64,000 bases of DNA from Thermococcus sibiricus MM 739 (GTDB lineage Archaea; Methanobacteriota_B; Thermococci; Thermococcales; Thermococcaceae). Below the pieces are notes generated by a model that was not told where the DNA came from, ran no database searches, and saw nothing but the letters and a program-made list of their open reading frames with translations. The stretch covers positions 922,276 through 986,275 of the forward strand of contig NC_012883.1 in the NCBI RefSeq assembly GCF_000022545.1, read 5' to 3'. Shown in pieces: positions 1 through 64,000 of the stretch. Position numbers and translations under genes: made by a program. How positions within the stretch are numbered: position 1 is the first letter of the stretch; every line of letters starts with the position of its first letter.

Positions 1-2
1 GA

Positions 3-1001
3 ACAAGATATCTTGAGCCTATTTTTTCAAAACTTGAGAAAGACCTGAAACCAATATTGGATAAAATTCTCGAAGAAGGCAAAGTTCCAAAAGAACATCC
101 ATTAGAAACAGAAAAATATGACACTGAATCAATGAAAGAGGTCAACTTGAAAATCCTTGAGCTCTTAGGATATCCATTAGGCGTAAAAGGAAGACTCGAT
201 ATCTCACCCCACCCCTTCACAACCGAATTTGGAATCCACGATGTTAGAATAACAACAAGATACGAGGGCTTTGATTTCAGAAGGACTCTCCTCGCAGTAG
301 TTCACGAATTTGGACACGCCCTTTATGAGTTACAGATAGACGAAAAGCTCATGTTCTCGCCAATAGCAGGTGGAGTTTCTCTTGGGGTCCATGAAAGTCA
401 AAGCAGATTCTGGGAAAATATAATCGGGAGAAGCAGAGAATTTGTAGAGCTTATTTATCCAGTTTTAAAAGAAAAACTGCCTTTCATGAATAAATACTCT
501 GCAGAGGATCTCTACACATATTTCAATATGGTAAGACCAGATTATATTAGAGTAGAAGCTGATGAAGTCACATACAACATGCACATTCTCCTTAGATACA
601 AACTCGAAAAAATGATGGTGAATGAATCTGTAAAGGCCAAAGACTTGCCAGAACTCTGGAACGAGGAAATGGAAAGACTCCTTGGGATAAGACCTAAGAA
701 CTACAAAGAAGGAATCCTTCAGGATATACACTGGGCCCATGCCACAGTAGGTTATTTCCCCACATACAGTCTTGGAACATTGTTAGCAACCCAAATCAAA
801 AGTTATATATCAAAGGATATGCCTGACTTCTATGAAAAAATAGCAAGAGGAGAATTCGGCCCAATAAGAGAATGGCTCAGGGAGAAGGTACACAAGTATG
901 GAAGCACTTACCCACCAACTGAGCTCTTAGAGAGGAGCTTTGGAGAGAGTGTAAACCCAGAGTACTTCATCAAATACCTAAAAGAGAAATACTTGGATTG
1001 A
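3..1001 (+). CDS. M32 (Taq-type) metallocarboxypeptidase, 5' end outside window
   Basis: Cytosolic zinc carboxypeptidase that removes C-terminal residues from peptides. The frame is open from the first full codon at base 3, so the gene starts left of the window. 332 residues are present, against about 500 for the family, so roughly the first third is missing. The zinc motif HEFGH is encoded at 303-317, and the HESQSRFWEN segment that follows in M32 enzymes begins at 390. The C-terminal part (PTYSLGTLLATQ, then PTELLERSFGES) is also typical of the family. It ends 14 bases before the convergent ASCH gene. The family assignment is secure; substrate preference cannot be read. Confidence 0.95.
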   Translation, partial: TRYLEPIFSKLEKDLKPILDKILEEGKVPKEHPLETEKYDTESMKEVNLKILELLGYPLGVKGRLDISPHPFTTEFGIHDVRITTRYEGFDFRRTLLAVVHEFGHALYELQIDEKLMFSPIAGGVSLGVHESQSRFWENIIGRSREFVELIYPVLKEKLPFMNKYSAEDLYTYFNMVRPDYIRVEADEVTYNMHILLRYKLEKMMVNESVKAKDLPELWNEEMERLLGIRPKNYKEGILQDIHWAHATVGYFPTYSLGTLLATQIKSYISKDMPDFYEKIARGEFGPIREWLREKVHKYGSTYPPTELLERSFGESVNPEYFIKYLKEKYLD

Positions 1002-1015
1002 GCCCTCTTTTCTTT

Positions 1016-1348
1016 TTATTCTTCGAGAATCGGCTCAATTTCAATAGCAACTACACCATATTTTTTCTCTTCTTCTTCAGTGTAAAATTGACGATAGATT
1101 TTCACTCCTTCTTCAATATTGTGAACTCCTGGCAAAACTCGTTCAATTCCTTCTCTTTCAAGCATCTCCTTAAAGGAAGGATATTTCTTGATAGATTTAA
1201 CCTTCACCTTCAACTTCCCCTCAAAAATTATCACATCTCCAGGATTTATCTGTCTCCGCTTTTCATCGTAAAGCCTTCCCTCGACCTTCTTTTTTCCATT
1301 TCTGATTAGGTCTAAATACTCTTCTTTAAGGCCCATTTCCCATTCCAT
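1016..1348 (-). CDS. ASCH-domain protein
   Basis: A 110-residue single-domain protein with the ASCH (PUA-like) pattern: an N-terminal GLKEEYLDLIRNGKKKVEGR helix and strand, a PGDVIIFEG strand pair and a KVKSI strand. ASCH domains are thought to bind RNA or modified nucleosides, and some hydrolyse acetylated cytidine; no specific activity can be assigned here. The ATG at 1348 follows GGTGA with a 4-base gap. It begins 8 bases after the stop of the FAD oxidoreductase on the same strand, so the two are probably one transcript. The family is well supported, the function is not. Confidence 0.85.
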   Translation of the reverse strand: MEWEMGLKEEYLDLIRNGKKKVEGRLYDEKRRQINPGDVIIFEGKLKVKVKSIKKYPSFKEMLEREGIERVLPGVHNIEEGVKIYRQFYTEEEEKKYGVVAIEIEPILEE

Positions 1349-1356
1349 GCTCTCAC

Positions 1357-2472
1357 CTATACAAGATATCTCAAAAGCATTGGGAAAACCCTTAAACCTC
1401 TAGCAAGGAGCTTGGGATTTTTCACAATAGCACTTATGGTCTTTTTATGATCATCAAAGTCGGCATATGTTTCAATAACGTTTTTGGCTTCATCGCTGGA
1501 AAATATCTCAAAGAATTTTTCAATCTGATCCTGATTGAGAGCTTTGAAAAGTCGTCTAATCCTAAGGCCAAAGGAAATTTGTTTCTTTATATCCTTGCAG
1601 AGATCTTCATACATTTTTAGATTTCCTCTTCTAATTGAGTATCTAAGAGCATGAGAGCAAAGCATTCCGTAAACAATTCCTCCTGCAGTTAATGGCTTTA
1701 TTTGAAGTGCTGCATCTCCCACCAGTGCAATATTTCCCTTTACCCAAGGTTTTCTAAAACCTAAACCTACATTGCCTGCTTTTATCTCCACAATATTGGT
1801 TTCTTTAAGAAGTTTAAGTTTCAAAAACCGAAAGAGACGGTCATATGTACCAAAGGTTCCCAATCTGGCATTGAAGTTATTTATAGGGGCTAACCACATG
1901 AAGAATTCGTTATTAATCTCTTTGTTCACCCATATTTCCACAAAATCCGTTCTATTGAAATCTCCAACAACTTCGACTTCGTATCCACTTAAAAACTCAG
2001 CATCGGTTCTCGCTCCAATCTCTTGAGCCACCTTGCTATTTAGTCCGTCAGCCCCCACGTAGAAATCGGCCTCAATTTCAAACTTTTCATTGAACCTCTG
2101 GACAATGGCCTTTCTATTCTTAAATCCTAAAAATCTAGCCCCCATATAATACTCTGCACCATGTCTGATAGCGTTTTCCGCAAGTTTTCGTTCTAATAAC
2201 TTTCTATCTACTACATATGCTTGAGGAGTTGGTCTTTCTATCTCAAAGCTCTGTATTCTCGAATAAAATACTGCTCCTCTTAATTTGTTAATAATAGCTT
2301 CTTTAGGAAGATTGAGCTTTTCATAGTTTTCCGCTCCCATAATTCCAGTACAAGCTTTTCCTCCAAAAGAGTTCTTTGCCTCTAAAACCACAACTTTGAA
2401 CTCACTTGCAAGAAGATTTGCTAGATAATTACCCACAGGACCTCCACCAATTATTGCAACATCATATCTCAT
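1357..2472 (-). CDS. FAD-dependent oxidoreductase, geranylgeranyl reductase-like
   Basis: A 371-residue flavoprotein of the geranylgeranyl reductase/digeranylgeranylglycerophospholipid reductase type. The N-terminus carries the Rossmann motif GGGPVGNYLA, followed by VVVLEAK (adenosine-ribose acidic residue) and the CTGIMG segment seen in archaeal GGR proteins. A second FAD motif, GNIALVGDAALQIKPL, lies near residue 265. Archaeal relatives saturate isoprenoid chains of membrane lipids, but the group also includes unassigned oxidoreductases, so the role here is inferred. The frame could start at TTG 2484, but GGTGA lies 5 bases before the ATG at 2472, which I chose. It is transcribed divergently from pcp. 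Confidence 0.82.
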   Translation of the reverse strand: MRYDVAIIGGGPVGNYLANLLASEFKVVVLEAKNSFGGKACTGIMGAENYEKLNLPKEAIINKLRGAVFYSRIQSFEIERPTPQAYVVDRKLLERKLAENAIRHGAEYYMGARFLGFKNRKAIVQRFNEKFEIEADFYVGADGLNSKVAQEIGARTDAEFLSGYEVEVVGDFNRTDFVEIWVNKEINNEFFMWLAPINNFNARLGTFGTYDRLFRFLKLKLLKETNIVEIKAGNVGLGFRKPWVKGNIALVGDAALQIKPLTAGGIVYGMLCSHALRYSIRRGNLKMYEDLCKDIKKQISFGLRIRRLFKALNQDQIEKFFEIFSSDEAKNVIETYADFDDHKKTISAIVKNPKLLARGLRVFPMLLRYLV

Positions 2473-2535
2473 GAGCTTCACCAAGGAAGTGTAAGTTTTA
2501 AATCCTAATTAAACTTTTAGTTTTTGGTGATGCAT

Positions 2536-3138
2536 GTGAAAGTTTTAGTTACAGGGTTTGAGCCTTTTGGGGAAGAAAAAATAAACCCTTCTTGGGAAGC
2601 TGTTAAAAATCTCTCAAAAGAGATCAACGAGGCCGAAATTATCAAAAAGAGACTTCCAGTATCATTCAAGGCCATCAAAAAGAAACTACCAAAAATTATT
2701 GATGAATCCATGCCCGAGGTAATAATTTTAACCGGGCAAGCTGGAGGTAGAGTGAATATTAATGTCGAGAGAGTTGCCATAAATGTAATGGACTCAAAAA
2801 AAGAAGATAATGACGGATATAAACCAGAAGATGAACCAATTTTTGAAAACGCTCCTGCAGCATACTTTTCCACTCTACCAATAAGAAGGATCGTAAATGC
2901 GCTCAAACACAATAAGATTCCCGCTACAATCTCAAATACTGCTGGAACTTATGTGTGTAACACAGCGATGTATGTTGCTCTACATCACACCACATTAAAT
3001 GGGTTAAATGCCAAAACAGGCTTTATTCACGTACCATACATCCCTGAACAGGTTTTGGAAAAAACACAACCCTTTATGAGCCTTGAAATGATAGAGAAAG
3101 CAATAGAAATAGCAATAAAAGAAAGTATAAAAAGCTAA
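2536..3138 (+). CDS. pcp: Pyrrolidone-carboxylate peptidase (C15)
   Basis: Removes N-terminal pyroglutamate from peptides; a soluble C15 cysteine peptidase. The 200 residues open with the family signature [10 protein letters not shown]. The catalytic set is visible: Glu in NVERVAIN, Cys in GTYVCNTAM and His in [11 protein letters not shown]. Length matches archaeal enzymes (200-220). The start is GTG at 2536, because GGTGA at 2526-2530 sits 5 bases before it; TTG 2524 upstream has no ribosome site. It converges on proS and their stop regions overlap by 4 bases. Confidence 0.95.
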
Positions 3139-4601
3139 TAGGTTCTTGCAAATCTTGCTACATACTTTGCATCTTTTCCACAGTTAGCACATTTCTTTCC
3201 TTCGATTTTTGCCGTTTCTTCAGGGTATGGAATCCCCAACATACTGGCATCAAGTATTTCTTCCATTTCTACACCACAGCCTTTTTCACCACACCATGGT
3301 AATTCCACTACACCTCTTCTGTCTTCAAAGAGCTTTTTAGCTTCCTCCAATGTGTCTACTCTCTTTATGTGAGTCTCTAAGAATTCCCTTGCCCTATCGT
3401 AGAGATTCTCTATGATTGCATCAAGGGTCTTCCTGGCCTCTTCAACGAGGTTCTCTCTCTTCACTGTGAACTTTTCAAACGTGTCTCTTCTAGCAAATAC
3501 TGCTTGGTTTTCCTCGACATCTTTTGGACCGACTTCGATTCTCAGTGGCACTCCTTTGATTTCCCAATCATAGAACTTTCTTCCGGGCCTTACATCCTCT
3601 CTATCATCCACATGAATTCTCAGGCCCGCAGTTTTGAGCTCTTCTGCTATTTCTTTAGCATATGCATTTACATCGTAGGGTGACTCTTTCATTGGAATTG
3701 GAATTACCACTACCTGCACAGGAGCTATGGTTGGAGGCAATACAAGACCGCTGTCGTCTCCATGAACTCCCATAATGGCAGCCACAAGTCTCTCACTCAT
3801 ACCAAATGTTGTTTGATGTACATACTCATGTGTCCCTTCCTCTGTCTCATATGTAATCTCATAGGCCTTAGCAAAATTCTGTTTGTAGTGGTGCATAGTA
3901 CCAATTTGCAGGGTTCTCCCATCTGGCATTATAACTTCAGCCCCAAGTGAATAAAACGCACCAGGGAACTTATCCCAGTCAGGCCGCTTTGAAACTATAT
4001 ATGGCAGCGCGAGGTTCTTGGCAAGATTATCAAATATTTCTAGATCTTCTCTTATTTGTCTCTCAGCGTCCTCAAAGCTATCATGTGCAGTGTGAGATTC
4101 GAAGAACCTACTTATTTCCCTAACTCTGATTAAAGGCCTAGTGTGTTTTGTTTCATAACGATACACATTAACTATCTGGTATATTTTAAATGGCAGATCC
4201 GCATGAGACCTAATCCATAAATTAAACATGGGGTACATGGCGGTTTCGCTTGTGGGTCTTAGAATTAGTTTTACATCAAGGGGTCTTTCACCAGCATGTG
4301 TGACCCATAAAACTTCTCCATGAAAACCCGCTATATGTTCAGCTTCCCTTTCAAATTCACTTTCAGGGATTAGTGCTGGGAACAAGACTTCATTGTGCCC
4401 AGTTCTCACCATTTCCATATGGATTAAGTTTTCTATGTTCCTCATGATCCTAAGGCCATAAGGTAGCCATACGTTCATTCCCTTCACTGGATATCTCTTA
4501 TCTTGAATCTCTGCAAGTTCTATCATTTCGTTGTACCATTCACTAAACTCGTTCATCCATCTTTCTCGTTTTACCTCTGTTACTTTGTTAACATTTTCCA
4601 T
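3135..4601 (-). CDS. proS: Prolyl-tRNA synthetase, archaeal/eukaryal type
   Basis: Class II synthetase that charges tRNA-Pro. The 488 residues are full length for the archaeal form, which lacks the bacterial editing insert. Visible features are motif 2 ([19 protein letters not shown]), the motif 3 region ([16 protein letters not shown]), an anticodon-binding domain from about residue 290, and a C-terminal zinc-binding domain with Cys pairs in WCGEKGCG and CANCGKD. The protein ends in the ARFARTY tail typical of this form. The ATG at 4601 follows GGTGAT with a TTT spacer. It is divergent from the hydroxyacid dehydrogenase gene. Confidence 0.97.
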
Positions 4602-4709
4602 AAAATCACCACCTATCCATTAAAAACCCCCAATATTTTTTAATCTTTCGCAAATAAAATTAGGAAGATTTATTAACATGTTTCGATAAGGATTTTAAAG
4701 GTGAAGTCT

Positions 4710-5711
4710 ATGAAGCCAAAAGTGTTAGTATTGTTTAACATGAAAAGTAATGCCATGAAACTCCTAAAAGAATATTGTGATGTTGATGTTATGGTCTATC
4801 CGACCAAGGAAGAAGTGCTGCAAGTAATAGGAGCATATGATGGGTTAATAGTCTCTCCACTAAATCTTGTAGATAAGGAAATCATAGAACATGGCAAAAA
4901 ACTTAAAGTGATAAGCACCCAGTCAGCAGGCTACGATCATATAGATATTAATGCAGCTACTGAAAAGGGTATATACGTTACCAAAGTTAGCGGGATTCTA
5001 AGCGAAGCAGTTGCGGAGTTTGCTGTTGGATTAACAATAGCACTTCTAAGAAAAATAGCTTATTCAGATAGATTTATCAGAAAGGGTCTCTGGGATTCCC
5101 ACAAAACCATATGGGGATGGTACAAAGAAATGGAAACCTTACATGGCAAAAAAATTGGAATCTTAGGAATGGGATCCATTGGAAAGGGGATAGCAAGAAG
5201 AATGAAAGCAATGAACACAGAAATCTATTACTGGAGCAGGACCAGAAAAGAAGACATTGAGAAAGAAGTAAACGCCAAATGGCTTCCGATTAATGATGTA
5301 TTAAAAGAAAGCGATATAGTGATATTGGCACTCCCATCCACTCCTGAAACTTATCACATAATTAATGAGGAAACGCTTGAACTTTTAAAAGGGAAATATC
5401 TGGTGAACGTGGGTAGAGGTAGCCTCGTAGATGAGAAAGTCCTCATAAAGGCATTAAAAGAAGGGAATCTTAAAGGATTCGCTACAGACGTTTTTGAAAA
5501 AGAGCCCATTCAAGAAAGTGAACTTTTCGAGATGGAGTGGGAAACAGTATTAACTCCCCATCATGCTGGGCTAGCACAAGAAGCTATGGAAGACATGGCA
5601 CTCCAGGCGGTTAATAATTTGCTTGAAATCTTAATGGGGAATGTTTCCGAGAACCTCGTAAACAGGGATGTGTTAAAAGTAAGACCAATAGAAGATATTA
5701 AGATGTTCTAA
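4710..5711 (+). CDS. D-2-hydroxyacid dehydrogenase (glyoxylate/hydroxypyruvate reductase-like)
   Basis: NAD(P)-dependent reductase of 2-oxo acids, 333 residues. The cofactor site is GILGMGSIGKGIARR. Catalytic Arg (NVGRGSLVDE), Glu (FEKEP) and His (TPHHAGLAQE) are all in place. Substrate cannot be told; relatives include glyoxylate reductases and formate or lactate dehydrogenase-like enzymes. GGTGA at 4700-4704 places the start at ATG 4710 rather than GTG 4701. A TATA-like ATTTATTAA lies around 4668-4676. Its 3' end converges on serA, with a palindromic AT-rich gap between them. Confidence 0.88.
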   Translation: MKPKVLVLFNMKSNAMKLLKEYCDVDVMVYPTKEEVLQVIGAYDGLIVSPLNLVDKEIIEHGKKLKVISTQSAGYDHIDINAATEKGIYVTKVSGILSEAVAEFAVGLTIALLRKIAYSDRFIRKGLWDSHKTIWGWYKEMETLHGKKIGILGMGSIGKGIARRMKAMNTEIYYWSRTRKEDIEKEVNAKWLPINDVLKESDIVILALPSTPETYHIINEETLELLKGKYLVNVGRGSLVDEKVLIKALKEGNLKGFATDVFEKEPIQESELFEMEWETVLTPHHAGLAQEAMEDMALQAVNNLLEILMGNVSENLVNRDVLKVRPIEDIKMF

Positions 5712-5723
5712 CTTTTTACTTTT

Positions 5724-5741
5724 AACTTATAAGTTATAACT
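5724..5741. repeat. Overlapping AT-rich palindromes between convergent genes
   Basis: AACTTATAAGTT (5724-5735) is a perfect 12-base palindrome, overlapped by the palindrome AGTTATAACT (5732-5741). A very similar element with the same AAGTT(A/C)TAACTAAAAA tail lies at 16614-16643. Both copies sit at 3' ends of genes, so a termination or transcript-end role is possible. This is inference from position only. Confidence 0.5.
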
Positions 5742-5763
5742 AAAAACAAAAAGAGAAGAGCGA

Positions 5764-6678
5764 CTAACCTACAAGAACCTTGACAACCTTCTCTGCAACT
5801 TCCATGCCTGCTCTCGCTTGAGCTTCAACTGTAGATGCACCTATATGTGGAGTAAGTATTACATTGTCAAATTTTGTCAATGGGTGATCCTTTGGAAGAG
5901 GTTCCTCCTCAAAGACATCTAAGGCTGCTCCGGCAATCCATCCTTCTTCAAGTGCCTTTACTAAAGCATTAGTATCAACAATTGGCCCTCTTGATGTATT
6001 TATAAGCACTGCAGTGGATTTCATGAGCTTTAATTTCTCTTCATTAATCAGGTGGTAAGTGCTCTCCAAGAGAGGAACGTGGATTGTAATGACATCACTA
6101 TTCTTTAAGAGATATTCAAGTTCAACAAACTCTGCTCCTATTTCCTTTGCTCGTTCATAATTTTTGTATACATCGTAGAGAAGAACGTTCATCCCTATGG
6201 TCTTTGCGATTTTCCCAACATTGTATCCTATCCTTCCAAAACCGATTATTCCAAGGGTCTTGCCTTCAAGTTCAAACCCCATGCATTGCTTCTTGGGCCA
6301 TGCTCCTTCTCTTATCTTCCTATCAGCAAAGGCCACTTTTCTTGCAATGTTAAACATTAATGCCACGGCCAATTCAGCAACACTTCTACTTGAGGCCGTT
6401 GGGGCATTGACTACCTCGATTCCTTTGCTCTTTGCATACTCAACATCTACATTATCTAGGCCCACCCCTGCCCTTGCTATCACTTTAAGACTTGGAGCAG
6501 CATCAATAATTTCCTTTGTTACTTTGGGCTTACTCCTAACTATTATTCCGCTAACGTCTTTAACAAGTTCTTTAAGCCTATCTTGATCGGGGTATTCTTC
6601 ATAAACAACTTCTAATCCAGCATTCTTTAAAACCTCGATTGCTTTTTCGTGTAACGGTGCAGCCACCAATACTTTCAT
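5764..6678 (-). CDS. serA: D-3-phosphoglycerate dehydrogenase, short form
   Basis: First step of serine synthesis: 3-phosphoglycerate to 3-phosphohydroxypyruvate. The 304-residue protein lacks the C-terminal ACT and intervening domains of longer SerA proteins, as is usual in Thermococcales. Cofactor motif is GIIGFGRIGYNVGK; substrate and catalytic motifs are VRSKPKVT, NTSRGPIVD, FEEEP and TPHIGASTVEA. The ATG at 6678 is preferred over TTG 6684 because AGGAGGGG precedes it. The upstream DUF47 gene stops at 6681, so the pair is translationally coupled. It could act on another 2-hydroxyacid, but the motif set favours SerA. Confidence 0.88.
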   Translation of the reverse strand: MKVLVAAPLHEKAIEVLKNAGLEVVYEEYPDQDRLKELVKDVSGIIVRSKPKVTKEIIDAAPSLKVIARAGVGLDNVDVEYAKSKGIEVVNAPTASSRSVAELAVALMFNIARKVAFADRKIREGAWPKKQCMGFELEGKTLGIIGFGRIGYNVGKIAKTIGMNVLLYDVYKNYERAKEIGAEFVELEYLLKNSDVITIHVPLLESTYHLINEEKLKLMKSTAVLINTSRGPIVDTNALVKALEEGWIAGAALDVFEEEPLPKDHPLTKFDNVILTPHIGASTVEAQARAGMEVAEKVVKVLVG

Positions 6679-6680
6679 TT

Positions 6681-7328
6681 TCAACCCCTCCTTTTTAATG
6701 CAATCAACAATACCTGGTCGGAGGCATCTTCAGCCCTATCAGCTATGTCTCCGATTTTAGTCACCACTTGATTCCATATAAACTTTGCAAAAGTTGTTAT
6801 ACTTTCGCTTTCAAAAACTTTTCTCAAAAGAGTATACTCAATTTTATCCGCGTCTTCTTCTGCAAGTTCAGTTTTTTTCGCATACTCAATAGCCCCATCA
6901 ACATTAGTATTGAGCATCTTCACTGACTTTTCCACTAATTTATATGTCTCCAACGAGGCATTCAATAGATCTAGAATCTCTTTCTTTAGGTCTGGGGGTG
7001 TCTTAGGCTTAGCTAGAATTAATGCATGGGCAGCACTCTCTGCTGCATCTGCTACGCTATCTATAAGTTCAGACAATTTAGCATAATCTCCTCTATTCAC
7101 AGGTAGAAAAGCTCCCTGATAGAGCATTGCTTCAATCTCTCTTCTAAGCTCGTCAGCAACCCTTTCTTGATTTTCAACTTCTTTCATTAAAACTTCGGCC
7201 TTTTCGATGTCACCCGCCAAATAAGTCTCCATCAGTTCATATAGTTTCTTTATTGTAAGTCCAACAGCCTCGAGATGTTCATCTATAGCTTTAAAGACAT
7301 TATCCTCCTTCCCACCAAATATTGGCAT
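6681..7328 (-). CDS. DUF47/PhoU-like protein
   Basis: A 215-residue all-helical protein of the DUF47 (TIGR00153) family, related to PhoU and usually linked to phosphate uptake through PiT permeases. It begins MPIFGGKEDNVF and contains the conserved VADAAESAAH and IGDIADRAEDASDQ helices that bind metal clusters in PhoU-like folds. The frame reaches TTG 7358, but ATG 7328 after CGGGGGAAAAA matches the family start. A second DUF47 gene lies beside a PiT transporter at 28858, while this one sits between panE and serA with no transporter, so its partner is unclear. Confidence 0.85.
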   Translation of the reverse strand: MPIFGGKEDNVFKAIDEHLEAVGLTIKKLYELMETYLAGDIEKAEVLMKEVENQERVADELRREIEAMLYQGAFLPVNRGDYAKLSELIDSVADAAESAAHALILAKPKTPPDLKKEILDLLNASLETYKLVEKSVKMLNTNVDGAIEYAKKTELAEEDADKIEYTLLRKVFESESITTFAKFIWNQVVTKIGDIADRAEDASDQVLLIALKRRG

Positions 7329-7362
7329 TTTTTTCCCCCGGGATATAATACCAATCAAGTCT

Positions 7363-8265
7363 TTATTTAGTTTGTGGAATCTCCTTGGCTTTCACCATGC
7401 TCCAAAGGGCAAAGTTCAATGGCACCTCTAGTCCAATTTTCCTGCCATATTCGATTATTTTACCATTTATAAAATCTATCTCCGTCTTTTTCTTTCGTCG
7501 AATATCTTGAAGCATGGAGTTATAATTTTCTCTCGTCTGTTCGAGGGTTTCAATTAAGAGTTCCATTGGATGTTTCTCAAACTTTACTCCGAGTTGGGTT
7601 GCGACTTGACATCCCTCTTTAACAACCTCCTTAGCCAACTTAAGCAGGTATTCATTTTCCAAGATCTTCACATTCTTAACTTCCATAATAGCGCCAATCG
7701 GATTTATTGCGGAATTCACTATGGCCTTTGACCACTTCCATCCTTCAATATTTTCACTGAGCTCAGTTTTTAATCCGGCTTTGTTGAAAATCTCTATTAA
7801 TTCGGCGGTAAACGGACTTATTCCCCTAGGATAATCCCCTATTATCGTGATCCCCCTTCCAACCCACTTAACAACCCCCCATCTTTCTATCATGGCCCCA
7901 TTAGTCGTTATTCCACCCAAGACATTTTTTGTATATCTTAAAGCCTCTTCTTCATTTCCTAGACCATTTTGTATGCTTAGTATCCATGTATTTTTCCCGA
8001 TACTCTCTCGAGCACACTCAAGAGCATATTCAGTGGAATGTGACTTTGTTGAAAGGATTATTAAATCAGGGGGCTCGGAAGGCATGCGAGTGAGAGCTTC
8101 CGGATAAACTGTGAATTCCTCAATCCCAACTATCTTAAGGCCATTCCTATTTATCTCCTTCACATGCTCTTCTCTACCTATCAATATCACATCTTCACCA
8201 ACTCTTGACAAAAGGGCCCCAAAAAGGGAGCCTATTGAACCTGCTCCAAGGATGTAAATCTTCAT
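7363..8265 (-). CDS. panE: 2-dehydropantoate 2-reductase
   Basis: NADPH-dependent reduction of ketopantoate to pantoate in coenzyme A synthesis. The 300 residues show the Rossmann motif ILGAGSIGSLFGALLS, the STKSHST segment, the QNGLGNEE catalytic-region motif with invariant Asn, and the KW.K catalytic Lys region (EGWKWSKAIVNSAINPIGA). The ATG at 8265 follows GGTGATA. It overlaps the stop of a tiny upstream membrane ORF by ATGA, so the two are probably cotranslated. Length and motifs fit the family well. Confidence 0.93.
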   Translation of the reverse strand: MKIYILGAGSIGSLFGALLSRVGEDVILIGREEHVKEINRNGLKIVGIEEFTVYPEALTRMPSEPPDLIILSTKSHSTEYALECARESIGKNTWILSIQNGLGNEEEALRYTKNVLGGITTNGAMIERWGVVKWVGRGITIIGDYPRGISPFTAELIEIFNKAGLKTELSENIEGWKWSKAIVNSAINPIGAIMEVKNVKILENEYLLKLAKEVVKEGCQVATQLGVKFEKHPMELLIETLEQTRENYNSMLQDIRRKKKTEIDFINGKIIEYGRKIGLEVPLNFALWSMVKAKEIPQTK

Positions 8266-8360
8266 ATTATCACCTCAAAAAGATGGGAGTTGCTTAGGAC
8301 ATAGAGAGAAAGTGCAAAAACTACAAGGTAAATTAACATTTCAAATTTTTTTCTCTCCAT
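8262..8360 (-). CDS. Small membrane protein upstream of panE
   Basis: A 32-residue ORF, MERKKFEMLI followed by a hydrophobic stretch (LVVFALSLYVL) and a short tail. GGTGG lies 4 bases before the ATG at 8360 and the stop overlaps the panE start as ATGA. This is good translational evidence for so short a frame. One transmembrane helix is likely; function is unknown. It was not recognised as any named family. Confidence 0.55.
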   Translation of the reverse strand: MERKKFEMLIYLVVFALSLYVLSNSHLFEVII

Positions 8361-8409
8361 CTTTCCACCGTAATCATTTTAATACTTAATCCTTAAATAT
8401 CTTGTAGTT

Positions 8410-9150
8410 ATGAAGCTAAAGGTGATACTTGTAGAACCAGAATACCCAATAAATTTGGGGGCCATTGCAAGGGTCATGAAAAACTTTGGGGTTACCGATC
8501 TCATTCTTGTTAATCCAAAAGTTAGCCCAAACAATAAAATAGCTAGGACGTTTGCAGTTCATGCTGTGGACATTTTAGAAAATGCCAAAATACATGAGAG
8601 CCTTGAAGAAGCATTAAATACGGTGGATTTAGCTATCGGGACAAGTGGACTTGCTGGAGGTGATTACATCCCAGAAAGAGCCCCCATATCTCCTGAAGAG
8701 TTTGCTAAGCGTCTTTCTATATATGACGGTGAGATAGGGTTAGTCTTTGGAAGAGAAAGTAGGGGATTAGACAATGAAGAGCTTAAAAAGCTAGATTTCA
8801 CAGTCACCATTCCTACAAGTGAGGAATACCCAATAATGAATTTAAGTCACGCAGTTGCCGTGATACTTTACGAAGTGTTCAAACAAAAATTAAAGAATAA
8901 CCCAACGGAAGTTAAGCGAAGATTGAGAAAATCAACAAGGCAAGAAAGAGAAATGTTGGTGGAGTTTTGGGCAAAGTTCCTTGACACTCTTGAATATCCA
9001 AAGGATTTGGAGAAAAGAAGATTTTATGTTCTAATGTTCAAGCGTTTTTTGGGCAGAGGCTTTATATATGCAAAGGAAGTTCATTCTTTATATGGGCCTT
9101 TGAGAAGGGCCATTAAGCTTCTTGAGAGGTGTAAAAATGATATCAATTAA
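8410..9150 (+). CDS. trmJ: tRNA (cytidine/uridine-32-2'-O)-methyltransferase, SPOUT family
   Basis: S-adenosylmethionine-dependent 2'-O-methylation of nucleotide 32 in tRNA, inferred from similarity to TrmJ. The 246 residues contain the SPOUT knot motifs: EPEYPINLGAIARVMKNFG (motif 1), GLVFGRESRGLDNEEL (motif 2) and IPTSEEYPIMNLSHAVAVI (motif 3). A C-terminal extension with basic residues probably aids tRNA binding. No GGTGA precedes the ATG; AT-rich TATA-like sequence at about 8376-8399 suggests a leaderless or near-leaderless message. It heads a run with ogt and the TPR gene, each overlapping the next. Confidence 0.88.
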   Translation: MKLKVILVEPEYPINLGAIARVMKNFGVTDLILVNPKVSPNNKIARTFAVHAVDILENAKIHESLEEALNTVDLAIGTSGLAGGDYIPERAPISPEEFAKRLSIYDGEIGLVFGRESRGLDNEELKKLDFTVTIPTSEEYPIMNLSHAVAVILYEVFKQKLKNNPTEVKRRLRKSTRQEREMLVEFWAKFLDTLEYPKDLEKRRFYVLMFKRFLGRGFIYAKEVHSLYGPLRRAIKLLERCKNDIN

Positions 9151-9664
9151 ATCCTTCCAAATAGGGGAGAAGGAGATAGTAATAGCCATATTATTTGACA
9201 AAAAAATACAGGGTATAACTTTCTCTTTTGATGGAGAACAGTTCCTCCAAGAAAGAGTAAACGCTCTTGTTGAGCACCTCACCAACAGAGGAGTCAAAGT
9301 TAACCTTGAAGAAAGAGATAGTGAATTACCAGCCTTAGTTTACAAGATTCTTATTGGAGAAATCAGGAATCAAGATGGCTTGGAATATCTCAGCTTTGAG
9401 GGGACTACTCCTTTTGAGAAGAAAGTTTACGAAACACTTACAAAAAAGGTTAAAAGAGGGGAAGTCATAACATATGGTGAGCTAGCTAAAATGCTTAGGA
9501 GCTCACCAAGAGCTATTGGTGGAGCCATGAAAAGGAACCCTTACCCAATAATAGTTCCCTGCCACCGAGTGATTGCTTCAAATAACATTGGAAATTATAC
9601 ACCAAAAAGAGAGTATAAAAGATTCTTACTTGAAACTGAGGGGGTGAAAACGTGGACAAGTTGA
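9137..9664 (+). CDS. ogt: Methylated-DNA-protein-cysteine methyltransferase
   Basis: Suicide repair protein that removes alkyl groups from O6 of guanine. The 175 residues carry the active site PCHRV near residue 147, the helix-turn-helix RAIGGAMKRNPYP with its Arg finger, and the GEVITYGELA segment. The start is ATG 9137 after GGTG; TTG 9122 upstream has no ribosome site. It overlaps trmJ by 14 bases and is overlapped by the TPR gene, suggesting one message. Length fits thermococcal Ogt. Confidence 0.95.
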   Translation: MISIKSFQIGEKEIVIAILFDKKIQGITFSFDGEQFLQERVNALVEHLTNRGVKVNLEERDSELPALVYKILIGEIRNQDGLEYLSFEGTTPFEKKVYETLTKKVKRGEVITYGELAKMLRSSPRAIGGAMKRNPYPIIVPCHRVIASNNIGNYTPKREYKRFLLETEGVKTWTS

Positions 9665-10683
9665 AGGCCTACATAATAGGATTTGTAATATTGGTCATCG
9701 CGATAGCAGTTGGGATAATTTACAAATGGGGCTTTTGGATGCTGGTGAGAATTGTCCTGGGACTAGGATTTTTAGGCATGACACTGATGCTAGGATTTTT
9801 CTTAGCACTAACCCTTTATGCAGAAAGCTGGAAGTATGCAGGATTATTAGTCATTCCAACAGTGCTTAGTGCTTATGCGACATACTTGAGTATTACATGG
9901 CAAAAGCTCAAAATAGTCGGAGGGATCATACTATTATTCGCTTTAGGCCTAGTTTTTGGGATTTGGTATATAAGCGAACCAGACTTAAGTTTAATGGATC
10001 GATTCAGAAGTGCCGAAAGCCTTGAAAAGTCTGGAAAATACAAAGCGGCCGCAAGAAAGTATGAAAAGAAAGGGAACTACTCAAAGGCTGCGGAGATGTA
10101 TGAAAAACTTGGCTGGATGGAGAGTGCAGCTTGGGCATACGAAAAGGCCGAAAAATACGAAAAAGCAGCAGAAATCTACGAACAGCTTTATGAAAAGGAA
10201 AAAGATACCTATTACCTCAAAGAAGCTCATGAATACTGGAAAAAAGCCGGTAACATGGAGAGGGCTGCAAAAGCCTTGGAGAGATATGCAAATGAAGAAC
10301 CTTGGTTCTGGGAAGACGTAGCGAAGCTTTATGAAGAGTTAGGTAATGAGGAAAAAGCCAAAGAAGCCTGGGAAAAAGCCCTAGAATACTACAAAGGTGA
10401 AGCCCAAGAGGAAGGAGTTTTCTGGGAGGATGTCGGCAATATAGCAAAGAAACTTGGAAATGAAGAGCTCGCAAAGGAAGCCTATCAAAAGTTCCTTGAG
10501 TATTGTCTAAAAGAGGCCGAAGAGGATCCAATGTGGTGGAAACACATTGCTGAGGCTTACGAATATCTTGGAGAAAAAGAGAAAGTCGAAGAAGCCAAAA
10601 AGAAATACGAAGAATACAGGCAGAAAATAATGAAGAGCAACGAAGAAACTTCAAATTTCCCAGAAGAAACGGAGGGATCTTAA
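9652..10683 (+). CDS. Membrane-anchored TPR-repeat protein
   Basis: A 343-residue protein with about four hydrophobic segments in the first 110 residues, then a long helical region (about 120-325) of tetratricopeptide-like repeats such as YEKLGWMESAAWAYEKAEKY, ending in an acidic tail. TPR domains serve protein-protein contacts; the repeats should face the cytoplasm or the cell surface depending on the membrane topology, which I cannot settle. Start is GTG 9652 with GGTGA 4 bases before it. It overlaps ogt by 13 bases. The specific role is unknown. Confidence 0.8.
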   Translation: MDKLKAYIIGFVILVIAIAVGIIYKWGFWMLVRIVLGLGFLGMTLMLGFFLALTLYAESWKYAGLLVIPTVLSAYATYLSITWQKLKIVGGIILLFALGLVFGIWYISEPDLSLMDRFRSAESLEKSGKYKAAARKYEKKGNYSKAAEMYEKLGWMESAAWAYEKAEKYEKAAEIYEQLYEKEKDTYYLKEAHEYWKKAGNMERAAKALERYANEEPWFWEDVAKLYEELGNEEKAKEAWEKALEYYKGEAQEEGVFWEDVGNIAKKLGNEELAKEAYQKFLEYCLKEAEEDPMWWKHIAEAYEYLGEKEKVEEAKKKYEEYRQKIMKSNEETSNFPEETEGS

Positions 10684-10708
10684 TAACATTTTCATTTTTG
10701 GGAAACCG

Positions 10709-10716
10709 TTATATAT
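10709..10716 (+). promoter_or_regulatory. TATA box of the NAC gene
   Basis: TTATATAT, preceded by GAAACCG (BRE-like), lies 31 bases upstream of the NAC ATG. This is the expected placement for an archaeal promoter with a very short leader. Confidence 0.65.
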
Positions 10717-10746
10717 TCTTTTCTTGATTCCTTTCTGGTGGTAATT

Positions 10747-11088
10747 ATGATGCCAATGAAGGGTATGAATCCCAAACAGATGCAAAAACTCATGAAACAA
10801 CTTGGAATTAAGATGGAAGAGCTTGAGGGAGTTAAAGAAGTTGTAATAAAGCTTGAAAACAAAGAAATTATAATCAAAGACGCCGCAGTAACTGTAGTAA
10901 CTGCAATGGGAGAAAAGAGCTATCAAATAGTGGGCAAAGAGGAAGTTAGAGAAGTTCTCAACATTCCCGAAGAGGACATAAAGCTTGTCATGGAGCAGAC
11001 CGGCGTTGATTATGAAACCGCGAAGAAGGCACTGGAAGAAACGAAAGGCGATTTAGCGGAGGCAATAGTAAAACTCCAAGAGTCTTAA
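10747..11088 (+). CDS. nac: Nascent polypeptide-associated complex protein
   Basis: Ribosome-associated chaperone that contacts nascent chains at the tunnel exit; archaea use a homodimer of this alpha-like subunit. The 113 residues have the basic N-terminal ribosome-binding segment ([14 protein letters not shown]), the NAC beta domain ([16 protein letters not shown]) and a C-terminal UBA domain ([17 protein letters not shown]...GDLAEAI). GGTGGT sits 4 bases before ATG 10747; GTG 10738 is inside the ribosome site. A TATA box lies at 10709. Confidence 0.96.
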
Positions 11089-11174
11089 CCTCTTTTTTCA
11101 TGCTCATTTTCAGCATCCTCATTTTTATAAAATTATCCAAAAAGATATAAACCCTAAAACTTTAACTCTCCTCG

Positions 11175-12449
11175 ATGAAGGCTATTGGAATAATAAGGCA
11201 CTCCCCAAATAAAAGGGTCAATAGAGAGGAGTTTGAAGAGCTTTTGAGGAGTGCTGGCTACGAGATTCTCGCAATAGTTGAACAGGTTAGAGAGGAACAT
11301 CCAAAATACAACATCGGCCCCGGAAAGCTCCAAGAGGTAAAGGAACTAATAAAAGAGCTTAATCCGGATAGAGTAATATTCGCAAATCCCTTAACACCGT
11401 CCCAGTCATTCAACATAACCAAAGAGCTTAGAATCGACGTAATTGACAAATGGCAGCTTGTTCTTGAGATATTTGAAAAGAGGGCACATTCAAAAGAGGC
11501 AAAGCTACAAGTAGAGTTTGCCAATCTTCAATATGAACTCCCTCTAGTTAAAGAAGCCATTAGGAGAATTAAACTTGGGGATAGGGCAGGTTTCAAAGGT
11601 ATGGGGGAATACCAAACACAACAGTACCTCAAACACATACGCTACAGGATGGGGAGAATAAAAAAAGAACTAGAAAAAGTAAAGGCTGATAGAGAAGTTA
11701 AGCGGAAGAGAAGAGAGGAAGTTGGTTTCATATTGATAGCACTAGCTGGTTATACAAACGCCGGTAAATCGACACTTCTCAATACCCTTGCGAATGAAGA
11801 GATAGAAACCAAAATGCAAATGTTTACAACTTTAGATACAACAACAAGAAGATTTATGATGAACGGGAAAAAGACCTTAATAACCGACACCGTCGGATTC
11901 ATAGATGATCTTCCACCGTTTATAGTAGAGGCCTTTCATTCAACTCTGGAAGAGATCATCAAAGCAGACATCATTTTATTAATCCTTGACATCAGCGAAC
12001 CCTGGAGAGAAATAAAAAGAAAGTTTTTAGCATCGATTGAAGTCTTAAAAGAGCTAAAGACATTAGACAAGCCACTCATAATAGTTTTAAATAAAAAAGA
12101 TCTAACCTCCAAAGCAGATGTAGAAGACAAGAAAAAGGCTCTTGAAGAGCTTATAACCAGAAAAGGAATAATTGCACACAGTATTATCCCAATATCAGCA
12201 AAAGAAAATGATTTGGGTGAGCTTAAAAACTCTTTGGAAGAAGTAATGTTCACACTACCAAAATACAGGCTTTTTGAAGTTCTAGTAAGGGACAAAGAGA
12301 AAGTTCCCAAGGTCATGGCAATGATAAATTCAATTGGGGAGATTTTAGACATCAAATACGGGGACACTACAAAAATTTTTGCTTATATCCAGATTGGTAT
12401 GATAAAAAGTTTAACAAAAATGGGTGTAGAGTTAAAGCACCCGAGCTAA
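11175..12449 (+). CDS. hflX: GTPase HflX
   Basis: Ribosome-binding GTPase that in characterised relatives splits or rescues stalled ribosomes. The 424 residues comprise the HflX N-terminal domain with the glycine-rich NIGPGKLQEV segment, a coiled linker with the GMGEYQTQQYLKHIRYRMGR stretch, and a G domain with G1 GYTNAGKST, G3 DTVGFIDDLP, G4 NKKD and G5 SAK. A TATA-like AAAGATATAAAC lies about 30 bases upstream, and the ATG has no GGTGA site, so translation may be leaderless. It converges on the UPF0201 gene with no gap. Confidence 0.94.
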   Translation: MKAIGIIRHSPNKRVNREEFEELLRSAGYEILAIVEQVREEHPKYNIGPGKLQEVKELIKELNPDRVIFANPLTPSQSFNITKELRIDVIDKWQLVLEIFEKRAHSKEAKLQVEFANLQYELPLVKEAIRRIKLGDRAGFKGMGEYQTQQYLKHIRYRMGRIKKELEKVKADREVKRKRREEVGFILIALAGYTNAGKSTLLNTLANEEIETKMQMFTTLDTTTRRFMMNGKKTLITDTVGFIDDLPPFIVEAFHSTLEEIIKADIILLILDISEPWREIKRKFLASIEVLKELKTLDKPLIIVLNKKDLTSKADVEDKKKALEELITRKGIIAHSIIPISAKENDLGELKNSLEEVMFTLPKYRLFEVLVRDKEKVPKVMAMINSIGEILDIKYGDTTKIFAYIQIGMIKSLTKMGVELKHPS

Positions 12450-12857
12450 TTACTCTATCGGCACTCCATCCTTTGTTCTTGGTGCAAGCCATTTCATAAG
12501 TCTCTGGGGTTCTTTTGTTCGTATTATAATTGTTATTGGGCCCAAAGGCGATTCTTCATTGAAGTTAACTTTTCCCACATATGCTACCTGTTTGTGTACT
12601 TTGATTATTATTTCCTCTCCGAAGTAACCCTCTTCAAGCATGGCTCTAGCAGTGTCCAAAATTTGTTGACCTCTAAAGAGCTCATAGAGCTTCTGTAAAG
12701 CTTTTTTGTCTTTAGTCTTCCCGAGTAGCAGTATGTATTCCCCTTTATCAAAGGCATGGAATTCAAGAGGAGATACCAGATTGAGCATTGCCTCTTTGAC
12801 TTTCTCTATATCCTCCGTGGGATAAACATGAGCTTCAACTTCCACTTCTTCAAACAT
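12450..12857 (-). CDS. UPF0201 family RNA-binding-like protein
   Basis: A 135-residue protein of the archaeal UPF0201 family, seen in [21 protein letters not shown] and the [12 protein letters not shown]...[10 protein letters not shown] core. The family adopts a ribosomal-protein-L5-like fold and is assumed to bind RNA, but no function is established. Start ATG 12857 has GGTGA 5 bases before it, so the GTG at 12866 is rejected. It is divergent from the prolidase gene. Confidence 0.88.
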
Positions 12858-12950
12858 CTCACTCACCAGAGGTAGTTGGAAAGTAGCTTTTTGAAGTTTT
12901 TGACCAAAAACATTTTATTGTTATCATGCTCATCTCAATTGGTGAAACTC

Positions 12951-13994
12951 ATGGAAAGGATTAAGGGTATTAGAAATTATATTCAAAAAAATGAAGTCGA
13001 TGCTGCTTTAATAACAAGCGCTCCCAATCTTTTTTACTTTGTGGGAACCGCACCTCTTATTGGTGGATACCTTGTTGTGACCCCCGAAGAAGAGATTCTC
13101 CTCGTTCCAGAACTTGAATACGAGCAGGCAAAAGAAGAAGCCCACGTTGAAGTTGAGAAGTTCAAGAAAACGGACGAGCTCTATGAGTACCTTAAGCGTT
13201 TTAAATCACTTGCCGTTGAGGGTACAATAAGCCTATCTTTCAACAACACCTTAAAAGAGAAAGCTCAGATAGAAGAATTCAAACTTCTGGACGATATAAT
13301 AAAGGAACTTAGAATGATAAAGACTGAGGAAGAGATAAAACTCATTGAAGACGCATGTAAATTGGCCGATATAGGCGTAATGACCGCTATAGAGGAGATA
13401 AGAGAAGGAAAGCGCGAGAAGGAAGTTGCCGCTAAGGTTGAATATGTTATGAAAATGGAAGGTGCCGAAAAGCCTGCTTTTGACACGATAATTGCAAGTG
13501 GTCATCGTTCCGCTCTACCCCATGGGATTGCAAGCGATAAGAGAATTGAAAAAGGTGATCTTGTGGTCATGGATCTCGGGGCACTCTACAGGCACTACAA
13601 CTCTGACATAACGAGGACAATAGTAGTGGGAAGCCCAAACGAGAAGCAGAAGGAGATTTACGAAATAGTTCTTGAGGCACAGAAAAAAGCCGTTGAAGCT
13701 GCAAAACCAGGAATGACAGGAAAAGAACTGGACAGTATTGCAAGGGACATAATAACGGAGTATGGCTACGGAGATAAGTTTATCCACTCACTCGGCCATG
13801 GAATAGGTCTTCAGGTTCACGAGTGGCCAAGAGCTTCTCAATATGATGAAACGGTCCTAAAAGAAGGTATGGTAATAACCATAGAACCGGGCATATACAT
13901 TCCAAAGTTCGGTGGCGTTAGAATTGAGGATACTATAGTTATCACGAATGATGGCGCAAAAAGGTTAACAAAGACTGAAAGGGAGCTTATTTAA
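12951..13994 (+). CDS. pepQ: Xaa-Pro dipeptidase (prolidase, M24)
   Basis: Cleaves dipeptides with C-terminal proline, completing peptide breakdown in the cytosol. The 347 residues match thermococcal prolidase in length. The dinuclear metal site is visible as Asp in VMDLGALYRHYNSDITRT (two ligands), His in HSLGHGIGLQVHEWP, and Glu in EPGIYIP and RIEDT. The long open frame extends back to 12876, but GGTGAAACTC places the start at ATG 12951. The N-terminal domain contains the YFVGTAPLIGGYLVV pattern of the family. Confidence 0.96.
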   Translation: MERIKGIRNYIQKNEVDAALITSAPNLFYFVGTAPLIGGYLVVTPEEEILLVPELEYEQAKEEAHVEVEKFKKTDELYEYLKRFKSLAVEGTISLSFNNTLKEKAQIEEFKLLDDIIKELRMIKTEEEIKLIEDACKLADIGVMTAIEEIREGKREKEVAAKVEYVMKMEGAEKPAFDTIIASGHRSALPHGIASDKRIEKGDLVVMDLGALYRHYNSDITRTIVVGSPNEKQKEIYEIVLEAQKKAVEAAKPGMTGKELDSIARDIITEYGYGDKFIHSLGHGIGLQVHEWPRASQYDETVLKEGMVITIEPGIYIPKFGGVRIEDTIVITNDGAKRLTKTERELI

Positions 13995-14056
13995 ACTTTG
14001 CTAAAGCCCGAAGGTTTTTCATCTTTTATATTCTCTCCCTCGACTTTTAAACAATT

Positions 14057-15331
14057 TTAATCCACAAGTTCACCCAGAAGATACGTTGAAGTTGTCTTCG
14101 TGACTTTTACCTTCACAAATTCTCCAACCGGCGCTTCGGGGAGGATTATGTCCTTGTAGTTCATAGTCCTTCCTTCTATTCCTCCTTTCTTCCCTTCACC
14201 GTGTGTCAAAACCTCCATCTCTCTCCCCAAGTATCTTCGGTTTATCTCATAGCTTATCGAAAGCCTGAGCCGGTGTAAATAGCGGGAGCGCTCCTTTACC
14301 CTCCACCCCACTATTTGATCTTTCATCCTTGCCGCTACCGTTCCCGGTCTCGGTGAGAAGCGCGAAACATTTATCTTGTCTGGTCTAACCCTCTTTATGA
14401 GCTCCACTGTGTTTTGAAATGCCTCCTCACTTTCTCCAGGAAAGCCGACGATTATATCGGTGTTCAGGTTAAGGTCTTTGATATGCTTTCTAAACTCCCT
14501 AACTATCTCTTCAAACTCCTCAACCGTATAAGGTCTTCCCATTCTCTTCAAAATCTCGTTGTCACCACTTTGCACCGGCAAATGCAGAAATTTGTAGATT
14601 TTATTATCCTTGTAAGCCTCTATCAGTTCGTCGAGTACTTTGACGGCGTTGTTAGGGTTCATCATGCCAACCCTTATCCTAAACTCGCCTTCTATTGATG
14701 TGATCTCATCCAAAAGCCTTGCTAAGTTCGTACCTATGTCAAATCCGTAGCATCCTGTGTCTTCGCTTGAGAGCTGAATCTCTTTGTATCCCTTGGCTAC
14801 AGCTTCCTTCACCCACTTCACAATAAGCCCGGGCTTGTAGCTCTTCAAAACCCCTCTTGCAAATCTTGTGGCGCAGTAGGTGCATGCGTTCAGACAGCCT
14901 TCGCTTATCGGAACTACGAAAACAACTCCTCCCTTCCACACCCGGGGGATTTCAAGCTTGTCAATGCTTCTCTCTCTCCATCCTTCAACGTTGATTAACT
15001 TTTCTCCTCTTTCGGCAAGTTCAATTGCTCCAATAATTCTATCTATGCTTTTGACTCCAAGAATCCCTGAAACCCTCTCATCTATTGCGCTGGGATTAAC
15101 ATGAGGCAAACAACCGGTAACTATTACCCTTTTTCCGCTGTCCAAGAGCTCTTTAATCCTTCTTGCCATGTGCTTTTCTGTTGGATCTTTAACGGCACAG
15201 GTATTCATGATGACATAGTCTGCGCTATCCAAGTCAACTACCTCATAGCCAGCTCTGAGAAGCAGAGCTTCCATCATCTCGGCGTCTGCTTTGTTCCTTG
15301 TACATCCATAAGTTTCTATGTGAACCCTCAT
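14057..15331 (-). CDS. tRNA-t6A37 methylthiotransferase (MtaB-like radical SAM)
   Basis: Adds a methylthio group to threonylcarbamoyladenosine-37 of tRNA. The 424 residues have the UPF0004 domain with three cluster cysteines (ETYGCTRNKAD, NTCAVKDPTE, TGCLPHVNP), the radical SAM cluster CLNACTYC, the DIIVGFPGE motif and a C-terminal TRAM domain ending GELVD. Two [4Fe-4S] clusters are expected. The frame runs on upstream to 15493, but the family start is ATG 15331, preceded by GGAG and by a TATA-like TTTTTAAAT about 25 bases further up. Archaeal members are close to eukaryotic CDKAL1. Confidence 0.93.
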   Translation of the reverse strand: MRVHIETYGCTRNKADAEMMEALLLRAGYEVVDLDSADYVIMNTCAVKDPTEKHMARRIKELLDSGKRVIVTGCLPHVNPSAIDERVSGILGVKSIDRIIGAIELAERGEKLINVEGWRERSIDKLEIPRVWKGGVVFVVPISEGCLNACTYCATRFARGVLKSYKPGLIVKWVKEAVAKGYKEIQLSSEDTGCYGFDIGTNLARLLDEITSIEGEFRIRVGMMNPNNAVKVLDELIEAYKDNKIYKFLHLPVQSGDNEILKRMGRPYTVEEFEEIVREFRKHIKDLNLNTDIIVGFPGESEEAFQNTVELIKRVRPDKINVSRFSPRPGTVAARMKDQIVGWRVKERSRYLHRLRLSISYEINRRYLGREMEVLTHGEGKKGGIEGRTMNYKDIILPEAPVGEFVKVKVTKTTSTYLLGELVD

Positions 15332-15415
15332 CGCACTCCAATCTCTTAGAGCATTTAAAAAGATATGGTAGCAAAGATAGGTATTTAACCATCCGAGGAG
15401 GATGGGTGATGTAAC

Positions 15416-15466
15416 ATGAAGGCATGCATAGTCCATGACTCTACGCATGGAACAGCGAAATATTAG
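15416..15466 (+). pseudogene. Possible N-terminal remnant of a flavodoxin-like gene
   Basis: A 16-codon frame, MKACIVHDSTHGTAKY, with GGTGA 6 bases before its ATG and a TATA-like GGTATTTAAC about 35 bases before that. The peptide matches the first strand and FMN phosphate loop of flavodoxins (pattern MKALIVYDS.HGNT). It then stops where the convergent small membrane gene ends. This suggests a deletion that removed the rest of a flavodoxin gene and left its promoter and start. The call rests on 16 residues, so chance resemblance is possible. Confidence 0.4.
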
Positions 15467-15654
15467 ATTCTTGACCTTTTGTCTAAGAGCCATAGGACAA
15501 GCCCTACCAGGCCAACAAAGAGCACGATTCCGATCATTGTTATCAAGATGTTAGTGTAAGTTGCAAGAATTCTCGTGAGGATTACCAGGAAGGCCATTGC
15601 AAGAGCAAGGCCCACAATTAGAAAGAGAGTCCCAAATTCTTCCAGTATCCTCAT
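15463..15654 (-). CDS. Small two-helix membrane protein
   Basis: A 63-residue protein with two hydrophobic segments (LFLIVGLALAMAFLVILTRI and ILITMIGIVLFVGLVGLVLW) and a basic C-terminus (DKRSRI). No family recognised. The ATG at 15654 overlaps the stop of the UPF0282 gene as ATGA, and the GGTGGT ribosome site lies inside that gene. Translational coupling with the upstream metallo-hydrolase is therefore likely. Confidence 0.7.
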   Translation of the reverse strand: MRILEEFGTLFLIVGLALAMAFLVILTRILATYTNILITMIGIVLFVGLVGLVLWLLDKRSRI

Positions 15655-16565
15655 AAATACCACCCCACGTCAAACGGCACTTCCGCTTCTTCTCCTTTCT
15701 CAATTTTGTGCAGTTCTTTTCTATAGGCTTCCAACGGTCTGTCTTCCTTTTTTAAGAAGCGGGCAAATGTTAAGGCCTGTTTCTCAAGCTGCTCCAAGAA
15801 TTCCGGATATCTTTTATCTCTAATAAGGTGGTGATCCAAGATAACCTCCGCATTAGTCTCCTTTATTATTTCATTAAGATTCTTAAGCCCTGTACTCCAA
15901 GCTTCTTTAACTCGATATCCTTCAAGGTAAGTCGGGGGGCCACCAGTGATTAACAAATCGGGCATCTGTTTGATTATCCATTCCTTGGAGGCCCGATTCA
16001 AAAGCTGGATATCACTTGCATGGATCAACCTTTGTTTTCCATCATCCACCATAACCATCACAACAAAGCCAAGCTTTGAGCCTTCACTTCCATGCGGGAC
16101 GGCTGGAGAAAATTCCATGATAAAGTCACCAAAATCAAAGAACTTTCCATCGGCATGCTCAATTTTTTCCACTATTTTTTCTGCCTCCTTGAGGAAAGCC
16201 CATGCCCTCTTCTTCTGACTGAAGTTTATGTTCTCCCTGGGGTGCTTTATAAAAAGGGTTTTCCTGCTGTAAATATCCTTCGCTTTTTCAGGAGAAGAGC
16301 TTTCATAAATCCCCTCAAAGAATGGAGTGTGGTGATCGTAATGGTAGTGAGAAATTGTTATTATCTGGGCTTTTCTTGAATACTGTTGTATTTTTTCTCT
16401 TGCTTTTTGTAGGGCTTCAAGCTCTGCTTTGGCCGGAGAGAGGGAATAGCGCTTTGGACCTAACGCTGCCCCTGGATCGATAAGAATTCCTATCTTTCCA
16501 ATCTCCAAAAACGTTGCAAGACTCCTAACACCAAGACTCTCAGATGCAAGTGGAATAAGCTTCAT
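15651..16565 (-). CDS. UPF0282 family metallo-beta-lactamase-fold protein
   Basis: A 304-residue metallohydrolase-like protein. The metal motif HYHYDHH (SHYHYDHHTPFFEG) fits the HxHxDH signature, with further ligand candidates in PHGSEGSKLG, HASD and DHHL. UPF0282 proteins are conserved in archaea and have no established substrate. Start ATG 16565 follows GGTGACCTT. A small membrane protein is coupled downstream. The fold is clear; the function is open. Confidence 0.88.
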   Translation of the reverse strand: MKLIPLASESLGVRSLATFLEIGKIGILIDPGAALGPKRYSLSPAKAELEALQKAREKIQQYSRKAQIITISHYHYDHHTPFFEGIYESSSPEKAKDIYSRKTLFIKHPRENINFSQKKRAWAFLKEAEKIVEKIEHADGKFFDFGDFIMEFSPAVPHGSEGSKLGFVVMVMVDDGKQRLIHASDIQLLNRASKEWIIKQMPDLLITGGPPTYLEGYRVKEAWSTGLKNLNEIIKETNAEVILDHHLIRDKRYPEFLEQLEKQALTFARFLKKEDRPLEAYRKELHKIEKGEEAEVPFDVGWYL

Positions 16566-16613
16566 AAGGTCACCTTAGGTTTTAAGCTTCTGAGTTTCTT
16601 AAACTTAACTTTG

Positions 16614-16643
16614 AAGTTATAACTTAAAAGTTCTAACTAAAAA
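16614..16643. repeat. AT-rich palindrome, second copy
   Basis: AAGTTATAACTT (16614-16625) is a perfect palindrome, followed by AAAAGTTCTAACTAAAAA, which covers the stop codon of the DUF835 gene. It closely matches the element at 5724-5746. Position after a stop codon suits a transcript-end signal; this is not demonstrated. Confidence 0.45.
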
Positions 16644-17697
16644 TGCGCCTTAGAATTGCAAGCTGATGTTTGTTCCAAGCCCCTTCCTCAATAACTACAA
16701 GGAGCACGCCACTGTTTATCAGTGCAAAATCATTTAATGCAGCTAAAAATTTCGCAATGGACTCAAAGCCATTGTACATCGACAGATACTCCAGACAATC
16801 TATTATCACAACTCCTTCGAGGCCTTTTTCCTTTGCCTCTCTAAAGTACTCGCTTGTAATCTGGGCCATGTACGCAAGATTTGTTGGGGAGAGCCGGCCT
16901 TCTCGCTCTTCAGTGCTCAAATAGTAAACTTTCCACTTTTCCGGAGCGTCTAAACTCCTAACAAACGCCAGTACGGGATAATCCTCGAAGTTTGTCTTTA
17001 TCTTTCTATACTCCTGTGAGGTTATAAGCCTAGCACCGGGCTCCAAAACAACTTTTATTTTGACGGGCTCCTCAAAGAATAAAAACTCCCTGGAAGTTAC
17101 AATCTTTATCATGAAAAAGGCCATACCTACGGAGAGCGCAGTGCCAAGGATTGTCCACACAAAATGAAGTTGTGGAAGACTCAGCCTTACTGGATAAAGA
17201 AGAACGAATATGCCAAACACAATCATTAAGATGCCGAGATAAAGGCTATTTCTCTGCTTTTTACTCATTGTTAGGAAAACTAAGCCAGAAAATAAAAAGA
17301 ATATCCCAGAAAGAACAGCAAAAGGCACTTCAACAGAAGAAAAACTGTACGGAAGGTCTAAATGAATTAAAAGCATTCCATAAAGGGCAAAGAGAGGAGG
17401 AATAATTCCTATTGTCTCAGGCTTTAGTAACGTTTTGATGTCCTCATGCTCCTTGAGATATGTCAAAACCCCGTATATCATAGTCCCCGAGAAAAGGGAA
17501 TAAAAAAGTGCAATCTCTTCTTTATTTTCCGTATAAAATGCTACCTGCATTAGTACGAAAAACATCCAAGCGGCGGACCAGCAAAAGAGGGGTTTTATCT
17601 TGTGCTTTAAATATGCATAAGCAAGTACTCCAAAAGTTCCAGTAGCTATAAAAATGCTAAGAACGCGGACAAACAATTCTAGATATTCTTCGTTCAT
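16633..17697 (-). CDS. DUF835 membrane protein
   Basis: A 354-residue protein with about seven hydrophobic segments over residues 5-200 and a C-terminal cytoplasmic domain (about 215-354) of the DUF835 type: EPGARLITSQEYRKI, KVYYLSTEE and GVVIIDCLEYLSMYNGFES. DUF835 is found mainly in Thermococcales and related archaea, often in sensor-like or membrane proteins. Its Walker-B-like IIDCLEYL strand recalls KaiC/RecA folds without a P-loop. Function is unknown; membrane sensing is a guess. An inverted repeat ATGACC/GGTCAT (17699-17724) and a TATA-like TATTTAAATA lie just upstream. Confidence 0.82.
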   Translation of the reverse strand: MNEEYLELFVRVLSIFIATGTFGVLAYAYLKHKIKPLFCWSAAWMFFVLMQVAFYTENKEEIALFYSLFSGTMIYGVLTYLKEHEDIKTLLKPETIGIIPPLFALYGMLLIHLDLPYSFSSVEVPFAVLSGIFFLFSGLVFLTMSKKQRNSLYLGILMIVFGIFVLLYPVRLSLPQLHFVWTILGTALSVGMAFFMIKIVTSREFLFFEEPVKIKVVLEPGARLITSQEYRKIKTNFEDYPVLAFVRSLDAPEKWKVYYLSTEEREGRLSPTNLAYMAQITSEYFREAKEKGLEGVVIIDCLEYLSMYNGFESIAKFLAALNDFALINSGVLLVVIEEGAWNKHQLAILRRIFS

Positions 17698-17778
17698 ATG
17701 ACCACACTCACATCTGAGGTCATATTTAAATATAACCGTGAGAACTAATAAAGTTTTCTTGGTCAGGAGGGAAAAAGA

Positions 17779-17786
17779 TTTTTAAT
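17779..17786 (+). promoter_or_regulatory. TATA-like box of tRNA-Arg
   Basis: TTTTTAAT in the context AAAGATTTTTAATC lies 25-32 bases upstream of the tRNA 5' end, the expected distance for an archaeal promoter. Confidence 0.55.
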
Positions 17787-17810
17787 CTCATTTTCTCTGG
17801 ATATTATCGA

Positions 17811-17888
17811 GGGCCCGTGGCTTAGTCGGGATAGAGCGTCGCCCTCCGGAGGCGAAGATCGCGGGTTCAAATCCCGCCGGGCCCGCCA
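17811..17888 (+). tRNA. tRNA-Arg (anticodon CCG)
   Basis: A full cloverleaf can be drawn. Acceptor stem is GGGCCCG paired with CGGGCCC, the D arm contains TAGTCGGGATAGAGC, and the anticodon stem TCGCC/GGCGA encloses the loop CTCCGGA with anticodon CCG. The T arm is GCGGG-TTCAAAT-CCCGC, the discriminator is G, and CCA is encoded at 17886-17888. It reads CGG codons. A TATA-like box lies about 28 bases upstream. The 3' end marks the left edge of an accessory region, consistent with use as an integration site. Confidence 0.97.
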
Positions 17889-18009
17889 TTTCGAGCTTTT
17901 TTGCATGTTTGCTTTTTAAAAACCCAGGGCTCATTTTTTGCGCGTTTACCTGTACTCGAGAAAAAATTTATCAAACGTTAGTGAGAATGTCTTTTGTGGA
18001 AGGGTTAGT

Positions 18010-18337
18010 GTGTGGTTTGCTTTTGTGGATGAGAGTGGGAAGCCAAAGTTTGGTTCTAAAGATGTGAAGCAAGAACCAATATATGCAATTGTATTATGAG
18101 ATTGAAAAAGTTAAATATTCTGCTCTTCCCGGGATAAAACGAAATCTTGAGATTCATGCTAGTGAGATTGTTCATGAAAATAAGAAATGTAGAGGAATAG
18201 ATTTAGACAATAGGATTAAACTTATGAATGGTATTTTTGGTGTTATCCGTGATTTTGATGATCTTAGCCTTGTTGCTGTTGTTATTGACAAAGAAAAGGT
18301 TTTGGAGAATAAGTTTTTGAGGAATACAATCAGATAA
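18010..18337 (+). pseudogene. DUF3800 gene, frameshifted and truncated
   Basis: The first frame encodes WFAFVDESGKPKFGSKD, the FVDESG signature of DUF3800, and stops at a TGA at 18097. A second frame one base over, open from 18083, continues with YYEIEKVKYS and NLEIHASEIVHEN, the Ha-containing motif of the same family. Removing one T around 18091-18096 would join them. Even joined, only about 108 residues result, well short of the usual 200 or more, so the 3' part is also lost. DUF3800 has an RNase-H-like fold and often travels in mobile or defence regions. No good ATG is seen; GTG 18010 may be the old start. Confidence 0.65.
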
Positions 18338-18635
18338 TGTTTCGTTGTCTTAAATCGTCATAATGATCTACATGTGTATAGGTACACTCAAGATAGTCAT
18401 CGAAGAGCTTCTTGCTTTTGAATTTTAATTCTCGAGAAATTTTGCTGAGATAATCATCCGAGAGTACACGATATTTCCTACCCCTGCTTATTTTTGTTCT
18501 GATCTGTGTATATACTTTGCCTGTATACGGATCAGTGAAATAGAGCCAATCATGATCGCGATTTAGTTTATCATCCACTTGTTGGAAGCCCTTACTTATT
18601 AAAATCGCGATTAGTTTTCTTCTTTTTATAGGCAT
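18330..18635 (-). CDS. HicA-like toxin-family protein
   Basis: A 101-residue protein resembling HicA double-stranded-RNA-binding-fold mRNA interferases: KLIAILISKGFQQVDD, then RDHDWLYF (place of the catalytic His), TQIRTKISRG, and a C-terminal ISRELKFKSKKLFDDYLEC helix. HicA toxins cleave mRNA and are held by HicB. Usual HicA length is 60-80, so this is on the long side. ATG 18635 has AGGAGGGGTGA just before it, overlapping the end of the 351-residue upstream gene (gap 3 bases), so the two are coupled. It converges on the DUF3800 remnant with 8 bases of overlap. The family call is by pattern only. Confidence 0.6.
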   Translation of the reverse strand: MPIKRRKLIAILISKGFQQVDDKLNRDHDWLYFTDPYTGKVYTQIRTKISRGRKYRVLSDDYLSKISRELKFKSKKLFDDYLECTYTHVDHYDDLRQRNII

Positions 18636-18638
18636 TGC

Positions 18639-19694
18639 TCACCCCTCCTTTATTGGTAGGGGCTTCACGACAACCGGTTTATATTTGTGAGAAAAGTCGT
18701 TCAAATCTAGGTACTTGGAAAGTTCCTTTTTTATTCTCTTTGCAGACTCGGCTAATTGTTCGTCTTTGAACGCTAAGAAGCCTACGATTAATCCTTCAAG
18801 ACTGTCTTCTAAGTCTTTTAAAGCCTCCTTGTAGGTTTTTCCATACCCTTCAATGGATAGTGTTTTATGCTTCAGTATCCAGAGGTTGCCTTCCATGTCA
18901 TATTCCATCTCAATTAGGATAGGTTCTTTGAGAAGAAACTTTCCTATTTTATCTAGAGGGATTTCTTTCTGTGGGAGTACTTCTTTAAGTTCCTTCATCT
19001 CTCTACTCCTTGCCTTTTTTGCCATTAAACCTTTAATCTTCACGGGGACTGTCTTATAGTACTCTTTAATCTGAGGTTCCAACTCGGGAGGTATGTACAC
19101 TTTGATACGTTCTCCTGTTGTAGTATCTATAACAAAGTAGCGTGGATCTTTTCCGTGAAGATCTGTGATAATCCCTATGAATTCAACAGTTGCCTTTTGT
19201 TGATATTTATTCTTCATCTTTCTGACAAATTCCCTCTGCTTTGATTTTAGTCGTATTATTTTTTCGGAGGGGTCTTTACTTATGCCGATGAAATAATTTT
19301 CGGTTGGAGGAATAACATCTTCTATAGATGTAAGTAAGCGATATCCATACAAGGGATCCTTAAGAGATTCAATGATGGTTTTGTCCAGTGTTTTCTCATC
19401 TTCTTCTTGAATAGCTTGATAAACTTGATGGTGGGTTTCAGCAACCCAATTTTGGAGTTCAGTCAAAGTGGGACTTCCTGAAAACTCCAAAGTTGCTTCT
19501 ACACTCCCTTCTTGAATCTCCGCAAGGAAAAGTCTGAATTTTGGTTTTATTGTCTTCCCATATCGTGCTTCGGCTATAATGTTGACTTGTTTTTGAATTT
19601 GAATTAGCAATTTTCCAAACGTGTGAGCATCAACCTTGTGATCTTTGACAATTTTTCGACCATCTAATCGTATCCATATCCTTGGAGGTGTCAC
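18639..19694 (-). CDS. Large partner of the HicA-like protein, possible antitoxin
   Basis: A 351-residue protein of no family I recognise with certainty. The N-terminal part starts PPRIWIRLDGRKIVKDHKVD and includes LLIQIQKQVNIIAEARYGK. A central beta-rich section has KATVEFIGIITDLHGKDPR. The C-terminal 70 residues (LSIEGYGKTYKEALKDLEDS then a charged helix) look like the HicB partial RNase-H strand-helix unit. The open frame runs to ATG 19739 with a hydrophobic leader, but GGTGA sits 5 bases before GTG 19694, so I start there. It is first in a two-gene operon with the HicA-like gene, the gene order of many antitoxin-toxin pairs. Confidence 0.6.
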   Translation of the reverse strand: MTPPRIWIRLDGRKIVKDHKVDAHTFGKLLIQIQKQVNIIAEARYGKTIKPKFRLFLAEIQEGSVEATLEFSGSPTLTELQNWVAETHHQVYQAIQEEDEKTLDKTIIESLKDPLYGYRLLTSIEDVIPPTENYFIGISKDPSEKIIRLKSKQREFVRKMKNKYQQKATVEFIGIITDLHGKDPRYFVIDTTTGERIKVYIPPELEPQIKEYYKTVPVKIKGLMAKKARSREMKELKEVLPQKEIPLDKIGKFLLKEPILIEMEYDMEGNLWILKHKTLSIEGYGKTYKEALKDLEDSLEGLIVGFLAFKDEQLAESAKRIKKELSKYLDLNDFSHKYKPVVVKPLPIKEG

Positions 19695-20048
19695 AAAGAT
19701 CACCAAGATAATTGTTGTCACAGTTAATATGAGTATCATAAGTTGTTAATGTTTTATACATTTTAAAGGTTATCGTATTGACATACATTCTACTCATGTG
19801 ATCCTAGAACTGGAATTGTGCAGTGCTAACATATATTATCCAATTTGCGAGTTAAGAAATGGGTAGGCCAGAAAACCCAAAGTGGTGGTTACATGGAAAT
19901 AGTTCATGGAACGTGCACGAGTAAGGATTTTTAAGTTTTGCTCCCGTGGCGAAACTTTATTGATTACTTTGAATAATCGTGAACAAGGTAAAGTTTATTT
20001 ATTGTAAATGCAATAGTTAGTCATGAAATTAATCCATCGGGAGGATAT
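19695..20048. other. Intergenic region between the HicA-like operon and the membrane cluster
   Basis: It carries a TATA-like TGTATAAAAC on the minus strand (19751-19760) for the HicA-like operon and TTTATTTATT (about 19993-20003) for the plus-strand cluster. A 21-codon frame at 19859-19924 and an overlapping 13-codon frame at 19893, with a good GGTGG site, are visible, but neither resembles a known protein. They may be decay products. I see no RNA gene here. Confidence 0.45.
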
Positions 20049-20468
20049 ATGATGACAAGAGTTGAAGTATTTGAAGATTTAGAGAGAGTGAAACAGATTT
20101 TGCTTGAGGATGGGTTTAGGAATACTATTTTACAAGTCATCAAGCCAGGTCAGGTTTTTGGTCTTGTAAAAGAGCTAAATCATCCGTGGGAAATGCATGT
20201 GAGAGGTTTTGAAGATGGCCATTTAGAGGCCGAGATAGAGATCTCCAGAGAGTACTTGGAACATTTAGATAGCGGATACAAGAAAGAAGCAACGATGGAA
20301 CTTACAAGGATTCTTGATAAATATGGCATTATATATACAGTTAAAGGAGACATGTCTGGAGTTGACCTGCAACTGAAAAAACCAAATACTTTAACGCCTT
20401 GGAAGCCAATAGCATTAGTTGTGACTCTTATTGGGGTTGCATATCTTCTATCAAAGAAAGAGACCTGA
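20049..20468 (+). CDS. Unknown tail-anchored protein, first of an accessory cluster
   Basis: A 139-residue protein with a soluble alpha/beta body (VFEDLERVKQILLEDGF, then GFEDGHLEAEIEISREYLEH) and one C-terminal hydrophobic helix (PIALVVTLIGVAYLL) before the short basic end SKKET. This predicts a cytoplasmic domain held to the membrane by its tail. Start is ATG 20049 (or 20052) after GGGAGG. It is the first of five plus-strand genes of similar style. I do not recognise the family. Confidence 0.65.
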   Translation: MMTRVEVFEDLERVKQILLEDGFRNTILQVIKPGQVFGLVKELNHPWEMHVRGFEDGHLEAEIEISREYLEHLDSGYKKEATMELTRILDKYGIIYTVKGDMSGVDLQLKKPNTLTPWKPIALVVTLIGVAYLLSKKET

Positions 20469-20520
20469 AAAATAAAAATTGATGACCAAGAGATTGACAA
20501 ATTGCTATAAGGTGGAAAAA

Positions 20521-21084
20521 ATGCCTCTGCCTTCTTCCATTTCTATTCATATTAAAATGCCACGGATATGTCGTATTGGAGAAAAAGTTCCTGTCACAGT
20601 ATATGTTGAAAATTATGCTCGTAGTCCATACCCTACAAAAGAAGAGGAATATCTTATAGTTGAATCATGGGCTGAAATGATTAAGTATCAACCAGGCAGG
20701 GGATATCCTAAACTCAATACTGTTTTTTCAGAACCCTTTAAACTTACCCCCTATGAATCTAAGGAAATAAAATTCTATTTTAGGCTTATGGAATCTAGTC
20801 AATATAGGATAACAACAAGGCTTAATCTCATCAACATAGTTGAGGTTAGAGGTAATCCTAAGTGGGGGAAGTGGAAAACTATTACTGGAGGACGTGGAAG
20901 GATAGGAGAAGAGGTGACAATATCTTTCGAAGGAGGAAATGTTCGTTTTAAAATTCTTGACATAAAAGAAACTAACGAACTGAAAAGTTGTATGTCGCTT
21001 TATGACCTCATGCTTTTACTAGGTTCAATTGGCGCACTCATAGCAGCTATAACGGGAGTTATATCTATCCTCTTATGGATTTAA
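20521..21084 (+). CDS. Unknown beta-rich tail-anchored protein
   Basis: A 187-residue protein with an immunoglobulin-like opening (RIGEKVPVTVYVENYARSPY), further strands through EPFKLTPYESKEIKFYF and EVTISFEGGNVRFKILDI, and a C-terminal membrane helix (LLLGSIGALIAAITGVISIL). The body resembles beta-sandwich adhesion or CARDB-like domains, but the lack of a signal peptide and the tail anchor leave its side of the membrane uncertain. Start ATG 20521 is preceded by GGTGGAAAAA. Family not recognised. Confidence 0.62.
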   Translation: MPLPSSISIHIKMPRICRIGEKVPVTVYVENYARSPYPTKEEEYLIVESWAEMIKYQPGRGYPKLNTVFSEPFKLTPYESKEIKFYFRLMESSQYRITTRLNLINIVEVRGNPKWGKWKTITGGRGRIGEEVTISFEGGNVRFKILDIKETNELKSCMSLYDLMLLLGSIGALIAAITGVISILLWI

Positions 21085-21186
21085 TAAGGCACCAATTTGT
21101 GTCTGTGTTTGTCTGTATGAATGGGAAACGTTAATAATTTTGGAGTAAAATAATTCATTGAAAACATTATATGGGAGAGGTTGGAG

Positions 21187-21567
21187 ATGGGGGGTTTTTT
21201 GAAAGGATTTGATGAAAGTATAAGTGAAGGTGTAGAGGGGCTATATGCTGCACTATTTATGTCTATTGTGGGTGTCATGATATCTGTTTTCAGCACATTG
21301 CCGAGTGGAGACTTTGTAACTAACTATTTAATATTATTTCTTGTTATAATGGGGATGACTGATGTTACGATGATTCTTGCAGTGGCTCAAGAGGCTCTTG
21401 AGGCCTCAATTGGGTATATCGCAGGTAGGGTGGTAGGATTATTGTTAATGATATATCTCGGAAGAATGATTGGAGTTTCGATGACACCTTATTTGATCAG
21501 CCTTTTAGTTCTCCTTTTAGTAGTGGTTGTGAAGATTGTATGGACTTTGCAAGAGATAAGGAGATGA
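21187..21567 (+). CDS. Unknown polytopic membrane protein
   Basis: A 126-residue protein, mostly hydrophobic, with about four membrane segments (LYAALFMSIVGVMISVF, YLILFLVIMGMTDVTMILAV, VVGLLLMIYLGRMIG, YLISLLVLLLVVVVKIV) and a short charged C-terminus. Start ATG 21187 follows GGTTGGAG. It stops 57 bases before the next gene, with a 16-codon frame in between. Not recognised; it may form a membrane complex with its anchored neighbours. Confidence 0.6.
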   Translation: MGGFLKGFDESISEGVEGLYAALFMSIVGVMISVFSTLPSGDFVTNYLILFLVIMGMTDVTMILAVAQEALEASIGYIAGRVVGLLLMIYLGRMIGVSMTPYLISLLVLLLVVVVKIVWTLQEIRR

Positions 21568-21623
21568 TATGATGAAAATGGCTTATGAGAGAAAGTTAGG
21601 CGATCGAATGGGTGGGTGATAAT

Positions 21624-22313
21624 GTGAACACCAATATAAAAACAATAATAATGATTTTTGCCATTGGAATGTTTGTTCTTGTTGGAGGAATTACAGCTGT
21701 GGTTGGTGCTAAAACAAAAGATGACACCGCTTTACAATTTGCTTTAGTTATGGCAAATATCGTAATGGTGAGCATCATTGCTCTTCAGGCAATAGCTACT
21801 GCAGAGGCTGTAGAACAAGCAAAGAAACAAGCTGAACTTATGAATCAAAGTCTTCTTGAGATGAAAAAACAGCGATTGAATATTGAGGAGTTTAAAAATT
21901 CCCTCATGCCGTATCTCAGAAGTGTTATTCTGACTTTAGAGGCAAATTCTAAGAGAAAAGATTATGATATAATTACTGATCCATATTTATACGTTCTTCA
22001 AGGATACCGCCGTGGAACTAGAGCAAAATATCTTTCCCCTGCAGAAGAGGGTTTGGTGTGGAGGATTTCAGTATTCATTAAGAAATTTTTAGAATTACGT
22101 GGCCTCTCTTGGCAGAGATTTGAAGAGTATAATAAACTGGTTTCTAAGTTTAAGGATTCTAAAACAAGCCAGAGTGAAAAACCAGGACTTGCAACGAGAA
22201 TCAAGGAAAAATCTAAGGAACTCTTGAAAACTGTGGAGAGTATTTTTGATGAGGTAGAGAAAATGAGTAATAAAGAATTAGAGGAGGAGATTTTGAAAAT
22301 ACTCGAAGCTTAA
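21624..22313 (+). CDS. Unknown two-helix membrane protein with cytoplasmic coiled region
   Basis: A 229-residue protein with two N-terminal membrane helices (IIMIFAIGMFVLVGGITAV and LQFALVMANIVMVSIIAL), then a long charged helical domain beginning AEAVEQAKKQAELMNQSL and continuing to the C-terminus. The layout resembles membrane-anchored proteins with cytoplasmic coiled coils found in accessory and defence loci, but no catalytic motif is visible. Start GTG 21624 has GGTGA 4 bases upstream. Family not recognised. Confidence 0.6.
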   Translation: MNTNIKTIIMIFAIGMFVLVGGITAVVGAKTKDDTALQFALVMANIVMVSIIALQAIATAEAVEQAKKQAELMNQSLLEMKKQRLNIEEFKNSLMPYLRSVILTLEANSKRKDYDIITDPYLYVLQGYRRGTRAKYLSPAEEGLVWRISVFIKKFLELRGLSWQRFEEYNKLVSKFKDSKTSQSEKPGLATRIKEKSKELLKTVESIFDEVEKMSNKELEEEILKILEA

Positions 22314-22346
22314 TCCTAGATTGTCGAGTTGTTGAGAGGTGATATG

Positions 22347-22823
22347 ATGGATAATATGGTTTGGATAACTTTTTTCCTAACACTTCTTGCTGGTGCTATT
22401 ACTGCCCTAATAGGAGTTCATATCCAGCATTGGTATTCTTCAAGAAAAACTCGAGAACGCCTGATTAATACATTAAAATCCGAATTAAATGCAAACCGAA
22501 GGCTAATTGAAAGTAATCTTAACTCTCTCAAACAATCCTCTGATGGTCTACTTATGTTTCCTTTAAAAAGTAGGGCTTATGAACACATTTTATTTGAGTA
22601 CCCTTCTTTATTCCGGGAATGTTATGAAAAAGGAAATGAAATGGAAGAAATCATAGCTGGAATATACTCGGCTATCGACTCTTTCAATTTGTTGCAACAA
22701 GCGTTGACTTACAATTTTGTGGCATTAACAGACAAAAATAAGGAATCTATGGAGGATCTACTAAAGAGGATAGACTCCCTTATTGAAAGAATCATTAAAT
22801 TAATAGAAAAAGAAAAGAAATAA
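22347..22823 (+). CDS. Unknown membrane-anchored coiled protein
   Basis: A 158-residue protein with one N-terminal membrane helix (MVWITFFLTLLAGAITALIG) followed by a basic stretch (HIQHWYSSRKTRERL) and a wholly helical body with a LKSELNANRRLIESNLNSL segment. The basic residues after the helix predict a cytoplasmic body. GGTGA lies 4 bases before ATG 22347. It is the last of the five-gene cluster. No family recognised; general similarity in layout to the 229-residue neighbour may point to paired function. Confidence 0.6.
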   Translation: MDNMVWITFFLTLLAGAITALIGVHIQHWYSSRKTRERLINTLKSELNANRRLIESNLNSLKQSSDGLLMFPLKSRAYEHILFEYPSLFRECYEKGNEMEEIIAGIYSAIDSFNLLQQALTYNFVALTDKNKESMEDLLKRIDSLIERIIKLIEKEKK

Positions 22824-22831
22824 AGAAAAAA

Positions 22832-22998
22832 TCAATCGACCACTAATCCCAAAACTTGCGCTTGCTCGATTGACACTTCTTCAACCTCTACTATCTCCAC
22901 GTCCCCTTTCGGCAGATTTTCTTTTTTGATGTATTCTTTCACTAGTATTTCAACCTGGCCTTTAACATAACCTTTAAATCTTTTGGAGGGAAATTTGT
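22832..22998 (-). pseudogene. C-terminal fragment of an unknown gene
   Basis: A minus-strand frame of about 55 codons reads as coding sequence (GYVKGQVEILVKEYIKKENL, then VEIVEVEEVSIEQAQVLGL) with strong charge patterning. It has no ATG or ribosome site; its upstream end runs into the DUF257 start. GTG 22942 could start a 36-residue protein, but no site supports it. It is most simply the 3' remnant of a gene cut by rearrangement. The parent family is unknown to me. Confidence 0.35.
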
Positions 22999-23013
22999 TG
23001 TGGGGTGTATGAA

Positions 23014-23656
23014 ATGAACTCTCCCAGAATTATTTGGGATAATGTCAAGCTTGGTGAGGCTGTGTTAATAGAGTATCCTTCCACAGCAGGGCCGTACCAA
23101 TGCCTCGAGGGGATAGTGAAATGGGTCAAGGAGAAAGGGGTACCGAGTGGCCATTGTTGACTTTCTAGACACCCTCTACTTGTACAAGGCGCAGCTAGAG
23201 TTGGCTGGTGAAGACACGAGTTTCTTGAATGATGTTAAAGTCATAAAGGTTGGTGGCAGGTTAAACGTTGGACAAGTCATTGAGCGGCTTCGCGTTAAAG
23301 ATGAACCTATTATCCTAGCGCAAGAGTACACAAAGATTCTTAACTCCCTGGTGAAGGAGGGGGAGGTAGCAGTTGTTCTTGTTCTAGGCATTGAGAAGTT
23401 TGCCCCAATACTTGAACTTGAAAAAGTGTTGACTGGTATAAATGCCCTACTTTCCTTTGTTGGTGATGAGCGTAGGATCATGTTTTACTTCATCAATACT
23501 GACGTGTTGGAACGGGCTATTCCAGAGGTTTTGCCCTTGCTTGAAGACATAGGAACTACCGTAGTTAGGATTAATGTGGTAGAGAAGAGCTACACGTTCT
23601 CGGTAGTAAAAACTATTAACAGAAAAATCTTGGGACTCAAAGTTACCTACTCTTGA
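23014..23656 (+). pseudogene. DUF257 gene with a one-base frameshift
   Basis: The N-terminal frame from ATG 23014 (site GGTG) encodes MNSPRIIWDNVKLGEAVLIE and YPSTAGP, typical of the DUF257 family, and stops at 23160. The rest lies in the next frame, VAIVDFLDTLYLYKAQLELA through EKSYTFSVVKTINRKILG. One extra G in the GGGG run at 23137-23140 accounts exactly for the break: without it the junction reads KEKGYRVAIVDFLDT and gives a normal 213-residue protein. DUF257 proteins are Thermococcales-specific RecA/KaiC-like proteins of unknown role. Real mutation and sequence error are both possible. Confidence 0.8.
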
Positions 23657-23771
23657 TGCAACTTGGTTCTTAATACATTATAAACTGATTATGAACTTTG
23701 GATTAGTGTGCATTACAGGTAGAGATGCAGTTATTACAATATTAACTCTTAGATTGGCAGTAGAGATTCTC

Positions 23772-23849
23772 TTAAGAAAAAGAAAAATATAGATTGCGCC
23801 CGTATTCTGTGCCCATTAACTCCCACGCTTCCGCTAATTTCTTTTTCAT
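23772..23849 (-). CDS. Very short ORF coupled to small membrane genes
   Basis: A 25-residue frame (MKKKLAEAWELMGTEYGR, then NLYFSFS) whose ATG overlaps the stop of the 59-residue gene. The KLAEAWELMGTEYG segment has the look of conserved protein sequence, so this may be the start of a longer gene cut short. No function can be given. Confidence 0.35.
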   Translation of the reverse strand: MKKKLAEAWELMGTEYGRNLYFSFS

Positions 23850-24025
23850 TTCTTTTTTCTTAAAAGAGCTTTTTGCATTAAAGGATATACATTATAACCT
23901 AATCCAAATCCAATAAATAGCATGCCAATAAGTTTATTGCTATTTAAAAGAGCAATTCCCACTACAACCAAACCAGCTCCTAATGTCTGGAAACCGGTTC
24001 CTGATGCATTGTCTTGAATTTTCAT
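23846..24025 (-). CDS. Small membrane protein, 59 residues
   Basis: Begins MKIQDNASGTGFQTLGAGLV and has two hydrophobic segments (GAGLVVVGIALL and LIGMLFIGFGLGYNVYPLM), ending in the basic ALLRKKK. It starts 3 bases after the stop of the 61-residue gene and ends overlapping the next ATG, so translation is probably coupled along the row. No family recognised. Two-helix hairpins with a basic tail are common in accessory regions. Confidence 0.55.
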   Translation of the reverse strand: MKIQDNASGTGFQTLGAGLVVVGIALLNSNKLIGMLFIGFGLGYNVYPLMQKALLRKKK

Positions 24026-24028
24026 TCT

Positions 24029-24214
24029 TCAAAAAAATTCTTTTCTGATTAATATTCCTAACACACTACCCATAAGAAATAATATTAATGGGCCAACATC
24101 CCCTCTGGATAGCAATATTCTAATTACCGGAAACGTAGAAACAATACCAATAAAAGCGTTTCTTGGAATTGTTATAGATTCTTTTTTGGATTTTTTATTT
24201 ATTTCTTCACTCAT
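24029..24214 (-). CDS. Small membrane protein, 61 residues
   Basis: A charged N-terminus (MSEEINKKSKKESITIPRNA) followed by two hydrophobic stretches (FIGIVSTFPVIRILL and VGPLILFLMGSVLGILI) and KEFF. No ribosome site precedes ATG 24214, but a TATA box lies 21-29 bases upstream, so the message is probably leaderless. It heads a three-gene row of tiny proteins. Unknown function. Confidence 0.55.
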   Translation of the reverse strand: MSEEINKKSKKESITIPRNAFIGIVSTFPVIRILLSRGDVGPLILFLMGSVLGILIRKEFF

Positions 24215-24234
24215 ATATATAGTTCCATTTACTA

Positions 24235-24243
24235 GTATATAAA
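24235..24243 (-). promoter_or_regulatory. TATA box of the small membrane gene row
   Basis: On the minus strand this reads TTTATATAC and is centred about 25 bases before ATG 24214, placing the transcript start at or next to the start codon (leaderless). Confidence 0.5.
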
Positions 24244-24280
24244 CCTTTGTTAAAATAATTCTGTGACAGTGAAAAATATA

Positions 24281-24363
24281 TGTCTGAAGGACTAGAGTCC
24301 CCTATTCCTAAAAAAGAGATAAGGAAAGCAAGTAAGGCGGGTTCGAATTCTACCAAACCCCCA
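24281..24363 (+). pseudogene. Decayed tRNA 3' end, possible old attachment site
   Basis: Bases 24337-24363 align to the 3' end of the tRNA-Arg at 17861-17888. GCGGGTTC and AAT are identical and almost all the differences are C-to-T or G-to-A changes, ending CCCCCA against CCCGCCA. Upstream, GGAC-TAGA-GTCC could be an anticodon-arm remnant, so this may alternatively be a different dead tRNA with a variable arm. Either way it marks the right edge of the accessory region 17.9-24.3 kb. Alignment was by eye. Confidence 0.4.
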
Positions 24364-24379
24364 ACCTACCAAACTAAAA

Positions 24380-25528
24380 TCAAGACACCATTGGAATGTC
24401 TCTTTTTCTCCTTCCATACTCTGTTGGGTACGCCATTTCTTTTATTTTTACTCTAGCTACTCTTTCTATATCTCTTAGTTTCGGAGATTCCCAAGGGGCG
24501 ACAAATGTTATGGCCTTCCCTCTCTTGCCTTCTCTTCCAGTTCTACCAATTCTGTGAACGTAAGCTTCCGGGTTTTGGGGAATTGAATAGTTTATCACGT
24601 GCGTTAGATCCTTGACGTCTATTCCCCTAGCTGCAACGTCGGTTGCCACTAGGACTCTAATTTTGCCCTTCCTAAAGCGCTCTAAAATCCTTTCTCTTCC
24701 CTTTTGTGGAATGTCACCATTCAAAGCCTCCACACTGTACCCTTTAGTCTTAAGTTTCGATGCTAGCTCCCTCGTTTCTCTTTTCGTCTGGCAAAAAACT
24801 ATTCCATAGAAATCTTTTTCATCCAAAATACTGCATAAAAGGCTGAACCTCTTGTTCGGGCGTACTTCAAAGTAAATTTGCTCAACCAACTCCGGAGCAA
24901 GACTCCTATCCTGTATTCTAATCACTTCATAGTCCTTTAAATATCTCCTCGCCAACCGAAGTATCTCTCTAGGAATTGTAGCAGAAAACATCAAAACTCT
25001 CTTTTCCTCGCTTGTGTGCCTCAAAATTCTTTCGATGTCTTCTATAAAACCCATATCCAGCATTCTATCAGCTTCATCCAATATGAAGTAGCTCACACCA
25101 TCCAATGAAAGTGTGCCCCTCTCTATGTGATCAATTACTCTTCCCGGAGTTCCAACTACTATATGCACTCCCCTTCTTAAATTTCTGATCTGGGGCCCTA
25201 TTGGTTGACCTCCATAAACGGGAAGAACATTTATTCTCCTTTTTCCTCTCAAAGACCTTATTTCATCCGCAACCTGGATTGCAAGCTCCCTAGTGGGTGT
25301 TATTACTATTGCCTGAACCTCTTTTATTTCCTCATCTATAAGTTCTATTAACGGAAGCGCAAAAGCTGCAGTTTTGCCTGTTCCAGTTTGAGATTGGCCG
25401 ATTATATCGTTATCTCCTCTTAAAAGCCTGGGAATAACTTCTTTTTGAATATCAGTTGGTTTTTCAAACCCTTTTCTTCTTACAGCATTTAAACTGTTTT
25501 CTGAAAGTCCTAATTTTTCAAAACTCAT
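24380..25528 (-). CDS. DEAD-box RNA helicase
   Basis: ATP-dependent RNA unwinding protein, 382 residues, essentially the helicase core alone. The ordered motifs are the Q motif (GFEKPTDIQ), I (SQTGTGKT), Ia (PTRELA), Ib (TPGR), II (DEAD), III (SAT), IV (IVFCQTKRE), V (ATDVAARGID) and VI (HRIGRTGR). Start ATG 25528 follows AGGAG. A role in RNA folding or ribosome assembly at lower temperature is plausible for the family but not shown here. It lies just outside the accessory region. Confidence 0.95.
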   Translation of the reverse strand: MSFEKLGLSENSLNAVRRKGFEKPTDIQKEVIPRLLRGDNDIIGQSQTGTGKTAAFALPLIELIDEEIKEVQAIVITPTRELAIQVADEIRSLRGKRRINVLPVYGGQPIGPQIRNLRRGVHIVVGTPGRVIDHIERGTLSLDGVSYFILDEADRMLDMGFIEDIERILRHTSEEKRVLMFSATIPREILRLARRYLKDYEVIRIQDRSLAPELVEQIYFEVRPNKRFSLLCSILDEKDFYGIVFCQTKRETRELASKLKTKGYSVEALNGDIPQKGRERILERFRKGKIRVLVATDVAARGIDVKDLTHVINYSIPQNPEAYVHRIGRTGREGKRGKAITFVAPWESPKLRDIERVARVKIKEMAYPTEYGRRKRDIPMVS

Positions 25529-25682
25529 TTTGCAGTCTCCTTGAATTTATGGGCATTAGAGAACAGAACAGCAGATTAATGGTGAATTTCTGACGTTCCG
25601 GGCTCTAATTAAATTTTCACAAACTGATTACACGGATTGGGTTTATAAACGTTTGCAAATATCAACGTCTCAATCTCAGCTG

Positions 25683-25720
25683 GGCTCCTCCCCGGCCTAA
25701 AGGGTGAGGGTTTCAAAAGA
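25683..25720 (-). mobile_element. Solo IS200/IS605 TnpB-type right-end remnant
   Basis: On the minus strand the sequence reads CCCTCACCCTTTAGGCCGG then GGAGGAG, the hairpin and terminal GGGGAGGAG typical of the 3' end of thermococcal tnpB elements. The same block recurs at 30161 and, attached to a tnpB remnant, at 34070. No transposase reading frame remains beside it. The corresponding region in intact elements is the 3' end of the guide (omega) RNA. Confidence 0.5.
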
Positions 25721-25789
25721 AAAATGTAAAAAACATGGGAAACTCAAAAATAATTTTAAGGAGTGAGGTAGATTATAAGCGGTGAGAAT

Positions 25790-27520
25790 ATGAAAAAAAT
25801 ATGGGTAGTTATTTTGATAGGAGTTCTCATACTTGCGAGCGGTTGTGTCCAATCGCCCACTAGCACTGAGAGCGTGAGCACTCCAACAACAACCTCTCCC
25901 ACGAATTCTTCCCAAACCCAAATCGAAACCAGCCCTAGCCCCTCGCCAACTCAGACTACAACCACAACTTCCTCAACGGTACCCAGTTCTACCTCCACCA
26001 CTCAAACAACATCTCAAAAACCAGGTATTGACTTTAGCTCATACAAAAAAGGGGAAATTCTGCAGAATTGGAGCAATATATTCGATACACATGTGGCGTA
26101 TGTGAGTAAAGGGTATGAAGACTTGGCAAGGCATTATTTCCCAAATGCTGAGATAAAGAGCAAAGATGCATTTAGAGGGGGAATAGCTATTTTATCCCCT
26201 GCAGATGCCAGAGAGCTTTTGAAAGGAAAACCAATCGTGATCACCGTTAGAGAATATTTTGGGTACGTTCTCTACAAAGTCGGGACTAAATTTGTCGGAG
26301 AAGATATAGGAACAATAATAGCCTACAAAGAAAATGGGGAAGATAGATTAATCTTCACAGGAAATGGAAAATCCGGAATTGGGGCCACTTTAGAATTCGC
26401 AAAGGAACTGGATGAGGGCAGAAATGTTGATCCATCACTTGTCCTAAGAAGAGGAGAGTTTGAGGGCATAGTTATAAAAGTAATAGGGGATAACAACTGG
26501 AATGGGATAAAAGAAGACGATGAGTTCTGGACACTCCAAGAAATCTATGTGGAGGAACCCTTTATTTATAACTGGAGAATCGTCAATGGAGAAAATATAA
26601 CAGTTAGCGGTGGATTCATACGACTGGTAAATGGTTCCAAAGTTCATATAACCGCTTTGGGCTTCAATGTAAGCGTTAAAATTAGAGATCCAAAAAATGT
26701 CCAAATAACATATGTGATTGAAAATATCAACCCCTCATTTGTCGAGTACCCAGAGGAAGCCAAAATAGGCAGTACTTGGATAGAACTCACAACATCCAAA
26801 GGATTTTCAATAACACCACGAGATATAGACGGCTTTACTTTCCTAGCATTTGGAGATCACAGACCTGGAAGCGGAACCGAACAACCAGAAGTATTTTTTA
26901 AGATTAGGGACCTCATGAACCATGATGAAGGAGCATTTATAATTAACAGTGGGGACTTGGTTTATTCGGGAAAAGTGGAAGAATGGGCCGAGTTATTAAA
27001 AGAGTGGACATTTAACAAGCCAGTGTTTGTTGTTCCAGGAAACCACGAATATAGAGGGGAAGGAAAAAACATTTATCACAAGTTCTTTGGGCCGACGGAT
27101 TATTCCTTTGTTCTTGGGAAGTATTACTTCATCTTTACTAACAATGTTGAAAACGATTACAGATTAACCTCAAGTCAGTGGGCTTGGCTCGAGAGCGAAC
27201 TAGAAAAAGCAAAAAGGTTGGGGAAGATCCCCATTATATCAATGCATGCACCGCCAATAGACCCCAGGCCTGAGGGGGATCATGCTATGGATACCAACCA
27301 CGCTAAAAAGCTTTTAGAGCTTATGAAAGCATACGATGCTTTTGGGCTCTTTGGGCACATTCACATATACTGGTACGGAGAAAAAGATGGTGTAGAAATG
27401 GTGATAACCGGTGGCGGAGGAGCACCATTGTATGCAAAGCCAGATGAAGGGGGATTTTATCATTATGTGAAAATAAACGCATACGATAGTTTAACGGTTG
27501 AACCTATAAGAGTTGATTGA
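25790..27520 (+). CDS. Lipoprotein metallophosphoesterase
   Basis: A 576-residue exported phosphoesterase. The N-terminus is a lipoprotein signal (ILIGVLILASGC, Cys about residue 19), followed by a Ser/Thr-rich linker to about residue 75 that is probably glycosylated. A middle domain of unknown type follows. The C-terminal calcineurin-like domain has all metal motifs: FGDHRPGSG, NSGDLVYSG, VPGNHEYRG, SMHAPPID and FGHIHIYW. GGTGA precedes ATG 25790. A PiT phosphate transporter and DUF47 protein follow on the same strand, suggesting phosphate scavenging at the cell surface; this role is inferred. Confidence 0.88.
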   Translation: MKKIWVVILIGVLILASGCVQSPTSTESVSTPTTTSPTNSSQTQIETSPSPSPTQTTTTTSSTVPSSTSTTQTTSQKPGIDFSSYKKGEILQNWSNIFDTHVAYVSKGYEDLARHYFPNAEIKSKDAFRGGIAILSPADARELLKGKPIVITVREYFGYVLYKVGTKFVGEDIGTIIAYKENGEDRLIFTGNGKSGIGATLEFAKELDEGRNVDPSLVLRRGEFEGIVIKVIGDNNWNGIKEDDEFWTLQEIYVEEPFIYNWRIVNGENITVSGGFIRLVNGSKVHITALGFNVSVKIRDPKNVQITYVIENINPSFVEYPEEAKIGSTWIELTTSKGFSITPRDIDGFTFLAFGDHRPGSGTEQPEVFFKIRDLMNHDEGAFIINSGDLVYSGKVEEWAELLKEWTFNKPVFVVPGNHEYRGEGKNIYHKFFGPTDYSFVLGKYYFIFTNNVENDYRLTSSQWAWLESELEKAKRLGKIPIISMHAPPIDPRPEGDHAMDTNHAKKLLELMKAYDAFGLFGHIHIYWYGEKDGVEMVITGGGGAPLYAKPDEGGFYHYVKINAYDSLTVEPIRVD

Positions 27521-27533
27521 TTCTCTTTTCTCT

Positions 27534-27550
27534 CTATATATTTTATATAG
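27534..27550. promoter_or_regulatory. Inverted repeat upstream of the PiT gene
   Basis: CTATATA-TTT-TATATAG is a perfect 7-base inverted repeat, about 40 bases upstream of the TATA box of the phosphate transporter gene and 14 bases after the metallophosphoesterase stop. It could be a regulator site or a transcript-end signal. Confidence 0.35.
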
Positions 27551-27585
27551 ATCAATGTAGTGAACCATATTCTACTATGATAAAG

Positions 27586-27594
27586 TATTTATAT
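27586..27594 (+). promoter_or_regulatory. TATA box of the PiT operon
   Basis: TATTTATAT in the context AAAGTATTTATATCC, 32 bases before ATG 27626. Confidence 0.6.
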
Positions 27595-27625
27595 CCACCA
27601 CAAATAGTCCCACTCGGTGGGAAAA

Positions 27626-28852
27626 ATGATCGAGCTACTTAGCAATCCATGGATGTTCATTACAATTGCTGTTGGCCTTTTTATGGCCTGGGCAATAGGT
27701 GCAAATGACGCTGCAAATTCTATGAGTACTGCTGTCGGTGCTGGAGCAATAACTCCAAAGCAGGCAGTTTTAATCGCGGGTGTGCTTGAATTTATCGGTG
27801 CTTATCTTTTCGGAAAAAGCGTTACAGAAACGGTAAGAAAGGGAATAATTGATGCCTCTCAAATAAGTGATCCCAATGTTATTGTTTACGGTTCTATTGC
27901 TGCCCTTCTCGCAGCTTCCTTATGGTTGCTGTTTGCCTCGAAGTTTGGACTGCCAGTATCAACGACCCACTCAATCATAGGTGGTATTGTCGGTTATGGT
28001 ATAGCATATGCTGGAACTTCAATAGTAAATTGGAGTAAAATGGCCCAAGTTGTTGCAAGCTGGGTGCTCTCTCCATTGTTCGGTGCAGTAGTAGCGTTTG
28101 TCATCATAAAACTTGTCTCCAAAACAATACTCCAGCAAAAGAATCCAATAGAGAGCGCCAAAAAATGGGCGCCTGTGTGGATAGGGCTTGCATTTGTCGT
28201 TATAGGCTCAATGTTTCATATCAAAGTCATGCATGGAAATTCCCTTCTTATTGCCCTGAGCAGGTATGGAGTGACAGCTGGAATAGGAGCTTTCTTGATA
28301 AGCTATGCACTTTTAAAGAGAAACTTCCAGGCAACCGATCCGTATTGGGGGGCCGAAGCAATATTTAGAAAAGTTCAGGTGCTAACCTCTGCCTATGTTG
28401 CCCTTTCTCACGGTGCAAATGATGTTGCAAATGCAATTGGGCCGGTCGCTGCAGTTTACGCAGTAGCAACTATGGGTCTAACTGGAATGAAAGTCCCAGT
28501 GCCAAGGTGGATTTTAGCTATGGGAGGTTTAGGAATAGCGATAGGAGTGGCAACTTATGGATACAAAGTTATGGAAACAGTTGGAAAGAAAATTACCGAG
28601 TTAACAAACACAAGAGGATTTAGCATAGATTTCTCCGCTGCTACTGTGGTTTTAATAGCCTCTTGGTTAGGACTGCCAATTTCAACCACACATACAGTTG
28701 TGGGAGCTGTTATAGGTGTGGGACTGGCAAGAGGAGTAAAAGCAATAAACAAAGATATCGTTAAAGATATAATAATCTCGTGGTTTGTCACAGTACCCGT
28801 TGCAGCTATACTTGCGGGAATCATGTTTAAAATATTAATGATCGTGGGGTGA
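27626..28852 (+). CDS. PiT-family inorganic phosphate transporter
   Basis: Ion-coupled uptake of phosphate across the membrane. The 408 residues contain two homologous halves, each with the PiT signature: AIGANDAANSMSTAVGAGAI near the N-terminus and HGANDVANAIGPVAAVYA in the second half. The GLPVSTTHSIIGGIVG motif also has its counterpart, GLPISTTHTVVGAVIG. About ten membrane segments are apparent. GGTGGG precedes ATG 27626. The DUF47 gene follows after 5 bases, the standard partner arrangement for this family. Confidence 0.94.
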   Translation: MIELLSNPWMFITIAVGLFMAWAIGANDAANSMSTAVGAGAITPKQAVLIAGVLEFIGAYLFGKSVTETVRKGIIDASQISDPNVIVYGSIAALLAASLWLLFASKFGLPVSTTHSIIGGIVGYGIAYAGTSIVNWSKMAQVVASWVLSPLFGAVVAFVIIKLVSKTILQQKNPIESAKKWAPVWIGLAFVVIGSMFHIKVMHGNSLLIALSRYGVTAGIGAFLISYALLKRNFQATDPYWGAEAIFRKVQVLTSAYVALSHGANDVANAIGPVAAVYAVATMGLTGMKVPVPRWILAMGGLGIAIGVATYGYKVMETVGKKITELTNTRGFSIDFSAATVVLIASWLGLPISTTHTVVGAVIGVGLARGVKAINKDIVKDIIISWFVTVPVAAILAGIMFKILMIVG

Positions 28853-28857
28853 AGATA

Positions 28858-29544
28858 ATGCAGGTTTGGACAAAGTTATTTGCCAAAAGTCCTTTTAAAC
28901 CTCTGATAAAGCATGCGGAGGTTGTTTTAGAAACTGTGGAGACTCTTGAAAGGGCTCTTGAAGCATGGGAAAATGGAGATTATGAAAACATGAGAAAGTA
29001 TGCAAAAAAAGTGGACGATCTTGAGGACTTTGCAGATAAGATTAAGGAGGAAATCAGAGACAGTTTAAGTTCAAAATTATTTATGCCTGTTGACAGAGAG
29101 GATATTTTAAGATACCTTCAGAGACAAGATAAAATAGCAGACGCTGCTGAAAATACAGCGAAATGGCTCTTAGTTAGGGACCCCAATGACATTCCTGAAG
29201 AGATCAAACATGAAGTGAAAGATCTTGTGATAAAGATGAGTCAAGAAAGCATTAAGGCTGCAAAACTCGTTTACGATGCAATAGTTCAAATGGATACGGT
29301 CATAGAGAGTGGATTTGGGGAGAAAGAAATTGAGGAAGAATACAGGTTAATCAAAGAAATAGGAAGTGTTGAACACAAAATCGATGAGCTCGACACAAAA
29401 TTCATGGAGATAATCTTTAAAAACTCTAGTAAGATGGACTGGGGTCTCGGAATGTATCTTCTCAATATCGCAAAAACTTTAAGTGGGATCTCAGACATGG
29501 CAAAAGATGCAGCAGAGAGGATAAGGCTAATGATGAACAAATAA
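28858..29544 (+). CDS. DUF47/PhoU-like protein, PiT partner
   Basis: A 228-residue helical protein of the DUF47 family, with the conserved DLEDFADKIKEEIRDSL, DKIADAAENTAKW and SDMAKDAAERIRLM helices. It follows the PiT gene with GGTGA 5 bases before ATG 28858, so it is almost certainly coexpressed and probably controls transport. It is distinct in sequence from the DUF47 protein at 6681-7328. Archaeal DUF47 proteins are thought to regulate phosphate uptake. Confidence 0.88.
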   Translation: MQVWTKLFAKSPFKPLIKHAEVVLETVETLERALEAWENGDYENMRKYAKKVDDLEDFADKIKEEIRDSLSSKLFMPVDREDILRYLQRQDKIADAAENTAKWLLVRDPNDIPEEIKHEVKDLVIKMSQESIKAAKLVYDAIVQMDTVIESGFGEKEIEEEYRLIKEIGSVEHKIDELDTKFMEIIFKNSSKMDWGLGMYLLNIAKTLSGISDMAKDAAERIRLMMNK

Positions 29545-29602
29545 TCCTTTTGTTTTTTAAAGCTTTTTATCTCTCATTTTTAAAATTCCCCATACTGCAG
29601 AG

Positions 29603-29635
29603 AAAGTTCATCTGGAATATTTATCAATGAACTTT
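29603..29635. repeat. Inverted repeat after the phosphate operon
   Basis: AAAGTTCAT (29603-29611) and ATGAACTTT (29627-29635) form a perfect 9-base inverted repeat with a 15-base loop, followed by TTTC. It lies 58 bases after the DUF47 stop and could form a terminator-like hairpin. Function not shown. Confidence 0.35.
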
Positions 29636-29720
29636 TTCATCCTAAAATAATTTCAAAGGCTCATTCTATCCTGTCATTAGAAAATTAAGAAAAAAGCTAT
29701 GATTTAGAAAAAGAGAGACT

Positions 29721-29948
29721 TCAGATAGCTATCATTGTTGAAGTCATCTGTATTTCTGGCATCTTTCTTATTCTTTCCGTTATGAAATGATCTAAATCTT
29801 TTAGTGTCTCAGTTTCGACCTTAACTATGAGATCATATTCCCCATAAACCACATAAGCCTCTTTTACCTCCGGGTAAGTAAGAAGTTTCTCCATAACTTC
29901 CCTTTCCTTTCCAGCTGCTGTCACCATCAAAATAAACGCCGTCACCAT
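29721..29948 (-). CDS. Solo Lrp/AsnC ligand-binding (RAM) domain protein
   Basis: A 75-residue protein consisting only of the C-terminal effector-binding domain of Lrp/AsnC regulators: AFILMVTAAGKEREVMEKLL, EAYVVYGEYDLIVKVET, and the closing EIQMTSTMIAI. There is no helix-turn-helix. Such solo RAM proteins form oligomers that bind amino acids and may modulate full-length Lrp relatives. GGTGGT precedes the start codon. It stands alone between the phosphate operon and a gene-poor gap. Confidence 0.9.
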   Translation of the reverse strand: MVTAFILMVTAAGKEREVMEKLLTYPEVKEAYVVYGEYDLIVKVETETLKDLDHFITERIRKMPEIQMTSTMIAI

Positions 29949-30357
29949 AGCTTACCACCAGTAATATTTGGTTTTTTGAGTATTTAAGCTTATCGCCGCC
30001 AATAAAGAAAAAATGACGAATTAGGAAAAGTTAATTATTCTAAAGATAGGACCTTCAAGACATCCTCTGCCGAAATGTGCTCCTTTGGAATTGTAATTCT
30101 GACCATCTTTTGGATCTACCAGCTGGCCTATCTCAACGTTCAAAATAAAGATTCAAGCATGTGACCTACCCTGCCCTGAAGGGTGAGGTTTTCAAAAGAT
30201 AAGCCCCCTCAATAAACATGAGTAGGTATCTGCCTCATCAACTGAGTGAAGGTTCAGTTCAAACACAGAAACTCGTCTGGACTTATCTATGAATATCATA
30301 ACACACCAGCAGATTTAAAATACTTAAGCAATGTTAATTGAACTATTGGGGAGAGAA
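29949..30357. other. Gene-poor gap with decayed sequence
   Basis: No convincing gene. A 23-codon minus-strand frame (30035-30106; MVRITIPKEHISAEDVLKVL then SLE) reads like the end of a protein but has no ribosome site and may be a remnant. The right half carries a solo IS605-type right end at 30161-30200. A TATA-like TTTAAAATAC (about 30313-30322) serves the kinase gene. Confidence 0.5.
30161..30200 (-). mobile_element. Solo IS200/IS605 TnpB-type right-end remnant
   Basis: Minus-strand sequence CCTCACCCTTCAGGGCAGGG then TAGGTCAC shares hairpin and end with the blocks at 25683 and 34070; the flanking TTTCAAAAGA on the plus strand is also shared with the 25683 copy. No tnpA or tnpB frame remains. 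Confidence 0.5.
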
Positions 30358-31008
30358 ATGCACAACTATCTTATAAGTCAAGAAGAACTTGAGAGGTTCA
30401 AAGGATTTCTTGAGAAAAGAGGAATTAAGGTTGAGAAGTTTTATTCAAAGGGTACTACAAGCTTGATATTTCTCGGCAAATGGAGGAATAAAGAGGTTAT
30501 TATAAAATTAGAGCGACCTGATACTCCCAGAAAAAATCTCCAGAAAGAAGCTAACATTTTAAGAGTCCTCAAAGGACATGAGATTAGCCCTCTCCTAATT
30601 GACTATGGCATGTTTGAGAATAGAGAGTTTTTGGTTAGGGAATTTGCAATAGGAAAGCCTTTACTTTACACAACCCCAGAAAAAGATCATCTCTTGCAGA
30701 TTCTTGAAGAGACTTATAAATTGGATCTTCTTAGAATAGACCACGGGCAAATACAGGGTGGAAAACACATCATAATCGGTGATCGCGTATGGATAATTGA
30801 CTTTGAGAAGGCAAGTCTGAGAAGGAAACCAAAAAATGTAACCACTGCAATGGCCATGATATTTCTAAACAACAATGTTATCTCCAAAAGAGTTCGAGAA
30901 AAGTTTAAAATCAACCCCATGTTTTTAGAAACTCTTAGGAAAGAGCTCAAACAATACAAAGAAACCAAAAACATTGAAAAGATTAAAGAGCTGTTATGTA
31001 GCCTTTAA
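30358..31008 (+). CDS. Predicted Ser/Thr protein kinase (COG2112-like)
   Basis: A 216-residue atypical kinase related to RIO/Kae1-associated kinases. Visible elements are a glycine-poor nucleotide loop (YSKGTTSLIFLGKW), the catalytic Lys in VIIKLE, the hinge VREFAIGKPL, the catalytic-loop region LRIDHGQIQGGKHII, and the DFE metal motif in WIIDFEKASLRRK. The canonical HRD is replaced by IDHGQ, as in small archaeal kinases. Start ATG 30358 is favoured by GGGGAGAGAA; ATG 30331 lies too close to the TATA box. Its end overlaps the convergent membrane gene by 15 bases. Substrate unknown. Confidence 0.78.
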   Translation: MHNYLISQEELERFKGFLEKRGIKVEKFYSKGTTSLIFLGKWRNKEVIIKLERPDTPRKNLQKEANILRVLKGHEISPLLIDYGMFENREFLVREFAIGKPLLYTTPEKDHLLQILEETYKLDLLRIDHGQIQGGKHIIIGDRVWIIDFEKASLRRKPKNVTTAMAMIFLNNNVISKRVREKFKINPMFLETLRKELKQYKETKNIEKIKELLCSL

Positions 31009-31302
31009 TCTACTCCATGCCCATATGGCAAGAGGAATTAAAAATGCAGCCAAAACCAAACCTATTCTAGGATCTAACAAATATTCAAAAATCAATATCA
31101 CGATTATTGTTATCCCAATCATTATGAATAGATCCTTATCAAATATTCTCGATCTTACGAGGATATTCCTCTCTCTGGAAATATAAGCAAGATAAAGTGG
31201 GATGCCCAAAGCTGCAAATACAACGCCCCAATAACTTTTAGAAGCTGTTGAAATTACGAGGCCCATCAAAAGTATCCCCAAGACAGCGTATTCTTCTTTC
31301 AT
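30994..31302 (-). CDS. Small multi-pass membrane protein
   Basis: A 102-residue protein with about four hydrophobic segments (AVLGILLMGLVIST, YWGVVFAALGIPLYLAYI, LFIMIGITIIVILIFEYLL, IGLVLAAFLIPLAIWAW). No ribosome site lies before ATG 31302, but TTATTTAAAG lies about 30 bases upstream, so the message may be leaderless. No family recognised. It is divergent from the S9 peptidase gene. Confidence 0.68.
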   Translation of the reverse strand: MKEEYAVLGILLMGLVISTASKSYWGVVFAALGIPLYLAYISRERNILVRSRIFDKDLFIMIGITIIVILIFEYLLDPRIGLVLAAFLIPLAIWAWSRLKAT

Positions 31303-31365
31303 ACTATACACTTAGTAATTAACTTTAAATAATTTAGGGGGTGATTATATTTAGGTGATAACGCT

Positions 31366-33267
31366 ATGAATAAGATCGAATGGAATGAAAACACATTTTC
31401 TAAGTTTGCATACTTAAGCGACCCAAGAATATCAAGAGATGGAAAGAAAGTTGCATACGTCTTAACAAAGGCAAATCTGAAGGACAACAAGTATGAAAAC
31501 ACCATAGTCGTTGAGGAAGTAGAGAATGGTGAAAGGAAATTTATCGAAAATGCTTCAATGCCTCGATTTTCTCCAAATGGAAAGAAAATAACCTTCGTAA
31601 GATCAAATGAAGAAAAGAAAACTGCAGAAGTCTGGCTTTACGATTTAAGCTCAATGAGCGGAAAGAAAGTCCTTGAAGCAAAGAATATCCTTGACGTGAG
31701 CTGGAACGAAGACGATAGGAGGATTTTGATAACCGGCTTCAGAAGGAGAGACGACGAGGACTTTGTGTTTGAAGACGATGTTCCGGTATGGTTCGATGCA
31801 AAGGGCTTCTTCGACGGTGAAAAGACAACATTCTGGATAGTGGACACCGAAAGTGAGGAAATTCTTGAAGAGTTCGAGGCAGAAAGGTTCTCCTCTGCAA
31901 TATGGCACGGAGATAAGGTTATCTACAACGTCCCCCATAGAATGGACGGAAATCTCCAGTTTTTCAAGTTCTATGATATCTACATCTACAAGGATGGAAA
32001 GAGCGAGAGGATCTTTGAAGGAGTCTCATATGCAGCCGTTGATTCCAACGGAAAGGCCGTTCTTCTCTATGGAAAACCGAAGAAAGAGAAGAGGAGTGAA
32101 CATAACTTCCTTTATCTCTGGGACGGAAAGGAAGTCAAACCTTTAACAGACCGCTTTATCTACAACAACGGCCAGGGGAAGCTTGATGAGAAAGGAAATG
32201 TTTACTTCACCATGGCAAAAGAAGGTAAGATAGGCCTCTACAAGCTGAATGATAATGAGCTAATCTCAATAGTAGAGGACAACTCGTGGGTGATGGGGTT
32301 TGACGTGAGCGGAGACGGAAAAATCGCTCTTCTCAAGGAGACTGACACAAAGTTAAGAGAACTCTACCTCTGGGATGGAGAACTAAAGCAGATAACCGAT
32401 TACAACGGCCCAATATTTGCAAAACTTGAAACAAGACCGATAAATCACTTCCACTTCAAGAGCCTTGATTTGGAGCTCGATGGATGGTACATAAAGCCCG
32501 ACATCAAAGAGGAAGAAAAGGCCCCGGTAATAGTATTTGTCCACGGCGGGCCCAAGGGGATGTACGGCTACTACTTCAAGTACGAGATGCAATTAATGGC
32601 TGAAAAAGGCTATTACGTGGTTTTCGTTAACCCAAGAGGAAGCAACGGATACGACGAAGGGTTTTCCTCGAGAGTTCTTGAGAGGACGGGCTTGGAGGAC
32701 TTCCAGGACATCCTTAATGGGGTAGAGAAATTCTTTGAACTTGAACCTCAGGCAGATAGGGAAAGAGTCGGGATAACTGGCATAAGCTATGGTGGGTTCA
32801 TGACGAACTGGGCGGTAACGCAAAGCGACCTATTTAAAGCGGGAATAAGTGAAAACGGCATAAGCTACTGGCTTACAAGCTACGCGTTTTCGGACATAGG
32901 GCTGTGGTTTGATAAGGAGGTAATAGGCGACAATCCGCTTGAGAACGAGAACTACAAGAAGCTGAGCCCGCTCTTTTATGCCAAGAATGTTAAGGCTCCA
33001 CTATTACTCATCCACAGTCTCGAGGACTACCGCTGTCCCCTTGACCAGAGCGTGATGTTCTACCACGTGCTCAAGGATTTGGGCAAGGAAGCGTACATTG
33101 CAATCTTCAAGCGCGGTGCCCATGGACACAGCCTAAGAGGTTCCCCAAGACACAGGGCAAAGAGATATAAGCTCTTCGTGGAGTTCTTTGAGAAGAAGCT
33201 CAAGAAGTACGAGGAAGGTTTTGATGTGGAGAAAATCTTAAAGGGATGCAGTGAGAAAAATGAGTAA
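31366..33267 (+). CDS. S9 family acylaminoacyl-peptidase/prolyl oligopeptidase
   Basis: Serine peptidase of 633 residues, cytosolic (no signal). The N-terminal half is a beta-propeller built of repeats such as DPRISRDGKKVAYVLTK and MPRFSPNGKKITFV. The C-terminal alpha/beta hydrolase domain has the oxyanion region VFVHGGPKGMYGYYF, nucleophile GISYGG, catalytic Asp in SLEDYRCPLDQS and His in GAHGHSLRGSPRHR. The RGSPRHR tail is characteristic of archaeal acylaminoacyl peptidases. Start ATG 31366 follows GGTGATAACGCT. It removes N-acylated residues from peptides or acts as an oligopeptidase. Confidence 0.94.
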   Translation: MNKIEWNENTFSKFAYLSDPRISRDGKKVAYVLTKANLKDNKYENTIVVEEVENGERKFIENASMPRFSPNGKKITFVRSNEEKKTAEVWLYDLSSMSGKKVLEAKNILDVSWNEDDRRILITGFRRRDDEDFVFEDDVPVWFDAKGFFDGEKTTFWIVDTESEEILEEFEAERFSSAIWHGDKVIYNVPHRMDGNLQFFKFYDIYIYKDGKSERIFEGVSYAAVDSNGKAVLLYGKPKKEKRSEHNFLYLWDGKEVKPLTDRFIYNNGQGKLDEKGNVYFTMAKEGKIGLYKLNDNELISIVEDNSWVMGFDVSGDGKIALLKETDTKLRELYLWDGELKQITDYNGPIFAKLETRPINHFHFKSLDLELDGWYIKPDIKEEEKAPVIVFVHGGPKGMYGYYFKYEMQLMAEKGYYVVFVNPRGSNGYDEGFSSRVLERTGLEDFQDILNGVEKFFELEPQADRERVGITGISYGGFMTNWAVTQSDLFKAGISENGISYWLTSYAFSDIGLWFDKEVIGDNPLENENYKKLSPLFYAKNVKAPLLLIHSLEDYRCPLDQSVMFYHVLKDLGKEAYIAIFKRGAHGHSLRGSPRHRAKRYKLFVEFFEKKLKKYEEGFDVEKILKGCSEKNE

Positions 33268-33280
33268 CGAGGCATCTTTA

Positions 33281-33337
33281 GAAAGTGATGAGACTTTAAC
33301 CAGCTGAATAGTGATGAGTACGGGAGTGTCTGAGCTT
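33281..33337 (+). ncRNA. C/D box guide sRNA
   Basis: A complete archaeal C/D sRNA pattern fills the gap between two convergent genes: C box GTGATGA (33285-33291), D' CTGA (33304-33307), C' GTGATGA (33311-33317) and D CTGA (33330-33333). The two guide regions, GACTTTAACCAG before D' and GTACGGGAGTGT before D, are both exactly 12 bases, the usual archaeal spacing. Such RNAs direct 2'-O-methylation of rRNA or tRNA, at the base paired five positions upstream of each D box. I did not identify the targets. The 3' edge touches the mptE stop region. Confidence 0.88.
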
Positions 33338-34028
33338 AAAGTTTTGTTATCTCCGCCCTTCCATTCTTTTTAAGCCATTCCAGAAGGGCTTGTGCTATTT
33401 CAAACTTCTTCTTCTTGCTTTCCCATATTGGACTGTGCTCCTTCAGATACGGCTTGCTCCACTTTCCAACGATTTCTCCAAAATCAAAGCCAATTAAAAA
33501 TATTTCCCTTGCTCCAAGTTCCTCTGCTAGGAAAACTGCTCTATCTCCATCGGTAAAGCCACCGAAATTGTAAACAATGTCCAAGGGCTCTGTTTGACAC
33601 GTTCCCATAACGTTCTTGAGCTTTGGGACATAAGCTTCAAGTTTATCCATGTTGTCCCCGTGGGCATGAACAACAACGTAAGCGCCAAGATCATTTGCCT
33701 TCTTTATATCCTCAAAACATCCATCCAAATCCGTGACGATAATATCGGGTATAATTCCCTGTTCCAGCAGAGCTGAAGTTGAACCATCGGAGGCTATTAA
33801 AGTTCCACTGAATTTCCCCTTCTTGAGCTTTTTATCCAAGCTTGGTCCGGCTCCAAAAACGTAAACTCTTTCTTTGATTCTCTCTTTAATAGTTTCAGCC
33901 AAAATGTAGTTCTCATTCTCCCGCAAGAGTCTCCTCAATAAAAGCGCGGCTTTCCTGTCTTCCTCTATTTCGTACCCCATCTTACTGACGATTTGGAGGT
34001 AAAACGGTTTCCACTGCTGCCAGTTCAT
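33336..34028 (-). CDS. mptE: 6-hydroxymethyl-7,8-dihydropterin pyrophosphokinase (DUF115)
   Basis: Transfers pyrophosphate from ATP to 6-hydroxymethyl-dihydropterin in archaeal pterin synthesis. The 230 residues match MptE/DUF115: VYVFGAGPSLDKKLK, LIASDGSTSALLEQGI, DIIVTDLDGC, VVHAHGDNMDKL, and FTDGDRAVFLAEELGA followed by IFLIGFDFGEIVGKWSKP. In Thermococcales this takes the place of bacterial FolK. No good ribosome site precedes ATG 34028. It is convergent with the S9 peptidase, separated by the C/D sRNA. Confidence 0.9.
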   Translation of the reverse strand: MNWQQWKPFYLQIVSKMGYEIEEDRKAALLLRRLLRENENYILAETIKERIKERVYVFGAGPSLDKKLKKGKFSGTLIASDGSTSALLEQGIIPDIIVTDLDGCFEDIKKANDLGAYVVVHAHGDNMDKLEAYVPKLKNVMGTCQTEPLDIVYNFGGFTDGDRAVFLAEELGAREIFLIGFDFGEIVGKWSKPYLKEHSPIWESKKKKFEIAQALLEWLKKNGRAEITKL

Positions 34029-34069
34029 GTAAGTGCTTACATCATTTTAACTTATAGATGTTTTGTTCT

Positions 34070-34092
34070 GACCTCCTCCCCACCCTGAGGGA
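34070..34092 (-). mobile_element. Right end of the degraded TnpB element
   Basis: Directly after the tnpB remnant stop, the minus strand reads CCCTCAGGGTGGGGAGGAGG then TCAG, matching the other two remnants at 25683 and 30161. In intact IS200/IS605 elements this is the right end and the 3' end of the omega RNA scaffold, with the guide taken from the flank. Confidence 0.6.
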
Positions 34093-34374
34093 TTAACCCC
34101 TCGCCATTGACGGGAAGGTTTGAGGGGTTCTCATCAGGGGAACAGTTAAAACGGGTTCTTCGAACCCCTCCGGGAGGGTCTTTCCCCAATTACCCCTACC
34201 TGCCGTTAAGGCGGGAAGGCTCGGGGTTATCCTTTTTACAACATTTTTCAAGATGTTGAAAGCACCAACCAAATCAGCATTCATTACAAGCCCCTCTGCG
34301 GGACACTTAAATAATCCCCTAACGAAGCGGGCCCCCTCGTGGGGCTTCCCGCAGGTGTAAGGAAAGAATGATTT
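34093..34374 (-). pseudogene. C-terminal remnant of TnpB (IS200/IS605 family)
   Basis: The frame encodes the end of a TnpB protein: a zinc-ribbon-like segment (RGLFKCPAEGLVMNADLVGA) containing the third RuvC Asp in NADLVGAFNIL, then KNVVKRITPS and the terminal PSMARG common in thermococcal TnpB. Only about 94 residues of the usual 400 remain; RuvC I and II and the N-terminal domain are gone. The zinc ribbon has lost cysteines (CPAEG in place of CPACG; CGKP alone upstream). It is therefore dead, and the right end follows its stop. Confidence 0.8.
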
Positions 34375-34480
34375 TGAACTAATTTTTTACCTATATCTGT
34401 TTGAATAACAGGCAAGTTTTACAGAAAAGTAAAATTTCCTCCAATTTGACGATTTTGCCATTTAAATGATTACAAAAATT

Positions 34481-34509
34481 TTAAATACACTACACCTCTT
34501 AAATACACT
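34481..34509 (+). promoter_or_regulatory. TATA box and 11-base direct repeat before the ABC importer operon
   Basis: TTAAATACACT occurs at 34481-34491 and again at 34499-34509. The first copy is at a typical TATA distance (about 40 bases from the ATG); the second lies between it and the ribosome site GGTGA. Tandem copies could be a duplicated promoter or a regulator site overlapping the start of transcription. Confidence 0.45.
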
Positions 34510-34522
34510 TTGGTGAATCTCT

Positions 34523-36094
34523 ATGAAGAATAAAGTACTATCTCTAACATTGCTGACCATTTTTGTTTTTAGTGTAGCGGCCAGCGGATGTATAGGAGGA
34601 GAAGAAACTACAACCCAAACAGGGCCACAATATGCAGAACAAATAGTAATAGGTGTGACAGACAAAGTAACTGACCTCGACCCTTCAAATGCATATGACT
34701 TTTACACTTGGGAAGTTCTAAACAACGTAATGGAGGGTCTCGTAAAATACAAACCGGGAACTCTTGAGATAGAGCCCGCTCTTGCCGAAAAGTGGGAAGT
34801 AAATGAGGACTCTACAGTCTGGACATTTTATCTTAGAAAAGACCTTAAATTTGCGGATGGTACTCCTCTGAAAGCCCAAGACGTTGTGAGGAGTATCGAA
34901 AGAATAATGACAATCCAAGGTGACCCCGCTTGGCTCGTCACCGACTTTGTAGATAAAGTAGAAGCTAAAGATGACTACACTGTTGTTTTCTACCTCAATC
35001 AACCTACTGCCTACTTCTTGGCACTCTTAACAACACCACCATACTTCCCAGTCCACCCAAACTACTCTCCAAACGAAATTCAAAGTGACCAAACTGCAGG
35101 TGGAGCTGGTCCGTATAAAATAACCAAGTGGGTTAGAGATGAAGAGCTTGTTTTAGAAGCAAATCCAAACTATTATGGCGAACCTCCCAAGACCGGGAAG
35201 ATCATAATCAAATTCTACAGAGACGCCTCAACCATGAGATTGGCACTACAAAACGGTGAAATAGACATTGCCTGGAGAACCTTAAGACCAACGGACATTG
35301 AAAGTCTAAAGAGCGAAGGGAAGTACTCAGTTATAGAAGTCCCTGGAGGATTCATAAGATACATTTGTCTCAACACAAAGTCTGAACCAACAAATAACGT
35401 GAAAGTAAGACAAGCCCTCGCAGCAGTAATCGATAGACAAGAAATTTCAAACAAAGTCTTCAAAGGTACAGTAGAACCATTATATAGCTTGGTTCCAAAT
35501 GGAATGTGGTCCCATATTGATGTATTCAAAAATAAATACGGAGACGGAAACATTGATCTTGCCAAACAATTACTTAAAGAGACCGGCTATGATGAGAACA
35601 ACCCATTAAAAATACAACTTTGGTACACTCCAACCCACTACGGCGACACTGAAGCAGATCTAGCTCAAGTATTGAAAGAACAACTAGAAGAAACCGGCGT
35701 TATACAAGTAGAAATAAAAAGTGCTGAGTGGGGAACATACGTAGACTACGCAAGAAACGGCCAGATGCAATTCTATCTCCTTGGATGGTACCCAGATTAT
35801 TTAGACCCTGATGACTATACAACCCCATTCTTAAAGAGCACTGCAAACAGTTGGGCAGGAACTGGGTATGCAAATCCAACAGTTGACGACCTCTTAACCA
35901 AAGCTCAATCCCTCACAGACCAGGATGAAAGAACTAAACTCTATGAACAAGTACAGGAGATCCTTGCAGAAGAAGCCCCATACATACCACTTATCCAAGG
36001 AAAACTATTTGTTGTAACCGACCCGAACGTAAAGGGAGTTACTATAGGCCCAGACATGATATTCAAGTACTCTACAATTTACAAAGAAGGTTGA
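34523..36094 (+). CDS. ABC importer substrate-binding lipoprotein (family 5)
   Basis: Extracellular solute receptor of the Dpp/Opp class, 523 residues. A lipoprotein signal (FVFSVAASGC, Cys about residue 23) precedes the mature domain. Class motifs include TDLDPSNAYDFYTWEVLNNV, PALAEKWEVNEDSTVWTFYL, LRKDLKFADGTPLKAQDVVR and NYWG-like NPNYYGEPPKTGK. Members bind peptides, but in hyperthermophiles several bind beta-linked sugars, so the ligand is open. GGTGA lies 6 bases before the ATG. It leads a complete five-gene operon. Confidence 0.93.
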   Translation: MKNKVLSLTLLTIFVFSVAASGCIGGEETTTQTGPQYAEQIVIGVTDKVTDLDPSNAYDFYTWEVLNNVMEGLVKYKPGTLEIEPALAEKWEVNEDSTVWTFYLRKDLKFADGTPLKAQDVVRSIERIMTIQGDPAWLVTDFVDKVEAKDDYTVVFYLNQPTAYFLALLTTPPYFPVHPNYSPNEIQSDQTAGGAGPYKITKWVRDEELVLEANPNYYGEPPKTGKIIIKFYRDASTMRLALQNGEIDIAWRTLRPTDIESLKSEGKYSVIEVPGGFIRYICLNTKSEPTNNVKVRQALAAVIDRQEISNKVFKGTVEPLYSLVPNGMWSHIDVFKNKYGDGNIDLAKQLLKETGYDENNPLKIQLWYTPTHYGDTEADLAQVLKEQLEETGVIQVEIKSAEWGTYVDYARNGQMQFYLLGWYPDYLDPDDYTTPFLKSTANSWAGTGYANPTVDDLLTKAQSLTDQDERTKLYEQVQEILAEEAPYIPLIQGKLFVVTDPNVKGVTIGPDMIFKYSTIYKEG

Positions 36095-36154
36095 TTTTCC
36101 TTTTTTTCAGTTTTTCTTTAGCTTTTAACTAGATAAAACAATGGTGGTGATTAA

Positions 36155-37174
36155 ATGGCTCGTGGGATCGGCCAATATATAGTAATTAGGGGTCTCATGA
36201 TAATTCCAACAATTTTAATCCTTTATACAATTGTTTTTATCTTTCTGAGAATTTTACCTGGAAATCCTGTCTTAGCTGTTGTTGGTACTAAAAATATTTC
36301 TCCTGAACAATTACAACACTTAATGGAGATGGCAGGGTTAGATAAGCCTCTATATGTCCAATATTTTGATTATCTTTGGAAAATGGTACATGGTGATTTT
36401 GGTGTGACTTTGGCATTCCCAATGGGGAAGCCTGTTGTAGAGTATTTAAAACTGAGATTCCCCGCTACATTAGAGTTAACTCTCTTTGGGTTTAGTATTA
36501 GCGTTCTCCTTGGTCTATTAACCGGGACAATAGCAGCTGCAAAAAAAAGCACTAAAATCGACACTGGAATGAGACTCTACAGTATAATAGCCTATACTTT
36601 ATTTATTCCATGGTTCGGAATGATGCTTCAGTATGTGTTTGGAATCCATTTCCATTTACTCCCAACGTCAGGAAGAATCGATCCTGGAATAGAACTACAA
36701 AGAATTACTGGACTTTACGTTCTTGATAGTCTATTAACTGGAAATTGGGAGGCATTTAGCAGTGCAGTAAGACATGTGATTTTACCAGCCACAACCTTGG
36801 GGATAGTACTAAGTGGAGCATATACAAGACTTGTTAGGAATAACATGGTAGACGTCTTGAGTCAGGACTTTATTCGATCTTACTATGCAAGAGGTGTAAA
36901 GGATTGGAAAGTTATGTGGTATGCACTAAAAAATGCATTTATTCCTGTGGTGACTTTAATGGGCCTCCAATTTGCAATCCTGCTCGGAGGGGCTGTTTTA
37001 ACAGAAACAACCTTTAACTGGCCAGGTATGGGTACTTTTATAGTTGATAGAATTGATTACAGAGATTACAACGCCATACAGGGAGCAGTGGTATTCTTCG
37101 CATTCTTTGTGGGATTGATTAGTTTGATAGTAGACATCGTGTATGCGCTGCTTGATCCAAGGGTAAAATACTGA
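36155..37174 (+). CDS. ABC importer permease, DppB type
   Basis: First membrane subunit of the importer, 339 residues with six membrane segments: the N-terminal helix ending in FLRILPGNPV, then a gap, and a five-helix core. The GDFGVTLAFPMGKPVVEYL segment and the EAA-like loop (YYARGVKDWKVMWYALKNAF) contact the ATPases. The protein ends VYALLDPRVKY as in DppB. GGTGATTAA precedes ATG 36155. It forms a dimeric pore with the next gene product. Substrate follows that of the receptor. Confidence 0.94.
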   Translation: MARGIGQYIVIRGLMIIPTILILYTIVFIFLRILPGNPVLAVVGTKNISPEQLQHLMEMAGLDKPLYVQYFDYLWKMVHGDFGVTLAFPMGKPVVEYLKLRFPATLELTLFGFSISVLLGLLTGTIAAAKKSTKIDTGMRLYSIIAYTLFIPWFGMMLQYVFGIHFHLLPTSGRIDPGIELQRITGLYVLDSLLTGNWEAFSSAVRHVILPATTLGIVLSGAYTRLVRNNMVDVLSQDFIRSYYARGVKDWKVMWYALKNAFIPVVTLMGLQFAILLGGAVLTETTFNWPGMGTFIVDRIDYRDYNAIQGAVVFFAFFVGLISLIVDIVYALLDPRVKY

Positions 37175-37184
37175 GGTGATTCAA

Positions 37185-38033
37185 ATGGAAATAATAACCA
37201 AAATCACAAGATTTATCTTTGATAGAAAGCCCGGAAGAGGCCTTTTACTCTTTGGTCTTGCTATTGTGATACTGGTGATTATAATGGCAATTTTCGCACC
37301 GCTTATCGCACCATATGACCCTACCAAAACCACTGAGGATAGCTTTGCTCCTCCTAGCAAAGAGCATCTCATGGGGACCAATAGATTAGGTCAAGACGTT
37401 TTCTCAAGAATAGTCTGGGGATCAAGAATAGTTCTTTATGTAGTCTTTATAGCCACCCTACTCTCCATGAGCATTGGCGTCCCCCTCGGTCTTATATCAG
37501 GTTATCATGGTGGGAAAATAGATAGAGGATTAAGTGTGATTATGGACAGTATCTATGCATTTCCAGCCCTTATTTTAGCAATAGTTATTGCAGTGGTTCT
37601 AGGTCCGAGCCCAGTAAACACTGCTATTGCAATCTCCTTTGTTTATGTGCCCACTTACTTCAGAATGGTCAGAGGACAAACACTAAGTTTAAAAGGCCAA
37701 CTTTTTGTAGAAGCTGCCAAAGCCTTGGGTTCAAGGAACAAGGAAATAATGCTCAAATATATCCTTCCCAATTTGGCCCCAACAATTTTAGTCGTTTTTA
37801 CTCTAAGTGTTGCTGATGCTATCCTAACAGAAGCAGGTCTAAGCTTTTTAGGCCTATCAGTAACTCCACCAACTCCTGATTGGGGGTATGACCTAAGAGT
37901 AGGCCAACCATTTTTACTAGATGGGTACTGGTGGCTAGTTTTCTTCCCAGGAATCATGATAATGTTGCTGGCAATGGCATTTGCTCTCATAGGAGAGGCT
38001 CTAAGTGAAAGAATTTCTCTTGGAACGAGGTGA
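37185..38033 (+). CDS. ABC importer permease, DppC type
   Basis: Second membrane subunit, 282 residues. The N-terminal cytoplasmic segment leads to LVIIMAIFAPLIAPYDP and the family motif MGTNRLGQDVFSRIVWGSRI. The EAA loop is EAAKALGSRNKEIMLKYILP. It ends with LAMAFALIGEALSERISLGT. Start ATG 37185 has GGTGA 5 bases upstream, 11 bases after the DppB stop. Confidence 0.94.
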   Translation: MEIITKITRFIFDRKPGRGLLLFGLAIVILVIIMAIFAPLIAPYDPTKTTEDSFAPPSKEHLMGTNRLGQDVFSRIVWGSRIVLYVVFIATLLSMSIGVPLGLISGYHGGKIDRGLSVIMDSIYAFPALILAIVIAVVLGPSPVNTAIAISFVYVPTYFRMVRGQTLSLKGQLFVEAAKALGSRNKEIMLKYILPNLAPTILVVFTLSVADAILTEAGLSFLGLSVTPPTPDWGYDLRVGQPFLLDGYWWLVFFPGIMIMLLAMAFALIGEALSERISLGTR

Positions 38034-38038
38034 TAAAG

Positions 38039-38998
38039 ATGTTGCTAGATGTCAAAAATCTAAGTATTTACTATTATACTCTTGCAGGTACTGTAAAGGC
38101 GGTTGAAAACGTGTCCTTCGCAATCGGAAAGAGAGAATGGGTAAGTTTTGTTGGAGAAAGTGGAAGTGGAAAATCTACTGTAGCTTACGCAATCTTAAAT
38201 CTCGTCCCATCCCCAGGACAAATTATTAATGGAAAGATAATTTTTGAAGACAAGAACATTCTGGAGTTAACTAACGAAGAGTTGAGAGAAATTAGAGGAA
38301 AAGAGATCAGCATGATCTTCCAAGATCCTATGACCAGTTTAGATCCTTTAAGAAAAATTGGTGATCAAATAGCAGAAGTGATGATAGAACATGGGATTGA
38401 AAAAGAAGAAGCCTATGAAAAGGCCAAGGAACTGTTAAAGAAAGTCAACCTCCCAGAAGATAGGATAAGTTACTATCCCCACCAGTTAAGTGGAGGCCAG
38501 CGGCAGAGAGTTGCTATAGCTATTGCAATGGCGTTTAATCCCAAGCTCCTTATTGCAGACGAACCTACTACAGCTCTAGACGTTATAGTTCAAGATGCAA
38601 TTATGGATCTCATCGGAACTTTAAAGGATGAAGGAACAAGTATATTCTTTGTAACCCACGACATTTCCCTTGCTGCGGAAAGAAGTGATAAAATCGCTGT
38701 TATGTATGCAGGAAAACTTGTAGAGTTTGGAAGAGTAGAACAAATCCTTGAAAATCCACTTCATCCATACACACAATCATTGCTTGCTAGTGTTCCCGAT
38801 TTGTGGAGTGAGAAAGAGATCAAGGCAATTCCTGGGTATCCTCCAGATCTCAGAAATCCTCCAAGTGGATGTAGATTCCACCCAAGATGTCCTATATTCA
38901 AAGAAAAACCAGCTTTAAAGGGTATTTGCGATGTTACTGAGCCTAAGGCCATTGAAATTGAAAAAGAACATTTTGTAGCTTGTCACTTACACAGGTGA
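38039..38998 (+). CDS. ABC importer ATPase, DppD type
   Basis: Energy-coupling subunit, 319 residues. Walker A is GESGSGKST, Q-loop FQDPMTSLDP, signature LSGGQRQRV, Walker B LLIADEPTTALD and H-loop FVTHDIS. The C-terminal oligopeptide extension has NPPSGCRFHPRCPIFKEK, whose cysteines in DppD/DppF proteins bind an iron-sulfur cluster. GGTGATAAAG precedes ATG 38039. It pairs with DppF. Confidence 0.95.
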   Translation: MLLDVKNLSIYYYTLAGTVKAVENVSFAIGKREWVSFVGESGSGKSTVAYAILNLVPSPGQIINGKIIFEDKNILELTNEELREIRGKEISMIFQDPMTSLDPLRKIGDQIAEVMIEHGIEKEEAYEKAKELLKKVNLPEDRISYYPHQLSGGQRQRVAIAIAMAFNPKLLIADEPTTALDVIVQDAIMDLIGTLKDEGTSIFFVTHDISLAAERSDKIAVMYAGKLVEFGRVEQILENPLHPYTQSLLASVPDLWSEKEIKAIPGYPPDLRNPPSGCRFHPRCPIFKEKPALKGICDVTEPKAIEIEKEHFVACHLHR

Positions 38999-39003
38999 TA
39001 AAA

Positions 39004-39990
39004 ATGAAACCCCTGCTCAAGGTTGAAAATCTTAAGAAATACTTCCCAGTTAAAAGAGGGATTCTAGAAACTCTTAGAAAGGAACCTCAAAAATACGTCA
39101 AAGCGGTTGATGGAATAAGCTTTGAAGTACAAAAAGGTGAAACCCTTGCTTTGATTGGAGAAAGCGGGTGTGGAAAAACAACCGCAGGAAGGGTCATTTT
39201 AAGACTAATTGAACCAACTGATGGCAAGATAATCTTTGATGGTGTAGATATAACAACTCTCAGTTATGATGCTTTGAGACCTTATAGAAGAAGAATGCAA
39301 ATGGTATTTCAGGACCCTTACGCAAGTCTAAGCCCCAGGATGAAGATTGGTGATGCTATCGCACATCCCCTCTTAATTCATAACCTCGCCACAAAGGAAG
39401 AAGCTAAAGAGATGGCATTGAAAATGTTACGCAGAGTTGGTTTAACGCCCGAAGACGAATTCTATGAACGATACCCTCATCATCTAAGTGGAGGGCAAAG
39501 ACAAAGAGTTGTGATAGCTAGGGCAATGATTCTGAAACCAGAATTTGTAATTGCAGATGAAGCAGTTTCAATGATAGATGTGTCAATGAGGGCCTCCATC
39601 TTGGAACTTTTAGAAAGTTTCAAGGAAGAATATAATCTAAGCATGCTCTTCATAACTCATGATATAGCAGTTGCCAAACTCATAGCAGATAGGATAGCAG
39701 TCATGTATCTCGGGAAAATAGTGGAAATTGGGCCAACTCAAGAAGTGTTAAATAATCCTGTCCATCCATATACTCTTGCTTTAATCCAAGCAGTCCCATC
39801 CTTGAGAAAGAGAGAAAAGAGAAAACAGATAGAAATCACAGGAGAAGTTCCAAATGCAGTCAATCCACCCAGTGGATGTCGCTTCCATCCAAGATGTCCA
39901 TTTATGACAGAAGAGTGTAGGACAAAAGAGCCAGAATTAATAAAAACCAACAAAGGACATTACGTAGCGTGTTATCACCCTCTAGTTTAA
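39004..39990 (+). CDS. ABC importer ATPase, DppF type
   Basis: Second ATPase, 328 residues. Walker A GESGCGKTT, Q-loop FQDPYASLSP, signature LSGGQRQRV and H-loop FITHDIA. Walker B reads FVIADEAVSMID, with Ala-Val in place of the more common Pro-Thr/Val, a change seen in other archaeal members. The C-terminal cluster motif NPPSGCRFHPRCPF is present. GGTGATAAAA precedes ATG 39004, so the open frame to 38980 is rejected. It is the last gene of the operon and overlaps the convergent Mut7-C gene by 4 bases. Confidence 0.95.
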   Translation: MKPLLKVENLKKYFPVKRGILETLRKEPQKYVKAVDGISFEVQKGETLALIGESGCGKTTAGRVILRLIEPTDGKIIFDGVDITTLSYDALRPYRRRMQMVFQDPYASLSPRMKIGDAIAHPLLIHNLATKEEAKEMALKMLRRVGLTPEDEFYERYPHHLSGGQRQRVVIARAMILKPEFVIADEAVSMIDVSMRASILELLESFKEEYNLSMLFITHDIAVAKLIADRIAVMYLGKIVEIGPTQEVLNNPVHPYTLALIQAVPSLRKREKRKQIEITGEVPNAVNPPSGCRFHPRCPFMTEECRTKEPELIKTNKGHYVACYHPLV

Positions 39991-40460
39991 CTGACTTTAA
40001 AATTTTTCAACTTTCTATCGATTTTTACCATTTCTCTCCACTGCCTTCCGGGCCAATAGATTTGACCGCACTGAGTACAGATGTAGAATTCATCGTAGTC
40101 TTCGTAAACACCTTCCAGAACTTTTCCCCTGATTTCTTCTTTTTCTGCTCTTCTTATAAGGCCGTTGCATTTCGGACATCTTGCATTTTCAGGGAATAGT
40201 TCATCAAACTCAAAGCCTAATTCCATAAGCTGCTTTACCTGCTCTTCAAATTTGTTGGATTTTATTAAAATACTATCCTCCAAACGTTTTGCTAGAGTTT
40301 CATCTCTAGTAAGAAGGATCCTATTTTCCTCCCTTGAAATTCTTAAAATCTCGTCATCATCTTCTATCCCGTAGACTGTATCATAGCCATACAATCGAAG
40401 CCACCTTGCCAAACGACCAAGCATCATATCCGCAATGAATTTTGCATTTTTCCCTTTCAT
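39987..40460 (-). CDS. Mut7-C RNase-domain protein
   Basis: A 157-residue protein of the Mut7-C family (COG1656), a PIN-like nuclease domain with zinc ribbon. The start KFIADMMLGRLARWLRLYGY carries the first acidic residue; DDDEILRISREENRILLTRD supplies the others. A zinc ribbon has Cys pairs in CPKCN and CTQCG, followed by QIYWPGRQW. Nuclease activity is inferred from the fold. The start is taken as ATG 40460, because the TTG at 40484 lacks a ribosome site. Confidence 0.9.
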   Translation of the reverse strand: MKGKNAKFIADMMLGRLARWLRLYGYDTVYGIEDDDEILRISREENRILLTRDETLAKRLEDSILIKSNKFEEQVKQLMELGFEFDELFPENARCPKCNGLIRRAEKEEIRGKVLEGVYEDYDEFYICTQCGQIYWPGRQWREMVKIDRKLKNFKVS

Positions 40461-40544
40461 AAAACTTGTCTCGAAATAAGACAATAAAGCTCTTTTGGAA
40501 GAAAACTTATAACCTCTATTACATCTTTAAAGGTGGTGAGAATA

Positions 40545-41291
40545 TTGATAATCTACTTTATTGGTACCGGAGGGAGTGAAGGAATTCCCGCTCATCTATG
40601 CACGTGTGAAACATGTGAAGAGGCCAGAAAACTCGGCTTCGCCCAAAGAAAACCTTCAACCCTAGCTATAATCACCAAAAACAATAAAGCCGTCCTTATA
40701 GATGTCGGGACGGATATTAGAGATTTGTTGCATGTCCCGTTAGAAGCAATTCTCCTTACTCACTGGCACCATGACCACATCTATGGGCTTTACAAGCTTC
40801 GGTGGATAGCCAAGAGAACAATTCTTTATGCCCCGAACGGAGACGCTGATTGGCTTATGATCAATGACCCTAAAAATATCGAGGTGAAGTTCATTAAAGC
40901 TGGAGATGTTCTAAACATCGATTCTCTCAAAATAACTGCTTTAAAACTCAATCATCAAGTAGAGACACTGGGTTATCTAATAGAAGAAGACGACAAAAGG
41001 GTGGCAGTTCTTTATGATACCAAAGGCCTACCAGAGGAGACCTTTGAAATTTTAAAGGAGAAAAAGCTTCGCCTTGTTATTTCAGATGCCACGTATTCCC
41101 CAGAGATTAATGATCCATACCACAACAATGTTGATGAAGGTGCAGAAACAGGCCTTAAACTGGCCGAAAGAACTCTGTTAAGCCATATATCTCACAAAAA
41201 CTTGCCTTTCTTAAAGCTTGAGGAATATGTGAGGAGAAAGTACAATGGAAAAGTTCTAGTGGCTTATGATGGAATGCTCTTCTATGTGTGA
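40545..41291 (+). CDS. MBL-fold hydrolase, PhnP-like
   Basis: A 248-residue metallo-beta-lactamase-fold enzyme. An N-terminal Cys cluster, HLCTCETCEEAR, follows GTGGSEGIP as in PhnP-like phosphodiesterases. The metal motif is THWHHDHIYGL, with further ligands in LNHQVETLGY, YDTKG, SDATYS and LSHISH. PhnP hydrolyses cyclic ribose phosphates, but relatives vary, so the substrate is uncertain. The start is TTG 40545: GGTGA lies exactly 5 bases before it. The nitroreductase follows after 9 bases. Confidence 0.85.
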   Translation: MIIYFIGTGGSEGIPAHLCTCETCEEARKLGFAQRKPSTLAIITKNNKAVLIDVGTDIRDLLHVPLEAILLTHWHHDHIYGLYKLRWIAKRTILYAPNGDADWLMINDPKNIEVKFIKAGDVLNIDSLKITALKLNHQVETLGYLIEEDDKRVAVLYDTKGLPEETFEILKEKKLRLVISDATYSPEINDPYHNNVDEGAETGLKLAERTLLSHISHKNLPFLKLEEYVRRKYNGKVLVAYDGMLFYV

Positions 41292-41300
41292 GGTGATCAA

Positions 41301-41876
41301 ATGATACAAAATCTCGCAAAAAGAAGAAAGACCGTAAGAAAATTCAAGAAAGAAAAACCCCCTATTGAAAAAATTCTAAAGATTATAGAAGCTGCAAAAG
41401 AAGCTCCCTCTGGGATGAATGCTCAGCCATGGCACTTCATCATTATTGAAACACCTGAGAGAAAGAGAGAGATTCGAGGCCTCTGCGAGGAAGGAGAAAA
41501 GAAATTCTATGAAAAAATGAAAGGAAAACTTGGAAAATGGTTACAAGATAAAGGCTTCACGTGGAAGAAGCCATTTTTAAGTGACGCTCCATACCTACTT
41601 CTTGTATTCACTGATGTTAGAGCACCATTTGCAGTACAGGCAACATGGCTGGCAATAGGGTATTTACTTCTTGCCCTTGAGGAAGAAGGCCTTGGCACGG
41701 TAACATATACTCCCCCCAATCCCAGAGAAATTGAAGAGCTTGTGAATGCCCCCAAACACTACAAACTGCAAACAATACTCCCAGTGGGTTATCCCAACGA
41801 CGAAAAGCCAAAATATGAAAGAAAAGCTCTTGAGGATGTTATCAGCTTTGAAAAATTTGAAAAGAATGAATACTAA
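41301..41876 (+). CDS. Nitroreductase-family flavoprotein
   Basis: A 191-residue FMN enzyme of the nitroreductase fold. RRKTVRKFKKEKPP and AKEAPSGMNAQPWHFIII carry the FMN phosphate and ring contacts; GTVTYTPPN and ILPVGYPNDEKP form the second half of the site. It acts as a dimer and reduces a small acceptor using NAD(P)H; the acceptor is unknown. GGTGATCAA precedes ATG 41301. It probably shares a message with the MBL hydrolase. It ends 2 bases before the convergent phosphatase gene. Confidence 0.9.
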   Translation: MIQNLAKRRKTVRKFKKEKPPIEKILKIIEAAKEAPSGMNAQPWHFIIIETPERKREIRGLCEEGEKKFYEKMKGKLGKWLQDKGFTWKKPFLSDAPYLLLVFTDVRAPFAVQATWLAIGYLLLALEEEGLGTVTYTPPNPREIEELVNAPKHYKLQTILPVGYPNDEKPKYERKALEDVISFEKFEKNEY

Positions 41877-41878
41877 TC

Positions 41879-42328
41879 TCATGTTCGTTTTAAGTAGTTC
41901 TCCAGATCTTTCAGAATCCCTATTTGTTCCTCTGTTTCAACAGCTGAAGGTTTCAAAGAACGTACCCGGGCCAAGGCATCTCTGAAAGAAAGGCCCTCAG
42001 AGTACATGAGATATGCTGTAACTATGGTACCACTTCTTCCTTTGCCACTAAGACAGTGTACCAGCACCTTTTTCCCATTTCTGGCCTTTTTTTCTATCCA
42101 TTTAACAATCTCAATTAACTCTTCTAATGGAGGAACGCTGAAATCCTTTATTGGAGAATAAAGTACCTCAATTCCATTTTTAGACAGTTCTTCTAAGTCG
42201 TAATAGAGGTCGTGCTCGTAAATAAGTACAACGAAAGCATCAAACTCCTTGGCAAGCTTAGGTATGTCCTCTGGATATGGCACCGACGAAAAAGCTACTT
42301 TATCATTAACAAACTTTGGATAAACCAT
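41879..42328 (-). CDS. Dual-specificity protein phosphatase
   Basis: A 149-residue cysteine phosphatase. The active site VHCLSGKGRSGT has the CX5R loop followed by Ser; the general acid is probably Asp in SPIKDFSVPP. Length and sequence match small archaeal protein tyrosine phosphatases. GAGGGGAAAGT precedes ATG 42328. It may oppose archaeal kinases; targets unknown. Confidence 0.92.
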   Translation of the reverse strand: MVYPKFVNDKVAFSSVPYPEDIPKLAKEFDAFVVLIYEHDLYYDLEELSKNGIEVLYSPIKDFSVPPLEELIEIVKWIEKKARNGKKVLVHCLSGKGRSGTIVTAYLMYSEGLSFRDALARVRSLKPSAVETEEQIGILKDLENYLKRT

Positions 42329-42400
42329 ACTTTCCCCTCAATTGTAAATCAACGAATATGTTATAAAGTCTTTCGATGAGCTTAAATTGAGGTGAAGAAA

Positions 42401-43987
42401 ATGAAGAAAGAGGATGTTAGACTTTTTCTGCCTTTCTTGGTGTTTGCACTAATAATATGGCTTTTCAGACCCTGGTTTCACGGAATAATTATGGGGTTTT
42501 ACCGAAACCCAACAATAATATATATCTTCATTGCTTTAGGAGCTATCTTGGTGTACGCCTCTAAACAAAAACTCACAGAGGGATATACACGAAAAAACGC
42601 TTCTATTAGCGGAATTTTCGCTCTCATTATCTTATTGCTTGTAGTTCTCTCAGTTCTCACAGGAGCCCTTTCAAACACTGCTCTATACAAAGAATACCAC
42701 CCTACTCAAGTCTCAAGTGAACTTGAGCTCTCAAGTAGCAAAATAAGGATTCTCCCCAAGCTAACTGCCTACCGTTATGCTGTTGATACTATAGAGTACG
42801 CCAGATATACCTTAGGGTGGTCGCACTTAACTATTAGAGATGGAACACCAGTCTGGGGGTTCTTTATAGTTCCAGATGGAGCATGGAACGCAATAAGGCT
42901 CAAAGATAAGGGACTTCTCTTCGTTGATATGAACACGACTGAAGCAAGAATGGAAAGAATTGAAAACGAACTCCAAGTTGGCCCCGGAATGCAGATTTTT
43001 GACAACCTTGAGTGGAACCTTTACAAGAAACACTATCTTATAGACTTAGATATTCCTAGAACGCTCTACTATGATGGCAGAACCTATATTGTAGTCCCCT
43101 ACATATCATACAGCTTCCGTGTTATTTACACAGTGCCCAAATGGGGAGGTGTTTTTATAGTAGATGAAGACGGCAACATAGAAGACTTAACTCCAGAAGA
43201 GGCTCTTAAAGATGAACGCTTGAAAGACTTTCCGATATTCCCAGAACTTTTAACTAGGAAGATAGTCAATAGTCAGAACTACTGGAAGGAAAATGTTTTC
43301 TCCAATATAAAGAATCTCTGGCTCCACCACGAAAATCAGATAGAACTAATAGATGTAAGTGAGCAAGGGAACAGACAGCCCTTCTTAGTCATATCAAACG
43401 ATGGAAAAGAATACTGGATGATAGCCGTAGAACCCTATGGAAGGGCACACGGACTAGCAGCAATATACCTAGTAGATGCTCAAAGTGGAGAGATGAGTCA
43501 AGTAAAGTTTGAAACTCCATTAACTGGGCCCGTAAAAGCCATAGATTATGTTAAAAAGGCCTTACCAATGTTCGATTGGAGCCAGTTTATGGCCGTTGAG
43601 CCAATACCAATTTTCCTGAATGGAGAACTCTGGTGGAGGATTGCGATAATTCCCGGAAGCGGTTCTGGTGTTGCAAAGATAGCCTTTGTAAATGCAGAAA
43701 CCAAAGAGGTGCAGATTTTTGAAAATGAAGATGAAGTTAGGACATTTCTCCTCTATGGACAGGTGGAAGTTAAAGTTAAAGAGGTCAGCGGAGTTATTGA
43801 AGGAATTTATTCCTATATTAAAAACGGGAACACCCACTGGGTGCTAATAATTGGGAACGAAACTCTCTATTTAAGCTCAGATCAACTGAGCGACGAACTC
43901 ATCCTTAAGGTACTCAACCTAAAAGAGGGAGACAATGTAACCGTGAAAATAAGTGAAGGACGGCTTGTGGAGATTAAGAAAAGATAG
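42401..43987 (+). CDS. Membrane protein with large non-membrane domain, unknown
   Basis: A 528-residue protein with three hydrophobic segments in the first 100 residues (LFLPFLVFALIIWLF, IIYIFIALGAILVYA, ISGIFALIILLLVVLSVLT) and then a soluble region of over 400 residues with repeated strand patterns (DGRTYIVVPYISYSFR, DGKEYWMIAVEPYGRAHGLA, NGELWWRIAIIP) and a short OB-like end (EGDNVTVKISEGRLVEIKK). The repeats likely form a beta fold on the outer face. GGTGA lies 5 bases before ATG 42401. I do not recognise the family. Two other membrane or lipoprotein genes follow. Confidence 0.7.
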   Translation: MKKEDVRLFLPFLVFALIIWLFRPWFHGIIMGFYRNPTIIYIFIALGAILVYASKQKLTEGYTRKNASISGIFALIILLLVVLSVLTGALSNTALYKEYHPTQVSSELELSSSKIRILPKLTAYRYAVDTIEYARYTLGWSHLTIRDGTPVWGFFIVPDGAWNAIRLKDKGLLFVDMNTTEARMERIENELQVGPGMQIFDNLEWNLYKKHYLIDLDIPRTLYYDGRTYIVVPYISYSFRVIYTVPKWGGVFIVDEDGNIEDLTPEEALKDERLKDFPIFPELLTRKIVNSQNYWKENVFSNIKNLWLHHENQIELIDVSEQGNRQPFLVISNDGKEYWMIAVEPYGRAHGLAAIYLVDAQSGEMSQVKFETPLTGPVKAIDYVKKALPMFDWSQFMAVEPIPIFLNGELWWRIAIIPGSGSGVAKIAFVNAETKEVQIFENEDEVRTFLLYGQVEVKVKEVSGVIEGIYSYIKNGNTHWVLIIGNETLYLSSDQLSDELILKVLNLKEGDNVTVKISEGRLVEIKKR

Positions 43988-43995
43988 TGACGCTT

Positions 43996-44547
43996 ATGAG
44001 GAGGCTTCTTTTTGTTTTTCTTCTCTCTTTGGTTGTTTTAACTTCCCTATGCGTAAACCAATCCCCTTCCAAATCCTCTTCTCCCACACGTTTAATGCCA
44101 GAGGTTATTTCTTTTTTAAATAAGGCTAATGAAAACCTCAATAAATGCAACAACACCTTGAAGTCGCCTTTAAACCCTCAAAGCGACCCAGCATACCTAA
44201 ATATGACCATACTAAATGAAACAACCCTTAGACTAAAGGGAGAATTATATGAATATGCCGTTTTGGGTGTTGGAGAGATTAGCTTCTCAGGAGAAATATC
44301 GTTTAGAGGTTATCAGATAGTATGGAGCACTCCCAAAAACCTTACAACCACAGGAGGGCAGAGAATAGATTTTAGAATCCAAAAGGGAAACTCAATCGTT
44401 GATTCATTTACGTACTGGTATATTCCGTTTCAGCTTGACTCGTATTGTGCCTCAATCTGCACTAAGGAACTCCCTGAGGAGGGAATAACTTTTGTTTTCA
44501 TCCACACAGAGGGGAAAGATTTGTGGATGGTCTTAGCAAATAAATAA
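43996..44547 (+). CDS. Putative lipoprotein, unknown
   Basis: A 183-residue protein with a lipoprotein signal (LLFVFLLSLVVLTSLC) and a beta-rich body (NETTLRLKGELYEYAVLGVG, GEISFRGYQIVW). Four cysteines occur after the lipid Cys, including CASIC. Start ATG 43996 is preferred over GTG 43987, which overlaps the previous stop. Family not recognised; surface location is predicted from the signal. Confidence 0.68.
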   Translation: MRRLLFVFLLSLVVLTSLCVNQSPSKSSSPTRLMPEVISFLNKANENLNKCNNTLKSPLNPQSDPAYLNMTILNETTLRLKGELYEYAVLGVGEISFSGEISFRGYQIVWSTPKNLTTTGGQRIDFRIQKGNSIVDSFTYWYIPFQLDSYCASICTKELPEEGITFVFIHTEGKDLWMVLANK

Positions 44548-44587
44548 ATATCAGTAGAACTATATTAATTCGAGAGGAGGGAGCACA

Positions 44588-45385
44588 ATGAAGCGCCAAA
44601 CTCTTGCCATGATTTTAGTTTCCATAGTCCTTTTGCTTCTCTTAATCCCCATAAGCATTGCTGTAATGATATTGCTCGACATAAGCGACATTTCCAAGCT
44701 TTTTCCGTATAGTGTCTCCTCTTTGATAATAACTGGAATCGGGATTGTCCTTTCTGCGCTTATTGTGGGGTTTTTGGCTAAAATTGCGGCGTTGAAGATT
44801 TATAAAGAGGAAAAATCTGCAAAAGTAGCCTTTTTAGCAGTCTTTTTTATCGCAGTTCTTATTTCTGCATATAGTATCAATATCCCCCGTATTGGGCCGT
44901 CACCGCAGAAAGTTATCTATTACACCCTCTACGAAAACGAAGTCTACGTCAATCCCTATTTTGGAAAGATCTCCCTTCCATTTGAGGAAAAGGATTGGAC
45001 AAAAGAACATGGGCTTAGGCCTAGTGGATACCTAAAGAGAGAAGAAGGAATAGTTAACGGAAGCAGTGGATTTGTATTCCAGAACATAACGGGCGTTTAC
45101 ATAGGGATCTTCGTCTATCCAAATTCCCAAGAAAGCCCAAAATGCGAGAACGCCCTCCAAGACTTGGAAGAGAGGCTCAAAAACAGAGGATGGCAAGAAG
45201 TGGAAGTCCCTCCCGAGGCTCTGGAAAAGAGAAATTTCATTGGAAGGCTCATTAACGCCAAAATGCTCCAGCAGGGCAGTAAAGCCGTATACTTGGAATG
45301 CTCTGATGTAATGGCTTACGGAAGGCTGATAATCCTCTATGGAGAAAAAAAAGAAGTTATCGAGTTGGCTTCAATTTTGAGTTAA
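44588..45385 (+). CDS. Membrane protein with extracellular domain, unknown
   Basis: A 265-residue protein with three membrane segments in the first 100 residues (MILVSIVLLLLLIPISIAVM, SLIITGIGIVLSALIVGFL, VAFLAVFFIAVLISAY) followed by a soluble domain with two cysteines (SPKCENALQD and LECSDVM) that could be paired. GGAGGG precedes ATG 44588. It converges with the dioxygenase-like gene, 1 base apart. Not recognised. Confidence 0.68.
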   Translation: MKRQTLAMILVSIVLLLLLIPISIAVMILLDISDISKLFPYSVSSLIITGIGIVLSALIVGFLAKIAALKIYKEEKSAKVAFLAVFFIAVLISAYSINIPRIGPSPQKVIYYTLYENEVYVNPYFGKISLPFEEKDWTKEHGLRPSGYLKREEGIVNGSSGFVFQNITGVYIGIFVYPNSQESPKCENALQDLEERLKNRGWQEVEVPPEALEKRNFIGRLINAKMLQQGSKAVYLECSDVMAYGRLIILYGEKKEVIELASILS

Positions 45386-45386
45386 C

Positions 45387-46172
45387 CTATTTCCGCACGA
45401 ACAAAGCCGCTCCCATGCCAAAATATGTTGGGCATACATACGCTGAAAGTTTAAGCTTCATAGGGGCCCTCTTTAGAACTCCATAGAGGACGAGGAGCTG
45501 CCAGTAGCTATCAGGCAAAGCTTTGTTTATCAGTTCATCTGATATTTCAAGGAGCTTTTCAAGCCTGTTCTCTTTAATTATCCTCATAATGAGCTCATCG
45601 TATTCTTTAGCTTCCGGTGCATGGCCATAGGGCCCATTGCCATGTGCATGTGCATGATCAGCACTCGCAACGAAAGTCACCTTTTTGTCATATTCTTCAA
45701 GGACTTCTCCAATCACTTCCCCAAATTTAACGAGAGTATCTCTTGAGACTTTTCTTGCAGGAGTTAAAAGCACTATCGGCCTCTTTTCTAAAAAGTGGAG
45801 GGGTATGAGCTCTCCCCAGGTTAAGGGAAATCGAGAGTACTCCCCACCCAGTGATGCAAAGTTTATATCAACTACGGGTAGGCCTTTAACCTTTGCTCTT
45901 TGATATATCTCCTTGGCAAGCTCTTTCTCGGTTTTGTATTCTCCTGGAAGGTGCACTCCATCAAAGCCAAGCCATGAAATTAGGTTTTCGACCATTATAA
46001 CCCCAATGGCTTCACTCATGCGGACGTTGTGAGGGCTTATGATGACATACGCCTCAGCCTTTGAGAATTCCCTCCCGATTTCCTTAAGAGCCTCTGCGAG
46101 CTTTCTCGTCTCTTCATCTTCGGGTTTTAGAACGGGGTTTCCGTGGGACATTATCGCAGCTCCGATCAACAT
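45387..46172 (-). CDS. LigB-type extradiol-dioxygenase-family protein
   Basis: A 261-residue protein of the class III extradiol dioxygenase fold. The metal site is suggested by IMSHGNPVL and IISPHNVRMS; FVASADHAHAHGNGPYGHA adds several His. Archaeal members are usually of unknown substrate and related to the Memo family, so ring cleavage is not assured. Start ATG 46172 has GGTGA 5 bases before it, overlapping the thrC end. It is the last gene of the metRS-beta/speB/thrC operon. Confidence 0.85.
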   Translation of the reverse strand: MLIGAAIMSHGNPVLKPEDEETRKLAEALKEIGREFSKAEAYVIISPHNVRMSEAIGVIMVENLISWLGFDGVHLPGEYKTEKELAKEIYQRAKVKGLPVVDINFASLGGEYSRFPLTWGELIPLHFLEKRPIVLLTPARKVSRDTLVKFGEVIGEVLEEYDKKVTFVASADHAHAHGNGPYGHAPEAKEYDELIMRIIKENRLEKLLEISDELINKALPDSYWQLLVLYGVLKRAPMKLKLSAYVCPTYFGMGAALFVRK

Positions 46173-46177
46173 TACTT

Positions 46178-47320
46178 TCACCCCATACATTCTTCAAGGC
46201 TCTCCAAGCTGCACTCCATAACTTTGACCGCTTTCATTTGGCTATGGGTTTTCAGTCCGGAACCTGTTAGAATGCTCACAACCTTTGTGTCCTCTTCTAT
46301 TCTCCCTCTAAGCTTTTTTATTGCAGCTATTCCCGTTGCAGACGCCGGCTGGACAAAGATACCTTCTCTTCCAAGGTCTTGTTGAGCCTCTAAAATCTCC
46401 TCGTCGCTAACGGCAACGCAGAGCCCTTTGAGTTCATTCAAAAGTCTTAAAACTGCGTTCCCGCTTGGAGGGTAGGGGTTCTCTATGGCGTGGGCTATGG
46501 TATGGGGATTCTCAAATCGCTCAATTTTTTGCCTGCTTTCATTAAAGGCTTTGCATATTGGAGAGCACCCCTCAGCTTGAACGGCAACAAAAGTTGGGAG
46601 GTCTTCTATTAGCCCACTCTCTTTGAGCTCCAAAAATCCCTTCACAATGCCTCTAAAAAGTCCGCCCGAGCTTGTGGGGATTACGACGTAATCGGGCGTT
46701 ACCTCCTCAGCAATTTCAAAGCCTATGCTCTTGTATCCCTCAACCCTGAACGGGTCGTCAGAGTTTATGAAATATATGCCCTTTCTTTGCCCAATTTCAA
46801 GGCTTCTGTAGTAGAGCCCCCCATAATCCCCCCGAACTTTAATGACCTTTGCCCCATAAACCTCTAGAGCTTTGAGTTTTTCCTCTACTATAGTTGATGA
46901 GACTAGGATGTATGTTTCAAGTCCAAAGCGCGCCCCATAAGCAGCAACACTGGCGGCCATGTTGCCTGTTGAGACCGTTCCAATTTTATTAAAGCCAAGC
47001 TCCAAAGCTCTGTGAATACCTATAAACGTTCCTCTATCTTTAAAGCTCCATGTTGGGTTGAGAGTTTCATTTTTAAGGTAAAGTTCAACTCCAAGCTCTT
47101 TTGAAAGACGCTTCGCTTTCGTGAGGGGAGTATCACCTTCACCGAGGCTATACTCCAAATCGAGCTCAAAGGGGTAAAATTGCGAAAACCTCTCCCAAAC
47201 CCTCTTTCCTATGCCTGGAACACTCTTGAAAAGCTCCAGCTCTAAAGGTTCACCACATTCGCACCTCTGGTAGGGTTTTCTCAAGGAATACTCCCTTCCG
47301 CATGAAGTGCACTTCAGCAT
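46178..47320 (-). CDS. thrC: Threonine synthase
   Basis: PLP enzyme converting O-phosphohomoserine to threonine. The 380 residues open with a zinc ribbon (CTSCGREYSLRKPYQRCECG), common in archaeal ThrC. PLP Lys is in TWSFKDRGT, the phosphate loop in STGNMAASVAAYG, and the closing SILTGSGLK is typical. The alternative, another fold-II PLP lyase, is less likely given the N-terminal extension and EGDTPLTKA. It begins 3 bases after the agmatinase stop. Confidence 0.93.
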   Translation of the reverse strand: MLKCTSCGREYSLRKPYQRCECGEPLELELFKSVPGIGKRVWERFSQFYPFELDLEYSLGEGDTPLTKAKRLSKELGVELYLKNETLNPTWSFKDRGTFIGIHRALELGFNKIGTVSTGNMAASVAAYGARFGLETYILVSSTIVEEKLKALEVYGAKVIKVRGDYGGLYYRSLEIGQRKGIYFINSDDPFRVEGYKSIGFEIAEEVTPDYVVIPTSSGGLFRGIVKGFLELKESGLIEDLPTFVAVQAEGCSPICKAFNESRQKIERFENPHTIAHAIENPYPPSGNAVLRLLNELKGLCVAVSDEEILEAQQDLGREGIFVQPASATGIAAIKKLRGRIEEDTKVVSILTGSGLKTHSQMKAVKVMECSLESLEECMG

Positions 47321-47323
47321 AGC

Positions 47324-48181
47324 TTAACCCCCAGCATGCAAAGTTAACTCATTTTTTGCAGTTTTTCCTAAAATTTCTCTAACTATCTTTGCGGCAGCGA
47401 AAGCAGTTATGCCTTTGTAATCATAACTTGGGTTGAGTTCAACAACATCAAAGGCAACCACTTCCGTTTTTATGCTCTTTATAACCTCAACGAGCTCTCT
47501 TGTGGTTAATCCCCCAGATTCGGGGTTACCAACTCCGGGAGCAAAAGCTGGATCGAGAACGTCCATATCGAAGGAAAGATAAGCTTTCTTAAAAGGCACA
47601 TCTACTTTTTGACAACGATATATTTCAGAGGCCGAAATTATTTTTATCCCGTGCTCTTCTGCAAATTCAATTTGCTGTTTGGTGGGAGCTCTAACCCCTA
47701 TTTGGACTACGTCTTTTCCTTTCACAAGATCCTCTTCCACAAGCCTTCTCACAGTACATGCATGGGAATATTTATCCCCCTCGTACTCAGGATAAAGATC
47801 TGGATGCGCATCGAAGTATATGAGACCAAATTCCTCCTGAGACACTTTTTTCAACGCCCGGAACGTTGCATAGGTTATTGAATGATCGCCTCCAAGGAAG
47901 AGGAAGAGTTCTCCGGTGTAATGCCTTTTAACGAGGTCATCAACCCTTTCAACAAGCTCTTCAAAGTTTTCTACTTTTACATCCCCTAGATCCTTGTAGC
48001 GCCAGTGTTCAGCAAGGTTCACAAGACTCTCGTTGAAGCTGTTGTAAAGTTCCTCAGATGTTGCTTCTCTTATAGCTTCCGGGCCCTTATCACAGCCTCG
48101 CCTATAAGAAGATGAGTTGTCCCAAGGAATTCCGAGGATGTAAAGGTTCGGCTTTTCAGAGGGAGGAATTCCAAAAAGCAT
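47324..48181 (-). CDS. speB: Agmatinase (ureohydrolase)
   Basis: Manganese enzyme that converts agmatine to putrescine and urea. The 285 residues contain all metal motifs: GGDHSITY, YFDAHPDLY, SFDMDVLDPAFAPGVGNPES and FDVVELNPSYD. Thermococcal polyamine synthesis can also run through aminopropyl-agmatine, and this enzyme family includes both activities, so the natural substrate may be aminopropylagmatine. GGTGTGGTAA precedes ATG 48181, overlapping the previous stop. It is second in the operon. Confidence 0.93.
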   Translation of the reverse strand: MLFGIPPSEKPNLYILGIPWDNSSSYRRGCDKGPEAIREATSEELYNSFNESLVNLAEHWRYKDLGDVKVENFEELVERVDDLVKRHYTGELFLFLGGDHSITYATFRALKKVSQEEFGLIYFDAHPDLYPEYEGDKYSHACTVRRLVEEDLVKGKDVVQIGVRAPTKQQIEFAEEHGIKIISASEIYRCQKVDVPFKKAYLSFDMDVLDPAFAPGVGNPESGGLTTRELVEVIKSIKTEVVAFDVVELNPSYDYKGITAFAAAKIVREILGKTAKNELTLHAGG

Positions 48182-48511
48182 TTACCACACCTTCGTCCCT
48201 ATGGGCACTTCATCTGGAACAGGTAACAGGTAGACCTTACCGTTCTCATTTTCAGCTACAATAAGCATTCCTTGGCTTTCCACGCCAGATAGCTTCTTGG
48301 GCTTTAGATTTAGGACGAAAACGAACTTTTTCCCTTCAAGATCTTCTGGAGAATATTGATCTGCTAAGCCAGTTACTATCGTCCTTTGTTCCTTTCCAAA
48401 GTCCACTTCAAGTTTTATGAGCTTTTTAGTCCTCTTCAGCTTTTCAGCCCTCTTAACGAGGCCAACCCTAAGGTCAAACTTCCAGAATTCATTAACATCA
48501 TAGAGTTCCAT
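48182..48511 (-). CDS. Methionyl-tRNA synthetase beta subunit-like tRNA-binding protein
   Basis: A 109-residue EMAP/Trbp111-type OB-fold protein: FWKFDLRVGLVKRAEKLKRT, KLIKLEVDFGKEQRTIVTGL, LNLKPKKLSGVESQGMLIVA. In archaea this domain is often a separate gene that aids MetRS by binding tRNA. Start ATG 48511 has GGTG upstream. It heads an operon with speB, thrC and the LigB-like gene. Confidence 0.92.
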   Translation of the reverse strand: MELYDVNEFWKFDLRVGLVKRAEKLKRTKKLIKLEVDFGKEQRTIVTGLADQYSPEDLEGKKFVFVLNLKPKKLSGVESQGMLIVAENENGKVYLLPVPDEVPIGTKVW

Positions 48512-48557
48512 AACTAACACCAGAATTATTATGATTGGGAATATTTAGAGTTTTCCC

Positions 48558-49858
48558 TTAACTCAACCACGCTTCTATGCCCTCTTCTTCATAACTAGGG
48601 CTCAAAGCTAAGAGGGTGAATCCCAAACTTAAAAATGCCATTGCAGCACCAGGCGAGATAATCCACCACCATTTGCTTCCATATAATGCACCTTGCTCCA
48701 TTGCCTCAATCATGAATGAACCCCAATTAGTCCCAGGGATCATTCCAAAAAACCCAAAGAGAGAAATCAAGGCAACAATTCTGGGCATTAAAAATGTGAA
48801 ATGCCTCAATGCGTGTTCTAGAATAACTGGCCCTATGTGCCTTCTTAGAATATAAACTCCACTTGCCCCTAGAGACACCTCAGCCATTATATACTCCTTG
48901 GCTTTCTCTTTTATTGTGATCATTCTTATCGTTTTAGCGAATTTTCCCATTAAAAGAAATGCCAGAATTAACATAAATTTCAGAGGAGGTACGCTAACTT
49001 TTCCCCCATTCCTTGAGTTGATATTACCCATGTTACAACAATTAGAATAGGAAGCACGGGGAGTGCAGTGAGGACTTCAAGCAGAAATGTAACAAATTTG
49101 GAAATCCCATTGTCAAAATATCCTGAAACAGAACCTATCAAAAACCCTAAAACAACAATAATTACGGAAGTAACCAAAGCAAGATAAAGTGTATTTCTCA
49201 TGCTTTTAACAAAACCAACCCATATGTCCCTTCCGTAATTGTCAGTTCCCAGGAAACCATAAGCTTCTCCCTGAACAATGACTTGAGGAGGTTTACCACA
49301 GTTGCACAGCACTTCTATTTTGTAAACTCCTTCTAATGTTGCAAAACTGACATCTTTTGCGAATAAAATCTTCATAGGAGTCAAAATAGCCTTATCTTCC
49401 TCTTTAAGATTTAGATGTTCCCTCATAGCTGAAAATATTTGCATACTCATTTTAGGCTCAGTATTTAAATTAACACTCTCTTTAAGTTCATCATCATAGA
49501 TTCTTATTTTAATGCCATCTGGGCGTGTAATTTCGATTATATAATACCCCTGATCAATTCTATCGAACACTATATTATTCGGGGGCCTAGAATATTGATG
49601 GAGGTAAACATAAGTAAAAAGGTAATATTCCTCCCCAACTTTACTCACTTCTGAAGGGGAAAGTACAGTGGTGGGCACTTGTTCACGAAAAATAGAGAAC
49701 CATATCGGGTTTGCTTTTTTGGGATATTTGTCCCAATATAATGGATTTTCCCAATTGTTGATTTCTGTTTTGGATACGCTTAGCTCACTGAACAATACAA
49801 AAGCAATGAAAAGAATTAAAATGACAATTCCACCTTTCTGGTGTCTTTTTAACTTCAT
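48558..49858 (-). pseudogene. DppC-type permease gene, frameshifted
   Basis: Frame one (49858-48980) encodes the N-terminal helix, a 150-residue extracytoplasmic insert, the GFLGTDNYGRDIWVGFVKS motif and three helices, ending at VVTWVISTQGMGEK. Frame two (to 48558) continues with VSVPPLKFMLILAFLLMGKF, the EAA-like loop and the C-terminal helices. A one-base loss in the T4C5 run at 48999-49007 (A4G5 on the coding strand) explains the break; restored, the protein would be about 433 residues. The large insert after helix one is unusual for DppC. The sister permease upstream is also broken and no ATPase or receptor gene is near. Confidence 0.72.
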
Positions 49859-50890
49859 TTAGGTCACCCTCGGATCAAGTGTTCCCTTTATCAGTTCAAT
49901 GACCAAAGAAATACCAAAAAACAATGTGGCTATAATTATTGTAAGCGGAAAAAACAGATATGGTCTGAAGTTAACCACGACCCCCACGTTTGGGATGACC
50001 TCTCTAACGAAACTGTTTTTCAATAACAAGCCCAAACCTTGAAGTGAGAAAAAAGCATCCAATACCAGATAATCCGTAAGCATCTCCCCAAACTTCTGAG
50101 CAGTAAAAGAACTCAGGGTTATCCCAATATTTTTGAGTATATGTTTCCAATAGATGACCGTATTTGGAACTCCTTTAGCAATTTCAGTGATTATATAAAC
50201 CTCTCCAAATTCTTTTTGAGTTTCCCTAGCTACTATCGCTATAAACTCCCAAACAAAAACAGAAACTATTGTAGCTATCGGCAGAATTAAATGCTTTAAT
50301 ATATCGAGGGCTAAACCAAAACCATCTTCAGGTGGCATGCTCATCAACCCACTTGCAGGAAAGATATTGTATTTGATAGCAAAGAGGAACACAAAAAGAA
50401 CAGCAATCCACCAAGAAGGGATTCCATTGAAAAACCTAGCAAGGCTCTCTATGAAGTTTAAAAAAGAGGATTTTGTTGCTATTTTCATTCCAACCGTAAT
50501 ACTTATACAAAGTATCAGAAGAAGAGAGGCCAGCAACACTCCCAGAGTGATTAAAATTGCCCTTCCCAGCTGAACATTTTTCGCCATTTTCAGCTCATCC
50601 CAACTTTATTTAAGAAGTTGGATTCCTCGGATGAAAACGTTTGTATTAAGTCCTTTTGCTTCTACTAGCTTTTCATAGTAGTATTGAACAACAGTTTTAT
50701 TTTCTTTTGTGGCGTTTTCTCTTAAGAGTTCATAAAATGCAGGATTTCTAAGTTGTAGAGTAATCAAATCTTGCTCAGCTTCCATTTTGGCTAATTTTCC
50801 AGTAGCTAATCCTGCTGTGGTGGTTATTATAATCAATACACAGACAAAAATAGCAAACAATCTAGCAACAGTCTTGTAAGGGAATTTCAT
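49859..50890 (-). pseudogene. DppB-type permease gene with in-frame stop
   Basis: The start (50890, MKFPYKTVARLFAIFVCVLI) and the rest of the permease (GRAILITLGVLLASLLLILC through GTLDPRVT) lie in the same frame, split only by a TAA at 50606-50608. Without it the protein would be about 343 residues, normal for DppB, and the junction FIRGIQLLK..SWDELKMAKN reads through smoothly. ATG 50587 after the stop lacks a ribosome site. The stop triplet is TAA, so pyrrolysine readthrough does not apply. It is therefore probably a real inactivating mutation. Confidence 0.7.
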
Positions 50891-50991
50891 AGCTCTTCCA
50901 AGATGGTATGTATATAATATTATAAGCTTTGCTTTTTCAAAAATACCAATAATATAACTAAAATTTATCCAAATTTTTCAGCATTAGTACA

Positions 50992-51118
50992 TTAGGCGCA
51001 CTCTTCTTTGACTTCCATATCACTCACCAGTTGGTTGGTATAATTCACGGCAATATCTGTGAAGATTACTTGAAGTAAGCAAAAGTACAATAACAAAAAA
51101 TAAAATGCCTCCTTTCAT
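50992..51118 (-). pseudogene. Possible secreted-peptide or receptor N-terminal remnant
   Basis: ATG 51118, after GAGGGGGTTT, starts a signal-like peptide (MKGGILFFVIVLLLTSSNLH) that stops at 51020. An overlapping frame one base off continues IAVNYTNQLVSDMEVKEECA to 50992. A frameshift within a small secreted protein, or the left-over start of a larger gene such as the missing receptor of the adjacent broken ABC system, would both fit. The remaining sequence between 50891 and 51190 holds AT-rich promoter-like tracts only. Confidence 0.35.
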
Positions 51119-51190
51119 AAACCCCCTCAAATTTTAACCCACCAATAGACATTTAAAACCATTTGTGCTATACTTTTTGAGGGTTAATCA

Positions 51191-51760
51191 ATGAAAGTTT
51201 TAGGCATAGCATTCAGTGCAAGGAAAAATGGAAACTCTGCAAAACTTTTACAATATTGCCTTGATAATCTTGAAAAGCGAAAGTTCGATACCGAACTTTT
51301 GGAAGCTCATGACTTTCAGCTCACGCCATGCAGCCACTGCAACTATGAATGCTTCTCGGGGGAGTGTCCAATCAAAGACGATATACCCTTATTCTACGAA
51401 AAGGCCATGAAAGCCGATATTCTAATCTTTGCCGTGCCGACTTATGGAGGGCACGCATCAGGCCTTTACAGGGCTTTCTGCGAAAGGGGTCAAGCAATAT
51501 TTAAGAGCTACGATGAGTGGAATAACTTTGCAAGAAAGCTAAACTTCATCTTCGTAGGAAATCTCTCCTCCGGGGGAGATATGGCGCTCCATGAGGTGCT
51601 CTATGGAATTGCAACACCAGAGTACTGGCCCGAAGCAATGTTGATGTCTTCAAATGAATATATGAAAAGCTCAGTTAAAGGGGACCTAATTGAGGAAGAT
51701 GAAATCAGAAACCGGATAAACAGATTTGTGGAGAGAATAATCCAAAAGTTTGTATCTTAA
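51191..51760 (+). CDS. NADPH-dependent FMN reductase/iron-sulfur flavoprotein-like
   Basis: A 189-residue flavodoxin-fold protein. The FMN phosphate loop is FSARKNGNSAKLL, and the second loop is VPTYGGHASGLYRAFCERG. Between them, PCSHCNYECFSGECPIKDD has four cysteines in the compact spacing of archaeal iron-sulfur flavoproteins. It could bind a cluster, though the first part of the motif differs slightly from the classical one. An electron-transfer role is likely; partner unknown. GAGGG precedes ATG 51191. Confidence 0.85.
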   Translation: MKVLGIAFSARKNGNSAKLLQYCLDNLEKRKFDTELLEAHDFQLTPCSHCNYECFSGECPIKDDIPLFYEKAMKADILIFAVPTYGGHASGLYRAFCERGQAIFKSYDEWNNFARKLNFIFVGNLSSGGDMALHEVLYGIATPEYWPEAMLMSSNEYMKSSVKGDLIEEDEIRNRINRFVERIIQKFVS

Positions 51761-51795
51761 CTAATAATGTAGAAAACTAAAAATAAGGTGATATT

Positions 51796-52617
51796 ATGGA
51801 ACCAATAATAAGGCTCGCTCACAAAGAAGACAAACCCTTCATCGAGGAGATAGCCCGCTTGACTTGGGAAGGCGAAGACTACCTCGCGAGTGTCTTCGAC
51901 GAGTGGCTTAAGGATGGGAACTTCTACGTGCTCGAACTGGATGGAAAGGTCATCGGTACGGCGAAGCTGACTTTTCTCCCCGGGAAGGTCGGCTGGCTTG
52001 AGGGTCTTAGAGTTCACCCCAGTTACCAAAAACGAGGTTTTGGAAGGCTAATCCAAAACTTCATGCTTCATAAAGGGAATGAACTAGCAGAAAAAGGTAT
52101 TATTAATGCCTTGGAATTCTCAACCTACTTCCTCAACAAAGAAAGCATTGCAATGGCAAAGAAAGATGGATTTAAGATTGTAGAGCGGTTTTACTATATT
52201 CAAAGAGCGCTTGGAGAGGAAGAAGAACCAACTCTTTCAAGAATCAACTCTTTAGATGAGCTCGATTATGAGGGATATATCCCCTATAGCTGGAAGTTCT
52301 TGCATAAATGTGAGGAAAGCCTTAATTGGTTAACCAAAAAGGCAGAAGTTAGGGAATACAAAGCCTATAAATTCTTTTATGCTTTAATACATGAAAATGA
52401 ACCTACATTTACCCCCTTCAAGCTCTCAATTGCGGCCATAAAAAACATTTTACCTGCAATGAGCTTTGAGACCAGAAACATAGGCTACGACAGCATCGAC
52501 ATAATGCTTCCTGAAGAGAAGCAAGATTTAATTGAGCTCTTAAAGGAGCTCGGTTTTAAGAACTGGACAGATTTTAAGGAACCTGATGTTTTGGTGTTTA
52601 GGAAGGAGCTTGTTTGA
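51796..52617 (+). CDS. GNAT acetyltransferase with C-terminal extension
   Basis: A 273-residue protein. The N-terminal GNAT domain (about 1-145) has GKVIGTAKLTFLPGKVGWLE followed by the acetyl-CoA loop HPSYQKRGFGRLIQ. The C-terminal 120 residues (ALIHENEPTFTPFKLSIAAI, YDSIDIMLPEEKQDLIELL) have no motif I recognise but resemble a second degenerate GNAT half. GGTGATATT precedes ATG 51796. Codon use in the first 220 bases is GC-richer than the rest of the gene. Substrate unknown. Confidence 0.85.
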   Translation: MEPIIRLAHKEDKPFIEEIARLTWEGEDYLASVFDEWLKDGNFYVLELDGKVIGTAKLTFLPGKVGWLEGLRVHPSYQKRGFGRLIQNFMLHKGNELAEKGIINALEFSTYFLNKESIAMAKKDGFKIVERFYYIQRALGEEEEPTLSRINSLDELDYEGYIPYSWKFLHKCEESLNWLTKKAEVREYKAYKFFYALIHENEPTFTPFKLSIAAIKNILPAMSFETRNIGYDSIDIMLPEEKQDLIELLKELGFKNWTDFKEPDVLVFRKELV

Positions 52618-52767
52618 TATGCAAAACGGATAGAACCAAAGGAGGAGCTCCAGAGGATTGGTAACAGACTCTTGAAAAGAAGGGTTTTATTAGGTTGCTT
52701 GTATACATATCTAGATTGGCGAGAAATCCTGCTTTGATTTTCTACAGTAATTAAAGAATAACAAAAA

Positions 52768-52854
52768 TCACCAGCCATCCTTATCCCATTTTTCTTCCTC
52801 GAAGAACTCTTCTTCAGATCCTTCAACCTTCTTCTTTTCCTTAGGTGGTTGCAT
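52768..52854 (-). CDS. Very small acidic protein
   Basis: A 28-residue frame, MQPPKEKKKVEGSEEEFFEE then EKWDKDGW, strongly charged and ending in aromatic residues. Codon pattern looks coding, and the same frame is open a further 19 codons upstream (ending PRGWEVSN) without another start. No ribosome site is clear; TTATAA lies about 55 bases upstream of the ATG. It may be a real micro-protein or a gene remnant. Confidence 0.4.
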   Translation of the reverse strand: MQPPKEKKKVEGSEEEFFEEEKWDKDGW

Positions 52855-53039
52855 GTTTGATACTTCCCACCCACGAGGGATGATTATATGTGCAAAACCC
52901 TAGCTTATAAACTGTATAATGGCATTACATAAATCAATACCAAGAACTAAAAAATTTAGGTACCATTAACAAAGTTAAGGGCTAATAACAAACTCACCTG
53001 GGAGAAAGATTTATATACCCGTAACATAGTTTAGAATAG

Positions 53040-53073
53040 CCAACATCAGATATACTGTGAAAAATCATGTTGG
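53040..53073 (+). promoter_or_regulatory. Inverted repeat in the leader of the PLP/DUF1611 operon
   Basis: CCAACAT (53040-53046) and ATGTTGG (53067-53073) are perfect inverted arms 20 bases apart. A TATA-like ATTTATATAC lies at about 53009-53018, so the repeat falls just after the expected transcript start. The start codon is at 53134, leaving a leader of about 90 bases, long for this group. It may be a regulator site or a leader hairpin. Confidence 0.4.
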
Positions 53074-53133
53074 TTAAAAAGTTAAAGGTCAGATATCACT
53101 TTAATGAAAAATTAAAGATATTTGGTGTCAGAG

Positions 53134-54072
53134 ATGGAAGATGAAAAAAGCTCCGATGATGATGGTGGCCCACCCCTGATAAGGGCTCAAAAGCTCGAAG
53201 AGTACTTGGGCATATCCAAAATATACATTAAACTCGAAAGCTTTAATCCGACAGGCACTCACAAGGACAGAATAGCAAGAGTTCACGTTGAGGAGGTTAA
53301 TAAGCTCGGGTTTTCTGCGATAACTACGGGAACATGTGGAAATTACGGCATTTCTATAGCATACTTTGCACAGAAATACGGATTAAAAGCTCATATATTT
53401 ATTCCCAGAGCTTACAGCAATATTAGACTTAAGGAACTAGAAAAATATGGAGCTGAGGTTGTTTTTATCAACGGAAGCTATGAGGAGGCGGTTTTCGAAA
53501 GTAAAAAGTTTGCAAAAGAAAACAACATATACGACGCAAATCCTGGGAGCAAACCATGGATAGACTACGAAGGATATGCAGCAATTTCCAGAGAAATAGC
53601 AAAGAATGTAACGCCTTATGCGGTTTTTGTACCCGTTGGAAACGGAACTACCCTCGTGGGAATATACCATGGCTTCAGGCAGCTTGGGTTTACCCCCCAC
53701 ATGATTGGCGTAACAACAAGCTTCGGAAATCAAGTTTTGAACGCGTTTTACACAAAGAGCTTTGACGAAGTTAAAGATTTCGCAGAGACAAAGTTCAATG
53801 AACCCCTTGTTTCATCAATCTCTTTTGACTTCGATAATGCTCTGGAGGCAATTTATGACTCTGATGGCTACGTTTTTGGTTTTGCTGATGACGTCTCTTT
53901 CAAATACGCTTATCTACTTGAAAGATTCGAAGGGATAAAAGCTTTCCCTGCCTCAGCTTTGGTTTTAGCAGGATTGGTAAAGTTCGTGAAAAAGTTTGGA
54001 GTTAATGGAAGAAATTTCGTGCTTATCCTTACTGGAGGGTTAAAAGATGGAAAAAGCCCTAATCTTGGCTGA
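53134..54072 (+). CDS. Threonine-synthase-like PLP enzyme, first gene of unknown pathway operon
   Basis: A 312-residue fold-type II PLP enzyme. The Schiff-base Lys is in NPTGTHKDRIA (K44), the phosphate loop in TTGTCGNYGIS, and the closing loop in ILTGGLKDGKSP. It differs from the housekeeping ThrC at 46178: it lacks the zinc ribbon, the lysine motif is THKDR rather than SFKDRG, and the N-terminus is acidic. It probably does a beta- or gamma-replacement or elimination on an amino acid; product unknown. Start ATG 53134 follows GGTG. The next gene starts 26 bases inside its end. Confidence 0.85.
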   Translation: MEDEKSSDDDGGPPLIRAQKLEEYLGISKIYIKLESFNPTGTHKDRIARVHVEEVNKLGFSAITTGTCGNYGISIAYFAQKYGLKAHIFIPRAYSNIRLKELEKYGAEVVFINGSYEEAVFESKKFAKENNIYDANPGSKPWIDYEGYAAISREIAKNVTPYAVFVPVGNGTTLVGIYHGFRQLGFTPHMIGVTTSFGNQVLNAFYTKSFDEVKDFAETKFNEPLVSSISFDFDNALEAIYDSDGYVFGFADDVSFKYAYLLERFEGIKAFPASALVLAGLVKFVKKFGVNGRNFVLILTGGLKDGKSPNLG

Positions 54073-55138
54073 AGGAAGATACAACACAAGTGATGGAAAA
54101 ACCGCTCACGGTTTGGTTAGATACTCTCAAAGATACCAAATAGTTGGAGTTGTAGACTCAACTCTAGCGGGGAGAGATGCTGGAGAAGTCTTAGATGGAG
54201 TCTATAGAGGCATCCCGATATATGGAAGTTTTGAGGAGGCCATTACGGAGAATCCCGATGTAAAATACCTGATAATAGGTGTTGCTACTCCCGGCGGATA
54301 TCTTCCATCGGTTTATCGTGAGATAGTGAAGAAAGCGATAAAAAGGGGATTGAACATCGTAAGTGGCCTTCATTACTTCCTGAGTAGTGAATCCGAATTT
54401 GCACGCCTTGCAAAGAGATACAAGGTACAGCTGATTGATGTTAGGAAGATTTTCAGGGAGCTTAAAATACCATTCAGCGGAAAAATCGAAGAAGTTAATG
54501 CGATAAAAGTAGCCGTTTTGGGAACCGATGGTGCAATAGGAAAAAGAACAACAGCTATAATGCTCCACGAAGCTTTCAATAGGTTTGGGAAGAAAAGTAT
54601 CTTCATTGCTATGGGGCAAACAGGATGGATGCAGGGATTTAAGTATGCAATAGTTATGGACTCTATCGTCAACGACTTTGTAGCTGGAGCAATAGAAGAC
54701 GTCATCTGGAGAGCCTGGAAGGAGGAAAACCCGGATGTCATCGTTACCCACGGTGAAGGTTCGCTTTTACATCCTGCTTATCCCGGAGGATTTGAGCTGA
54801 TAGCCTCTGGAAGACCAGATTATATAGTCCTCCAGCATGCTCCTGCGAGAAAATACTTCGATGACTTTCCACAGTACGAGATCCCCCCTTTGGAAAAGTA
54901 CATCCAACTAATCGAACTCCTCTCAGGCAAAAAGCCAATAGCAATAACTATAAACTCCGAAAACCTCTCAAAAGAGGATGCCTTCAAGATCGCAAGAGAA
55001 ATCGAGAGCACTTACGGAATACTAACTAAAGTTCCTCTTTACGAGAGTATTGATGAGATAGTCAAGCTCATCCTAGAGGAAAGGATGAAGATAAAACAGA
55101 TGGAAGTGGAAGCAAGTGTCGAATCTCAAGTGCTTTGA
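54047..55138 (+). CDS. DUF1611 P-loop protein
   Basis: A 363-residue protein of the DUF1611 family. The N-terminal Rossmann-like domain (GVATPGGYLPSVYREIVKKA) precedes a P-loop domain with VAVLGTDGAIGKRTTAIML (about 156-173), then MGQTGWMQG, VTHGEGSLLHPAYPGGFELI and YIVLQHAPARKYFDDFP. Some bacterial members (DgcN) are reported to act as D-glutamate N-acetyltransferases; whether that applies here is unknown. ATG 54047 lies within the end of the PLP gene with GGAGGG before it, so translation is coupled. Confidence 0.88.
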   Translation: MEKALILAEGRYNTSDGKTAHGLVRYSQRYQIVGVVDSTLAGRDAGEVLDGVYRGIPIYGSFEEAITENPDVKYLIIGVATPGGYLPSVYREIVKKAIKRGLNIVSGLHYFLSSESEFARLAKRYKVQLIDVRKIFRELKIPFSGKIEEVNAIKVAVLGTDGAIGKRTTAIMLHEAFNRFGKKSIFIAMGQTGWMQGFKYAIVMDSIVNDFVAGAIEDVIWRAWKEENPDVIVTHGEGSLLHPAYPGGFELIASGRPDYIVLQHAPARKYFDDFPQYEIPPLEKYIQLIELLSGKKPIAITINSENLSKEDAFKIAREIESTYGILTKVPLYESIDEIVKLILEERMKIKQMEVEASVESQVL

Positions 55139-56573
55139 TTATATTATAATTGAAGATCCAAAAATAAGCTCAAAGAGAATCTCGAGTATTTACCGGCTGA
55201 GCCTGGACAATGAGGAAAAGGTATTCAAGTTAATTCACACCTACAAAGAGAGGATTCCAAAAAAGGAGAGTAAAACCTTCGCAAAGCTTATGAGCATTGT
55301 TCCAGCAATTAACTATGGCCTATTCACTCCCCTCATTTATTTTGACTTCCCAATCGACAAGAGAGATTTGAAATTCTTTAAAGACATGATGGAGATAACA
55401 GCTAAGGATATCTTCGTTAACAGGATAATTAAAAGAACAGGCTTCGTAAGGGAAGAGTTCATACCAAAGGAGGTTAAACCTGATTTAGCCAGACCCATAG
55501 CGAAAGTTAAAGCTAAAGAAGTCATAAAGGAAGACGTGAAATTTAATGCAGACTACAATAAGTGTGCCGTCATGCTCAGTGGCGGAAAGGAGAGTCTTTT
55601 AACCTACGGATTACTAAAAGAAATTGGTTGCGATGTTTATCCCTTCTTTTTCAACGAATCCGGTGGTCATTGGAAGGTTGCTTTGACTGCCTATAAATGG
55701 TTTGAGAAGAACGAGTCCAACACAAAAAAAGTTTGGAGTAACGTTGATAGACTTTATAACTTTATAGAATCCAATATGAAGATTTTACAGGATGTCAATA
55801 AACCTAAAGCAGAGGTTTATCCAATAAGACTGTTCTTCTTTGAGCATTACATTTTCTCCTTCCTACCGCTGATTTATAAATATAACATTGGAAATGTGCT
55901 ATTAGGAAATGAATACGATGACCCCAGAAACCTCAGCTATGAACAACAAGGGATTCCTCACTTCTACGCAGTTTTTGATCAAAGCCAATACTTTGACAAG
56001 TATATGAGTCAATGGTTTGCCAAGAGGAGTTTAAAAATAAGACAATGGTCAGCTGTTAGACCATTGAGTGGCTTAATTGTTGAGAGAATACTCCATAACC
56101 GCTATCCTGACCTCTTCATGCTTCAAAGAAGCTGCCATTCTGTTCATAAAGAAGGAAACGAATATGTTCCCTGTGGAACGTGCTTTAAGTGCAATGGCAT
56201 TCAAACGTTCCTCTTAGCTAACGGGATTGATCCCAAGCTCATAAAATATAAGGAAGAGCACATAAAAGGGCTTGCAAAGAGAATTAGGGACGGAAAAATA
56301 CGGCTTGATGAAGATGAACTCCTGCACTCCCTCTATTTAATCAAGATGCACAATCCAGAATTCGAGCTCAGCGGAGAGGAGAGAGAACACGTTGAGATGC
56401 TTCATTTTGACGACAGGAACTCACACTTCGATAACATCCCAGTGGAGTTTAGGGAAAAACTTTATTCTATATTTGAAGGCTACACAAAGGGGTATCTCTA
56501 CCTGAAGGACAATGAATGGAAAAGGATAACCCGGGAGGAGGCTTTGAATGGAGTTTTACGTAACCGACGGTGA
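55116..56573 (+). CDS. QueC-like PP-loop ATPase with unknown N-terminal domain
   Basis: A 485-residue protein. Residues 1-145 form a domain I do not recognise. The PP-loop AVMLSGGKESLLTYG (SGGKES at 155-160) marks an ATP pyrophosphatase that activates a carboxylate or similar group. Cysteines at 340, 353, 356 and 359 (PCGTCFKCNG) resemble the zinc site of QueC/ExsB. Residues 265-300 include LLGNEYDDPRNLSYEQQGIP. QueC forms amide then nitrile from a carboxylate and ammonia, so amide formation is a possibility only. Start GTG 55116 lies inside the DUF1611 end. Confidence 0.8.
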   Translation: MSNLKCFDYIIIEDPKISSKRISSIYRLSLDNEEKVFKLIHTYKERIPKKESKTFAKLMSIVPAINYGLFTPLIYFDFPIDKRDLKFFKDMMEITAKDIFVNRIIKRTGFVREEFIPKEVKPDLARPIAKVKAKEVIKEDVKFNADYNKCAVMLSGGKESLLTYGLLKEIGCDVYPFFFNESGGHWKVALTAYKWFEKNESNTKKVWSNVDRLYNFIESNMKILQDVNKPKAEVYPIRLFFFEHYIFSFLPLIYKYNIGNVLLGNEYDDPRNLSYEQQGIPHFYAVFDQSQYFDKYMSQWFAKRSLKIRQWSAVRPLSGLIVERILHNRYPDLFMLQRSCHSVHKEGNEYVPCGTCFKCNGIQTFLLANGIDPKLIKYKEEHIKGLAKRIRDGKIRLDEDELLHSLYLIKMHNPEFELSGEEREHVEMLHFDDRNSHFDNIPVEFREKLYSIFEGYTKGYLYLKDNEWKRITREEALNGVLRNRR

Positions 56574-56994
56574 GGACTACCTTGACGAAATAATAGCCTT
56601 CGATAAGTTGGTCAGCTATAATTTCCTCAAGTTTCCCATTCCATTCGACGAATATTCCGAGAGATACGAAAAGCTCATTAGAGAGCTCCTATCCAGAGGG
56701 GAGCACAAGTTTTTTGTCGCACTTGGCAAAAATGGCAAATTTCTAGGCCACGTATGGCTCTGCATGACATTAGACACCGTTGATTACGTGAAGATAGCCT
56801 ACATCTACGACATTGAGGTAAAGCAAAAAGGGGAAGGGATTGGTTCCGCACTCCTCAAGAGGGCAGAAGAGTTTGCAAAGGAAAAAGGCGCCAAAAAGGT
56901 AGTTCTAAGAGTTGATTTGAGCAATCCTGCTTTGGAATGGTATAAGAGGAAAGGCTACACAGAAAGAGCTGTGATCGTGGAGAAGGAGATATGA
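56548..56994 (+). CDS. GNAT acetyltransferase, last gene of the operon
   Basis: A 148-residue single-domain GNAT protein. IYDIEVKQKGEGIGSALLKR carries the acetyl-CoA pyrophosphate loop, and VVLRVDLSNPALEWYKRKGY is the usual C-terminal core. GGAGGAGGCTTTGA precedes ATG 56548, 26 bases inside the PP-loop gene, so it is coupled to it. Given the context, it may acetylate the pathway intermediate; this is inferred only from position. Confidence 0.88.
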   Translation: MEFYVTDGEDYLDEIIAFDKLVSYNFLKFPIPFDEYSERYEKLIRELLSRGEHKFFVALGKNGKFLGHVWLCMTLDTVDYVKIAYIYDIEVKQKGEGIGSALLKRAEEFAKEKGAKKVVLRVDLSNPALEWYKRKGYTERAVIVEKEI

Positions 56995-57155
56995 AAGCAG
57001 TGCCAAGGCTAAATTAAGTGGCTTAACGCTCCTAATTAACCCAACAGCCTTTTTGTTTAAGTATAAATTCTCTCTTTTGTTTCTTACTAAAGTTCACTTC
57101 ATAGCCTGAGGGCATGTCCATAAATTTTTAAAAACCATTTTTCCCATGGGGATTT

Positions 57156-58322
57156 ATGAAGCAGAGAATTTACTTTCTCCTATTGCTCACTACGGTTCTC
57201 AGAACCATCGGGGATGCCATCGAGAACATAGCTCTGCCGTGGCACCTCTTAGATGAAACCGCATCACTCCTCAGCGTGGCGGGCTATTCTTTAGCTTCCA
57301 TGCTTCCCTGGGTTATAGCACCACCTTTAATGGGTCGCTTTCTTGATAAGACCGAGAAAAAAGTTAGACTGGCTTTTATCGCATTGTTTATTCAGTCTTT
57401 CCTTGCCCTGGCAACAATAAAGTTTGCTTCAAATATTTGGGCGTTTTATATTCTAATTTCACTGATCTCAGCTCTTGATGTTCTTCACAGATACTTTGGC
57501 TTTACGCTTATAGCTTCCATGACCCTTGAGGAGTCTGAGCTTCAAAAGCTCAACGCAAAAGTACAAACCGTTGGAGAAGCAACGTCTCTTCTTGTGTTTC
57601 CCATCGTGGGTTATCTTGCTTACCTCTTCGGAGTCAGGCTTATGCTCTTGGATGCAGTTTTTCTCTTAATTGGAGCTCTACTTCTCATTCCATATATTAA
57701 CATTCCAGTGAGACAAGAAGAAAGAATTGAATACGAAAGCAAATCTGCCCAATTCGAAGTTTCCCGCAGAATTGTTTTTGTAGGAATTGCATTAGTCCTG
57801 CTCTTCAACTTTGCAATAGCACCAGCCAGGATTTTTGTCTTCAGTGCTCTCAATGATGTAGCCATTGGGGAGATCGTTTATGGTCTGCTTAATTCCGTTG
57901 GGACTTTAGGAAGCTTGATTGGCGCTGCTGGAATAGCTATCTTTGCCCGTAAGTATAAAATCGGAATCTCAAAGCCACTCGTCATAGGAATGCTGCTTGA
58001 AAGTTTGGCGATTTTGATTTTGGGCTTACATTCGTTGCTTCTGCTCTTCGCTGGAATTTTAATCTTGAACTTTGGAAGACAGATCCTAAATATTTCCTTT
58101 GACAGCCTGTTTCAGAGAGTAATCCCGCTTGAAAAGCTTGGTACTTACAAAGGAGTTTTTGATGCACTGGCTACCCTTATAATTCCATTATCACAGCTGA
58201 GTTTTGCATGGTTAATTGAGCAAGGCATTAATGTTTCAATTCTGGCTGTTGGAGTGTTTGGACTTGGTGTTTTGACTGCAGTGGGCTTTTTCATTTTGAT
58301 AAACAGCATCAAAAGGGAGTAG
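57156..58322 (+). CDS. MFS transporter
   Basis: A 388-residue 12-helix major facilitator. The loop after helix two has LMGRFLDKTEKKVRLAF, a variant of the MFS motif GxxxDRxGRR. Many hydrophobic segments follow, with a central cytoplasmic loop near residue 195 (RQEERIEYESKSAQFEVSRR). The first 20 residues (FLLLLTTVLRTIGDAIENIA) match the drug-efflux type. GGGGATTT precedes ATG 57156. Substrate unknown; it might export the product of the preceding operon. Confidence 0.85.
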   Translation: MKQRIYFLLLLTTVLRTIGDAIENIALPWHLLDETASLLSVAGYSLASMLPWVIAPPLMGRFLDKTEKKVRLAFIALFIQSFLALATIKFASNIWAFYILISLISALDVLHRYFGFTLIASMTLEESELQKLNAKVQTVGEATSLLVFPIVGYLAYLFGVRLMLLDAVFLLIGALLLIPYINIPVRQEERIEYESKSAQFEVSRRIVFVGIALVLLFNFAIAPARIFVFSALNDVAIGEIVYGLLNSVGTLGSLIGAAGIAIFARKYKIGISKPLVIGMLLESLAILILGLHSLLLLFAGILILNFGRQILNISFDSLFQRVIPLEKLGTYKGVFDALATLIIPLSQLSFAWLIEQGINVSILAVGVFGLGVLTAVGFFILINSIKRE

Positions 58323-58495
58323 AAGCTCCGGAAAAGTTAAGATGCCTCAAAGAGAAAGATTGAATAGCTAAGAAGGTGACGTATTTAGGGTTAGGCTTCA
58401 TTCTTCAAGGCAGAGAAAAGAATGGAACATTTTCTATAGAATCCTATCCAAAGGTATTTGAATTTCGATTTACAAATTTCAAGAAGGTGCTTTTG

Positions 58496-59681
58496 ATGAA
58501 GTGGAGCGAGATTCCAAGAGAAGCTAAAGCCTACATGCTCTATCACACGCTAATCGCACCGGGCCTGATAGTCTGGATACTCTTTCCGCTTTATCTCATG
58601 ATGACGGGATATTCTGTCCTTCAGGTAGGAGCATTCTTCAAAGCCATCAATATTGCCTCAATCCCCCTCTACATATCTTTTCGGCAGATTTTTCAACCGC
58701 TGGGACATCAAGAAGGGGCTTATTGCGATAGACGTTTTGGATGGCATCGCTTACGTTTTGTATGGCCTTGCTAAGGGTGTAATAGCTCCACTAATGCTCT
58801 TCGCAGGAAGGGTTATTGAAAAGCTCTCAACCATGCTCTACCCCCTCTACCAAGCCTATGAGCAAGTGATCTATCCCGAAGATAAATACGAGGAAATCTT
58901 CGCTTGGCACCTCCGCTTACCTGAGATAGCAACTATAGTGAGCTTCCCTGTTATAGGCTATTTCCTCGACTACGTTTACAACAGACCGGAGCACTATCGT
59001 CTGGTTTTTCTCTTTTCCGGTCTCTTCTCGGTCGTGACAGTTGCTTACCTTGGGTTTTTCCTACCCTCTGTCGGCAGAGAGGAGCGTATTAGTCCGGAGG
59101 GCTTCACGTTTAAGGTGGGGGAGTTCAAGGTTCTCCTCACTTTCGAGGCTTTACTAACGCTAGCGTGGGGTCTGGCCCCAGAATTTATTCTCATTAACTA
59201 CGTCGTCTTCGTGCTCCACAAGACAGTCTTTGAAGTGACGCTGATAGCAGTTGCTAGTAGTTTAATGAGGATAATAGGTACCTACGCAAGCGAGAGAGTT
59301 CCCAAAAGAAAGGGCTTCTATGCTATAGCTTTTGGAATGTTTCTCAATGCCTTCTATACCTTAACGATGGCACTCGCTCCTCCATTCTGGCTCGCTCTAA
59401 CTGTTTATGCTATTGGAGACTTCGGCAACGCTCTTTGGTTTCCGTTCTACCGGTCTTGGATATTCAAGATAATCCCCAAGGAAAGGACGAGTGAGTTTCA
59501 TGCAGCTATATCAAGCTACAACAGACTTATTGGCCTCATCACCCCGTTTGTGGCTGGTGCTCTGGCAAGTATCCACGCAACGCTCCCATATGGGGCTAGT
59601 TTGGTGCTGTTTTTGATGGCAGGGGCGATGTTCTGGGTGTTGCCGAGGATGGGAAAGAAAACTCAGGCTTCCCCCATCTGA
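58496..59681 (+). pseudogene. MFS transporter gene with one-base frameshift
   Basis: The start (ATG 58496, site GGTG) encodes MKWSEIPREAKAYMLYHTLI and the first two helices, then shifts frame near PLYIS. The rest (FGRFFNRWDIKKGLIAIDVL onward to 59681) is one frame over. Removing one T from the TTTT run at 58678-58681 joins them as IPLYISFGRFFNRWDIKKG, the MFS loop after helix two, and gives 394 residues with about 12 helices. It could be a true break or a sequence error. It is a distant paralogue of the gene before it and overlaps the convergent ABC gene by 19 bases. Confidence 0.8.
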
Positions 59682-61408
59682 GAAACGTAAAATCTGTAAA
59701 AGTGGCCCCTTCTCTCGAGGAGCTCCTCAGGAGAACCTTCCTCGATTATCCTACCATCCTCAACCACAACTACTTTATCGGCGAAACGCGTGATTCCAAG
59801 CCTGTGGGCGATTATTATGCTGGTCCTGCCTTCCATCAACTTAAGCATGGCATCCTGAACCAGCCTTTCAGTCTTGGGGTCAACACTCGAAAGGGCCTCG
59901 TCGAGGATTACTATATCCGGATCCTCTAGGAGGGCCCTAGCAAGGGAGATCAGCTGCCTCTCGCCGACGGAGAGAAGCTTTCCCGCCTCACCAGCGGAAG
60001 TATTGTAACCCTTAGGTAAGCGCATTATGAAATCTTGGACACCGAGCTCTTTACAAACCCTAATGACATCCTCCTCGCTCGCCTCAGGGTTCGCCATGAG
60101 AATGTTCTCCATTATTGTGCCCGGAAAGAGGTAAGTCTCCTGCGGGACGTAGCCAATCCTTCTCCTAAGGCTTTTTCTACTTATTCTCTTCCCATCAACG
60201 CCGTCGTAGAGAACTCTCCCCTCAGTGGGATCATAGAAGCGCATTATTAGGCCGGCTATGGTGGTTTTTCCGGCCCCTGTTCTCCCAACTATTGCTATCT
60301 TTGATGCCGGTGGGATTTGAAGGTTTATCCCCTTGAGAGCTGGTATGCCTTTCTCATATTCGAACCACACATTATCAAATTTAATTTCACCTTTAAGTCT
60401 CTCAACGTGGACTCCTTCGTAATCTTCAACACCTTCATCGTCAAAGATTTCATATATCCTCTCCAGAGCAGCCAAGGCGGATTGAAGGCTGTCGTAGAGG
60501 CCTATGACCTCATTGATTGGCCCACGAAAGCGCTGTGCATACTGGATAAAAGCTATCACAACACCGATACTCATCGCCCCTTGATATGCCAAATAACCGC
60601 CATAGGCTATGACAATTATCACCGAAACAAGGCTCGTGATGTTCATGAGAGGCCAGAAGAGGCCCATGTAAACAGCAACACGGAGATAGGCCTTTATCGT
60701 TTCTCTTGAGACCCTTGAGAATTCTCTCTCGACTTCCCCTTCCTTGCCGAAGGCTCTTATGGTCTCAACTCCTGCAACGCTCTCCTCCACCACGCTCGAT
60801 ATCTTTGCTATCTTCTGCCTCGTCTCCCTATAAGCCCTCCTCATCTTCCCGCCGAAGTAATAGGCTACCAAAATCATCAGCGGGATGCTCGCGAGGGTAA
60901 CAAGGGTGAGCTTAACATCCAAAAGAAACATTGCAATGATTATGCCAATGAGACTGAGAAGGCTTCCAAGGCTCCCGAAAAGGCCAGAAACCAAGACATC
61001 ATTAACAATCCCAGTGTCGTTCACTATTCTCGACACAAGGTCACCGGTAGACTTGTCCTTGAAGAACTCAAGCCTTGAACGGAGGACTTTCTCGTGTAAC
61101 CTTGCTCTAAGGTCGCAGAGAACCTTCTGGCCAAAGACCTCTATGTAGAAGGTCTGAAGGGTAGCGAAGAACCACTGGGCTGTGAGAGCACTAAGGTAAA
61201 GAAGGGCGATAAACCAGAAACGATTGTAATTACCGGCGAGGATGTACCTATCAATCGCCACGCTTAGAATGTATGGTGGGGCAAGTGTCGCTAGGGCTGA
61301 GCCAATTATACTAACAACAACTATGATAAGAGTCTTTCTGTGGGAAACTGCTTCCCCAATAAACCTCTTGAGGAGAGAAAGTGATGATCTTTGATTTTTA
61401 CTGTCCAC
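59663..61408 (-). CDS. ABC exporter half-transporter A (heterodimer partner)
   Basis: A 581-residue protein: six membrane helices (about 20-310) and a nucleotide-binding domain with Walker A GRTGAGKTT, Q-loop YVPQETYLFPG, Walker B DIVILDEALSSVD with the catalytic Glu, and His switch IAHRLG. The signature reads LSVGERQ rather than LSGGQ. With its partner, which has the reverse set of changes, it should form one normal and one degenerate ATP site. Start GTG 61408 follows GGTGG and overlaps the partner's stop by 11 bases. Multidrug or lipid export is the usual role. Confidence 0.93.
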   Translation of the reverse strand: MDSKNQRSSLSLLKRFIGEAVSHRKTLIIVVVSIIGSALATLAPPYILSVAIDRYILAGNYNRFWFIALLYLSALTAQWFFATLQTFYIEVFGQKVLCDLRARLHEKVLRSRLEFFKDKSTGDLVSRIVNDTGIVNDVLVSGLFGSLGSLLSLIGIIIAMFLLDVKLTLVTLASIPLMILVAYYFGGKMRRAYRETRQKIAKISSVVEESVAGVETIRAFGKEGEVEREFSRVSRETIKAYLRVAVYMGLFWPLMNITSLVSVIIVIAYGGYLAYQGAMSIGVVIAFIQYAQRFRGPINEVIGLYDSLQSALAALERIYEIFDDEGVEDYEGVHVERLKGEIKFDNVWFEYEKGIPALKGINLQIPPASKIAIVGRTGAGKTTIAGLIMRFYDPTEGRVLYDGVDGKRISRKSLRRRIGYVPQETYLFPGTIMENILMANPEASEEDVIRVCKELGVQDFIMRLPKGYNTSAGEAGKLLSVGERQLISLARALLEDPDIVILDEALSSVDPKTERLVQDAMLKLMEGRTSIIIAHRLGITRFADKVVVVEDGRIIEEGSPEELLERRGHFYRFYVSQMGEA

Positions 61409-63137
61409 TCCAACCACCTCTGCCAAGCATCTCGCTGAAGAGCCCTCCTTTTTTTGCAAGCTCTTCTGGACTTCCATCTTCCACTACCCCTCCATCTACC
61501 ATCACAATTACCCTATCAGTTAGTTTAACCATTGAGAGCCTTTGAGAGACTATCAAAGCAGTCTTACCCTCGAGTATATCCTTGAGGTCTCCAACAAGCT
61601 TTTCTTCCGTCTCAGCATCGAGGTTTGAAACTGGATCATCGAGGAGAAGTATTCTAGGCTCAAGGAGGAGCGCCCTCGCCAGAGCGATCCTCTGTCTCTG
61701 TCCACCGGAAAGTGTTACACCCTTCTCACCTACAACTGTCTCATATCCTTCCGGAAGAGAAGCTATAAAGTCGTGGATTTTTGCTATCTTAGCCGCCCTA
61801 ATGATTTCTTCCATGCTTGCATCAGGTTTTGCAAGGGCTATGTTCTCCCTTAAGCTCCTATTGAAGATAAATGGCTCTTGTGGAATGTAGGCGACTGTTT
61901 TTCGAAGGCTTGAGGTCTTTATTTTCCTCACGTCAACATCGTCAACCAGAACTTGTCCTCTTTCGGGCTCATAAAAGCGCGCTATCAATTTCAAAAGGGT
62001 GCTCTTTCCAGAACCCGGGGGGCCCGTTATGAGAATCCTCTCACCAGGCTTTATTTTGAGATTTAAGCCCTTGAGCACGGTCTTTCCGGTGTGGTATGTG
62101 AGGTGAACGTTGCGGAACTCGATTTTTCCCCTCGGGTTCTTGAGCTCCACAGCATCCGGGGGATCAACCTCAGCCGGGGCCGAGTCTATAACCTCAAAGA
62201 GCCTTGAAGCAGCGGCCAGACTCCTCTGGATGTCCCCAATTGTGAAGCCCAAAGCTCTCAACGGCCACGTCATCGTTAGCATATATGTGAGAAAAGCTGT
62301 CAGTTCACCCACTGTTAGAGTGTTAGCCATTATTGCCCTCCCACCGTAATAGAGCATGGCACTCATGGCCGTTCCCATTATGAGAAATGGAGCGTTGCCG
62401 TAGAGCGCTGTGATTTTCGTTGCCTCTACATTAAGGGAGTAGAGCTCCTCGTTCTCCTTCGAAAACTTTCCCTGGATGTTTTCCTCTACGGAGAGAGCCT
62501 TTATCGTCTTGACCCCCGCTATACTGCCCGTTGATACAGAAGCTATAACGCCCGTCTGATGTCTCACCTTATCGTAGATGGGCCTTACTTTTCTTGCATA
62601 AGTGGTGTTGAGAGCCACGACAACAGCTATTGTGACGAGAGCAACACCAGTAAGTGTCACATTCATCATGATCATGTAGTAGAGCGAGACAAGGATAAGA
62701 AAGATGGAATACACAAACATCCTCACACGGAAGGAAAGAAAGCGTGTTATTCTTTCGGTGTCGTTTGTTATACGGCTTATAAGCTGGCCCGAGTAGGTTT
62801 TATCAAAAAACTCCATCTGGTGCCTCTGGATCGCCCTAAAGGCATCCATGCGGAGGTGGTAGACCGCATACTGTGCCGCTTTGACTAGAAGGTACCTCCC
62901 GCCGAAGCTGAAGACCCCATTTAGCACAGCCACCAGAAGGACGATAAGGGCGTAGCGAACGGCTACATGGTACTCTCCAGTCGTTATGCCTCCATCTATT
63001 GCCTCTCTTATGAGAACGGGGATTATTCCATTCGTGTAAGACATGAGGAGAACTATGGCTAAGCCGGTAATAAAATAAAGCTCATTATCCCTAAGATAGC
63101 TCAGGAGCCTTTTGAGTTGTTTTAGTGAGTTACTCAT
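61398..63137 (-). CDS. ABC exporter half-transporter B (degenerate ATP site)
   Basis: A 579-residue half-transporter with six membrane helices and an ATPase domain. Walker A GPPGSGKST and signature LSGGQRQRI are canonical, but Walker B is ILLLDDPVSNLD with Asp in place of the catalytic Glu, and the His switch is replaced by Gln (IVSQRLS). The degenerate site is typical of heterodimeric exporters such as TM287/288. No ribosome site precedes ATG 63137, but AATATTTATAG lies about 30 bases upstream, so it may be leaderless. Confidence 0.93.
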   Translation of the reverse strand: MSNSLKQLKRLLSYLRDNELYFITGLAIVLLMSYTNGIIPVLIREAIDGGITTGEYHVAVRYALIVLLVAVLNGVFSFGGRYLLVKAAQYAVYHLRMDAFRAIQRHQMEFFDKTYSGQLISRITNDTERITRFLSFRVRMFVYSIFLILVSLYYMIMMNVTLTGVALVTIAVVVALNTTYARKVRPIYDKVRHQTGVIASVSTGSIAGVKTIKALSVEENIQGKFSKENEELYSLNVEATKITALYGNAPFLIMGTAMSAMLYYGGRAIMANTLTVGELTAFLTYMLTMTWPLRALGFTIGDIQRSLAAASRLFEVIDSAPAEVDPPDAVELKNPRGKIEFRNVHLTYHTGKTVLKGLNLKIKPGERILITGPPGSGKSTLLKLIARFYEPERGQVLVDDVDVRKIKTSSLRKTVAYIPQEPFIFNRSLRENIALAKPDASMEEIIRAAKIAKIHDFIASLPEGYETVVGEKGVTLSGGQRQRIALARALLLEPRILLLDDPVSNLDAETEEKLVGDLKDILEGKTALIVSQRLSMVKLTDRVIVMVDGGVVEDGSPEELAKKGGLFSEMLGRGGWSGQ

Positions 63138-63389
63138 AGCGGAAAAATATACGTTCGCTACTATAAATATTTACCGGTTAAGATGTCTATCTGATGAAAA
63201 CTTTCAACATGCCTAAAGCTTAAGCATCAAAACCAATGTAGCTGGAACCACGTAATAATAGTCAGAAAAATTTCAGCGGGGTTTTTCTTATGGTATCTGC
63301 GTTGAGGAGGGTAAGTTAAGCCAGCTAATGGTGAGAGAAAATAAAAATCTATGAAGAGAGGGCAAGCCACCTTCTTCACAAATTCTCAC

Positions 63390-63950
63390 TTAAAACTCCG
63401 GAATCCTCAATGGTGTTTGAAGTTCCTTCTCATTTTTCTCCAAATCTGTTGCTAACATCTTTATTCTTTCTACTCCCTTAATCTCCTTTATATACTCCAC
63501 CACGCTCTTCGGCACTAATTCTTCCCAAGTTTGATCTTCTATCATTCTCCTTCTTATCTCTGTGGCGGAAAGAATGTCCTTTCTAAACATAGGCTGTACT
63601 ATGACCTTGTAGCCTCTCTCTCTGAAGAGCTGCGCGACAAGCGAATTACCTGTGAAAACGATGTCAAACTTCGGCACTATTGCCTCAACATAAGGAGCCC
63701 AGATTGAGTTGAAGTTTATGTCTGGCAGAGCAACGAGAAAGTATTTCCCCCTTGGAATTCCCTTTTCGTCTAAAGCTCTTATGAGCATCTCCATTCTTTC
63801 ACTCGTTGTGAATGGGTTTTTCAATGTATGGCTCACCTGAGCGCTTCCAATCCCGATTATAACCTCTTCAACTTCTTCAAAAACATATTCAAGGGCTTTT
63901 AAATGGCCATTATGAACAGGCTGAAACCGACCAACGAAGAGACCTCTCAT
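63390..63950 (-). CDS. nadM: Nicotinamide-nucleotide adenylyltransferase
   Basis: Makes NAD from NMN and ATP. The 186 residues have the nucleotidyltransferase motif GRFQPVHNGHLKAL, TTSERMEML, and ISSTxxR-like ILSATEIRRRMI. The archaeal NadM signature GIGSAQVSHTLKNPFTTSER is intact. GGAGGGATAAAA precedes ATG 63950, directly after the stop of the gene that enters from the right edge, so the two are in one operon. The 252 bases beyond its 3' end (63138-63389) hold no gene I can see. Confidence 0.95.
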   Translation of the reverse strand: MRGLFVGRFQPVHNGHLKALEYVFEEVEEVIIGIGSAQVSHTLKNPFTTSERMEMLIRALDEKGIPRGKYFLVALPDINFNSIWAPYVEAIVPKFDIVFTGNSLVAQLFRERGYKVIVQPMFRKDILSATEIRRRMIEDQTWEELVPKSVVEYIKEIKGVERIKMLATDLEKNEKELQTPLRIPEF

Positions 63951-63952
63951 TT

Positions 63953-64000
63953 TTATCCCTCCTCGTATATTAATTTAACTTCCACCTCATCTCCAACTTT
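63953..64000 (-). CDS. 3' end of an unidentified gene (cut by window edge)
   Basis: Fifteen codons, KVGDEVEVKLIYEEG, then TAA at 63955-63953. It ends 2 bases before the nadM start and so is cotranscribed with it. The fragment is too short for assignment; a SAM hydroxide adenosyltransferase (DUF62) gene is one possible neighbour of nadM, but the sequence here cannot show it. Confidence 0.55.
   Translation of the reverse strand, partial: KVGDEVEVKLIYEEG

Follow-up and report, generated by a model that had tools for sequence, protein, structure and literature searches.

A conserved gene set for a PLP enzyme, a DUF1611 protein and a QueC/QatC-like ATPase in Thermococcus sibiricus and other archaea

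Introduction

Among the PLP enzymes of fold type II are racemases, lyases, replacement synthases and threonine synthase (ThrC). DgcN, a DUF1611 superfamily protein, reportedly acetylates D-glutamate, and acetyl-CoA acetyltransferase activity is odd for a P-loop protein. The compatible solute N-acetylglutaminylglutamine amide (NAGGN) is made in bacteria by an AsnB-type PP-loop protein together with an ATP-grasp ligase, and mycothiol synthesis ends with a GNAT. In the QueC family, Cap9 and probably also QatC join a carboxylate to an amine (PMC12424860), and VPxRN and YPDC are the substrate motifs of QueC (PMC13329287).

We analysed a window of 64,000 nucleotides from the genome of Thermococcus sibiricus MM 739 (contig NC_012883.1, positions 922,276 to 986,275), with attention to four genes, here called A to D. 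A search of the literature yielded no description of this gene set.

Results

Organization of the locus

The four open reading frames were found at the positions that the preliminary description had assigned to them, with successive overlaps of 26, 23 and 26 bases (Table 1). An in-frame TTG lies at 53122, upstream of the ATG of gene A, and the sequence contains a Shine-Dalgarno-like GGAGG ahead of both B and D. A scan of the locus for sigma-type promoters gave results at chance level and was uninformative.

Table 1. Features of the operon and of the housekeeping threonine synthase gene used for comparison.
Feature	Position	Strand	Remarks
Possible archaeal TATA-like box (TTTATATACCCG)	53010..53021	+	About 115 bases 5' of gene A; weak, found by eye
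Gene A, fold-type-II PLP enzyme	53134..54072	+	Start ATG; PALP 194 bits
Gene B, DUF1611 protein	54047..55138	+	DUF1611 219 bits plus DUF1611_N
Gene C, QueC/QatC-like PP-loop ATPase with N-terminal domain	55116..56573	+	Start GTG
Gene D, GNAT acetyltransferase	56548..56994	+	GNAT; Acetyltransf_1 profile
Housekeeping ThrC, comparison only	46178..47320	-	Keeps DPFRVEGYKS, that is, the Arg missing from A

The preliminary description mentioned the MFS transporter genes that follow. These are outside the module: of the 26 relative loci, a single one has an MFS gene again, the second of them, and there it lies about 5 kb away. In the present window, this second gene is split between two frames.

Conservation of the gene set

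In Thermococcaceae, the operon is patchy, being absent from most relatives, and A-B-C-D are jointly kept in every undamaged locus, with short gene overlaps seen again and with flanks that differ among loci. Among 115 genomes of Thermococcaceae and sister groups, C was present in 27; A scored above the curated cut-off in 20, all of which also contained C, and B was found in 25, including 24 with C, with the proviso that such co-occurrence statistics are inflated by species phylogeny. The module is under purifying selection: in each of three pairs of strains, the four genes had dN/dS values of 0.05-0.20.

The same A-B-C order, at 31-54% identity, was found in Thermoplasmatota, a distant phylum. 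Among 390 genomes of this phylum, C was present in 67, A in 68 and both in 63, and the distance between A and C was no more than 5 kb in 58 of the latter 63. B accompanied C in all 43 of the Thermoplasmatota loci that were read, and A did so in 39. Where A was not linked to C, it was usually encoded elsewhere in the same genome; A tracks C even when unlinked, a pattern that suggests a functional tie and not simply shared gene order. The evolutionary distances of A, B and C were correlated (Mantel 0.80-0.87, against a null maximum of 0.15), and the Thermococcus clade of C is nested within Thermoplasmatota. The preservation of gene order in the second phylum marks A-B-C as the core, and these three enzymes have evolved as a coupled module in Thermococcaceae and Thermoplasmatota.

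The outcome depended on the search method. A scan of genome contigs with a single C sequence gave no matches and one with a C alignment gave only eight loci, compared with at least 67 Thermoplasmatota members in the later genome search, so that pattern scans badly under-report this family. No relatives of C were found in the plasmids or viral contigs searched, and the distribution described here covers the two archaeal phyla that were searched thoroughly.

GNAT as an accessory component

Gene D matched the Pfam family Acetyltransf_1 (49.8 bits; cut-off, 20.7) and contains the acetyl-CoA motif QKGEGIG. It is a Thermococcales-specific member of the operon. A GNAT gene also occurs in a pair of operons of the type A-B-GNAT that have no C (L159 and L160), and elsewhere it is a convergent neighbour of the module. 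GNAT is thus an accessory component that has been recruited repeatedly. The four genes had been described as one unit: they are indeed conserved jointly, but only A-B-C form the core that extends to the second phylum.

Gene A

The product of gene A scored 443 bits (cut-off, 266) with NF004996/PRK06381, a family annotated as threonine synthase whose highest scores belong to the Thermoplasmatota members of the module. Its signature is TG[TS][HQ]KDR / [TS]CGN[YF]G / GNGTT / NE[PA]L / TG. The fold-type-II features K44 (the Schiff-base Lys) and the NGTT phosphate loop are both invariant. The closest solved relatives of A are ThrC enzymes, with which it shares the Schiff-base Lys, the substrate-loop Asn and the C-terminal TG. 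It differs from them in having its own [TS]CGN[YF]G loop and GNGTT phosphate loop and in lacking counterparts of Asn154 and Arg160. The latter residue of Thermus thermophilus ThrC, which we take to be the phosphate-binding Arg, had no counterpart in the NPxRxEG region in any of 22 aligned A proteins. An Asp that appeared to replace it invariantly proved to vary in a wider alignment, and this candidate was dropped. The genome also has a separate ThrC (Table 1), in agreement with the earlier suggestion that A is not the housekeeping enzyme. The family annotated as "threonine synthase" is very probably something else. Sequence alone cannot pick its reaction from among the fold-type-II types. The substrate-carboxylate loop of A contains an invariant Cys.

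Gene B

Gene B encodes a protein with two domains, DUF1611 (PF07755; Pfam cut-off, 25 bits) and DUF1611_N, and with an intact Walker A motif (GTDxAxGKRT) and an EGxG-type motif; its P-loop is of the ATP type. Foldseek searches with its AlphaFold2 model (pLDDT of 94) returned 2obn, 7xrj (DgcN) and 2g0t, followed by cDPG synthetase and BioD. Annotation of B as a D-glutamate N-acetyltransferase is not warranted, given its score of 158 bits with the DgcN equivalog NF041892, the cut-off for which is 480. Judged by domains and fold, both of which it shares with DgcN, B is a distant relative of that protein. Its setting differs from the DgcN-DgcA pathway of D-glutamate catabolism in that its partners are a PALP enzyme and a PP-loop ATPase, and no DgcA-like racemase was noticed on inspection of the recurrent neighbours of the 43 loci.

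Gene C

No Pfam or NCBIfam family matched C, none of 17 members matched PF06508 (QueC) at E values up to 1, and no solved sequence relative was found. Alignment of C with the organism's own QueC by hhalign gave a weak partial match in the C-terminal part. The AlphaFold2 model (pLDDT of 91) was matched by Foldseek to QatC (E = 4e-6) and QueC (E = 8e-5), with QatC, the best match, covering 470 columns including the N-terminal domain; like C, QatC has an NH2-terminal extension. These results bear out the enzyme types initially proposed for B and C. C shares with QueC, QatC and Cap9 the fold, the PP-loop and the C...CxxCxxC pattern of a Zn site, with C340, C353, C356 and C359 invariant in 28 of 28 aligned sequences. 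All 28 also carry SGGK[ED][SA], mostly with Glu, in agreement with the SGGxDS PP-loop of QueC. C differs from these proteins in its SGGK[ED]S loop and in that neither deazaguanine genes nor Qat partners are adjacent. The QueC motifs VPxRN and YPDC were not seen in the C alignment on inspection by eye. Apart from the Zn-pattern residues, no Cys is invariant in this alignment, and sulfur transfer is accordingly less likely. A 2026 survey of PF06508 (PMC13329287) nowhere uses the words Thermococcus, DUF1611 or threonine synthase. C belongs to a new QueC/QatC-like family.

Discussion

Conservation of the genes together, and the fit of none of the known pathways, are in keeping with the proposal that the operon serves an undescribed small-molecule pathway. 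We tentatively favour, with a probability of roughly 0.4, a dedicated and horizontally mobile archaeal pathway that makes an amino-acid-derived small molecule. In such a pathway, A would make or epimerise a non-protein, possibly D-, amino acid, and B would modify this amino acid by means of its intact P-loop, most plausibly by acylation of the alpha-amine, as DgcN reportedly does with D-glutamate. With ATP, C would adenylate a carboxylate and couple it to ammonia or an amine to yield an amide, by analogy with QueC, Cap9 and presumably QatC; its substrate is probably other than 7-carboxy-7-deazaguanine. In Thermococcus, D would acetylate a remaining amine. The expected product would be a small blocked amino acid, N-acylated and amidated; we infer it by arguing each step from the enzyme superfamily. 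The chemistry of these enzyme types would allow the acetylated and amidated amino acid proposed in the preliminary description; the role suggested there, as a compatible solute or signal, is conjectural. The likeness to NAGGN synthesis is one of logic only, in that a PP-loop amidating enzyme and a GNAT yield an acetylated amide, whereas the AsnB-type PP-loop and ATP-grasp families are both absent here.

A more specific D-amino-acid pathway, in which A is a PLP-dependent racemase of the Lys/Cys two-base type that acts on Asp or Glu, the D-form is N-acetylated by B as by DgcN, and C and D conjugate it, appears unlikely. The characterised relative of B, DgcN, acts on D-glutamate, and the invariant Cys of A matches the position of Ser84, the second base of serine racemase, although its presence at this site is suggestive only. 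In 27 of the 43 loci from Thermoplasmatota, a D-aminoacyl-tRNA deacylase gene (DTD2, PF04414) is located only a few genes away, as a rule immediately 5' of A. However, it is a housekeeping gene separated from A by about 165 bases in the loci measured, is unlinked in Thermococcus, and is kept no more often than an unrelated neighbour, Tsr3 (29 of 43 loci), so that slow rearrangement explains its linkage; we therefore down-weighted DTD2 as a functional partner. Long (2001; cited in PMC6047364) reported that Thermoplasma acidophilum has an aspartate racemase activity dependent on PLP, and this also speaks for a D-amino-acid pathway. To our knowledge, no gene has been assigned to that activity. 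The fullest version, a new archaeal pathway in which A is a new Lys/Cys PLP racemase, perhaps the product of the missing T. acidophilum gene, in which B, C and D lead to an acylated amide, and which would explain some of the free D-amino acids of these archaea, seems unlikely.

Modification of protein or tRNA would assign to C a role like that of Cap9 or QatC, conjugating a deazaguanine, or the amino acid that A and B produce, to tRNA or to the N-terminus of a protein, perhaps in defence. The fold match to QatC extends to the N-terminal domain, and the patchy distribution of the operon in Thermococcus resembles that of defence genes. We nevertheless consider this reading distinctly unlikely, given that the QueC substrate motifs were not seen in C, that A and B are small-molecule enzymes, and that the module is kept at stable positions in many Thermoplasmatota. 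A defence function of the QatABCD type was rejected, since PADLOC matched none of the four proteins and none of QatA, QatB, QatD or a CD-NTase recurred among the neighbours.

Very unlikely is a sulfur or low-molecular-weight thiol pathway, comparable to that of MshC and MshD, in which A resembles a cysteine or homocysteine synthase, C ligates or thiolates, and D acetylates. PALP enzymes do include cysteine synthases, both host groups contain sulfur users, and a GNAT also completes mycothiol synthesis, but C has no invariant Cys outside the Zn pattern, glycosyltransferase and deacetylase partners were not recurrent in the 43 loci, and B is left with no role. Chance clustering of unrelated housekeeping genes, suggested by the short overlaps frequent in compact archaeal genomes, is scarcely credible: in both phyla the genes occur or are missing together, flanks differ within Thermococcaceae, and A tracks C even when unlinked.

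The module provides a testable set of genes for a putative metabolite in two archaeal groups adapted to heat and acid, with hosts that can be cultured (Thermococcus and, probably, Thermoplasma). With C, the QueC scaffold comes to include a family that Pfam does not cover, and DUF1611 gains a second context. If the D-amino-acid reading is true, the module would also bear on the occurrence of free D-amino acids in archaea that have no peptidoglycan.

Organization and distribution of the operon

The genes for a PLP (PALP) enzyme (A), a DUF1611 protein (B), a PP-loop ATPase (C) and a GNAT (D) overlap in the window sequence by 26 (A/B), 23 (B/C) and 26 (C/D) bases, as the preliminary description had stated. 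Values of dN/dS were 0.05–0.20 for each gene in three pairs of related strains, indicating that all four are real and maintained.

Coordinates of the operon genes and other features (window positions unless a locus, L, in a relative genome is named)
Feature	Position	Strand	Remark
Gene A	53134-54072	+	PALP enzyme
Gene B	54047-55138	+	DUF1611 protein
Gene C	55116-56573	+	without Pfam or NCBIfam family
Gene D	56548-56994	+	GNAT
Housekeeping threonine synthase (ThrC)	46178-47320	-	
Second MFS gene	58376-58774 and 58653-59681		two frames
Match to both MFS parts in a relative	L028 15474-16643		one frame
Peptide-type ABC permease gene	49859-50587 and 50606-50890	-	two short ORFs
Adjoining permease gene	48980-49858		
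A-B-GNAT operon	L159 4077-6484		
A-B-GNAT operon	L160 4232-6630		
A-B-GNAT operon with transporter gene	L159 4077-7943		
DUF1611 and alanine-racemase-fold genes, G112	L158 8272-9351 and 4152-5228		

Elsewhere in the window, the second MFS gene is apparently divided over two frames; given that a relative matches both parts in one frame, this may reflect a frameshift or sequencing error. A peptide-type ABC permease gene also looks broken.

At a loose threshold, 30 of 94 Thermococcaceae genomes carried C; across the phylum, the count was 27 of 115 genomes (E up to 1e-6). A exceeded its curated cut-off in 20 of these 115 genomes, all of which also carry C, and 24 of the 25 genomes with B carry C as well; genomes with C and without A hold decayed copies or loci cut by a contig end. 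Undecayed Thermococcaceae loci, including ~17 further intact ones, have the order A-B-C-D on a single strand where the contig permits, and A-B-C recurs in Thermoplasmatota, so that the earlier proposal of an undescribed small-molecule pathway withstands its own test of joint conservation. The flanks vary, most clearly between the genus of the window and the other Thermococcus genus, and the operon has thus moved or been lost as one unit. All four genes are fragmented in G029 (L049), C is split in G027 (L047), a C fragment is the sole remnant in G011 (L050) and G010, and A has an internal deletion in G089 (L026); such decayed copies show recent losses in Thermococcaceae.

Sensitive searches for the module covered two archaeal phyla. 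In Thermoplasmatota, an alignment-based scan found A, B and C adjacent, without a GNAT, on three Thermoplasmata contigs, and a profile search detected C in 67 of 390 genomes. C was accompanied by B in all 43 fully read loci and by A in 39. A exceeded the cut-off in 68 genomes, 63 of which also have C, with a spacing of ≤5 kb in 58 and A elsewhere in the remaining five. Pairwise distances for A, B and C showed correlations of 0.80–0.87 (null maximum, 0.15), these values and the co-occurrence p-values being uncorrected for common ancestry. Thermococcus C proteins form a clade within the Thermoplasmatota tree, beside L104 and L105; together with the correlated distances, this suggests horizontal transfer between the two groups.

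GNAT is the fourth operon gene in Thermococcus, and two Thermoplasmatota genomes (G477 and G481), in which C was not found, contain an A-B-GNAT operon with overlapping B and GNAT genes. At L159, a CitMHS/DASS-type anion transporter gene lies directly 5' of this operon on the same strand. A convergent GNAT gene directly follows C in eight more loci (cluster 9), which may be coincidental. GNAT is an accessory yet recurrent partner; given that other GNATs are only 20–27% identical to D, it was likely recruited separately.

Properties of the encoded proteins

A matched the NCBIfam model "threonine synthase" (NF004996, PRK06381) with 443 bits against a cut-off of 266. The counterpart of Arg160 of Thermus ThrC, which binds the substrate phosphate, is absent from all 22 aligned A members but retained in the window's ThrC (in DPFRVEGYKS), which supports the earlier view that A is not the housekeeping enzyme. 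Because members of this family accompany B and C and have no substrate Arg, the family name is very probably a misnomer. Characteristic motifs of A are [TS]CGN[YF]G, whose Cys is invariant, and GNGTT.

B is 25–32% identical to 2obn, 2g0t and DgcN (7xrj) in structure-based alignments; it shares the DUF1611 relationship with DgcN but scored well under the DgcN equivalog cut-off. The invariant Walker A motif, GTDxAxGKRT, and the resemblance of the B model, besides that to other DUF1611 proteins, to enzymes that use ATP, among them cyclic diphosphoglycerate synthetase and dethiobiotin synthetase, make it likely that B uses ATP. G112 carries a DUF1611 gene without C and, ~3 kb away, an alanine-racemase-fold gene.

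The AlphaFold2 model of C (pLDDT 91) yielded Foldseek matches to QatC, QueC and Cap9, and the PP-loop is kept, in agreement with its description as a QueC-like ATPase. Four Zn-type Cys residues are also retained, with no other invariant Cys. C was not detected by PF06508 and lacks VPxRN and YPDC, which mark QueC according to a survey (PMC13329287); a word search of that survey did not find the C group. In QueC-family enzymes, ATP activates a carboxylate, which is then attacked by ammonia (QueC) or an amine, the protein NH2-terminus for Cap9 and probably also for QatC (PMC12424860).

Proposed pathway

We consider A-B-C to constitute one dedicated pathway (probability of about 0.9). The statement that adds the detailed chemistry is somewhat doubtful, given our far lower confidence in that chemistry. 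No published description of the A-B-C(-D) combination was found in a search of mainly open-access literature, in which two papers mention DUF1611, neither with a title on this subject.

The most interesting alternative, a D-amino acid version of the module, appears unlikely. It accords with the substrate of DgcN, the relative of B, with the invariant Cys of A and with a PLP-dependent aspartate racemase reported for Thermoplasma acidophilum. Near the module, 27 of 43 loci (L057–L059, L103–L142) have a gene for a D-aminoacyl-tRNA deacylase, mostly directly 5' of A, but this is weak evidence because the housekeeping gene Tsr3 is kept nearby equally often. That the genes serve protein or tRNA modification or thiol synthesis, or cluster by chance, is less likely.

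The nearest known logic to that of the dedicated pathway appears to be that of NAGGN, a bacterial solute whose enzymes are unrelated to those of the module. By analogy with QueC-family chemistry, C would amidate a carboxylate on the product of A and B, and D would acetylate an amine, so that the expected product would be a blocked amino acid, both N-acylated and amidated.
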